Origin: Acidobacteriota bacterium
GTDB lineage: Bacteria > Actinomycetota > Acidimicrobiia > ATN3
Reading direction: 5' to 3'
Length of the DNA: 37,380 nt
Assembly: GCA_003577105.1 (NCBI GenBank)
Contig: QEUQ01000020.1
Location: 1 to 37,380, forward strand
In this document: positions 1 to 37,380 of the stretch, in pieces
Layout of the letters: each line of letters starts with the position of its first letter
Numbering within the stretch: the stretch's first letter is position 1
Notes under the pieces: generated by a model
What the model saw: only the letters and a program-made list of their open reading frames with translations
Databases searched by the model: none
What the model was told of the DNA's origin: nothing
Program-made: the position numbers and the translations under genes

Positions 1-330
1 GGGGGCTGGAACCTGTCCGCCACTGGAGGCCTCATCATCTCCAGCTCGGATCCGATCGCCAATTTCCCGGTGGCGGCTGGCGGGCCGTCGGCGATGTATG
101 GCTGGCCGAACGTACCGAAGATCGAAGAGCTGCGGATGCAGTTCGCGCACGCGGCCAATGCCGCTGAGATGAAGCGAATTGCCGAAGAGCTGCAGAAGCA
201 GGTCGTCGACGAGGCGACCTTCGCGCCGCTCGGCCAATACGATATCCTGTCCGCCTACAGCACCAAGCTGAGCGGTGTTCTGAAGGGGCCCATGCCGTTA
301 TTCTGGAATCTCAAGAAAACGGCCAAGTGA
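1..330 (+). CDS. Peptide-type ABC transporter substrate-binding protein, C-terminal fragment
   Basis: The reading frame is open from base 1 and stops at 328-330, so only the last 109 residues are present. The pattern FGWPN-like (YGWPNVPKIEELR), then a helical AEMKRIAEELQ stretch, then APLGQYDILSAY, SGVLKGPMPLFWN and a final KK is the usual end of family-5 (oligopeptide/dipeptide) binding proteins. In those proteins this part forms the last helices and strands of lobe I. Such genes normally precede a DppB/OppB permease, and the next ORF does start like one, but only for about 20 codons. The style of this tail reminds me more of proteobacterial members than of actinobacterial lipoproteins (inference). 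No ligand can be assigned. Confidence 0.8.
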   Translation, partial: GGWNLSATGGLIISSSDPIANFPVAAGGPSAMYGWPNVPKIEELRMQFAHAANAAEMKRIAEELQKQVVDEATFAPLGQYDILSAYSTKLSGVLKGPMPLFWNLKKTAK

Positions 331-331
331 A

Positions 332-403
332 CTGTTCCGAACAGGTGAGCTGTTCCGAACAAGCGAGGTCTTCTGAACGAGTGAGGCCCTCTGAATGCTG
401 ACC
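332..403 (+). repeat. Tandem 18-bp repeat containing a 13-bp palindrome
   Basis: Four consecutive units with an 18-bp period lie at 332-349, 350-367, 368-385 and 386-403, decaying from left to right. Unit 1 carries the perfect palindrome CTGTTC-C-GAACAG (332-344); unit 2 has it with one mismatch (350-362); unit 3 keeps only TTC-T-GAAC; unit 4 is barely recognisable and contains the ATG of the next ORF at 395. It fills the whole spacer between the binding-protein stop and that start codon. It could be an operator array, a recently amplified spacer, or a marker of rearrangement. Confidence 0.7.
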
Positions 404-1048
404 TATGTCGGCAGGCGGATCCTGGCCACGATCCCCGTCATGGCGGTCGTGGCCGTCATCGTGGGAATCGCCGGGATCATCGTTGGAGTCCTTTACTTCC
501 GCTCGAGCACCAAGAGTGGCATCGAATCGATTGATGCAGCGCTGGCAGCTAAGGCTCAGCTCGCGTTGGATCAAGCCGTGAGGGACCAGCTGATGTACCT
601 CGCTCAGCACGACAAGTTCACTGATGATCCCGGAGCGCTCTCGCGGCAAGGGGGCAGTGCCAAGTACGTACGGGGAACCGCAACTACAGACCGCGACTCG
701 GTTGCAGTCCAACTATGCGACGACGTCAACGGAGTGATCATGCAGACCCAGGTCAAGAAGGATGTTTACTTCGCGGCGTTTGTGAGTGTGTTCGACTCCG
801 TCCCCTACTGGGCGCGTGGTCAGCAGTCGTGCCCGCTCTCGCTCGATGACAGCGGAAGCCCTGGAGATCCCTGGAGCTATTCAAGCGAAGTCCTGACAGG
901 CAAGACTCCTACCGGCGAGCCAAGGACAGGCTCACCCCCGAGTCGGTCACCGTCGCCCGATGCCGATGAGGATTCCGGGTCACCTGCTCCCACCTCGACC
1001 CGCCGGTATCCCACCCCAACTGGCTATGACGAGTCGCCCTTTCCGTAG
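395..1048 (+). CDS. Chimeric ORF: ABC-permease N-terminus joined to a membrane-anchored extracytoplasmic protein
   Basis: The protein has 217 residues. Residues 1-20 (MLTYVGRRILATIPVM...) match the start expected of a DppB/OppB permease placed after a binding protein, but the permease body (GDP motif, further membrane segments, EAA loop) never appears. From about residue 20 the sequence is a single hydrophobic anchor (about 13-35) followed by a polar domain related to the product of the gene at 2087: both have FTDDP, a first Cys (LC), a second Cys followed by Pro (SCP here, ECP there), a Trp soon after, and a Ser/Thr/Pro-rich tail. The permease-derived start still supplies Arg residues and a hydrophobic stretch, so it could act as a signal anchor. 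The join is near 446-466. It may be a genuine deletion fusion or an assembly artefact. Function unknown; probably faces outside. Confidence 0.6.
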   Translation: MLTYVGRRILATIPVMAVVAVIVGIAGIIVGVLYFRSSTKSGIESIDAALAAKAQLALDQAVRDQLMYLAQHDKFTDDPGALSRQGGSAKYVRGTATTDRDSVAVQLCDDVNGVIMQTQVKKDVYFAAFVSVFDSVPYWARGQQSCPLSLDDSGSPGDPWSYSSEVLTGKTPTGEPRTGSPPSRSPSPDADEDSGSPAPTSTRRYPTPTGYDESPFP

Positions 1049-1060
1049 CGAGTCCTACGG

Positions 1061-1918
1061 CTACTGGTTCGCCAGGAAGCCCGAAATGAGTGAGTTGACG
1101 GCATCTGGTGACTCACTGGGAACGAAGTGCCCCGCGCCTTCGATCACCTCGAAGCTGTAGCCAGCCGGGAAGAGAGCCTCCATGCCATCGCAGATGGTAG
1201 GCGCAATGCAGCCATCTTCAGCTCCGAATATCACAAGCGCCTGCACTCTGACGGGTCCCACCGCCACTTGACTTTCCCCAAACATCGCCCGGTAGTACCC
1301 GAGAGCAGATGAAAGCGCCCCTGGAGCGGAGAGAACCAACTTGCGCCGTTCGATCTCCGCGCGCCCTTCGTTTTGGATGAGATTGGGGGACCAGTCCAGC
1401 ATCAGGCGCTCGAGGAACGCGAAGTTGTCAGCCGAGACGACTGATTCGGCAAGACCTGGCATTTGAAAAAAGAACATGTACCAACTCCGCTTGAGCTGGT
1501 CGAAGTCCCCGCTGAGGAATCGCGCACCCATGACCATGGGGTGAGGTACCGACATGATGACCACATGGCTCATGATTTCAGGCCGGGTGGCTGCAGCTGC
1601 GCAGGCAATGATTCCTCCCCAGTCATGGCCGATCAGTACTCCGGGCGAATCTGGATTTGCACCCATTTGCTCGAGCAGTTCGAGCGCATCGCTTGCGAGC
1701 CGGTCGATGCCAAATGGTCCGTCCCCTCCCGTGGGGGGGTATCCCCGCAGCGCCGGAGCGAATGCCCGAAATCCTCGTCCTCCTAGGTGATCTACTTGCG
1801 AGGAGAGGGAAAAAGGGGTATCGGGGAATCCATGGAGCAGAAGCGCGGGTTGCCCATCTCCTGCGGCCAATCCGCTGAACGTGATCCCCGAAGCGTCAAT
1901 CGCGGCCGTCTTTGCCAT
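1061..1918 (-). CDS. Alpha/beta hydrolase, epoxide hydrolase-like
   Basis: The 285-residue protein has a complete alpha/beta-hydrolase fold. The oxyanion-hole motif HGFP lies at 29-32. The nucleophile elbow GHDWGG (98-102) carries Asp99 rather than Ser, which places it with epoxide hydrolases, haloalkane dehalogenases and fluoroacetate dehalogenases. The acid is likely Asp235 (GAED) and the base His264 (GAGHF). Tyr residues in the lid (Tyr147 in RSWYMFFF, Tyr209 in GYYRAMF) fit the ring-opening tyrosines of epoxide hydrolases, so hydration of an epoxide is the best guess; dehalogenation is the alternative. No signal peptide, so cytosolic. It is convergent with the preceding ORF (12 bp apart) and divergent from the gene at 2087, sitting between two paralogous anchored proteins. 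Confidence 0.85.
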   Translation of the reverse strand: MAKTAAIDASGITFSGLAAGDGQPALLLHGFPDTPFSLSSQVDHLGGRGFRAFAPALRGYPPTGGDGPFGIDRLASDALELLEQMGANPDSPGVLIGHDWGGIIACAAAATRPEIMSHVVIMSVPHPMVMGARFLSGDFDQLKRSWYMFFFQMPGLAESVVSADNFAFLERLMLDWSPNLIQNEGRAEIERRKLVLSAPGALSSALGYYRAMFGESQVAVGPVRVQALVIFGAEDGCIAPTICDGMEALFPAGYSFEVIEGAGHFVPSESPDAVNSLISGFLANQ

Positions 1919-1983
1919 CGCTGGTCACTCCACTTCTGCGCTGCCCGGCCCGGCGGAGATCTGACGGTACATCCCCGTCGGAG

Positions 1984-2012
1984 TTGAGCCAAGTGAAGTT
2001 ACGATTTGTTAT
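1984..2012 (+). promoter_or_regulatory. Candidate sigma-70-type promoter for the gene at 2087
   Basis: TTGAGC (1984-1989) and TGTTAT (2007-2012) are separated by 17 bp; each matches four of six consensus positions. It lies about 75 bp upstream of the ATG in the 168-bp divergent spacer. Seen by eye only. Confidence 0.3.
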
Positions 2013-2086
2013 CAGCACCCCTCGTCGCCCTTCGGCTTTGGAGTTCATCTCCGGAAGGCGCGTCAATGAATTGAGGTTGAGACGAA

Positions 2087-2920
2087 ATGACTGACAGCCA
2101 ACTACCGCCCCAAGGATTCCCGCCCCCAGACCCCCAGCCTGGCTATCCGCCCCCGGCATATCCGCCCCCTCAATATCCGCCCCAGCCCCAGCAGGAATCC
2201 AGCTCTGGTGGGAAGAAGACTTGCTTGATCGTTGGCGCCATATTCACGGTGATTGCCTTACTAGCGATCGGAGCGGCTGTATATCTCGGAGTTGCGATTG
2301 GCGGTGGCGTTGGCAAGGTCATTTCGGTTGCCGAGTCCGGGCGCGACCTGTTTGAAGCCGAGAAGGCCGCGATGGAGTACTACGAGGCCAACGGTGAGTT
2401 CACTGATGATCCGCAAGGCCTGGAGAAGTTCATCGACAGCGACGCCGCGCGAAGACGGGTCGGACTGGGTCGCGGCCCGCTTAGGTTCGTTCAAGGAACG
2501 CCGGGCGAAGGCGGAGAAGTGGGTGCGACGCTGTGCGCTGTGGCAATCCCGCCTGATTGGGATATGCCCCTGCCTTCTGCAACTCCGAGCCCGACGGCCA
2601 CTTCAAGCCCGACGGCCACTTCAAGCCCGACGGCCACCCCGTCACCGACATCGAGTCCGTCATCCACGACGACTTCAGCGCCAAAGACTGCCAAGTCCGA
2701 GAATCAAGTACTGATGCTCGCGGTCCGCTATGACACGGACAAGGCATTCACCTCGCTACTAATCAGGGGCGAAGTCAGGTACCGCACCCTTGAGTTTGCC
2801 GAATGTCCGAAAAGCCTCCCGCCCCCCGGCAACTGGTACGTCTGGACTCATTCACCGGACGACGACCCCGAATCAACCTCGACACCCACGCCGTCGCCAA
2901 CGAAGACACGCAGGCGATGA
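2087..2920 (+). CDS. Membrane-anchored extracytoplasmic protein with Pro-rich head and Ser/Thr/Pro-rich stalks
   Basis: The 277-residue protein has four parts. A cytoplasmic Pro/Tyr/Gln-rich head spans about 1-40 (PPPAYPPPQYPP type). A single transmembrane helix spans about 46-75, preceded by GGKK. An extracytoplasmic domain of about 76-165 begins with a helix EAEKAAMEYYEANGEFTDDP. Two low-complexity Thr/Ser/Pro stalks follow, one between the two halves of the domain and one at the C-terminus (PTPSPTKTRRR). The helix followed by a short beta-rich part recalls pseudopilin-like folds, but the anchor is not a prepilin. It is a paralogue of the C-terminal part of the gene at 395: FTDDP, two Cys and a late Trp are shared. 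Its last four bases overlap the next start (ATGA), so it is translationally coupled to the flavoprotein gene. Function unknown. Confidence 0.75.
   Translation: MTDSQLPPQGFPPPDPQPGYPPPAYPPPQYPPQPQQESSSGGKKTCLIVGAIFTVIALLAIGAAVYLGVAIGGGVGKVISVAESGRDLFEAEKAAMEYYEANGEFTDDPQGLEKFIDSDAARRRVGLGRGPLRFVQGTPGEGGEVGATLCAVAIPPDWDMPLPSATPSPTATSSPTATSSPTATPSPTSSPSSTTTSAPKTAKSENQVLMLAVRYDTDKAFTSLLIRGEVRYRTLEFAECPKSLPPPGNWYVWTHSPDDDPESTSTPTPSPTKTRRR
2588..2641 (+). repeat. Three 18-bp in-frame repeats coding for a Ser/Thr/Pro stalk
   Basis: The units at 2588-2605, 2606-2623 and 2624-2641 are identical except for the last bases of the third. Each encodes SPTATS-type hexapeptides, typical of flexible, potentially O-glycosylated spacers. 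Such repeats change copy number easily. Confidence 0.85.
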
Positions 2921-4269
2921 CGAAGCGGCTCTGCGTCATCGGGGGCGACGCGGCGGGCATGAGTGCAGCGTCGCAAGTGCGTCGCTCATCGAAGGAGACC
3001 GAAGTGGTCGTCTTTGAGATGGGGTCCGACGTCTCCTACGCAGCGTGCGGAATTCCGTACTTCATTGCCGGTCTTGTGCCGGGGATTGATGACCTCGTCG
3101 CTCGGTCAGCTAGCGCCTTTCGCGAGCAAGGCATCGATCTGAGACTTCGCTCAGAGGTCAAAGCCATTGACGCAAGCTCACGACGACTCGAAGTCTGGGA
3201 CCACGAGTCGTCTTCTAGCTACGAAGAGCCATTTGACTACTTGATGATTGGAACCGGCGCGCGCGCGTTGATGCCGCCTGGTTTCGAGTTGGCGTATCCG
3301 GCACACAATCTCAATGACGCGCGCCAGCTTGACGAATTGATCCAGTCGAATCGTCCGAAGCGAGTTGTGGTGGCGGGGGGCGGATACATTGGGCTGGAGA
3401 TGGCTGAGGCATTTCGAATTCGTGGCCTTGAGACACACATGGTCGAGATGCAGGACCACGTGATGGCCACCCTCGACACTGAAATGGCGGTCCACGTTGA
3501 GGATGCACTGGAAAAGGCGGGCGTCGAGCTGCACCTCGGGGCAGGCATCAGTCAAGTTCTTTCAGAAGGTGGCCGGGTCACTGGAGTAGTTGCGGGCGAA
3601 CGTGAGATTCCTTGCGATCTGGTGGTCGCGGGTCTGGGATCGAGGCCGCGGTCCGAGATCGCTAGCGAGGCCGGAATCGAGATTGGCGAGAGCGGCGCGA
3701 TTGCTGTGGATCACGCGCAGCAAACGTCAGTTGACGGCGTCTATGCCGCCGGCGACTGTGCCGAGGTCTTTCACTTAGTGCGCCAACGTTGGGTGAATAT
3801 CCATCTCGGAACAATCGCCAACAAGGCGGGGCGTGTTGCCGGCCTGAATATTGCGGGCGGCCGAGCTCGTCTGCCCGGCGTTGTCGGGACTGCAATGAGC
3901 AGGATCTGCGAGACCGAGGTAGCTCGGACCGGGCTAAGCGAGAGAGAGGCAAGTACAGATGGGCGCGATTACGTTTCAGCGGCAGTCACGACGTCGACGC
4001 GCGCCCACTACTATCCGGGTGCAGGCGAGATGCACCTCAAGATGCTTGCAGATCCTGACACCAAAGAGATCCTGGGCACCCAGATCGTTGGCTTGGAGGG
4101 CGCGGCCAAGCGAATTGATGTGATCGCGACGGCAATAACCGCGGGGATGACCGTAAGCCAGGTTGTTGATCTGGATCTTTCCTACGCGCCTCCGTTCTCC
4201 TCGGTGTGGGACCCAGTACAGGTCGTCGCACGCCGTCTCTCCTCGGTCATGGATTCGTCAAGTGAGTAG
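2917..4269 (+). CDS. CoA-disulfide reductase / NADH oxidase-type FAD-dependent oxidoreductase
   Basis: This 450-residue protein belongs to the pyridine nucleotide-disulfide oxidoreductases. The start at 2917 is chosen because it gives the conserved MTKRLCVIGGDAAGMSAA beginning and an ATGA overlap with the upstream stop; an in-frame start at 2803 would add 38 unrelated residues. Visible: FAD motif GGDAAG (9-14), single redox-active Cys44 in SYAACGIPYF, NAD(P) motif GGGYIG (154-159), second FAD motif VYAAGD (275-280), and a C-terminal dimerisation domain ending in YAPPFSSVWDP. A single Cys in this position is typical of CoA-disulfide reductases, NADH oxidases/peroxidases and persulfide reductases, which cycle through a Cys-sulfenate or Cys-S-CoA. 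The rhodanese-like C-terminal domain found in some CoADR homologues is absent. It overlaps the adenosyltransferase gene by 8 bp. A role in thiol or CoA redox balance is inferred. Confidence 0.88.
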   Translation: MTKRLCVIGGDAAGMSAASQVRRSSKETEVVVFEMGSDVSYAACGIPYFIAGLVPGIDDLVARSASAFREQGIDLRLRSEVKAIDASSRRLEVWDHESSSSYEEPFDYLMIGTGARALMPPGFELAYPAHNLNDARQLDELIQSNRPKRVVVAGGGYIGLEMAEAFRIRGLETHMVEMQDHVMATLDTEMAVHVEDALEKAGVELHLGAGISQVLSEGGRVTGVVAGEREIPCDLVVAGLGSRPRSEIASEAGIEIGESGAIAVDHAQQTSVDGVYAAGDCAEVFHLVRQRWVNIHLGTIANKAGRVAGLNIAGGRARLPGVVGTAMSRICETEVARTGLSEREASTDGRDYVSAAVTTSTRAHYYPGAGEMHLKMLADPDTKEILGTQIVGLEGAAKRIDVIATAITAGMTVSQVVDLDLSYAPPFSSVWDPVQVVARRLSSVMDSSSE

Positions 4270-4822
4270 CCGCCGGGCGAGGCCCTACACGAAGAAAGGC
4301 GATGACGGCACGACGGGTCTCTTGTTCGGCAGCCGAGTCGAGAAGGACGATCTTGCACCCGAGGCCTATGGAGCTGTTGATGAGGCTTGCGCAGCACTAG
4401 GAGTCGCACGTGCCGAGGCCGGTGGTGAACTCGCTGAAGTCATCAAGCGCATCCAAACAGAGTTGTTCGTCGTAGGTGCTGAACTCGCGACCGCACCCGA
4501 AAATCACGGCAAGCTGGTGCCCGGCAAGACCTCCGTCACGTCAGAAATGGTTACGGCAGTCGAGGAGATGATTGACGCTCTAGTTGAGCGCGTCGAGCCG
4601 CCACAAGAATTTGTCCTGCCTGGGCAGAATCGGTGCGCGGCCGCACTCGACTTGGCCCGGGCCATAGTGCGTCGCGCCGAGAGAGTGGCAGTCTCCCTCA
4701 AGCGCGCCGGGCGCCTTCCAAATGAAGAGGTACTCCGTTATCTCAACAGGCTGAGCGATCTCATTTATATGCTCGCCCGCATGCAAGAGGGCGAGGACTA
4801 CGAGCGGCTCGCCATATTCTGA
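4262..4822 (+). CDS. PduO-type ATP:cob(I)alamin adenosyltransferase
   Basis: From the GTG at 4262 the protein has 186 residues, the normal length of the family; the upstream extension of this frame lies inside the flavoprotein gene. Family marks are the N-terminal ATP-binding YTKKGDDGTTGLLFG, YGAVDEACAALG, FVLPGQNRCAAALDLARAIVRRAER and the C-terminal YLNRLSDLIYMLAR. The enzyme transfers the 5'-deoxyadenosyl group of ATP to cob(I)alamin, making coenzyme B12 for adenosylcobalamin-dependent mutases. The methylmalonyl-CoA mutase at 16762 is the obvious local client. The 8-bp overlap with the flavoprotein suggests co-translation; whether that flavoprotein helps reduce the corrinoid is speculation. 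Confidence 0.9.
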   Translation: MSSRRARPYTKKGDDGTTGLLFGSRVEKDDLAPEAYGAVDEACAALGVARAEAGGELAEVIKRIQTELFVVGAELATAPENHGKLVPGKTSVTSEMVTAVEEMIDALVERVEPPQEFVLPGQNRCAAALDLARAIVRRAERVAVSLKRAGRLPNEEVLRYLNRLSDLIYMLARMQEGEDYERLAIF

Positions 4823-4872
4823 GGCGGTAGGGTTCAACCTCCCATGGGCCGCGAGAGACATTAGGAGCATCG

Positions 4873-6366
4873 ATGCCCAAGTTTTCATGCACCGGCGATT
4901 CCCCCTCGGCGGTCAAGGCCGACTTGCTTGTTGTGCCGGCCTACTCGACCGAAAACGGCTTTGAACTTGGGCCAGGAGCGAAATCTCTTGACAAGAAGTC
5001 AGCAGGACAACTCTTTTCGTATCTCTCTGGACTTGGTTTCAAGGCAAAGGCGGGCGAGACCGTCCGTTACCCGTCGGGCGACATCGCTGTGGCCCCGGCG
5101 ATACTCGTGGTCGGTGTTGGAAAGAAGGGCGAGGCCGGTCTTCAGGCCCTGAGGCAGGCAGGAGCTGTGCTTGCTCGCTCATCGAAGAAGGTGCGCAGGG
5201 TTGTGACTTCGCTTCACAAGGCGGGCGCCCGCAGCGCCAAGGGAGAGGCCGGAGTCAGGGCGGTCGTTGAAGGGGCAGCCTTGGGCGGGTACGAGTTCCT
5301 CAGGTACAAGAAGGACCCCGAGCCCTCAAGGCTCGCCGAGGTGATATTTGCAGAGTGCGAGCCGTGTAAGAACGCCATTTCCGAGGGGCTTGCCGTCAGC
5401 GACGCTGTCAACTGGGCGCGAGACCTCGTCAATGAACCGGCGGGCGCCAAGCCGCCGGCAGTCATAGCTAACCAAATCAAGTCGAAGCTGGAATCGGCTG
5501 GGGTTTCGTGTGAGATATGGGACCGTCGCCGATTGGCCAAGGAGCGGCTTGGCGGTGTCCTTGGCGTGGGCGCCGGCTCAGCCAATGACCCGTGCCTAGT
5601 TCGCTACGAATACAAGCCCCGAGGCAAGAGCCAGAAGAAGATCTGTCTGGTCGGTAAGGGGGTGGTCTTCGATTCAGGCGGTCTATCGCTCAAGCCCGCC
5701 GAGGGCATGGACACCATGAAGACGGACATGTCAGGAGCGGCAGCAGTCGCGGCAACCATGGGAGCCCTCAAGTCGCTGGGGGTGAAGGCCCACGTAATCG
5801 CATTTACCCCGTTTGTTGAGAACATGCCCAGCGGGAGCGCTTCGAAGCCGGGGGACATCTTGAAGTTCCGAAACAACAAGACGGCCGAGGTACTCAACAC
5901 CGATGCCGAGGGGCGCTTGATACTCGCCGATGCGCTGTCGCTCGCCTCAGAGGAGAAGCCAGCCGCGATTGTCGACCTCGCGACCCTCACGGGGGCATGC
6001 ATGGTTGCCCTGGGCATGAAGATCTTCGGAGTCATGGGAAACGACGACAAGCTCGCGAGGGCACTCATCGATGCCGCTGATCAGAGCGGAGAGCGAGGGT
6101 GGCACCTCCCGCTTCCGGCCGACTATCGGAAACAGATTGAGAGCCCGATTGCCGATATCAAGAACATCGGTAATCGATATGGCGGAGCATTGACGGCAGG
6201 CCTGTTTCTTCAGGAGTTCGTCGACGAGTCAATACCGTGGGTGCATCTCGACATAGCCGGCCCCGCACGCGCGGACGCTGACGAATTCGAGGTGACTCAG
6301 GGCGGTACCGGCGTCGGCGTGAGGACGTTGCTTGCCTGGATTACTGAGGCGACAAGCGCGGCTTGA
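4873..6366 (+). CDS. pepA: Leucyl aminopeptidase, M17 family
   Basis: The 497-residue cytosolic metallopeptidase removes N-terminal residues from peptides. The C-terminal catalytic domain is complete: Lys262 in VGKGVVFDSGG with Asp267, Asp285 in MKTDMSGAAA, and the signature NTDAEGRLIL (342-351) giving Asp344 and Glu346 as dizinc ligands and Arg348 as the bicarbonate-site Arg. The N-terminal domain (about 1-165) is the usual macro-like M17 module. TAGGAG lies a few bases before the ATG. The gene follows the adenosyltransferase after 50 bp and could share its transcript. Cys-Gly dipeptide cleavage is a known activity of this family, but nothing here specifies the substrate. Confidence 0.93.
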   Translation: MPKFSCTGDSPSAVKADLLVVPAYSTENGFELGPGAKSLDKKSAGQLFSYLSGLGFKAKAGETVRYPSGDIAVAPAILVVGVGKKGEAGLQALRQAGAVLARSSKKVRRVVTSLHKAGARSAKGEAGVRAVVEGAALGGYEFLRYKKDPEPSRLAEVIFAECEPCKNAISEGLAVSDAVNWARDLVNEPAGAKPPAVIANQIKSKLESAGVSCEIWDRRRLAKERLGGVLGVGAGSANDPCLVRYEYKPRGKSQKKICLVGKGVVFDSGGLSLKPAEGMDTMKTDMSGAAAVAATMGALKSLGVKAHVIAFTPFVENMPSGSASKPGDILKFRNNKTAEVLNTDAEGRLILADALSLASEEKPAAIVDLATLTGACMVALGMKIFGVMGNDDKLARALIDAADQSGERGWHLPLPADYRKQIESPIADIKNIGNRYGGALTAGLFLQEFVDESIPWVHLDIAGPARADADEFEVTQGGTGVGVRTLLAWITEATSAA

Positions 6367-6404
6367 GAGGGCCGATTCAGAAATCCGGAAGGATGTGACC
6401 GACG

Positions 6405-7058
6405 TTGTATCCGCAACACCCTCAGGCAACTGGATTTGGATACGGATGGAACTACCCACCACCGCCGACATTTTGGATGCCACCACTCAACCGTTCGAGC
6501 ATTCAGACGACGCACCCTCTGCCGGCAACGGTCATAGTCGCGGGCATCTTTATGCTGCTCTACGGCTTCGTGACGTTCTTCTTCGTGACAGTCAAGGCGA
6601 TCGCGACTCCAGGTGAAGCACCGCTGTGGATTGAGATTCTCACGTACCTGGTCGCCTCACTTCTTTTTGGCGCTCCCATCTTCATGCTTCAGCGAAGGCG
6701 ATGGGCCTACTCGGTTTGTCTCTCTCTGCTGCTAGCGACGTTCATCGTGTTTGGATTGGATGCAATCGGAATTCTTGGCGACGTGGCCGTAGTGGCGACT
6801 TCGTCACTTCCGATACTGGCGCTGGTCATAGTCATCGCGCTCTTGATAGTTGGAGGTCCCATTCTTCTTCTGATGACCAGATCTGCACGGCGCGCGTTTG
6901 AAGGTGATCGCGATCCGAGCGCGGTTGTCTGGGCGGGCGGTGGCTACCAGTATTCATGGGAGGAGCCGTTTGCGATTCACCCAGATGACTTTAAGAGTCT
7001 CAGCCTTGCGCCGATCGCATGGGCGCCGCCTCAGCTCGGCGGATTTCCCAGAGGCTAG
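6405..7058 (+). CDS. Small polytopic membrane protein of unknown function
   Basis: A TTG start at 6405 with GGAAGGA about 11 bases upstream gives 217 residues. The N-terminus is Pro/Tyr/Trp-rich (MYPQHPQATGFGYGWNYPPP). About four hydrophobic helices follow, roughly 42-66, 75-95, 100-120 and 130-158, then a soluble tail of about 60 residues. No enzyme motif is visible. It follows pepA after 38 bp. Its TAG stop shares the palindrome CTAG (7055-7058) with the stop of the convergent gene. Short aromatic/Pro-rich heads like this are common on actinobacterial membrane proteins but say nothing specific. Confidence 0.65.
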   Translation: MYPQHPQATGFGYGWNYPPPPTFWMPPLNRSSIQTTHPLPATVIVAGIFMLLYGFVTFFFVTVKAIATPGEAPLWIEILTYLVASLLFGAPIFMLQRRRWAYSVCLSLLLATFIVFGLDAIGILGDVAVVATSSLPILALVIVIALLIVGGPILLLMTRSARRAFEGDRDPSAVVWAGGGYQYSWEEPFAIHPDDFKSLSLAPIAWAPPQLGGFPRG

Positions 7059-8224
7059 TGCGCGCTAGGCCTTCCGGGTAAGCAGTACTCGTCGTAGTCG
7101 ATCAGCTCGACCGAGGCACCGCCTCCGCAACTCGGGCAATCTGGATCCCGCCGCAGCTTGAGGGTTCTAAAGGACATGTCGAGCGCATCAAAAGTGAGAA
7201 GGCGACCGACCAGTGTCTCGCCGATCCCAAGAATCAGTTTTAGTGCTTCGGCCGTCTGGAGCGACCCAATAATCCCAGGCAGCACTCCAAGCACTCCGGC
7301 CTCAGCGCAGCTTGGCGCTAGCTCTGGCGGGGGGGGTTGGTGGTACAAGCACCGGTAGCACGGACCTTCGCCTGGCCAAAAGACCGACACTTGCCCGTCG
7401 AAGCGGAATATCGATCCGTGGACCACGGGTTTTCCAAGCATGATGGATGCGTCATTTACGAGGTATCGAGTAGGGAAGTTGTCGCACCCGTCAACTACGA
7501 CGCCGTAGTTGCCCATGATTTCTAGGACATTGTCGGCCTGGAGCCTCGTGTTGTAGGTCTCGACCTTGACTTCTGGATTGATCTCGGCAATCGCTTCTTT
7601 CGCCGAATCGACCTTGAGCATGCCGACCCGGTCTTCGGAATGGATGATCTGGCGCTGCAAGTTCGAGCTGTCCACGACGTCGTAGTCAACAATCCCAATC
7701 CTTCCCACGCCTGCCGCAGCAAGGTATAGGGCCGCCGGAGATCCGAGGCCACCTGCTCCGAGCAGCAGAGTCGACGACTCGAGGAGTTTGGTCTGGCCCT
7801 CAACTCCGACTTCCGGAAGGAGAATGTGACGGTGGTACCGATTCCTCTGCTCAGCATTGAGAACCTGCGGCGCGTGCCACTCCAGCCCGTCATCTTTCCA
7901 GCCATTGAAGCCCCGTGCCATGGAGGCGACGGTGGTGTATCCGAGTTCCTGCAGCGCGCTCGCGGCCATTGCGGAGCGAAAGCCGCCGGCGCAATAAAGA
8001 ACGATTTTGGATGCGCGGTCAGGGATTTCACTTTCAATGCGTGACTCAAGGAATCCCCGGTCGATATGGCGCGCGCCCGGTATCGCGCCCTGCTCGAACT
8101 CGGCGTCGCTTCGGACGTCGATCAGTTCCCAGCCTTCTTTGCGGAGCTGATCCGCCTCGGCCGGAGTGACCTCAAGAATCGATTTCTTGATGTCGTTCAG
8201 GTATTCCCTGTAGGTCTTTGCCAT
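7055..8224 (-). CDS. Rhodanese-ThiF/MoeB fusion (sulfur-carrier protein adenylyltransferase)
   Basis: The 389-residue protein has an N-terminal rhodanese domain (about 18-118) with the active loop YCAGGFRSAMAA and Cys78, followed by an E1-like adenylyltransferase domain (about 122-389). In the latter: P-loop-like GAGGLGS (156-162), DYDVVDSSNLQRQ, Lys204, a zinc site from C289xxC292 and C363xxC366, and Cys306 in the SCAEAG crossover loop. Proteins of this type adenylate the C-terminal Gly-Gly of MoaD, ThiS or CysO and load sulfur from the rhodanese persulfide. MOCS3 and MoeZ carry the rhodanese at the C-terminus; here it is N-terminal. No ubiquitin-like carrier, molybdopterin, thiamine or cysteine synthase gene is adjacent, so the pathway is undecided. 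Confidence 0.88.
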   Translation of the reverse strand: MAKTYREYLNDIKKSILEVTPAEADQLRKEGWELIDVRSDAEFEQGAIPGARHIDRGFLESRIESEIPDRASKIVLYCAGGFRSAMAASALQELGYTTVASMARGFNGWKDDGLEWHAPQVLNAEQRNRYHRHILLPEVGVEGQTKLLESSTLLLGAGGLGSPAALYLAAAGVGRIGIVDYDVVDSSNLQRQIIHSEDRVGMLKVDSAKEAIAEINPEVKVETYNTRLQADNVLEIMGNYGVVVDGCDNFPTRYLVNDASIMLGKPVVHGSIFRFDGQVSVFWPGEGPCYRCLYHQPPPPELAPSCAEAGVLGVLPGIIGSLQTAEALKLILGIGETLVGRLLTFDALDMSFRTLKLRRDPDCPSCGGGASVELIDYDEYCLPGRPSAH

Positions 8225-8337
8225 TGGTTCTGGTCTCCGAGGCCCTGCCTGCCGACTGTCTTGGTGAGATTGCTATGTCAGCCCACATAGAAACCCTACC
8301 AAATCAGTAATGATTCCGTACATTGATTGACGTGCGC

Positions 8338-9114
8338 TTACGCGGTGAGCAGTCCCGACAGCGCCGGCAAGATCTCACCAGTGGACCCGCTGACGACGAT
8401 ATCTGCGAGATCGTCAAGCGGTGTAGGTTCAAGATTCACGATCATGACGCGGGCCCCGTTTTTCAGTGCAATCACCGGCATGTGGGCCGCCGGCGTCACT
8501 ACAAGCGAACTCCCCGCGACGAGAAAGAAATCAGCCTCACGCGAAGCCTTCTCGCATGCTGCGAGCACGTCAGGATCCAGGGACTGCCCAAACGAGATAG
8601 TCGCGGTCTTCATGATCCCGCCGCATTCCCTGCAGCGCGGATCTTCCTCTCCTGCTTCAACTCGGTCGAGAATCTCTACCGTTGGCCACCGGGTCTTGCA
8701 TTCGAGGCAGCCCACTTCGAGGATGTTCCCGTGAATCTCAAGAATCTTCTTCGGATCACTTCCCGCAGCGTGATGAAGTCTGTCTATGTTCTGAGTGATC
8801 AGTGCCGTCACGTTGCACACCCGCTCCAGCTGGGCAATAGCGGCATGTGACGGATTAGGCGCCGCGTTCCACATTTCGGCATCGCGCCGCATCTGCCAGG
8901 CGCGCTTGCGTACTTCGGGGTCTCGAAGGTAGTTCTTGAATTCGAAGATCGAAGCATCGACCTTCTTCCATATTCCCTGCGGCCCTCTGAAGTCCGGTAT
9001 TCCGGACTCGGTGCTGACGCCGGCACCAGTGAACACCACCACATTCTCAGCCTCACGTATCCACGTGGCTGCTTGTTCGAGCTCTTCTGCGAATTCTTCG
9101 CTTTGGTCACCCAT
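8338..9114 (-). CDS. SIR2-family NAD-dependent protein deacylase (sirtuin)
   Basis: The 258-residue protein shows every core sirtuin motif: GAGVSTESGIPDFRG (30-44) for NAD binding, TQNIDRLHHAAG (107-118), catalytic His128 in EIHGN, a structural zinc site with C136xxC139 and C161xxC164, and GSSLVVTPAA (201-210). It removes acyl groups from lysines using NAD and releases O-acyl-ADP-ribose. In bacteria a common target is the acetyl-lysine of acyl-CoA synthetases, and an acyl-CoA synthetase is present at 31064, though not adjacent. The gene lies 43 bp downstream of the winged-helix gene and 113 bp upstream of the rhodanese-ThiF gene, all on the minus strand. Confidence 0.93.
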   Translation of the reverse strand: MGDQSEEFAEELEQAATWIREAENVVVFTGAGVSTESGIPDFRGPQGIWKKVDASIFEFKNYLRDPEVRKRAWQMRRDAEMWNAAPNPSHAAIAQLERVCNVTALITQNIDRLHHAAGSDPKKILEIHGNILEVGCLECKTRWPTVEILDRVEAGEEDPRCRECGGIMKTATISFGQSLDPDVLAACEKASREADFFLVAGSSLVVTPAAHMPVIALKNGARVMIVNLEPTPLDDLADIVVSGSTGEILPALSGLLTA

Positions 9115-9157
9115 GACTGCCCAAGTCTGCTTCTGCTTGATCGATGTGCGAAGCCGA

Positions 9158-9808
9158 TCATGCGCTCTGATCCGAGGTCGGGACTAGAGCTGCCTCGCAG
9201 ATCTCCCGTATCTCACGTTCGTCACAGATGCTATCCGAGGCTGGAACGTGTCTTTCTATCGCCCAGACCGATGCCTGATAGGCGAGAGCCGGATGCAGTC
9301 GTCGGCGGTGCATTTCGTCTTCAAGCCTCTCCGGTGCGAGCCCCATCCGAAGAAGGCTGAGCGCTAGAAGCCGTGCGCGGTCGACTTCGTCGTGACCGGT
9401 ACGCTCGGCCGCTGGCTGGGGTGGGCTCGACGAGATCAAGCCCTGGCTGCGTAGCCTGCGATGTGCTTCGCGCAGGGCGGGTGGAAGCCGATATTCGTAC
9501 TCCTGCCTGAGCGTTGGGGCAGTGCGGCGCACGAGGACCTGCCCGTTAATTGCGACAGCTAGGCCGCTGCGAGCGAGATTTGCAATGGGTTGGGTGAGGT
9601 CGGTCGGCGATTCCAGGCCGAGGGCTTCTGCTATCTCAAGTGGCGGAATCGAGGTTCTACCGTCGTCAATCGCCTCAGTGATCACGATGAAGCAGCCAAC
9701 GGCTGCCGTCCCCAATAGCGGCGACCAGTAGCGTCTCACATATCTGCTGGTAGGCAGGTGGCCTGGAGGGGAAGCATCGTTGTCGTCGTTTAGGTAGGCG
9801 ATCTTCAT
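9158..9808 (-). CDS. Predicted winged-helix DNA-binding protein, unknown regulator
   Basis: The 216-residue protein has no catalytic motif. Residues about 22-100 read as a winged helix: YVRRYWSPLLG and a helix around 35-48, IPPLEIAEALGL as the second helix, LTQPIANLARSGL as a recognition helix, and AINGQVLVRR as the beta wing. The C-terminal half is helical and Arg-rich (ALREAHRRLRSQG, RMGLAPERLEDEMHRRR). AGGAG sits nine bases before the ATG. It is the first gene of a possible transcript with the sirtuin. A minus-strand promoter candidate lies at 10002-10029, which would give a leader of nearly 190 bases. It could regulate the adjacent small gene or the Flp locus; that is inference. Confidence 0.6.
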   Translation of the reverse strand: MKIAYLNDDNDASPPGHLPTSRYVRRYWSPLLGTAAVGCFIVITEAIDDGRTSIPPLEIAEALGLESPTDLTQPIANLARSGLAVAINGQVLVRRTAPTLRQEYEYRLPPALREAHRRLRSQGLISSSPPQPAAERTGHDEVDRARLLALSLLRMGLAPERLEDEMHRRRLHPALAYQASVWAIERHVPASDSICDEREIREICEAALVPTSDQSA

Positions 9809-9870
9809 GAACGTGGTCTCCTATTGGTTTCGCGTCGGCGGCGGGATTGCGCCGGAATGTGCAAGCGGGG

Positions 9871-9896
9871 ATCCGCGACCGGAGGCGGCCGCGGAT
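9871..9896 (-). other. Stem-loop in the leader of the winged-helix gene
   Basis: Perfect 7-bp arms ATCCGCG and CGCGGAT flank a 12-base loop that itself contains CCG-N4-CGG. It lies 63-88 bases upstream of the minus-strand ATG, within the predicted leader. No U-tract follows, so it is not a terminator. Confidence 0.45.
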
Positions 9897-9959
9897 TTCA
9901 ATGCGGTCCCCTGGGTTTAGGGCGCGCGAATCCAAGTTGAGCTGGGCATTTACCCCCCC

Positions 9960-9972
9960 TTCCGATTCGGAA
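9960..9972. promoter_or_regulatory. Perfect palindrome TTCCGA-T-TCGGAA, possible operator
   Basis: A 13-bp perfect inverted repeat lies in the divergent spacer, about 23 bp downstream of the likely minus-strand transcription start. No binding family is assigned. Confidence 0.4.
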
Positions 9973-10001
9973 ATTAGGTATTGCCGAGGTATGTCCGTAT
10001 T

Positions 10002-10029
10002 GTTACAGTACCGCCGGAAAGCACGTCAA
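10002..10029 (-). promoter_or_regulatory. Candidate minus-strand promoter for the winged-helix gene
   Basis: On the minus strand TTGACG (10024-10029) and TGTAAC (10002-10007) are 16 bp apart, matching the -35 and -10 consensus at five and four of six positions. The start would be near 9995. It is flanked by the CCGTATTGT direct repeats. Confidence 0.4.
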
Positions 10030-10048
10030 GATGCTACTTATCCCGTAT

Positions 10049-10062
10049 TGTGATTTATCACA
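10049..10062. promoter_or_regulatory. Perfect palindrome TGTGAT-TT-ATCACA, possible operator
   Basis: The half-sites look like CRP/FNR-family half-sites, but the centre is two bases shorter than the CRP consensus, so a different dimeric regulator is likely. It lies about 65 bp upstream of the small + strand gene and 20 bp upstream of the minus-strand -35 box. Confidence 0.45.
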
Positions 10063-10126
10063 CATACATAGCGAAATAGCTAGTAGTTACGGAATAGGTC
10101 TACAGAACCTAAGGGGGAATATAGTC

Positions 10127-10411
10127 TTGTCTATACATAACATGCCGATAAATGGCCTTTATGGCTATCCAGATCCAGACTTCGGGACCTCGACTCTCGC
10201 TGAGTCACTGAAGGAAATCGCTTCCGACGTCCCTGTTGTCGTTTCGACTGTCGACGGCAGCACCACTCCCGGCCGGTTGGTCTCAGTCGCTTCCGACCGG
10301 ATTGCCTTAGACGAGACCGTAGGGGGCGGCCCGGTCATGTCCAGGAGAGTGATTGCGAGGCATGAGATCCCTCTGGCCGCAGTCTGCCGAATTTCAATCC
10401 CTGCGGAGTAG
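10127..10411 (+). CDS. Small predicted beta-barrel (Sm/SH3-like) protein, unknown function
   Basis: A TTG at 10127 with AAGGGGGAA nine bases upstream gives 94 residues; an ATG at 10142 (89 residues) is the alternative. The frame is open back to 10031, but that part is AT-rich and not protein-like. The C-terminal half (VPVVVSTVDGSTTPGRLVSVASDRIALDE, then RHEIPLAAVCRISIP) shows the alternating strand pattern of Sm-like or SH3-like small barrels: strand, turn with DG, GRLVSV strand, DRIALDE strand, and a final IPLAAV strand. In Sm-type folds such barrels bind RNA or oligomerise. Residues before about 30 are Tyr/Asp-rich. It converges with the HTH gene 40 bp downstream. Confidence 0.5.
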   Translation: MSIHNMPINGLYGYPDPDFGTSTLAESLKEIASDVPVVVSTVDGSTTPGRLVSVASDRIALDETVGGGPVMSRRVIARHEIPLAAVCRISIPAE

Positions 10412-10451
10412 TGAGTCAATGCCTGCGCTCGCAGACTCCGTCGACTCGCGC

Positions 10452-10709
10452 CTACCGATTGCTGGTTCGTCGGCGCGGCCTTGCCCTCTTTCCATGCTGG
10501 GATTCAATGCGCTTCTCAGCTTCGGATTTGAGCCGGGAGATGTACGCATCGAGTTCGTCTCGATCGACGCGCCATACTCCGCGCTTGCCGATCTTGAGGG
10601 CCACGAGTTCCCCATCGCGCATCAGGGTATAGACCTGGCTGACAGTGATGTTGAGGTACTCAGCGACTTCGTCAGGCGTGAGAAGTCTCGGCGAAATTGA
10701 TTTGGGCAT
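10452..10709 (-). CDS. Excisionase/MerR-type helix-turn-helix protein (HTH_17), BldC-like
   Basis: The 85-residue protein is almost entirely one domain: LLTPDEVAEYLNITVSQVYTL (helix-turn-helix, about 9-29), MRDGELVALKIGKRGVWRVDRDELDAYI (wing and last helix), then a basic tail KRARPRRRTSNR. Small proteins of this kind include phage excisionases and the actinobacterial developmental regulator BldC, which bind DNA as head-to-tail arrays on direct repeats. No integrase or attachment site is nearby, so a regulatory role is preferred. It is divergent from the Flp pilus operon across a 111-bp spacer, which makes that operon the likely target (inference). Confidence 0.8.
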   Translation of the reverse strand: MPKSISPRLLTPDEVAEYLNITVSQVYTLMRDGELVALKIGKRGVWRVDRDELDAYISRLKSEAEKRIESQHGKRARPRRRTSNR

Positions 10710-10820
10710 CTGAACGTGCCTCTTGCTTCCCCTGTGCCGTGGGCTGCTGACTCGATTTAGCAGTTCAAGCGTAACAGCAACACGGCTTGTAGTTGATTGC
10801 CATTGGATAGGGGGAAGTAA

Positions 10821-11510
10821 GTGCCTCTAAGTGACATAGCCCGCCCGATCGGATCGCTGGCGAACCCGCGGGCGATCGTCGGCGTGTTGATGATCGCCAT
10901 AGCGATCGCAAGCGGAATTGCCTTATCGGGGGGAGCTGACTCGTCGATTTCGGTACTTGCAGCATCGAGAGACCTGAGTGTGAGCAGACCGCTCTCACTT
11001 GAGGACTTCACTGCAGTGAAGATCAGCTTGCCTGAGTCCAATCGGAGCCAGCTGGTTCTGGCATCGGAGGCGGCTGATGCCGCCGGGATGCGCCCAACGA
11101 GGCCTTTGAGGGCCGGCGAGTTGGTGACGCGCAACGCATTCGCAAGGAGCGCTGAGCCATTTCAGGAAGTGGCACTTGCGATTCCGCCCGAAGCCCCCCT
11201 TGATTCGCGCCTTGTAGTAGGCGATCGCGTCGATCTTGTCGCAACCCTGGGAAAGGGGAGCGTCGATGCGAGAACGGTCGTTCTTGCTCGCGACGCTGAA
11301 GTCGTCGAGTTCTCGATTGCCGACGATTCATCTTCACTTGCGGGTGCATCTTCACAGCAGGTCGTCGTCGGTGTGAAGCCCGCGGAAGTTCTTCCTGTGA
11401 TCCATGCGATGCACAACGGGGAGCTTGCCCTAGTTCGCTCGGCGCCTTCGCCGACGCCGTCGCCCCTACCGGTGGAGGTCGGCTCTGAGGATTTGGGTGA
11501 TGGGCAGTGA
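10821..11510 (+). CDS. cpaB: SAF-domain Flp pilus assembly protein, CpaB/RcpC-like
   Basis: A GTG start at 10821 preceded by AGGGGGA gives 229 residues. A membrane anchor lies at about 18-37, followed by a SAF-type domain (about 44-110: VLAASRDLSVSRPLSLEDF, then LRAGELVTRNAF) and a second part typical of CpaB/RcpC (ALAIPPEAPLDSRLVVGDRVDLVATL). The C-terminus is a short Pro/Thr/Ser tail. CpaB acts on the outer face of the membrane during Flp pilus assembly; in Gram-positives its exact role is unclear. It opens the tad operon and ends in a GTGA overlap with the next gene. Confidence 0.85.
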   Translation: MPLSDIARPIGSLANPRAIVGVLMIAIAIASGIALSGGADSSISVLAASRDLSVSRPLSLEDFTAVKISLPESNRSQLVLASEAADAAGMRPTRPLRAGELVTRNAFARSAEPFQEVALAIPPEAPLDSRLVVGDRVDLVATLGKGSVDARTVVLARDAEVVEFSIADDSSSLAGASSQQVVVGVKPAEVLPVIHAMHNGELALVRSAPSPTPSPLPVEVGSEDLGDGQ

Positions 11511-12316
11511 CTACCTCAAGGCTTTCAGGCCACTTGTTGGCGATTTGGGGCGGGTACGGCTCACCTGGCCGCACGACGGTGGCGATTGCGCTAGCCAGGG
11601 CATTTGGCTTGCTGAGCGGGTCGACGCTCCTCATTGATGCGGACACATACGGCGCCGACATCGGTCACTTGCTCGCGATTTCAGGTGGTCCCACCATCGC
11701 CAACGCAGCGCACCGATGTAAGCGCAGAGAACTCGGTCGCAGCCTTCCGGAGCTGGCGACCAAATTTGCACCGGGTACCGATGTGCTCCCCGGAATACCA
11801 CATCCAGGTCTCTGGCGGGACCTCGAAAGCCCGCAGATTGAGGCCGTACTCGCCTTGGCGGCGAGCGCATACCAGTGGGTCGTAATCGACACATCTCCCT
11901 GCATCGAGCAGGCAGAGGGATGCGTGTCTAGAAATGCCGTTGCATGCACGGTCCTGCGATCGGCTGATCACATCTTGTTGATTTGTCGAGCCGATCCGGC
12001 AGGAGTCCAGAGCTTTGCTCGAGCACTTGAGGAGCTCACTGACGATCTCATGGTCGAGATCTCCAGGGTGTTTGTGGCCGTCAATCGCGTGCCTGCGCGT
12101 TCGGCGACGCGGCGCATGGTTCGGATTCAGCGTGAGATCAACAACGCGTCTGGTATCACACCGCTGGCCTGGCTAAGTGAGGATCCGGCCGTCCTTTCGG
12201 CACTGTGGGCCGGTCGAACTCTCCACGACCACGCCCCCAGAGCAAGATTTGTTGGTCAAATTCACGACCTCGCCGGCTGCCTCGACCATCTCCATGAGCG
12301 CGAGGTGAGCGCATGA
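11507..12316 (+). CDS. cpaE: CpaE-like MinD/ParA-family ATPase with modified P-loop
   Basis: The 269-residue protein starts at GTG 11507, overlapping cpaB by four bases. It has the ParA/MinD fold order: P-loop region GGYGSPGRTT (15-24), the A' motif IDADTYGADIG (43-53) and Walker B VVIDTS (125-130). The canonical deviant Walker A (KGGxGKT) is replaced by GSPGRTT, so both the signature Lys and the P-loop Lys are missing, the latter being Arg. A GxPGRT/S form is something I associate with actinobacterial CpaE-like proteins, so it may be normal for the group rather than a defect. Its role is to place or regulate the pilus machine at the membrane. No receiver domain is present, unlike Caulobacter CpaE. 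Confidence 0.82.
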   Translation: MTTSRLSGHLLAIWGGYGSPGRTTVAIALARAFGLLSGSTLLIDADTYGADIGHLLAISGGPTIANAAHRCKRRELGRSLPELATKFAPGTDVLPGIPHPGLWRDLESPQIEAVLALAASAYQWVVIDTSPCIEQAEGCVSRNAVACTVLRSADHILLICRADPAGVQSFARALEELTDDLMVEISRVFVAVNRVPARSATRRMVRIQREINNASGITPLAWLSEDPAVLSALWAGRTLHDHAPRARFVGQIHDLAGCLDHLHEREVSA

Positions 12317-13458
12317 CGGCTCAGACGCGTGGATTCCGAGAGCTTGGCGCCACCGCACCCCGCCTTAGAGACCGAGAGGGTCCGCCTGTCCGGCAAGTGG
12401 AAGGGGTGGTTGTCGAGGCAGAAAGCGATTCGGTCCAGTCCCTGCTCGACGATCCAGCTGTGGAGGAGATCTGGATCAATGGACCGAACCAGCTCTTCGC
12501 AGCGATCGAGGGCGAAAACCGAACAATCGCCACAGAGCTGACCGGCAGTCAGATTGAAGAGCTGGTACAGCGATTCCTTGGCCATTCGGGGCGCCGGGTT
12601 GACCGCTCCTCACCATTCGTCGATGCGCGCCTCCAAGACGGTAGCCGTCTTCATGTGGCGATCCCTCCCATCACCCAGCAGTGGACCGTCAACATTCGCA
12701 AGTTCGTCGGTGTCCGAACCAACGACTTATCAGAGCTCGGCCGCTCGGGATCACTCAGCGGTGCTGCGGGAGACTTCCTTGCATCGGCTGTCAAGGCGGG
12801 CCTCAACATTGTCGTAGCCGGCGCTGTTGGCGCAGGCAAGACAACTCTGCTGAATTGCCTAGCTTCGGCAATTCCGCCGAGCGAACGGGTTGTGACCTGC
12901 GAGGAAGTCTTCGAACTTCAGGTTGGGATCGACGACGTCGTCGGCATGCAATGCCGCGAGGCCAATCTCGAAGGCGAAGGCGAGATCCCGCTACGAAGGC
13001 TCGTCAAAGAAGCACTGCGAATGCGCCCAGACCGGATCATCATTGGCGAGGTGCGCGGGCCGGAAGCCCTAGACATGTTGTTGGCAATGAATGCCGGATG
13101 CGCGGCAATGACAAGCGTGCATGCGAACTCTGCCCGCGATGCGCTTCGGAAGCTCACCTCGTTGCCATTGCTAGCCGGCGAAAACGTCTCGCGTGACTTC
13201 GTCGAACCGACGGTCGCAGCCTGCATTGATCTGGTTGTTTTCTGCAGCCGTGAACGCGAGTCAGGCGCGCGCGTTGTCGACGAGATCCTTGCGATAACCG
13301 AGCAAGTCGCCGAGGACGGCATAACAGCCTCGCCAATCTTTGAACGCACTGTGCTCGGTCTCGAGTGGACGGGTGAGTTCCCTCGCTCCAGAGAGCGCTT
13401 TGAGCGAGTTGGCATTGACCTCGGAGATCTTCTGGCCAACCGCGAGGCCCACCAATGA
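12313..13458 (+). CDS. tadA: Flp pilus secretion ATPase, TadA/CpaF
   Basis: The 381-residue GspE-family ATPase has an N-terminal domain (about 30-140, EEIWINGPNQ and SSPFVDARLQDGSRLHVAIPP), Walker A GAVGAGKT (170-177), an Asp/Glu box TCEEVFEL (195-202), Walker B RIIIGEVRG (241-249) and a His box TSVHANSARDAL (His270). It powers extension, and in some systems retraction, of Flp pili by driving TadB/TadC. The Asp box has CEEV where TIEDA is usual. The ATGA overlap with cpaE and the same at its own end with tadB indicate a tightly coupled operon. Confidence 0.93.
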   Translation: MTAQTRGFRELGATAPRLRDREGPPVRQVEGVVVEAESDSVQSLLDDPAVEEIWINGPNQLFAAIEGENRTIATELTGSQIEELVQRFLGHSGRRVDRSSPFVDARLQDGSRLHVAIPPITQQWTVNIRKFVGVRTNDLSELGRSGSLSGAAGDFLASAVKAGLNIVVAGAVGAGKTTLLNCLASAIPPSERVVTCEEVFELQVGIDDVVGMQCREANLEGEGEIPLRRLVKEALRMRPDRIIIGEVRGPEALDMLLAMNAGCAAMTSVHANSARDALRKLTSLPLLAGENVSRDFVEPTVAACIDLVVFCSRERESGARVVDEILAITEQVAEDGITASPIFERTVLGLEWTGEFPRSRERFERVGIDLGDLLANREAHQ

Positions 13459-14300
13459 AGGTCCCGACTGTAATGAGCGCCCTCATAGGTGCCACAGGGT
13501 TATGGCTCTTGCTCACCTCCTCAGCCGCTTCAGGCAAGATCTTCCGGTCGGCAAGACCCCCCAAAGCGCTGGTGCGCGGCCCTGGAAACTCCGCGCAGGT
13601 TGCGGGATTGCTCGTGTCCTCTGCGGCGCTCGCGGTGCTTGGCTGGTTGGCAGCTGGGGCGGTCACGGACGTTCCCGTTCTAGCGCTAGTGGCCGCTGGG
13701 GTGGCGAGTGCGATTCCGCCTGCCGTGCGACGGCGTTCGCGGCTCCGCTCCGAAATGGCAATTCGCGACGCCTGGCCCGTTGCAGTCGACGAACTCATCG
13801 CATTCATACGCTCGGGCGAGTCCTTGCCAGGCGCGATTGCCGCGGTCGCCGAGCATGGGCCTGAACTCCTGCGCGATCGATTTGGCGCTGTCTCTGCGAG
13901 CTACCGTCGGCACGGTGACTTCGCAGCCTCAATCGAATCACTCGTCGGCGACACCGGCGACCTCGCCGGCAAGCGAATAGCGTCGGCGCTCTCACTCGCA
14001 CACCGCGTCGGTGGCAGGGAGCTGATTCGCGTGCTCAAGGCTCTAGGCGACTTGATTCGCGACGACCAGTTGCTGCGCAAAGAGATCGCTGCTCGTCAAT
14101 CGTGGACAATCTCGGGTGCCCGCGCTGCAGCCGCCGCACCCTGGGTGATCTTGGCTCTCTTCGCAACGAGGTCTTCGACCCTCGAGGCCTTCAGGTCGCC
14201 AGCTGGCAACCTTCTCATTGCTGCCGGGGCTCTCACTACCGCGGCCGGCTATCGGGCCATGCTCTTCATGGGGCGCGCCAAAGCCGCCGGAGGCTTTTGA
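13455..14300 (+). CDS. tadB: Flp pilus inner-membrane platform protein TadB
   Basis: The 281-residue protein has hydrophobic segments near 8-21, 48-70 and 72-90, a T2SSF/GspF cytoplasmic domain (about 105-220, with DELIAFIRSGESLPGAI and ALSLAHRVGGRELIRVL), and two C-terminal membrane helices. It forms, with TadC, the membrane platform on which TadA acts. Start ATG 13455 overlaps tadA by four bases. Its N-terminal LIGATGLWLLL recurs in TadC, supporting an origin by duplication. Confidence 0.88.
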   Translation: MKVPTVMSALIGATGLWLLLTSSAASGKIFRSARPPKALVRGPGNSAQVAGLLVSSAALAVLGWLAAGAVTDVPVLALVAAGVASAIPPAVRRRSRLRSEMAIRDAWPVAVDELIAFIRSGESLPGAIAAVAEHGPELLRDRFGAVSASYRRHGDFAASIESLVGDTGDLAGKRIASALSLAHRVGGRELIRVLKALGDLIRDDQLLRKEIAARQSWTISGARAAAAAPWVILALFATRSSTLEAFRSPAGNLLIAAGALTTAAGYRAMLFMGRAKAAGGF

Positions 14301-15130
14301 TGCCTGCGCCTGCTGCGATTTCGATTTGCCTTCTCGGCGCAACCGGTCTGTGGCTTCTCTTACCCCAACGCGTTACGGGCTCGGGCCGAGTGCTGGATAG
14401 GTCGGCAGCAGTGAGAGATCACCTGGTTTCCAGGTTGAGCGAGAGCGCGCCGCTTGGGGCGCGTCTCGCGATAACGGGCGAAGGTACTCCGTTTGCCTTT
14501 CGTTCTCGCCAGATATCGCTGAGCGCGATTGCGGCACTAGCGGTCGCGTCGACGGGACTCATCAGTAACGCGAGAGGGGGGTCGATTTCGCTCGGATCGC
14601 TACCGTTGACGGCGGTTCTCGCCGGTTCGGCCGTCTTCGCTGGGTTGGATCTCTCGCTCACAGCTCGCACCAGGCGTCGCCAAAGTGAGGTCGCTTCGCA
14701 GGTATCGGGCATAGCCGACCTCGTCTGTCTCGGTGTTGTCGCAGGTGAAAGCCTCAGGTCAGCTCTGCTGCGCGCATCGGCTGAGAACAGCGGACTGCTA
14801 AGTGAGGAGCTGAGAGCTTCTCTCGAGACGGTCACAACAGGAGTCCCACTGGTCAAATCGCTCGAAACGCTGGCCACTAAGTTCTCCGTACCACCGCTAA
14901 CACGCCTGGTTTCCGCTCTAACGCTCGCGCACGACCGCGGTACCCCGCTGGCCGAGCAGCTCCAGGCCATTACGACTGAGATCCGATCAGAGGAGCGCAG
15001 AAGGCTGATCGAGGCTTCGGGAAAGAGCCAGACCCGCATGCTCATTCCCGTTGTGACCTTGATCCTTCCGACAGCTCTGGCATTTGCCTTCTTCCCTGGG
15101 TTCGTTGCTTTGCGTGCATTTGTTCCGTGA
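14300..15130 (+). CDS. tadC: Flp pilus inner-membrane platform protein TadC
   Basis: Starting at ATG 14300 (TGATG junction with tadB, one-base overlap) the protein has 276 residues; upstream extension of the frame lies inside tadB. Membrane segments near 8-22, 75-90 and 93-110 precede a T2SSF domain (about 122-240, GIADLVCLGVVAGESLRSALL and SALTLAHDRGTPLAEQL), and the C-terminus ends in a long hydrophobic helix (VVTLILPTALAFAFFPGFVALRAF). It is the partner of TadB. The shared LLGATGLWLLL start with TadB is notable. Confidence 0.87.
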   Translation: MPAPAAISICLLGATGLWLLLPQRVTGSGRVLDRSAAVRDHLVSRLSESAPLGARLAITGEGTPFAFRSRQISLSAIAALAVASTGLISNARGGSISLGSLPLTAVLAGSAVFAGLDLSLTARTRRRQSEVASQVSGIADLVCLGVVAGESLRSALLRASAENSGLLSEELRASLETVTTGVPLVKSLETLATKFSVPPLTRLVSALTLAHDRGTPLAEQLQAITTEIRSEERRRLIEASGKSQTRMLIPVVTLILPTALAFAFFPGFVALRAFVP

Positions 15131-15150
15131 GCGATTACTAAGGAGAGAAG

Positions 15151-15396
15151 ATGCAGATATTGCTCAAGCAAATTCGAAGTGCCATTTGTTGGTGCTCTGT
15201 GGTTATGGCATGGATCGCCTCGGTGCGGCCCGGACAACCGCCTCAACGCGGAAGGCGTGGTGACGACCGAGGGAGCATCGGCGAGTGGGTCATGATTCTG
15301 GTGATGGCCGTCGGAATCGTCCTCTTCATCTGGTCCATCGCTCAGCCGATGCTGGGGCAGATCCTCCGCACCGCCCTCTCGAAGCTCTTCCGATGA
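15151..15396 (+). CDS. Flp pilin-like small prepilin
   Basis: The 81-residue protein is preceded by a strong AAGGAG five to six bases from its ATG. A long basic leader (about 1-41) ends in RGDDRG, followed by SIGEWVMILVMAVGIVLF and a short amphipathic tail. This is a class III prepilin layout: a Gly before the cut, a Glu near +5 and a hydrophobic helix. If cleavage follows the Gly, the Glu is at +4, not the usual +5; cleavage one residue earlier would put it at +5. The leader is longer than usual and itself has a hydrophobic patch (CWCSVVMAWIASV). Position between tadC and tadE-like genes fits the major pilin. A non-pilin small membrane protein is the alternative. Confidence 0.65.
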   Translation: MQILLKQIRSAICWCSVVMAWIASVRPGQPPQRGRRGDDRGSIGEWVMILVMAVGIVLFIWSIAQPMLGQILRTALSKLFR

Positions 15397-15803
15397 TCGG
15401 CAGATGCGAGTCCTGGCACCGTCTCTGTTCGCGCGGCGACGAGGGCACTGGGTTGCCGGAGTTCATCGCCGGTTTGACCCTGCTGGTCATGACCTTTCTC
15501 GTAGTCGCTCAGGCCGCGATCTATGTCTACGTCGAAAATGTTGCCGTGGCAGCCGTATATGAAGGTGCTCGCCGCGGAGCCGAACTCGGGGCGGGAAATT
15601 CAGAGGCACAGGAGCGAGCCACCGAGGTTCTCGAAGGAGCGGTAGGTGGCTACGCCCGGCAGCTCCGAGTTGAGATAGCCAGGCGCTCTGGGGTTGTCGA
15701 GGCGAGCGTGGTTGGCGAGATCGAGCCGCTGATTCCATTGATTCCGCGGTTACCGATTTCGGCCAGAGCGCAAGTTCTCAGCGAGAACGAGGTCTTGCTG
15801 TGA
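15393..15803 (+). CDS. TadE-like minor pilin/pseudopilin
   Basis: Start ATG 15393 overlaps the pilin stop by four bases and gives 136 residues. The leader ends RGDEG, followed by TGLPEFIAGLTLLVMTF, so cleavage after Gly puts Glu at +5, the class III prepilin rule. The helix is followed by YVENVAVAAVYEGARRGAELG, a pattern typical of TadE N-terminal helices, and then a beta-rich region ending in RAQVLSENEVLL. It would be processed by a prepilin peptidase (TadV/CpaA), which is not in the window. It ends in a GTGA overlap. Confidence 0.82.
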   Translation: MIGRCESWHRLCSRGDEGTGLPEFIAGLTLLVMTFLVVAQAAIYVYVENVAVAAVYEGARRGAELGAGNSEAQERATEVLEGAVGGYARQLRVEIARRSGVVEASVVGEIEPLIPLIPRLPISARAQVLSENEVLL

Positions 15804-16225
15804 CTAGACGCCAACGTTCGGAACGGGGGAGTTCGCTCGTTGAATCGCTGATCTTAGGAATCCTTCTCCTGCTTCCGGTCTCCTTCATGGTGGTCGAGTT
15901 CGGTGAGATCCAGCGAGCGGCAATCGGCGTCTCGGCGGCATCGCGCGAAGCCGGGCGAGCGTTTGTGACTTCGCGGACCACCGGAGAGGCAGAGTCGAGG
16001 GCCCGGAAGGCAGCAGGTTCAGTAATCGCCGGTCATCACCTCGATTCCTCTAGGGCGACTGTGAGAATTGCCGGTGAGCTCAAGAGGGGGAGTGAGGTAC
16101 GAGTGGAGGTCGCTTACCGAACTCCAGAGGTGCCTGTTCCGCTGCTCGGCTCGATACCGGGGCTCACGCTGCAATCAGCTCATGTCGAGATTGTGGATCG
16201 GCACCGCTCAATCGAGATGCGCTGA
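15800..16225 (+). CDS. Second TadE-like minor pilin/pseudopilin
   Basis: From GTG 15800 the protein has 141 residues. The leader MTRRQRSERG is followed by SSLVESLILGILLLLPVSF, giving Glu at +5 after Gly cleavage. The helix continues into VVEFGEIQRAAIGVSAASREAGRAFV, typical of TadE/TadF proteins. The remaining part is beta-rich (ATVRIAGELKRGSEVRVEVAYRTP). It is coupled to the first tadE-like gene by a GTGA overlap. TadE/TadF usually occur as a pair that helps start or anchor Flp pili. Confidence 0.83.
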   Translation: MTRRQRSERGSSLVESLILGILLLLPVSFMVVEFGEIQRAAIGVSAASREAGRAFVTSRTTGEAESRARKAAGSVIAGHHLDSSRATVRIAGELKRGSEVRVEVAYRTPEVPVPLLGSIPGLTLQSAHVEIVDRHRSIEMR

Positions 16226-16226
16226 A

Positions 16227-16652
16227 GTGGCAGGCATGCGCCGCGACGATGATGGCCAGGGTGCCGTCATGGTGGTTGGACTCCTAGTCTTGGCGATGCT
16301 CATTGCAGGCCTCGCGATCGACACCACCCGCATGATCATCGTTAGGCGCGACCTGCAAAACGCGTGCGATGCCGGGGTGCTCGCCGGGGCATCTGTGATC
16401 GACATTCCCCGGCTTCGAGCTTCGGGCGGAAAGGAGATCGCGCTAAGCCCCCAGCCCGCCCGCGTCCGCGCCTTGGAGGCGATTGCCGCACAGGCCCCTC
16501 GGGGCCACCGATCAGAAGTTCAAGCAACAGCCGAAGACGTGGCTGCAACGGTGTCGACTCGAGTCGAGCTCAGATTCCTAGTCCTGGCAGGCTTCGCCGA
16601 GACCGTCATCAGTGCTAGGTGTCGGGCAGTTCCACGCTCTCCGGCACCTTAG
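16227..16652 (+). CDS. TadG-like pilus-associated protein, short form
   Basis: A GTG at 16227, one base after the previous stop, gives 141 residues; an ATG at 16236 (138 residues) is equally possible. The start RRDDDGQGAVMVVGLLVLAMLIAGLAIDTTRMIIVRR and the following DLQNACDAGVLAGAS are the TadG/DUF2134 N-terminal signature (hydrophobic helix, then A/D-rich segment). Full TadG proteins continue with a von Willebrand A domain; here only a short beta-rich domain follows, so this is the truncated actinobacterial form. Last gene of the pilus operon. Confidence 0.8.
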   Translation: MAGMRRDDDGQGAVMVVGLLVLAMLIAGLAIDTTRMIIVRRDLQNACDAGVLAGASVIDIPRLRASGGKEIALSPQPARVRALEAIAAQAPRGHRSEVQATAEDVAATVSTRVELRFLVLAGFAETVISARCRAVPRSPAP

Positions 16653-16670
16653 GTACTCCCTCGTCCCGGA

Positions 16671-16700
16671 GTGAGATCAGGCGCTGCCGATCGGTAGAAT
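16671..16700 (+). promoter_or_regulatory. Candidate promoter for the mutase gene
   Basis: GTGAGA (16671-16676) and TAGAAT (16695-16700) are 18 bp apart; the -10 box matches five of six consensus bases. It lies 62 bp upstream of the GTG, after the pilus operon has ended. Confidence 0.4.
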
Positions 16701-16761
16701 TGGGAATCTCCTCACACGCATTCATCCATGAAATGCACCCGAACTCCCAAGGAGGGCAAGA

Positions 16762-18369
16762 GTGCCCGGCACGCCTTCGAAGACCGCGCCCGATCAGGCG
16801 TGCAGCACTGATTCCGGCATCCAGCTCCGGCTTTTCTACTCACCTGACGACGCTACCGGCCGGGACTACGCGAAGCAGATCGGTGATCCGGGTGAGTACC
16901 CCTTTACGCGTGGGGTATACCCGACCATGTATCGGGGGCGGCTATGGACTATGCGCCAATACGCGGGGTTTGGCACAGCAGAGGAGACGAACGCGCGCTT
17001 TCGCTACCTGCTAGAGGCTGGGCAAACGGGGCTCTCGGTCGCGTTCGACCTTCCCACCCAGATGGGCATTGACTCAGATAGCCCGAGAGCGGCCGGCGAG
17101 GTCGGCAAGGTCGGGGTCGCAATTGACACCGTCGGAGACATGGAAACCCTGCTCAGCGGGATTCCGCTCGACAAAGTCAGCACCTCCATGACCATCAACG
17201 CCCCAGCCGCGGTGCTTCTGCTCATGTATGAGCTTGTCGCCGAAGGCCAAGGCGTCAGCGCTGAATCGCTCTCAGGCACGATCCAGAACGACATCCTCAA
17301 GGAATACGTTGCTCGGGGCACGTACATCTATCCGCCCCGCGCATCCATGCGCATCGTTACCGACACGTTCGCCTATTGCCGCGACAAGATGCCGAAGTGG
17401 AACACAATCTCGATCTCCGGCTACCACATCAGGGAGGCTGGTTCGACTGCGGCTCAAGAGCTCGCATTTACCCTCGGAAACGCAATTGCCTACGTCTCTG
17501 CTGCGCGTGATGGCGGACTAGACGTCGACGAGTTCGCCCCGCGCCTCTCATTCTTCTGGAACGGACACAACAACTTCTTTGAGGAGATCGCGAAGTTTCG
17601 GGCATCCCGGCGCATGTGGGCGCGGATCATGCGAGAGCGCTTCGGGGCCAAAGACGACCGCTCGCTTCTGCTCCGCTTCCACACTCAGACGGCGGGCTCA
17701 ATGCTCACCGCTCAGCAGCCTGAGAACAACATCGTAAGGACGGCCCTCCAGGGTCTTGCTGCTGTGCTCGGCGGCACCCAGAGCCTCCACACGAACAGCT
17801 TTGATGAGGCACTCGGCTTGCCGACCGAGAAGGCCGCCCGAATCGCGCTTCGGACCCAGCAGATCATCGGTTACGAGTCGGGAGTCGCAGACGTAGCTGA
17901 TCCGCTCGGGGGCAGCTGGTTGATCGAATCGCTTACCGACGAACTCGAAGAGGCTGCAGAGGCTTACCTCGCGAAGATCGACGAGCTCGGTGGGGCAGTG
18001 GCCGCGATCGAGGCCGGCTACATCCAATCCGAGATCGAGAATTCGGCATACCAGTGGGCCAAGGCTGTCGAGGACGGCGAGAAGAAGATCGTCGGCGTCA
18101 ACGACTTCGTCATCGACGAGGAGGAGGCGGCCGAGATCCTTGAAGTTGACCCCGCTCTCGAGGAGGCCCAGGCCAGGCGGGTGGAGCAGGCTCGCGCCTC
18201 AAGAGATGAGGCGCGCACAGCCGAGGCCCTTGCCGCAGTCGGCGATGCCGCAAGAGGCACCGACAACCTCCTTTACCCCATGCGGGCTGCTCTCGCGGCG
18301 GGAGCGACTCTCGGCGAAGTCAGCGATGAGCTGCGCAATGTCTATGGCGAGTACCGGCCTAATCAGTGA
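16762..18369 (+). CDS. Methylmalonyl-CoA mutase, large (catalytic) subunit, split form
   Basis: From GTG 16762, with a perfect AAGGAGG seven bases upstream, the protein has 535 residues and is the substrate-binding TIM barrel of an adenosylcobalamin-dependent acyl-CoA mutase. Landmarks are [18 protein letters not shown] (Tyr67), [25 protein letters not shown] (His222) and [14 protein letters not shown]. Spacing to the family alignment puts Tyr67 and Arg185 ([13 protein letters not shown]) at the positions of the Tyr and Arg that select methylmalonyl-CoA; isobutyryl-CoA mutases have Phe and Gln there. The C-terminal cobalamin-binding domain (DxHxxG) is missing, so a separate small subunit of about 140 residues must exist elsewhere. 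It interconverts methylmalonyl-CoA and succinyl-CoA. The last four bases overlap the next start (GTGA). Confidence 0.92.
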
Positions 18370-19841
18370 TTGAGGCCCTGAATCAGGCCGCGCGCTGGAA
18401 GCGCCTGATCGTCGCGGGTTGCATCCTCTACGGGGGAATGGGCGTCGTCGCCCTCATGCCCAAGTCAACCGTGGTCCCTCAGTACCCGTCAGGCATGACC
18501 GCGCTGAGCCCTTATACCTTCATCGGCAAGTACTTTCACGGATCGCCCGCAACGCTGAGCATTGCTTTCATCATCATGACGGCCGGAGCTTTTTTTGTCG
18601 GCTTCAGAGCTTGGCGGCTTGCGCACATGGGTGAATCGGCCCGTCTCGCCTTCATCGGCGGCGTTCTGTTCTCTGGACTTCTGATACTCACACCACCGAT
18701 TATCAGCCAAGACGTCTACTCATATTCCGCCTACGGGCGCATGTTCGCACTCCACGATGTCAATCCGTATGTGGAGGGGCCAGTTGCGATCGCCGACGAT
18801 CCTTCGGCCAACTACGTCGGGCGGATGTGGTGGGAAATGCCGAGCGTCTATGGTCCGGTCATTCAGCTCGGGACTTCCGGCCTCGCCTGGCTGATCCGTG
18901 ATTACGCGGCCTATGTAATCGCGTTGAAGTTTGCAGCGACAGTCTTCTTATGGCTGGGCATGTGGATTCTGGTGGATCTAGCTCGACGATTTGGCCGATC
19001 ACCGACAATCGCGCTCGTAGCAGTCGGCTGGAACCCGCTGGTCATTGTCCACGTAGCCGGCGGTGGGCACAACGACATCTTTATGGCGGTAGCACTTCTC
19101 GGTGCGCTTGCGTTGCACCTAAGGGGGCGGGAAAACCTCGCCATCGTTGCTCTCGGCCTTGGGTCGATGGTCAAGTTTTTAGCGGGCGTTCCTTTGCTCC
19201 TGTATCTCATCTTGATATGGCGATCAACGCCTCAAGGGCGCCGGGCGGTGAGGGCAACTGAGTCCCTCGGGATCCTCGCCGCAATGGCAATCCTCGGCTA
19301 CCTGCCTTTCTGGCACGGGACGGCGACCTTCGGGGCCCTGCTGAGAGTGAGCGGGTTGGGTAGTCACATCGCGCTTCCAACGGTCGTCGGAAAGGCTTCT
19401 GCGTTTCTCATTCGAACCGCCGGTTTCAGGGCAGTCACAGACGGCCAGATGACTTTCGTCGCGCGTCTTGCGGGCGGGATCTTCTTCTTCTGGTACTTCA
19501 TCCATCTAGCCCGCAATCTGAAGACAGATGAACAGCTGCCGGAGGCGTGGGGGAAGATTCTCTTGGTCTACTGCCTTACAACCGGCTATCTGCAGCCCTG
19601 GTATCTCGTTTGGGCGATCCTTCCATTGGCGCTAGTCCCCGAATCCAAGGCGCTCAAGCTTGCCGTCGTTGCCGGTTTCGTCTACTCGTTCACCCAACTC
19701 CCGGGTGGATATGTCGTGCTTGGAAATGAGACGAGGCGAGCCGGCCCGTGGATCGCACTGGCAGCCGCACCGGTTGTACTTGCACTCTCCGCGATCCTGT
19801 ATTTGAGGCATCGGCGATCACTTCAACCTAGTCTCGATTAA
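18366..19841 (+). CDS. GT-C polyprenol-phosphate mannosyltransferase, MptA/MptB-like
   Basis: The 491-residue polytopic membrane protein has about twelve hydrophobic segments. The first extracellular loop ends with [22 protein letters not shown] (Asp116 is the usual GT-C catalytic acid), followed by PSVYGP, and a later loop has [10 protein letters not shown]. This set resembles the alpha-1,6-mannosyltransferases of actinobacterial lipoglycan synthesis, which use polyprenyl-phosphate mannose outside the membrane. The mannose donor could come from the synthase at 27363. Its start overlaps the mutase stop by GTGA, although the two functions are unrelated. Acceptor unknown. Confidence 0.75.
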
Positions 19842-19887
19842 TCCAGCGCGAGCCGAAATCCACCATCGCGGCGTAGTTCACAACGAA

Positions 19888-19899
19888 AATCACGTGATT
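19888..19899. promoter_or_regulatory. Perfect palindrome AATCACGTGATT, possible operator
   Basis: A 12-bp perfect inverted repeat centred on CACGTG lies 44 bp upstream of the small basic protein and 46 bp after the mannosyltransferase stop. Confidence 0.35.
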
Positions 19900-19942
19900 A
19901 CTGCTGAGCTGATTGCAAGAATCAGTGTGCGAGGTGGTCCAA

Positions 19943-20107
19943 GTGACTAAGCGTGCAAGAGTCGAGCGAGGCAAGAGGGTTCCTAAGAAGCCGGGAGATA
20001 CCCACGGCGAGGAGCCGATTCCAGTTGTCAGTGCACGCACGCGTCACGTCCTTGCCGAGTCGGGCAAGTTGCTCAATCGGATCGACAACGCCATGAAGGG
20101 GCGCTGA
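19943..20107 (+). CDS. 54-residue basic protein of unknown function
   Basis: The GTG at 19943 with GAGGTGG five bases upstream is preferred; a TTG at 19913 would add ten residues. The first 25 residues are Lys/Arg-rich and probably disordered (MTKRARVERGKRVPKKPGD). The C-terminal part TRHVLAESGKLLNRIDNAMKGR should form one amphipathic helix. LLNRIDNAM is faintly like the LLDEID segment of the actinobacterial ubiquitin-like modifier Pup, but the charge is opposite and the terminal GGQ/GGE is absent, so it is not called Pup. It ends eight bases from the convergent biotin carboxylase stop. It may be a small nucleic-acid-binding or ribosome-associated protein, which is inference. Confidence 0.45.
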   Translation: MTKRARVERGKRVPKKPGDTHGEEPIPVVSARTRHVLAESGKLLNRIDNAMKGR

Positions 20108-20115
20108 AAGCCGCT

Positions 20116-21903
20116 CTACTCGATAATTACGAGAACGTCCCCTGAGCCCACGGTGTCACCTTCTTGGCACTTGACCTCGGTGATCTTCCCGGTCTTGTCC
20201 GCGGTGATCTGATTCTCCATCTTCATTGCCTCGAGGATGCAGACCGTGTCACCCGCGCTTACTTCGTCACCTTCCGCGACAAGAACCTTGACGATCGTGC
20301 CCTGCATCGGGGCCACAACGGTTCCTGGGCCCGCGCTCGAAGCGCCGCCCGCTCCGGTTGACGCGGCAGACCTCTTTGGTGCAGTAGTCGGTATCGGCGT
20401 GGCGCCTCGTTTGGCAGCGATGCCACCTCCCGCGCCGAGGGTTCCTTCCGGCACCCACACCTTGACTTCGAATCGCTTCTCGCCGAGCTCTACGACGAGA
20501 TCTCGCGGCTCTTGGCCCTCGATCGCGGCGCCGACTCCGCCCCTATACGCGGGTAGCTCGGTGACGTCGAGGCTCTCCTCAACGAACTTGGTTGAGTGCC
20601 TTGCGTCTATGAATTCAGGGCTCTCAAGAATCAGTTTGTGAGCAGGGATGTTCGTCGCGACACCCTCGACGACGAACTCGTCGAGAGCCCGCAGCATTCT
20701 CCGCCGAGCTTCTTCACGGTCACGACCTAGTACCACCAGTTTGGCCATGAGATTGTCGTAGTACTGCGGTACTTCGCTTCCTGTCTCGTATCCGGCGTCA
20801 ACTCGCACTCCCGGTCCACCAGCCGGCCGCCACTTCGTGATCACTCCCGGCGATGGCATGAAGTTCGAGGCGGGATCCTCAGCATTGATTCTGCATTCGA
20901 TCGAATGTCCCCGGACAACGATGTCTTCCTGGCCAAATGAAAGGGGTTCGCCGGCCGCGATTCGCAACTGCTCGACGGCCAGGTCCAGCCCTGTGACCAT
21001 TTCGGTAACGCAGTGCTCAACTTGGAGGCGGGTGTTCATCTCTAAGAAGTAGAAGGATTCGTCTCGGTCGACGAGACACTCAACGGTGCCTGCATTGATG
21101 TATCCACATGCCCGAGCGACACTCACCGCGGCCTCGCCAAGGGCGGCTCGGGTCTCTGGGCTGATTGAGGGGCAGGGCGCCTCCTCGATCAATTTCTGGT
21201 GTCGCCTCTGCGAAGAGCAGTCCCGCTCGCCAACGTAGACGGCATGGCCGTGCATGTCGCAGAGAATCTGAACCTCGACGTGGCGGGGATCGGTCAAATA
21301 GCGCTCGAGATAGACGGCCGGGTTCGCGAAATACGACTCGGCCTCGCGTCTCGCTCCGGCAAGAGCGTCTTCGACCTCATCGGCCGAGGTAACGACGCGC
21401 ATTCCCTTACCGCCGCCGCCGGCCGTGGCCTTTATCGCTACGGGCCAGCCGTGCTCATCGCCGAACGCAATCACTTCGGCCGCGTTGGTTACCTCGTCGG
21501 TCGTGCCCGGGACGGGCCCAAATCCAGCTGACTCCGCCGCTCGTCGGCTGGCGATCTTGTCTCCCATTGCCTCAATGGCGTCGGGCGAAGGCCCGACCCA
21601 GGTCATGCCCGAATCAACAACAGCCCTTGCGAAGCCCGAGTTCTCAGCGAGGAAGCCGTATCCGGGGTGGACTGCTTCTGCTCCGGACTCGCGCCCAATT
21701 GCGAGGATTTTCTCGACGTTCAGATAACTCTCCGCCGGCAGGGATCCGCCCGCGTAGTAGGCCTCATCTGCCATCTGTACGTGCAGTGCGTTTCTATCGA
21801 AATCCGAATACACGGCCACGGCTGTCGCGCCTGCTTCGTGAATAGCTCTGATGATTCGGATCGCGATCTCGCCGCGATTCGCTACAAGGACCTTCTTGAA
21901 CAT
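20116..21903 (-). CDS. Acyl-CoA carboxylase alpha chain (biotin carboxylase + BCCP)
   Basis: The start at 21903 gives MFKKVLVANRGEIAIRII, the invariant beginning of biotin carboxylases; upstream in-frame codons are not conserved. The 595-residue protein has the N-terminal Rossmann-like domain, an ATP-grasp domain with GGGGKG (162-167) and ERDCSSQRRHQKLIEEAP, EMNTRLQVEH (288-297), a short linker with a Gly/Ala/Pro-rich hinge, and a C-terminal biotinyl domain with EAMKMEN (biotin on Lys561). It carboxylates biotin with ATP and bicarbonate for acetyl-CoA or propionyl-CoA carboxylase. The carboxyltransferase beta subunit is not in the window. With the mutase it would make succinyl-CoA from propionyl-CoA. 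Confidence 0.93.
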   Translation of the reverse strand: MFKKVLVANRGEIAIRIIRAIHEAGATAVAVYSDFDRNALHVQMADEAYYAGGSLPAESYLNVEKILAIGRESGAEAVHPGYGFLAENSGFARAVVDSGMTWVGPSPDAIEAMGDKIASRRAAESAGFGPVPGTTDEVTNAAEVIAFGDEHGWPVAIKATAGGGGKGMRVVTSADEVEDALAGARREAESYFANPAVYLERYLTDPRHVEVQILCDMHGHAVYVGERDCSSQRRHQKLIEEAPCPSISPETRAALGEAAVSVARACGYINAGTVECLVDRDESFYFLEMNTRLQVEHCVTEMVTGLDLAVEQLRIAAGEPLSFGQEDIVVRGHSIECRINAEDPASNFMPSPGVITKWRPAGGPGVRVDAGYETGSEVPQYYDNLMAKLVVLGRDREEARRRMLRALDEFVVEGVATNIPAHKLILESPEFIDARHSTKFVEESLDVTELPAYRGGVGAAIEGQEPRDLVVELGEKRFEVKVWVPEGTLGAGGGIAAKRGATPIPTTAPKRSAASTGAGGASSAGPGTVVAPMQGTIVKVLVAEGDEVSAGDTVCILEAMKMENQITADKTGKITEVKCQEGDTVGSGDVLVIIE

Positions 21904-22001
21904 TTGCCCGCTCCGGAGAGTAATAGGGGATGCAATTCTGCCTGGTTCGCGTCCGAGTGTCATTCTGGCGGCATGAACAGCGACGTAGAGAGGGCGCATC
22001 C

Positions 22002-22784
22002 ATGGGTCTTATCGAAGACATCAGGCCAGGTGAGATAGGAAGCGAGCGCTTTGGCAACGTCGAGGTTGTCGAAGAGACCGGGTCAACCAATTCGGATGCG
22101 CTCGAGCGAGGTCGCGCCGGTGCCGCAGAGGGTCTAGTTCTCATTGCTGGCTCACAAGTAGCCGGGCGAGGCCGTCTCAATCGCTCTTGGCTGGGGAGTC
22201 CAGGCGGGTCGATTCTTTGTTCGGTCCTCGTCAAACCGCAGCTCGATCCTGAACACGTGCAGCTCCTGACGGTGGCTGCAGGCCTCGCAGCTCGCGATGC
22301 ACTTAGGGCGGCAGCCGGGCTCGACGCAGACCTGAAGTGGCCCAATGACCTGATGTCGGGGGGGCGCAAGCTCGGGGGGATCTTGACTGAAAGCGTTATC
22401 GGCCATGACTCGGTCGAGTTCTGCGTAGTCGGTATTGGCCTCAACGTCAATTGGCCGGCGGCGGATATTCCAGAGGAGATCGCCGAGATAGCAACTTCAG
22501 TCTCAGCTGAGTTAGGGCGAGACGCGGATCGTTCAGCAATCCTGAAGAGCTTCCTTGCGAACTTCGAGGATCACCTCGCAACCGCCGAGCAAAGTCCGTC
22601 GCACCTGATTCGCGAGTACAAGGAGAATTGCGCAACCATCGGCAAGAGGGTCAAGGTCGCAACCGCAGGCGGGACTATCGAAGGTTATGCCTCAGGTATA
22701 GACGGGCACGGCCGCCTCCTCGTCAGCGATGAAGATGCTGAGAACGTCGCAATTGACGCAGGCGATTTAATCGAGTTCAGCTAG
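22002..22784 (+). CDS. birA: Biotin--[acetyl-CoA-carboxylase] ligase, without DNA-binding domain
   Basis: The 260-residue protein from ATG 22002 has the BPL catalytic core: ETGSTNSDA, biotin/AMP-binding GRGR (55-58), SPGGSILCSVL, KWPND (112-116) and GRKLGGIL, then the C-terminal SH3-like domain (KRVKVATAGGTIEGYASGID). It attaches biotin to the BCCP lysine through biotinyl-AMP. The N-terminal winged helix of E. coli BirA is absent, so it is a ligase and not a repressor. It is divergent from the biotin carboxylase across 98 bp, a direct enzyme-substrate pairing. Its TAG shares CTAG (22781-22784) with the convergent aminotransferase stop. Confidence 0.93.
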   Translation: MGLIEDIRPGEIGSERFGNVEVVEETGSTNSDALERGRAGAAEGLVLIAGSQVAGRGRLNRSWLGSPGGSILCSVLVKPQLDPEHVQLLTVAAGLAARDALRAAAGLDADLKWPNDLMSGGRKLGGILTESVIGHDSVEFCVVGIGLNVNWPAADIPEEIAEIATSVSAELGRDADRSAILKSFLANFEDHLATAEQSPSHLIREYKENCATIGKRVKVATAGGTIEGYASGIDGHGRLLVSDEDAENVAIDAGDLIEFS

Positions 22785-23650
22785 TCTGCGCTTCCGCACT
22801 CCGCGATCACGACGCTGCGATAGGCATCGTGAATGCGGGCGGCAATCGGCCCCGGGATTCCTGACCCGATAGGAAGGCCGTCAATTTCGACTAGCGGCAT
22901 GAGTTCTCTTGTCGAGGATGTGAGAAACGCCTCCTCCGCCTGGGCCAGGTCAATCGGTGAAACTGCGGTCTCGCGCACCTTCAGCCCTTCACTAGGTGCC
23001 ACTTCGAGTACAACTTCTCTTGTGATTCCGGGCAGGCAACCGGATTCGAGGTCCGGGGTGAGCAGCTCGCCGTAGCGGTAGAGGAAGACGTTTGAAGCGG
23101 TCCCTTCACACAGATCCCCGAGGTGATTAAGGAAGATGCCTTCATCCGCACCGGCCTCTGCCGCTATACGCCGCCCGGCGAGGTTTTCTCCGTAGCTGAT
23201 TGACTTGATTCCTACGAGTGGCGCGGACGCGAACTTCCGAATCGGCAAAATGACCCCGCGCATCCCGTGGCGATAGATGCGATCGCTTGGAATCTCTATG
23301 GGGTGAGCGAGGATCACCACGGTGGGCTCAACGTCAGGGGGCGCGATGATCCCGGGCCCCCCCGGGCCCGATGTGACCGTCATCCGCACACGAGCCCTCA
23401 GGAGCTTGTTGGCTTCTAGCAGCTCGCTGGTTGCAGTGCGGAGTTGAGTGGCCGAGGGAAGCCGAAGCCCCAGAGCCTCCGCGCCGCGCTGAAGTCTACG
23501 CAGGTGACGGCCGATTCCGAAGACCTGTCCGTTGTACGCGCGCATCGTCTCGAAGAGACCTTCGCCGAGAAGCAATCCGCGGTCAAGGACGCTGACCTTG
23601 GCGGTCTTTTCGGATACGAGTTTTCCGTTGAGGTAGCAGAAGCGAGGCAT
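22781..23650 (-). CDS. Class IV (fold type IV) PLP aminotransferase or lyase
   Basis: The 289-residue protein has SVLDRGLLLGEGLFETMRAYNG near the N-terminus, the PLP Lys149 in VGIKSISYGEN, and GDLCEGTASNVFLYR (Glu182 and Thr/Ser for phosphate binding), followed by LTPDLESGCLPGITREVVLE. These define the branched-chain aminotransferase, D-amino-acid transaminase and aminodeoxychorismate lyase group. The length and the LFETMR pattern fit either a D-amino-acid/BCAT-like enzyme or PabC, and no folate or branched-chain gene is adjacent to decide. It is convergent with birA on a shared CTAG. Confidence 0.85.
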   Translation of the reverse strand: MPRFCYLNGKLVSEKTAKVSVLDRGLLLGEGLFETMRAYNGQVFGIGRHLRRLQRGAEALGLRLPSATQLRTATSELLEANKLLRARVRMTVTSGPGGPGIIAPPDVEPTVVILAHPIEIPSDRIYRHGMRGVILPIRKFASAPLVGIKSISYGENLAGRRIAAEAGADEGIFLNHLGDLCEGTASNVFLYRYGELLTPDLESGCLPGITREVVLEVAPSEGLKVRETAVSPIDLAQAEEAFLTSSTRELMPLVEIDGLPIGSGIPGPIAARIHDAYRSVVIAECGSAD

Positions 23651-23682
23651 GACCGCTACAGGCTATAGCCGTCGCGTGCCGG

Positions 23683-26600
23683 CTACGGTGGCGGCTGGTA
23701 GCCGACGACGTCGTGGCCGCCCGTTACAAATGCTCCAAGTCCAGGATTGGCCGCGAAGTACATTGGCCTCTCGACGATCACCTTTGCCCCAGATGCGACC
23801 CAGACCTTGACCGATACCTCGCGATTTGATCCCACAACGTCATTGACCCGAACAGTCCGCCGAGAGGCGGCAGGGACGACAATCGATTTGTTCATGCCGC
23901 CTCCGCCGTTGAAGACGTAGTCGAAATTGACTGTCGCCGACTCCGTCAGGCTCGGGTTCTGGATTGTCAGGTACTCGACGAAACCACTCCCCGTGTAGCC
24001 CTCGGCGAAGTAGAAAGCGGAATTGGGGGTTGCGGCACCTACGACGTCGTGGCCGCCGTCGGTGTGCGCACCAAGTGCGGGATTCGCTGAGAAGTACATT
24101 GGCCTCTCGACCACGACCGGCGGCTTAGACGGCCAGACTTCCATCTTTACCGAGACTTCCTTGTCTGAGCCGACTTCATTGTTGACTCGTATCGTCCGGC
24201 GGGTGTTGGCCCCTACCGAGTAGGTGCGGATCATCGGCGCCTCACCACCGTTGAAGACATAAGTTGCAGTGATGTCAGTTGGTGTTGGGTTCGGGTTCTG
24301 AATCGTCAGGTATTCGACGAATCCAGGACCGGTGTACCCCTCGGCGAAATACCAGGTTGAAGCTGGAGCAGGGGCTCCGGCATGGACATGCCCGCCACTG
24401 GCAAAGGCTCCGAGTCCGGGGTCGGCGCCGAAATAGACCGCACGCTCGGCGGCCACCGGTGGGCCCGAGATCACTGAGAGACTCACAGACACTTCACGAC
24501 CCGGTGCGCCGATTTCGGAGCCCACATTGAGAGTCGATCGTCGGTAGGGCTGGATCACATAGTCCTTCTCGATCTTGGGGCCCGAGTTGAAGACATAAGA
24601 GGCCCTGACCGTTGAATCCCCTTCCCCAGAGGGGTTCAAGACGGTCAGGTACTCGACGAAGCCGGAGGCGGTGTAGCCCTCTGCGAAGTACCAGTTGCCA
24701 AGCGGCTTGGGGATAGCAATCGCGGCGTGACCACCGTCAATAGACCCTGCACCCGGGTTGCCACTGAAATACATGGGTCGCTCGACCATGACCCCAGGCC
24801 CTGATCGAGTTGAGATTCGGGCACCTACGGACTTGCCGGCGCCCACATCCCCGTTGACGTTTACGGTCTTACGCTCATTGGGATTGAGCGTGTAGTTCTT
24901 TTCGACTGGCGCCCCGCTGTCAAACATGTAGGTGACGGTAACCGTCGAGGGGCTCCCACTAGCATTGCCGAGGGTGAAGTAGTCGATTGATCCGAATCCT
25001 CCCGAGCCCGTGTAGCCCTCCGCGAGATACATCGAATACGACGGGCCAGAGTGGACTGCCGGAGTCCCGCTGCCGGTCGTGCCGGCGGAGTATTCGGGGT
25101 AGGCATTGTGCGCGAAGACCGCGTAGGAGTTCTGACTTCCGTTGGTCAGGCCTATGTCGGTATAGGTGGTCCCGGGTCCGTCATAGATCGCTACGCCATC
25201 TGATGGATTGGCGGGCGGGACCGCGCCCGCCTTGCGCAATATCCGCACCCCGCTGAAGTTGTTCCCCGACGGGTTGTCCCAGAAGAGGTTTACCTGCTGG
25301 TCCTCCGCTCGAATCACCAAGTTGGACGGCGGGGCCGGTGGGGGAAAGGGGGTGGCAGATGTGCAGGCAATTTTCGAGAAGTTCCCGCTGCCGTCGTGGG
25401 CATAAGCACCGAAGTACTGCGTGGTTCCGTTGGCAAGTCCGGCGACGGCAAAGGTGTTGGACATTGAGTCTTGGACGACTGTGCCATCGTTTTCGTTTGC
25501 GGGGCAGCTCCCCGTCTTCCTAAGGAGCTTGATTCCAGTCACGGATGGATTAGCAGGGTTCGTCCACCCGCCGCGCACCTTGGTGTCTCCGGCAATCGCG
25601 TACATGTTGGTCACCGGCGGGACAGACGAAAGTCCGGGCGAATCGAAGTCGTTGGACTGGCGAAGCTCATCTCGCTTGAAGAATGGCCAAGGCGCGGCCG
25701 TGCTGGGGTTTGGCATGGTCAGCAGCCAGACCTGGCCTTTGCCAGGGTTGTCGTGTGTCCCGCCAGCCGCAAAGATGTCGATCTTTCCGTCGCCCGTCAT
25801 GTCTCCGACTGCGACGGCATTTCGGAATTGTCGGCCCGCGTTGCACTGCAGCGGCTGTTGACCTGTACACCCTGTATAGAACTCAGCCGCGTAGTTGCCG
25901 GCGTAGTCCATGGCGTGAATCCGCCAGTCGCCGCCCCCCTGAATCGCTTCGGGACGTCCGTCATTGTTGACGTCTGCCATAACCGGCGAGGTCATAAATG
26001 AACGGTCCTGGTACTCACCTACACGAGCCCAAATTGGCGGCCCGCCGTTGGCGCTGTAAAGGAACATCGCGCCGCAATTCCAGCGCCCTCCCATGCACGA
26101 GTAGTTGTTGCTGATGGCGACTTCTTTGACCCCGTCGGCATTCATGTCGGCAATCGCCGGTGAAACCCACGACTTGGCCTCGCTGCCGGTGTGCGAGACC
26201 GGCCATCCAGCCAGATATGCCATTGCTTGCCCGGGCCACCAGAGATCGATTGCATAGACGCGTGCGGAGCGGCCGACAACGTTGCCGTTCTCGAAATAGT
26301 TGTTGGTGGCGAAGACCGCATCGAGTCGCCCGTCGTTGTTGAGATCCGTCAGCGCTGGGGTCGACCAGATCGGGGTGTCGAGACACTTCGGGAAGCCGGT
26401 GATCACACCGCCGGTTTCATTGAGTGCGAGCATGAATCCTCTGACGAGATAGGTCCCATCACCGGGCTGACTGAAGTACTGCGGGCAGCCTAGATGACCT
26501 CCTGGATTGCCGCCGCCTAGGTCAGTGCCGATCACGGTTGCTAGCTTGTTGGTGCCCGGCAAGGTGGTGAGCGCGGGGGACGACCACACAGTGTCGGCGA

Positions 26601-27306
26601 TGTATACGGACCACTTGTTGGACCCGTCACGGTTGATTGCGCGTACGTTCATTGCGAAGTCTCCCCACACAATGTCGGCGGCGCCGTCCGCGTCGATGTC
26701 GCCGATGGCAGGCGTGGCAAAGACCCCTTCAACTACCTGGACATGCCCACCCCAGTAGTTCGAGCCGTTCGATCGCAGAGCCCAGATCCCTCCGTTCCAC
26801 TTCTGGCTTTCCCCGTATTCGCCGGGCTGATAGAGCTTGCCGGCACCAAAGATGATCTCCTTGTTTCCATCGCCGTCGAGATCTGCAATTGCGGGTGAAG
26901 AGTTGATCTCAGCACCGATGCAGACGGGTGAGCCTCCGTTGAAAGTCGCGAGGTATGACAGACGTGAGTAGACGTCCGCGCCGGCAGCGTTGTACTGATA
27001 CACATAGATACATCCGTCGCGTGCACCGACAACCGCAACTGTTGGGCCACCAGGGGTTAGCTTCGTGATGACTGGCGATGAGTGGTCGAAGTTCCCCCCT
27101 AGATCGGTGCCCGGAGTGTGTGACCACCATGGTCCGTTTGAGGGCTGCTGATGTGTAGCAATCAGGGGAAAGACCGGAGCTGACGGGATCGTGTTGGCTT
27201 GAGCCTCGGGTAGCTTGACGCTTACGGCTATGGCTATACCCAGCATCAATGCCATGAGGGCAGCGGCGCCCCTCAACCTGCTCAACTTGATCTCCCCGGA
27301 ATTCAT
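23683..27306 (-). CDS. Large secreted protein: FG-GAP repeats, Fn3-like pair, four YFAEGYT-type repeats
   Basis: The 1207-residue protein starts with a signal peptide (about 1-38, cleavage near AQA). The N-terminal half is an FG-GAP/VCBS-type beta-propeller with at least six Ca-binding turns: DLDGDGNKE (~140), DIDADGAAD (~203), DLNNDGRLD (~323), DMNADGVKE (~387), DVNNDGRPE (~443) and DMTGDGKID (~500). Two fibronectin-like modules with the same LLRKTG/ILRKAG strand follow (about 560-735). The C-terminal 450 residues are four copies, each about 110 residues, beginning YLAEGYT, YFAEGYT, YFAEGYT, YFAEGYT and each containing a VERPMYF-like line. No LPXTG, sorting signal or C-terminal membrane helix is visible, so it is probably released or held non-covalently. 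Adhesion or surface-layer function is inferred. Confidence 0.85.
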   Translation of the reverse strand: MNSGEIKLSRLRGAAALMALMLGIAIAVSVKLPEAQANTIPSAPVFPLIATHQQPSNGPWWSHTPGTDLGGNFDHSSPVITKLTPGGPTVAVVGARDGCIYVYQYNAAGADVYSRLSYLATFNGGSPVCIGAEINSSPAIADLDGDGNKEIIFGAGKLYQPGEYGESQKWNGGIWALRSNGSNYWGGHVQVVEGVFATPAIGDIDADGAADIVWGDFAMNVRAINRDGSNKWSVYIADTVWSSPALTTLPGTNKLATVIGTDLGGGNPGGHLGCPQYFSQPGDGTYLVRGFMLALNETGGVITGFPKCLDTPIWSTPALTDLNNDGRLDAVFATNNYFENGNVVGRSARVYAIDLWWPGQAMAYLAGWPVSHTGSEAKSWVSPAIADMNADGVKEVAISNNYSCMGGRWNCGAMFLYSANGGPPIWARVGEYQDRSFMTSPVMADVNNDGRPEAIQGGGDWRIHAMDYAGNYAAEFYTGCTGQQPLQCNAGRQFRNAVAVGDMTGDGKIDIFAAGGTHDNPGKGQVWLLTMPNPSTAAPWPFFKRDELRQSNDFDSPGLSSVPPVTNMYAIAGDTKVRGGWTNPANPSVTGIKLLRKTGSCPANENDGTVVQDSMSNTFAVAGLANGTTQYFGAYAHDGSGNFSKIACTSATPFPPPAPPSNLVIRAEDQQVNLFWDNPSGNNFSGVRILRKAGAVPPANPSDGVAIYDGPGTTYTDIGLTNGSQNSYAVFAHNAYPEYSAGTTGSGTPAVHSGPSYSMYLAEGYTGSGGFGSIDYFTLGNASGSPSTVTVTYMFDSGAPVEKNYTLNPNERKTVNVNGDVGAGKSVGARISTRSGPGVMVERPMYFSGNPGAGSIDGGHAAIAIPKPLGNWYFAEGYTASGFVEYLTVLNPSGEGDSTVRASYVFNSGPKIEKDYVIQPYRRSTLNVGSEIGAPGREVSVSLSVISGPPVAAERAVYFGADPGLGAFASGGHVHAGAPAPASTWYFAEGYTGPGFVEYLTIQNPNPTPTDITATYVFNGGEAPMIRTYSVGANTRRTIRVNNEVGSDKEVSVKMEVWPSKPPVVVERPMYFSANPALGAHTDGGHDVVGAATPNSAFYFAEGYTGSGFVEYLTIQNPSLTESATVNFDYVFNGGGGMNKSIVVPAASRRTVRVNDVVGSNREVSVKVWVASGAKVIVERPMYFAANPGLGAFVTGGHDVVGYQPPP
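23690..25045 (-). repeat. Four tandem YFAEGYT protein repeats (coding)
   Basis: Copies begin near 25040, 24700, 24355 and 24025 (reading down the minus strand), a period of about 330-345 bp. Each has a start of the form WYFAEGYTGSGFVEYLTIQNP, a middle with YVFNGG and RRTVRVN, and an end with VERPMYFxANPGLGA. The first copy is the most divergent. They may match the Pfam family DUF5719, which I could not check. Confidence 0.8.
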
Positions 27307-27362
27307 GCGCTTGGGCTCACTCCCCAGCAGCTCGCAATCTCAAACTTAGGTATCGGAAATTT

Positions 27363-28106
27363 TCAGTTCGCGGTTGACTCCCGCTCTCGTGATCTGAGTC
27401 CCGAGGCGAGATCGCGCAAACCCTGACGGGTGCACCACAGCAGCCCCTCGGCCACGATCTTGCGCGACATCTTTGACTGGCCGACGCGCCGGTCTTCGAA
27501 GCTGATTGGCACCTCGACTACCGGAAAGCCCAGTTTCCACACGGTGTAGGCCATCTCGATCTGAAACGCGTACCCGTTGGATGTGATTGCGTCAAGATCC
27601 AGAGCCTCTAGAACTTTTCGCGAGTATGCCCTGTAGCCCGCAGTCGCGTCCGCGACGGGCAGGCCCAGACAGAAGGCCGCGTAGCGGTTGCCGTAGCGGC
27701 TCAGCATGCGTCGCCCCCACGCCCAGTTGACGACCTTGCCACCCGGCACATAGCGCGAGCCGATGACCAGATTCGAGCCGTCGCTGCGCTCGAGCAGACG
27801 GTCGATGTCAGAAGGGTTGTGCGAGAAGTCAGCGTCCATTTCTACGGCTACGTCGTAGTCGTTTCCCAATGCCCACTTGAAAGCTGCCTTGTACGCGGTT
27901 CCCAGGCCGGCCTTTGACGGGCGATGAATGACATGGACTCTGCTGTCAGCTTCGGCGAGTTGGTCGGCGATGTCGCCGGTGCCGTCTGGCGAACCGTCAT
28001 CGACGATGATCACATCTGGTTCGGATTCTGTGTCAAGGACTGCGGGCACGATCCGAGGAAGGTTCTCAGCCTCGTTGTATGTGGGAATTGCTATCAGCGG
28101 TCGCAT
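27363..28106 (-). CDS. Polyprenyl-phosphate mannose synthase, GT2 (DPM1-like)
   Basis: ATG 28106 gives MRPLIAIPTYNEAENLPRIV, the standard start; the nine upstream in-frame codons are not conserved. The 247-residue GT-A enzyme has DDGSPDGTGD (36-45), the metal-binding DAD (91-93) in EMDADFSHNP, and YRAYSRKVLEALDLDAITSNGYAFQIEM. There is no C-terminal membrane domain, as in human DPM1 and the catalytic domain of mycobacterial Ppm1. It transfers mannose from GDP-mannose to polyprenyl phosphate on the cytosolic face, feeding GT-C mannosyltransferases such as the one at 18366. It lies 56 bp downstream of nothing on its own strand and just after the secreted repeat protein start. Confidence 0.88.
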   Translation of the reverse strand: MRPLIAIPTYNEAENLPRIVPAVLDTESEPDVIIVDDGSPDGTGDIADQLAEADSRVHVIHRPSKAGLGTAYKAAFKWALGNDYDVAVEMDADFSHNPSDIDRLLERSDGSNLVIGSRYVPGGKVVNWAWGRRMLSRYGNRYAAFCLGLPVADATAGYRAYSRKVLEALDLDAITSNGYAFQIEMAYTVWKLGFPVVEVPISFEDRRVGQSKMSRKIVAEGLLWCTRQGLRDLASGLRSRERESTAN

Positions 28107-28169
28107 TGGGCACCTGAGCCTAGTCGATCTCACTCACTACGCCGAGATGGGCTCGAAATGTTCCTGCGC

Positions 28170-28175
28170 TAGAAT
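28170..28175 (+). promoter_or_regulatory. Possible -10 box TAGAAT
   Basis: A five-of-six match to the -10 consensus 54 bp upstream of the GTG at 28229, identical to the -10 box proposed for the mutase gene. No convincing -35 box is seen at the right spacing. Confidence 0.22.
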
Positions 28176-28228
28176 TGAGCATTCCCCCCCGTCGAACTTC
28201 CCATCGAGGATGAGCACTGCCGGCAACC

Positions 28229-30106
28229 GTGGAGTCCACAGACGAAGCGCGCGATGCATCGGCCGGTCAAAGGCCACGATCACGCCGGCCGTGGCGCGCA
28301 CTTGCCATCTCGGCGGGTGTTTTCCTCTTCTATGCGGTTGTTGCGCTCGCGGTTGCAACACCGCACAGAGCGCACCTGGCCGACACAATCGTTGGGGACA
28401 CCGGCGACCCCTCGCTCTTCATGTGGTCATGGCGCTGGGAATCCCACATTCTCGCGACTGGTGACTTCGGGCAGTTCTGGAGAGGTAACTACTTCTACCC
28501 GTATCGATATCCCGTTGCGTACACCGAACATGTTGTTGCCCTGATGCCGCTCTACGCGTTCTTCGAGTGGGCCACCGGGAACTCGATCGCAGCGTTGAAT
28601 CTGGTCTATGTCTCGCTCTTTGCGCTGGCGGGTTCATTTGGATGCCTCCTCGGCCGCGCGGTGACGAAATCGTGGCCTGGAGGGCTTTTCGCGGGGCTGG
28701 CCTTTGGGTTCTCGCCCTTCCGTTTCGGCCAGATCACCCACTATCACATCGCCGCAATATTTGCGACCGCGGCCGCCTTCGTTCTGCTGAAGCGTCTTGT
28801 TGATCGTCCGCGTCCGACGACTGCAGGAGGCCTGGGACTGCTTTGGGCGCTCCAAATGCTTATGAGTTTCTATTTAGGTGCCATCTGTTTGGTAGGCATG
28901 GGCGCCTACTTGGTGGTTGCGTTGTTTCAGGCTCGCGGTAGGCGAGCGGTTAGGACCGTTGCGTTAGCCGGGGCCGGCATCGGCCTTGGGATTCTGCTTG
29001 TTCTCCCCTTGACGCTTCCATATCTCACGGTAGTCCGCACCGAGATCAAGCAGGAGCGTTCAATCACCGAGATCGGGCACTACTCGACCAACCCGAGATT
29101 GCTTGTGAGGCCACATGGAAGCTCGATCCTTTACGGGCGGATCCTTGGTCTGTCGGAACGGGAGAGTAATTGGGAGCTGCAGCTCTTTGTTGGACTGGCG
29201 CTCGGATTGATGTCAGCTGTCGGATTCGCAACTTGGCGCGATCCGGTTGGGGCTGACGCCGGGGACGAGCCCGGCGATCAAGATACGGAGCTCGGCGATC
29301 AAGATACGGAGCTCGGCGGCGCGAGCCCTCACCGAAGCAGAATCAAGGCACTCCTTGCCGGTGAGCAGACCCGCTGGGCAGCCGTTGGCGCTACAGGCTT
29401 GATCTTTTCTTTTGGCCCCTATGTCGCGGTGCCCGGTATTGGCAGGCCGATTCCGTTGCCATACCGGTTCCTCATGTTCGTTCCGGGATTCAAGGGATTG
29501 CGCGTGCCCAGCCGCTTTGCGGTCCTGTTCTACCTGGGATTGGCGGTTCTCGGGGCGATGGGAGTCGCCTGGCTTTGGAGGCGTGGCCGAGCAGGCAAGG
29601 CCGGCGTGGTAGCGCTCTCACTTCTTCTGCTCGCCGAGTTCGGGGTCTCGCTTCCGGTTACAACAGGGCTGGTCGGTACCGCCGAGCAGATGCCGTCCTA
29701 CGTCGCCTGGCTTAGGGAGGCGCCACCAGGTCCAGTGATCGAGATGCCGATATATCGCGAGGGAGTGACGGGCGCGGTTAGACAAGGCTATCGGCAGTAT
29801 GTGTCCACATTTGACTGGAAGCCTCGCGTAAACGGGTATTCGGGATACTTCCCGGTGGGCTATAAGGAATTCGTCGAAGTTATGCGCGGCTTCCCTGATG
29901 AAGCCTCTATCAGTGCACTCGAGGAGCGGGAAGTGAGATATGTGTTAGTCCACTTCAACGAGTACGACGCTCCCGGTGAAGGTGGCCAGGGTTTGCCCAC
30001 CGCCGCCCAGCTCCAATCTGAAATCTCCACTCGCCCCGAGCTCGTGCCTGTACATGATTCATATCCGGCCGTCGTCTACGAGCTCAGGAGTCCTGCTCCG
30101 AAATAG
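28229..30106 (+). CDS. Large polytopic membrane protein, probable GT-C-type glycosyltransferase
   Basis: The GTG at 28229 gives 625 residues. A basic cytoplasmic head (1-22) is followed by about eleven hydrophobic segments and a soluble C-terminal region of about 130 residues. The first outer loop has DTIVGDTGDPSLFMWSWRW (Asp57 and Asp60), a GT-C-like acidic motif, and an aromatic stretch FWRGNYFYPYRYP. The later FKGLRVPSRFAVLFYLG pattern is common in uncharacterised actinobacterial GT-C-type proteins. A cytoplasmic or outer loop around 345-370 contains the tandem heptapeptide GDQDTEL. It is divergent from the polyprenyl-phosphate mannose synthase, which suggests it uses a polyprenol-linked sugar. 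Its 3' end overlaps the opposite gene by 31 bp. Confidence 0.65.
   Translation: MESTDEARDASAGQRPRSRRPWRALAISAGVFLFYAVVALAVATPHRAHLADTIVGDTGDPSLFMWSWRWESHILATGDFGQFWRGNYFYPYRYPVAYTEHVVALMPLYAFFEWATGNSIAALNLVYVSLFALAGSFGCLLGRAVTKSWPGGLFAGLAFGFSPFRFGQITHYHIAAIFATAAAFVLLKRLVDRPRPTTAGGLGLLWALQMLMSFYLGAICLVGMGAYLVVALFQARGRRAVRTVALAGAGIGLGILLVLPLTLPYLTVVRTEIKQERSITEIGHYSTNPRLLVRPHGSSILYGRILGLSERESNWELQLFVGLALGLMSAVGFATWRDPVGADAGDEPGDQDTELGDQDTELGGASPHRSRIKALLAGEQTRWAAVGATGLIFSFGPYVAVPGIGRPIPLPYRFLMFVPGFKGLRVPSRFAVLFYLGLAVLGAMGVAWLWRRGRAGKAGVVALSLLLLAEFGVSLPVTTGLVGTAEQMPSYVAWLREAPPGPVIEMPIYREGVTGAVRQGYRQYVSTFDWKPRVNGYSGYFPVGYKEFVEVMRGFPDEASISALEEREVRYVLVHFNEYDAPGEGGQGLPTAAQLQSEISTRPELVPVHDSYPAVVYELRSPAPK
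29272..29313 (+). repeat. Perfect 21-bp in-frame tandem duplication
   Basis: Units 29272-29292 and 29293-29313 are identical and encode GDQDTEL twice in an acidic loop of the membrane protein. Being perfect, it looks recent and could vary between strains. Confidence 0.9.
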
Positions 30107-30951
30107 GCAAGTAACTCTTTGAGCTCACGAGCTTGAGTGTCAGGCTCGGCCCGACCTTGAAGCGAGCGCTCGATAGCCTCTCGCGTCTTGCTGGTGAGTT
30201 TGGCTCCTGTGGCGAGGCGCAGCGCGGCCGGCGCCCACAACAACGTGGCAGCCGCGCCGCGCTCATTGCGGGTAAGAGCCATCTCAGCTGAGGCAAGAGC
30301 GATCTCTCCAAAGTAGTGGGCCGCAGCGTGCTCCCCGGCCTGTGCAAGCTCGATGACTGCCTCCTCACGGAGCTTGCCGGCCCACTTGATACGTGCAAGC
30401 AGGGCCTTAGCGCTGACCCAGGTCGCAGCCGCAGTTCCCGAGAAGTCGCTGGAAAGGCGCCCCGCTTCAGATGCGGCTGCTCTCGCGTCGGGGAGTTTGC
30501 CCGCTAGATAGGCGAGAGTGGCGCCTCGTAGGAAGGCTGGCGCAGATTCGGCTGGTTCTGTTCGTTCTTGCGCAGCCACCGCATAGGCCCGCTCCGCCGT
30601 TGACTTTGACTCGGCCATTGAGCCCCTGATCCACGCAAGCTCGGAGCGAAGGACAAGCGATGGAACTGCAGTGGGGGAGAGGGGGCCGTTGGCAGCCTCT
30701 GCCATGTCGTATGCGCGCTGAGCGTGGAGCAGAGCGCTATCGAATTTCCTCCCGCCAAGGCTGCAGAGCGCAAGATGGCGGTACAGCTCCGCGAGCGTAA
30801 CTTTGGCTTTCGTTCCGATGCGTCCCTCGCCTTCGATCCTGACAATCGCGTCTTCAATCAGGCTTGCGGCGTTATCGAACTCGCAAGCGAGGGTCGCCAG
30901 CTCTGCGGCGCGGCCCTGTTGCGTATCACTCCAGCCGCGGGCGCGTCTCAT
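30076..30951 (-). CDS. All-helical TPR-like repeat protein
   Basis: The 291-residue protein is rich in Ala, Leu and Glu with repeated pairs of helices of TPR character: AELATLACEFDNAASLIEDA, LAELYRHLALCSLGGRKFDSA, RGATLAYLAGKLPDARAAA and ALLARIKWAGKLREEAVI. No signal peptide, enzyme motif or DNA-binding domain is visible. TPR-like proteins usually scaffold partners; none can be named. It may be the C-terminal relic of a larger transcriptional regulator with TPRs, but the start region looks normal. Its stop lies inside the last 31 bases of the membrane protein gene on the other strand; upstream, 112 bp separate it from the divergent acyl-CoA synthetase. Confidence 0.6.
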   Translation of the reverse strand: MRRARGWSDTQQGRAAELATLACEFDNAASLIEDAIVRIEGEGRIGTKAKVTLAELYRHLALCSLGGRKFDSALLHAQRAYDMAEAANGPLSPTAVPSLVLRSELAWIRGSMAESKSTAERAYAVAAQERTEPAESAPAFLRGATLAYLAGKLPDARAAASEAGRLSSDFSGTAAATWVSAKALLARIKWAGKLREEAVIELAQAGEHAAAHYFGEIALASAEMALTRNERGAAATLLWAPAALRLATGAKLTSKTREAIERSLQGRAEPDTQARELKELLAYFGAGLLSS

Positions 30952-31063
30952 CGGCCCACCTCACGAAGGCAAGGTTGGCTAGGCTTTGTCACCGCCAAGG
31001 CGACGCTGCGTCTAAGTGTCGCTCCTGGCAGCTGCTGTGCTATTTCGCTGGGAAGGGTGAGCA

Positions 31064-32635
31064 TTGCCCGAGACGATAACTTCCGAGGCGACTGACGAGC
31101 GCCTGGAGAGCTACCGAAAGGGGATGGTCCTCTCTCACTGGGCGCGGGCTAACCCGAATCAAGTCGCGCTCGCCTGGCAAGGCGGAGCTTGGTCGTTCGC
31201 CGAGCTCAATGGCGAGTGCAATCGGCTCGCCAAGGCGCTGAGAGGCCGAGGGCTCGACGCGGGCGACTCCCTTGCACTCATGTGCTCGAATCTTCCCGAG
31301 TTTGTTGTTGTCTGGGGGGCTGCGGCCCGAATTGGGCTTCGCTTGACTCCCGTCAATGTCTTTCTTCAGTCTCAGGAAGCCGCCTACATCGTCGAGAACT
31401 GCGGGGCCAAGGCGGTGGTTCTCGACGCGGGCCTTGGCCCTTCGGTAGAAGGCCTTCGCGAGCGATCCAATGCCCCCATTCGGATTGCGGTCAACGGTGA
31501 GATTGATGATTTCGATCCTTTCGCGGAGGTTGTCAGCAACCAAGATCCGGCTGATATCGAAGACCCGGTATTCGGCACAGTCATGTTCTACACGTCGGGT
31601 ACGACAGGTTTGCCCAAAGGGGTGAAGCGCAACGCAGATCCCGATTCGCGAACTGACGCACAGAACCTGTACCGATACGAACCCGGCGACCGCCATCTGT
31701 GCACAGGGCCGCTCTACCACGCGGCACCGTTGGCCTTTTCACTGGCTCAGCCCCTCGCGTTTGGTGCGGGAGTCGTACTAATGCGGAAGTGGGATGCAAA
31801 AGAAGCCCTTCGCTTGATCGATGACTGGGATATCTCACATACCCACATGGTTCCGACCATGTTTCACCGGCTTCTCTCGCTCCCTGAGCCGGTGCGAAAG
31901 GAGCACGAAACGTCAAGCGTTCGGTATGTGATTCACGGGGCGGCTCCGTGCCCGGTGGAGGTGAAGCAACGAATGCTCGATTGGCTCGGCCCAGTGGTCT
32001 ACGAGTACTACGCGGCGACAGAGGGGCTTGGCACATTCGTCAGTCCGGAGACGTGGCAAACGAAGCCCGGCACGGTCGGCAAACCACGCCCCGAGGGGCA
32101 GGTGATCGTTGGTGACGAAGACGCGGCGCCGCTTGGGGCCGGCGAAATTGGACTTGTATGGATCAAGGCGCCGGACACCGCCCGATTTGAGTATCACGGC
32201 GACGCCGAGAAGACCTCGTCGGCATATCGTGGCGACTATTTCACCCTTGGCGACATGGGCTATTTCGATGATGACGGGTATTTGTACCTGACTGATCGCA
32301 GCGCCAACTTGATCATTTCGGGTGGGGTCAACATCTATCCGGCCGAAGTCGATGCGGTCCTTCTCGAGCACCCCGCGGTCGGAGATGCTGCGGTTATCGG
32401 CGTGCCCCACGATGAGTGGGGGGAGGAAGTCAAGGCGGTCATAGAACTTCAGGATGGGCACGATCGCTCATCTGAACTTGAAGCAGAGCTCATTGAGTTT
32501 TGTCGCGACCGGCTTGCCCACTACAAGTGTCCGCGCAGCGTCGACTTCGTAGACGTCCTACCCCGTGCGGATAACGGCAAGATCTACAAGCGAATTCTCC
32601 GTGAGCACTACCGCGAGTTGTCCTCAGGTGATTAG
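31064..32635 (+). CDS. AMP-forming acyl-CoA synthetase (FadD-like)
   Basis: A TTG at 31064 with GGAAGGG upstream gives 523 residues. The class I adenylate-forming motifs are complete: P-loop YTSGTTGLPKGV (176-187), YEYYAATEG, TLGDMGYFDDDGYLYLTDR, the hinge, and the C-terminal catalytic Lys506 in NGKIYKRIL. It activates a carboxylic acid to acyl-AMP and then acyl-CoA. The chain length cannot be read from sequence. Lys506 is the residue known to be acetylated in related enzymes and freed by sirtuins, so regulation by the sirtuin at 8338 is conceivable. It is followed after 74 bp by a TetR regulator that may control it. Confidence 0.9.
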   Translation: MPETITSEATDERLESYRKGMVLSHWARANPNQVALAWQGGAWSFAELNGECNRLAKALRGRGLDAGDSLALMCSNLPEFVVVWGAAARIGLRLTPVNVFLQSQEAAYIVENCGAKAVVLDAGLGPSVEGLRERSNAPIRIAVNGEIDDFDPFAEVVSNQDPADIEDPVFGTVMFYTSGTTGLPKGVKRNADPDSRTDAQNLYRYEPGDRHLCTGPLYHAAPLAFSLAQPLAFGAGVVLMRKWDAKEALRLIDDWDISHTHMVPTMFHRLLSLPEPVRKEHETSSVRYVIHGAAPCPVEVKQRMLDWLGPVVYEYYAATEGLGTFVSPETWQTKPGTVGKPRPEGQVIVGDEDAAPLGAGEIGLVWIKAPDTARFEYHGDAEKTSSAYRGDYFTLGDMGYFDDDGYLYLTDRSANLIISGGVNIYPAEVDAVLLEHPAVGDAAVIGVPHDEWGEEVKAVIELQDGHDRSSELEAELIEFCRDRLAHYKCPRSVDFVDVLPRADNGKIYKRILREHYRELSSGD

Positions 32636-32682
32636 CAGAGCTCGCGAGGTGCCTTCACGACCGAGCTAGATCACTCAGCCAT

Positions 32683-32714
32683 CTCATTTGCTCTGTTACA
32701 GTGAGACAAATGAG
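32683..32714. promoter_or_regulatory. Inverted repeat over the TetR start codon, putative autoregulatory operator
   Basis: CTCATTTG (32683-32690) and CAAATGAG (32707-32714) are perfect 8-bp arms around 16 bases that contain CTGT-T-ACAG (32692-32700). The right arm covers the ATG at 32710. A site of this size and place fits binding by a TetR dimer or pair of dimers and would block its own transcription. Confidence 0.55.
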
Positions 32715-33396
32715 TCGCAATGTCGCAGCAAAGCGCAAACCGCGGGTAGCAGCCAGGCCCTACGACACCGATCAGGGTGTCGTTGACGTCTCTGCGCTCT
32801 TTGAGGGCCTCCCCGATGCGCCCGAGCCCTCGCTCGATCCGTTTCTTGATGCAGCCGCCCAATCATTTGCCCTATACGGGATCGCGCACTCGAGCGTCCC
32901 CGACATAGCGAAGCAAATGGGGGTCTCAAGAGCAACGGTCTATCGGCGTATCGGTACGGTCGAGTCAGCGGTGAGGCTTCTCCTTGCTCGAGAACTCAAC
33001 ACGATCCTGTCCGAGGCAGCAACCAGGCTCTCGAGCAGGAGTGTCGGGCCCGGCGAAGTCATCGATGTCCTCGTCTGGATTGCCGAGTACGCGCGTGATC
33101 ACGGGGTCCTGCAGACGGTGCTTCGCAGCGATGCCGAACTGATCGGACCATTCCTGACCCAGAACTTCTCTGCCATGGTGAGTCGCGCATCCGAAAGTGT
33201 CAGACCGCTCTTGAGTGCCGCCATGGACTCAGAACTGATCGCGCGTCGCGACCCGGCGATGATCGCCGACTGGCTGGCGCGGCTGCTGATTTCAATCGGG
33301 CTGGCGCCTCCCGAGGTGGAGCTGAGGCGCTTCTTCGACCAAGTCGTCAGACCGGTATTGGAGCCGCAGGCCAAGGCAAGGAGAGTGCGCACTTGA
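32710..33396 (+). CDS. TetR-family transcriptional regulator
   Basis: ATG 32710 gives 228 residues; a GTG nine bases upstream is the alternative. An unusual N-terminal extension of about 45 residues, basic then acidic/Pro-rich, precedes the TetR helix-turn-helix (PFLDAAAQSFALYGIAHSSVPDIAKQMGVSRATVYRRIG, read as helix 1 to recognition helix). The C-terminal ligand domain has no recognisable pocket motif. No Shine-Dalgarno is evident and TACAGT lies seven bases before the ATG, so a leaderless message is possible. It ends in a TTGA overlap with the UbiB-like gene. Between an acyl-CoA synthetase and a UbiB-like kinase, a lipid-related signal is likely. Confidence 0.85.
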   Translation: MSRNVAAKRKPRVAARPYDTDQGVVDVSALFEGLPDAPEPSLDPFLDAAAQSFALYGIAHSSVPDIAKQMGVSRATVYRRIGTVESAVRLLLARELNTILSEAATRLSSRSVGPGEVIDVLVWIAEYARDHGVLQTVLRSDAELIGPFLTQNFSAMVSRASESVRPLLSAAMDSELIARRDPAMIADWLARLLISIGLAPPEVELRRFFDQVVRPVLEPQAKARRVRT

Positions 33397-34757
33397 CTGC
33401 ACCAGTGACTGAATCCCCCGACATTCTCGGTGAGAGCCTTCTCGACCCCGAGCACCGGTCGGCAGTACTCGAGCAGCAGATCGGCAGCATTTCGCCGGTA
33501 GATCTCGCCCGGCTCACCACAATCCTTGCGACCTTTGGCCGTCACGGTCTGAACATTGCCTTGCGCAATGGTGCATTCGTAGCAGCGAGCCCGCAGGACC
33601 GCGTCCCGAGGGCCGCCGCCGTCGCGATACGTCGGAGTTTTGTAGATCTAGGTCCGGCATTTCTGAAGCTCGGCCAGTTCATTGCCTCGAGTCCGGGGCT
33701 CTTCCCCGAGGTTGTATCCGACGAGTGCCGCAAGCTCCTTGAAGACGTCCCGCCCGAGCCGGCCGAGAAAATCCGGGATGTGATCGAGCGGTCTTTCGAT
33801 GCTCCCATCGATGCCCTCTTCGATGAGTTCGACAATGAGCCAGTTGCGGCAGCGTCGATCGCGCAAGTACACCAAGCTCGCCTACACGACGGACGAAAGG
33901 TGGCCGTCAAGATTCGCCGGCCAAGGCTTGGCGTCCGGATTGAGCAGGACCTGCGCCTCTTGAAGGTTCTTGCCTTCGGGCTTCAGCGAGCCGGAGCAAT
34001 CGGGCAAGCCGCAAATCCTCCGGCCATCGTCAAGGACTTCGCATCAACCTTGCGAACCGAGATCGACTTCAACAACGAAGCCGCTCACATGATCGAGTTC
34101 GGGCGGAACCTCCGCTCTAACGGCCGTCACGACCGAGTCGTGGTTCCCGAGGCGATCGAGGGCATGTACAACGAGCGAGTCCTTGTGATGACTTTCATTG
34201 AGGGGCGTTCCGTGGCTGAAATTGCAGCGGCAGGCACGGAGGGCTATGACGTCGAGGGGCTCTTGCGAGCCGGCGTTAGAGCCTGGTTCGAGAGTGTCTT
34301 CGTCCACGGTTTCTTCCACGGTGACGTTCACGCAGGAAATCTCTTCATCACCGACGATGACAAGGTGGCCTTCCTAGATTTCGGGATCATGGGCCGCTTG
34401 GACGAACGAATCCGACATGTAATGCAGTCAACAATTTGGGCATTGCTCTCACGATCGGATTTCTCGGGCGTTGCGGACGCGCTGCTCCAGCTCAACGCGG
34501 CGTCAGGCCCGATCGACCCGAGGGTCGTCATGGCCGATGTCGAAGCGTTGGCGGGGCCGATCATTGAGCAGCCCCTTGCTGAGATCTCCTACGGCGAAGT
34601 CTTTTCCCAGTTGATCCAGGTTGCCACCAAGCACAAGATCCGAATGCCGGCCGAATTGGTACTAGTGGCAAAGCAGCTCGTGTATTTCGAGCGGTACGCG
34701 AAAGACGTCGCCCCCGACTACAAGATCTTGTCTGACACCGAGCTCTGGCGCCTCTAG
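33393..34757 (+). CDS. UbiB/ABC1/AarF-family atypical kinase
   Basis: Translation starts at TTG 33393, overlapping the TetR stop by four bases; the protein has 454 residues. Family marks are the KxGQ motif FLKLGQ (90-95) with SSPGLFPEVV, the Ala-rich loop AAAS (152-155) replacing the Gly-rich loop, Lys173 in VAVKIRRP, EIDFNNEA, the catalytic HGDVHAGNLF (309-318) and the metal-binding DFG (329-331). The two C-terminal membrane helices of UbiB are missing, so it should be soluble or peripheral. These proteins support isoprenoid-lipid (quinone) synthesis or membrane lipid homeostasis by an ATPase-like activity. No quinone biosynthesis gene is near. Its stop shares CTAG (34754-34757) with the convergent oxidoreductase. 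Confidence 0.9.
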   Translation: MTAPVTESPDILGESLLDPEHRSAVLEQQIGSISPVDLARLTTILATFGRHGLNIALRNGAFVAASPQDRVPRAAAVAIRRSFVDLGPAFLKLGQFIASSPGLFPEVVSDECRKLLEDVPPEPAEKIRDVIERSFDAPIDALFDEFDNEPVAAASIAQVHQARLHDGRKVAVKIRRPRLGVRIEQDLRLLKVLAFGLQRAGAIGQAANPPAIVKDFASTLRTEIDFNNEAAHMIEFGRNLRSNGRHDRVVVPEAIEGMYNERVLVMTFIEGRSVAEIAAAGTEGYDVEGLLRAGVRAWFESVFVHGFFHGDVHAGNLFITDDDKVAFLDFGIMGRLDERIRHVMQSTIWALLSRSDFSGVADALLQLNAASGPIDPRVVMADVEALAGPIIEQPLAEISYGEVFSQLIQVATKHKIRMPAELVLVAKQLVYFERYAKDVAPDYKILSDTELWRL

Positions 34758-36268
34758 CCCGAGGCCGCCTCTTCATCGGCCTCTGCGTCGGGCTCGGGAG
34801 CCATATCGCCGTGGCCATTGCCTGAGCCCTCAGGCGACGGCTCAGAAAAGGCGGATTTCGATGCACCGGCTTCGTGGTACTCGTCTTCGACGTTGACTTC
34901 CCAGACGTCGAAGTTTGCGCCATCAATATTCCTCACGGCGAGCATTGCCGTGAGCATCGAATGATCCTGATTGTTGTACTTATGCATGCCGTTTCGCCCT
35001 ACCGGGTGCAGGTTGGGCAGGGCGTCGAGGAACTCCCTAAGTACCGTGATGTGACTGGAGTAGTCGGCGTCATAGGTCGGATATGCCTTTGGTATCCGGA
35101 CGACGTATCCCTTCTCGACCGTGTTCTCCTTGATCAAGCCAAGCTTGACCATCTCCTTCTCGCCTAGTGCAATCAGCTCCTCGTCTTTCGAGTTCCAGAG
35201 CTCGTCGCCTTCAAACACGAAGTATTCGAGTCCCAGGCATGACTTCGAGGGGTCGGGGACGAGAGCGGGACTCCAGTTCTTGAAGTTCTGAATTCGCCCC
35301 AGTTTCACCTCTGGGGAGTGAACGTAGATCCAGTTATCGTCAAACAAGTGTTCCTCATTGACGACCAGCGCTACGGTGAGGAAATCCCGGTATTTCAGGC
35401 CTTGGCCGGCCTTTGCCACGTCCGCCGAAACGGGTGGATCCAGCTTGGCAATCAATTCCTGAATTGGCATCGTCGAGATCACGTCGGTTGCGTCATAGCG
35501 CTTCTCGGTGCCATCCGGGTGGCGCGCCGTGACTCCCGTAACCTTGCCCGGCTCCCAGTGGATCTTGACCACATCGGTCTCCATGTGGACCGGTATTCCC
35601 TTGGCCTCGACAAACGCCGTGAATTTCTCCCACATCATTCCCGGGCCCAATACGGGATACTCAAATTGTTCGATGAGGGTCTTGATTCCCTGCCCTTTGG
35701 GCTTGAATACGGCGTTGATCACCGCCGACCAAAGGCTGAGGCCTTGAATTCGCTGGGCCGCCCACTCTGCACGTATCTCGGTACATGGGATTCCCCACAC
35801 CTTTTCGGTATAGGTCTTGAAGAAGTGCTTGTAGAGACGCTCGCCGAAGTTGTTGACGATGTAGTCCTCGAAGGACTCGTTGCTCTTGCGCTTGAAGATC
35901 TTGGCCTTCATGTAGCTGAGCACGCAGAGGCCAGCTTCAAAGATCCCGAGGTTGCGTAGCGCGTTCATCGCCCGCAGCGGATAGTAGAAGAACTTACCGT
36001 CGTAGTAGATGCGACTGAGTCGCGGGCGGGTGATGAAGTCGTCGCCGATCATCTCGTGCCAAAGGTCTTCGACCTCACTGACCTTGGTGAAGAACCGATG
36101 GCCGCCAATGTCGAAGCGGTAGCCGTCTCGTTCTACTGTGCGGGAGATCCCGCCAACGACATCATCTTTCTCGAAGACGACACCTGGGATTCCGTGCTTG
36201 GTTAGCTCATGTGCTGCCGTTAGGCCCGCCGGGCCTCCACCGATTATGGCGACTTGCTTATCTGACAA
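34754..36268 (-). CDS. FAD-dependent oxidoreductase, amine-oxidase/UDP-galactopyranose-mutase-like
   Basis: The 504-residue protein starts MSDKQVAIIGGGPAGLTAA (GxGxxG at 10-15), with Glu33 as the ribose-binding acid, VVGGISRT and IGGHRFFTK, the N-terminal signature of the protoporphyrinogen-oxidase/UGM-like superfamily. The middle contains YTEKVWGIPCTEIRAEWAAQRI and the C-terminal cap ends near NVEDEYHEAG. About 40 acidic, Gly/Ser-rich residues follow as a disordered tail. Close relatives often sit in polysaccharide or glycolipid loci, consistent with the mannosyl-transfer genes in the window, but the substrate is not known. The hydrophobic patches fit peripheral membrane association. Confidence 0.78.
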   Translation of the reverse strand: MSDKQVAIIGGGPAGLTAAHELTKHGIPGVVFEKDDVVGGISRTVERDGYRFDIGGHRFFTKVSEVEDLWHEMIGDDFITRPRLSRIYYDGKFFYYPLRAMNALRNLGIFEAGLCVLSYMKAKIFKRKSNESFEDYIVNNFGERLYKHFFKTYTEKVWGIPCTEIRAEWAAQRIQGLSLWSAVINAVFKPKGQGIKTLIEQFEYPVLGPGMMWEKFTAFVEAKGIPVHMETDVVKIHWEPGKVTGVTARHPDGTEKRYDATDVISTMPIQELIAKLDPPVSADVAKAGQGLKYRDFLTVALVVNEEHLFDDNWIYVHSPEVKLGRIQNFKNWSPALVPDPSKSCLGLEYFVFEGDELWNSKDEELIALGEKEMVKLGLIKENTVEKGYVVRIPKAYPTYDADYSSHITVLREFLDALPNLHPVGRNGMHKYNNQDHSMLTAMLAVRNIDGANFDVWEVNVEDEYHEAGASKSAFSEPSPEGSGNGHGDMAPEPDAEADEEAASG

Positions 36269-36332
36269 TTCACGCCTCTCATGCCCCTGGGGTCCGGGGC
36301 CGGAGGATTCTACCGCCGCCCTGACGCGTCAC

Positions 36333-36920
36333 CTAGTCAAGGCTTAGAACCCAGTCGGTTACCCCGTACTGGCCGCTTGGTCCGGCAACAGTGAGTGCTC
36401 CAGCCATTTCGCCGTTTCTGTACAGCTGGCAAAGATAGAAGTCCTTGTAGGCCTTGCATCTCTCGGTCGACCACTTTGGACCCACTCCCAAATATCCGGT
36501 CATCAAGTCGTAACGCTCTTTGCCCTTGTTTGGTTCCAGCCAGAGGGCGGCAAACCCCGACTTGTCACTGGCGTTGAGCCTGTCGACGGCCTTGTCGGCG
36601 AGGGAATCGGCGATCTGCTCCACCGAAACCGTCTGTGACGGCGATGCCTTTGCTCGCGTTGGAGATGCACTTGGAGACTTCGTGGGAGATTCGCTCGGGG
36701 TGGCCGAGGTCTGCGTTGCGGGTACGACCTTCTCGGAGGTTGATTTGCCTAGCAGGAAGAACAGAGCGCCGGTCAGCACGACGATCACAACTCCTGCAAC
36801 TACCAACAGGGCAATCAGACCACCCTTGCTCTTCTCTTGTGGAGGCTGGGCATTACCACATGAAGGGCATACCGGAGTGCCGGGATATATCGGGGCATGG
36901 CAATAGACGCAATTGCTCAT
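36333..36920 (-). CDS. Zinc-ribbon, single-pass membrane protein with Ser/Thr/Pro stalk
   Basis: The 195-residue protein has a cytoplasmic zinc ribbon (C4xxC7 and C18xxC21), a membrane helix (about 33-57, LIALLVVAGVVIVVLTGALFF), a Ser/Thr/Pro-rich stalk (about 66-95, SPTKSPSASPTRAKASPS) and a small outer domain with SGFAALWLEPNKGKERYDLM and two Cys (ERCKAYKDFYLCQLY). The layout matches the anchored proteins at 395 and 2087 but the outer domain is not obviously related. Zinc-ribbon/TM/stalk proteins are common in actinobacteria and mostly uncharacterised. It overlaps the HAD gene by ATGA. Confidence 0.7.
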   Translation of the reverse strand: MSNCVYCHAPIYPGTPVCPSCGNAQPPQEKSKGGLIALLVVAGVVIVVLTGALFFLLGKSTSEKVVPATQTSATPSESPTKSPSASPTRAKASPSQTVSVEQIADSLADKAVDRLNASDKSGFAALWLEPNKGKERYDLMTGYLGVGPKWSTERCKAYKDFYLCQLYRNGEMAGALTVAGPSGQYGVTDWVLSLD

Positions 36921-37380
36921 GGAGATCCCTCACGGGTAGCTCCCGCTCCCACCAATTTCCGCACGGTATTGAGAATCGGCATTAGTACCTTTCGTTGGAT
37001 GTGAGTGCTGAGCGGCCCCTCGGGACCGATCGGATCAATGTAAATGGCAGTCATGCCGATGCGGTGCGCGCCATAGACGTCGGTGATGATCTGGTCTCCC
37101 GCGTGCGCTGCGTCCCTTGGGGCGACCCCGAGTGAACCGAGCACCCGCATGAAGCCTGACTTACGAGGCTTGGCGGCCATCCCTACAAAAGGGATCTCGT
37201 GTGATCGCAGGGTAGCTTCCACCCAATTGCGGGGGGAATTTGAGACGACACCTACAGCTAGTCCGGCTCCGTGCGCGCGATCGAGGAGCCCAGGACGTTC
37301 CGCCGCCAGCACGGGCGGGTGACCTCCGACGTGACGCGCTACGCGCAGGTGGGCGTGTGGGAGGGCGAGCTCGAGGTCGG
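36917..37380 (-). CDS. YqeG-like HAD phosphatase, partial at window edge
   Basis: The frame is open to the right edge (154 codons in the window), with an internal GTG at 37312. Clear HAD features: motif II VVSNS, motif III Lys in AAKPRKSGF, and motif IV GDQIITDVYGAHRIGMTAIYI, followed by IGPEGPLSTHIQRKVL, which is the class IIIA YqeG pattern. Motif I (DLDNT) should lie 25-40 residues before VVSNS, but only DLELAL is found there, with the second Asp as Glu and Thr as Ala. Either the true start and motif I lie beyond the window, or the sequence right of about 37300 is not its natural neighbour (GC rises to 73-77 percent there). Substrate unknown. Confidence 0.72.
   Translation of the reverse strand, partial: DLELALPHAHLRVARHVGGHPPVLAAERPGLLDRAHGAGLAVGVVSNSPRNWVEATLRSHEIPFVGMAAKPRKSGFMRVLGSLGVAPRDAAHAGDQIITDVYGAHRIGMTAIYIDPIGPEGPLSTHIQRKVLMPILNTVRKLVGAGATREGSP

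Follow-up and report, generated by a model that had tools for sequence, protein, structure and literature searches.

A probable assembly chimera at a contig end that mimics an in-frame ABC permease fusion

Genes at the start of the contig

The window analyzed here (37,380 nucleotides) is the entire contig C99 of assembly G000 (G000:C99:1-37380), base 1 being the contig start. The assembly comprises 2.87 Mb in 104 contigs, with an estimated completeness of 95% and an estimated contamination of 0.42%; its fragmentation and the absence of close relatives suggest that it was assembled from a metagenome. Its nearest relative, G001, belongs to the same order and is the only other genome of that order in the comparison set.

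On the forward strand, the window opens with a frame lacking a start codon (1-330), which is cut by the contig start and encodes the C-terminal 109 residues of an ABC substrate-binding protein of the family 5 type (..GVLKGPMPLFWNLKKTAK). The following spacer (331-394) is part of the foreign sequence and shows a unit of 16-18 bases repeated about four times in degenerate form (TGAACTGTTCCGAACAGG, TGAGCTGTTCCGAACAAG and others). An open frame of 217 amino acids then extends from 395 to 1048 on the same strand. It begins with MLTYVGRRILATIPVMAVVAVIV, then changes in character and continues with GIAGIIVGVLYFRSSTKSGIESIDAAL. Its first 23 residues (bases 395-463) correspond to a DppB-type permease start, and the first 22-23 codons (395-461) appear to be foreign. 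The remainder (462-1048) most probably represents a native host gene minus its 5′ part and encodes what is left of a transmembrane segment, followed by an extracytoplasmic domain and a Ser/Pro-rich tail. A native alpha/beta hydrolase (1061-1918, PF12697) is encoded downstream on the reverse strand. No Pfam match was obtained for the frames 1-330 and 395-1048 or for the protein encoded at 2087. An earlier note on this DNA had described two halves in one frame, a permease-like start followed by an unrelated anchored protein, and both halves are real.

Origin of the binding-protein tail and the permease start

The best match of the binding-protein tail was found in Diaphorobacter sp. HDW4B (46% identity), followed by Thioclava, Pseudoroseomonas and others at about 40%; identity to the proteins of Siccirubricoccus and Roseicella is 36 and 34%, respectively. 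Relatives at E < 1e-20 are present in 10 of 385 genomes of the class to which Siccirubricoccus belongs (36-43%). At the protein level, 122 plasmid records match, mostly of Sinorhizobium, Rhizobium, Roseomonas and similar genera, the Diaphorobacter protein being the best of them, and a DNA search of 1-470 against plasmids yielded no match. No donor with near-identical DNA was found for the foreign part, 46% being the top protein identity. The search of 296 genomes of the host class at E < 1e-8 recovered no relative, as G000 alone matches itself; all relatives of the tail are proteobacterial. The full-length Siccirubricoccus relative belongs to PF00496, and its model match stops at residue 450 of 533. 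The 109-residue tail therefore lies mostly outside the model, which covers little of that region.

The permease similarity that the earlier note had perceived in the first 22 residues is present. Along their entire length, residues 1-23 match genuine permease starts in 49 of the 385 genomes (59-78% identity among the best matches). All 18 usable alphaproteobacterial loci carry on with an ordinary permease sequence (..PGDPA.., or PADPA in one case); 12 of them have, just before the permease start, a binding-protein gene whose product ends in FWN or FWG. This arrangement, a binding-protein gene and then a permease starting M..(Y/F)..RR.LATIPVM.VVA, is the one expected of the source operon and is found in the same 12 loci and in Diaphorobacter (L076); in both Diaphorobacter and Siccirubricoccus, a complete permease gene directly follows the binding-protein gene. 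The permease of Siccirubricoccus phaeus (L017) combines the N-terminal family PF19300 with PF00528. It resembles the frame studied here in residues 1-23 and in its position after the binding-protein gene. However, the similarity ends at residue 22-23, and neither a transmembrane core nor a PGDPA region follows in the window. Weaker matches to the permease start (50-59%) were also obtained in 4 of 59 other genomes of the host class, so that the assignment to a lineage rests mainly on the binding-protein tail. A lost permease was sought elsewhere in G000; the sole DppB-like gene found (on C34) is 36% identical and aligns from query residue 12, and it was rejected as the continuation. The rest of the ABC operon is indeed gone from this contig, as claimed before, but the foreign fragment itself spans only 461 bases.

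Position of the join and composition

DNA identity to the Siccirubricoccus permease amounts to 50 of 66 bases up to position 460 and drops to 14 of 60, which is chance level, beyond it. Averaged over permeases in 9-base blocks, identity is 0.72-0.79 at 422-457 and 0.18 at 467-475, these means being slightly depressed by two misplaced loci (L041 and L058) that were excluded from the counts given above. Since permease identity collapses there, we place the join of both source sequences at about 460-463, inside the interval of 446-466 proposed earlier. A BLASTP alignment to the homologous protein of G001 starts at residue 25 of the 217-residue frame, i.e., at the join. A 25-base match of 462-486 was noticed on contig C77; it falls within the hydrophobic stretch of another protein and was taken as chance.

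The GC3 of 1-327 together with 395-463 is 0.84; none of 809 host stretches of equal length reaches this value (mean 0.684, sd 0.050), and the part after the join has 0.70. A break in short-word composition, for which the earlier note had suggested a check, did not appear: in order-3 and order-4 Markov composition, 1-461 ranks at the 73rd and 63rd percentile of the host and is not separated from it, because the segment is short (461 bases) and the two sources are alike in GC (about 60%).

The native membrane-protein gene

When 461-1045 was searched alone, a homolog was found in G001 (31% identity, E 1.9e-16); the BLASTP comparison with this protein gave an E-value of 4e-19 at 28% identity. The homolog (G001:C5:79973-80761, 263 amino acids) consists of 54 hydrophilic residues, one hydrophobic segment (RRRRITAAIAAAMLGLAVLGGIVLAVYLYV) and then the matching domain, and it falls into no Pfam family. 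Its gene is flanked by lipA on one side and, on the other, by an oppositely oriented alpha/beta hydrolase gene (L016:2051-2929) that is syntenic with the one at 1061-1918. The extracytoplasmic domain and the neighboring hydrolase are common to both genomes, whereas the G001 protein starts with a hydrophilic N-terminus of its own and is preceded by lipA instead of an ABC operon. Judged from its sequence, the native protein, of an unnamed family, most likely crosses the membrane once, starting with a proline-rich part in the cytosol and exposing a domain on the extracytoplasmic side.

A distant homolog of the 217-residue frame exists within G000 on contig C72. The claim that residues 23-217 are a paralog of the protein at 2087 is not well supported, as BLASTP aligns a single stretch of 27 residues (E 0.009), with an FTDDP motif common to this protein and the 217-residue frame, and the clear homolog is that of G001. 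The protein at 2087-2917 is loosely alike to two other anchored proteins (L068:1471-2589 on C72 and L067:793-2019 on G001:C1), a type seen mainly in this order. The three share a Pro-rich or zinc-ribbon-like N-terminus, one membrane segment and a Ser/Thr/Pro tail. At 2580-2640, an 18-base unit (ACTTCAAGCCCGACGGCC) is repeated in tandem; in the protein at 2087, it gives rise to a Ser/Pro/Thr/Ala repeat.

A candidate 5′ end on another contig

With a gene order conserved between G001 and G000, the true start of the native gene would be expected after lipA. lipA has one match in G000, at 39201-40334 of the 40548 bases of contig C16, where it is the last complete gene. An ATG five bases past its stop codon opens a frame (MSDQPPPGASPLPPESQVPDPWAAAQQSDFLY...) at G000:C16:40394-40548 (L019:2694-2848), which runs for 51 codons and is still open at the contig end (full translation MSDQPPPGASPLPPESQVPDPWAAAQQSDFLYRPQQPGETPQGAPYQGAQA). 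These 51 residues align with the N-terminus of the G001 protein (SQVPDPWAAAQQSDFLY and TQETDPWKRAQEGPFML, respectively) with a score that 5 of 5000 shuffles attain, and a DPW..AQ...F motif is common to both. In contrast, the N-terminus of the 217-residue frame aligns with that of the G001 protein at chance level (504 of 2000 shuffles). Since the frame beside lipA matches the G001 N-terminus, the right end of C16 belongs before position ~461 of C99, and G000:C16:40394-40548 is likely the true start of the gene at 462-1048. The aligned part of the G001 protein is preceded by 72 residues, against 51 encoded on C16; about 20 residues, or ~60 bases, would thus be unassembled between the two pieces. 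No exact overlap longer than 8 bases was found between the end of C16 and the start of C99, as expected if foreign sequence replaced the real overlap. The two contigs can probably be scaffolded together.

Chimeric contig end versus gene fusion

Based on these results, we consider the left end of C99 to be, with a probability of roughly 95%, an assembly chimera and thus an artefact rather than a gene fusion. The lineage affinities of the two parts differ, 1-330 having proteobacterial relatives only and 462-1048 a homolog in a genome of the same order. An assembler or scaffolder would have joined about 461 bases of a proteobacterial dipeptide/oligopeptide ABC operon, comprising the end of the binding-protein gene and the first 22-23 permease codons, to the interior of the native gene for a single-pass membrane protein. 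At the join, both genes code for a transmembrane helix rich in Val, Ala and Ile, and the frame remains open across the join, which makes the product look like a fusion. A short resemblance between the two helix-coding stretches could have led the assembly from one path into the other. The native gene would begin at the right end of C16, five bases past lipA, with an estimated ~60 bases missing between the pieces. That the join arose during assembly is what we infer from the observed homologies, the GC3, the synteny with G001 and the orphan piece on C16. The earlier note had offered a joining of two genomes in assembly as one of two explanations, and it is strongly supported by the 5′ part beside lipA on C16 together with the foreign homology and the GC3 of the first 461 bases.

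The other explanation was a deletion that created a new surface protein. The host would have gained the ABC operon horizontally and, by genuine recombination, lost most of it, fusing the permease start into a new anchored protein. The open frame and the retained start codon and hydrophobic segment speak for such an event. However, an open frame across two stretches encoding hydrophobic helices is not improbable, the foreign part sits exactly at the contig start, and the binding-protein tail is without relatives in the host class. Moreover, the expected native 5′ part seems to be present in this very assembly, beside lipA where C16 ends. A homolog with the same N-terminus, which would be expected of a genuine fusion, was not found either: no protein matching both halves was detected in 60 relatives, the 296 genomes of the host class or the 385 genomes of the alphaproteobacterial class. 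We therefore regard genuine recombination as very improbable. Just as slight is the chance of a real fusion in a strain variant, where the native anchored protein would have exchanged its cytosolic N-terminus, in frame, for a permease start acquired horizontally. Least probable of all is that a minority strain carries the fusion and the main strain the intact gene next to lipA, with the assembler using one path from each; this would account for the end of C16 as well as the start of C99, but it requires horizontal transfer, deletion and fusion within one strain, and the foreign homology and GC3 more simply fit a different organism.

A chimeric contig end is in line with what is known of metagenome assemblies. 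Misassembly that links fragments from different sources is a known type of error, said to be rarer than mis-binning (PMC8201837), and one benchmark counted 22.15 chimeric contigs per genome with megahit versus 2.63 with SPAdes (PMC11261854). The present case resembles such contigs in having two sources per contig; here, a contig end would carry the foreign part, and the true continuation would lie at the end of another contig. It differs in that the join happens to preserve the reading frame and mimics a gene fusion.

Caution is required in such cases, as an open frame across a join does not prove a fusion, and even a genome whose contamination is estimated at 0.42% can harbor a spurious gene where a contig ends. 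The 217-residue protein should stay out of databases as a fusion, and the true gene of this single-pass membrane protein can probably be placed across C16 and C99.
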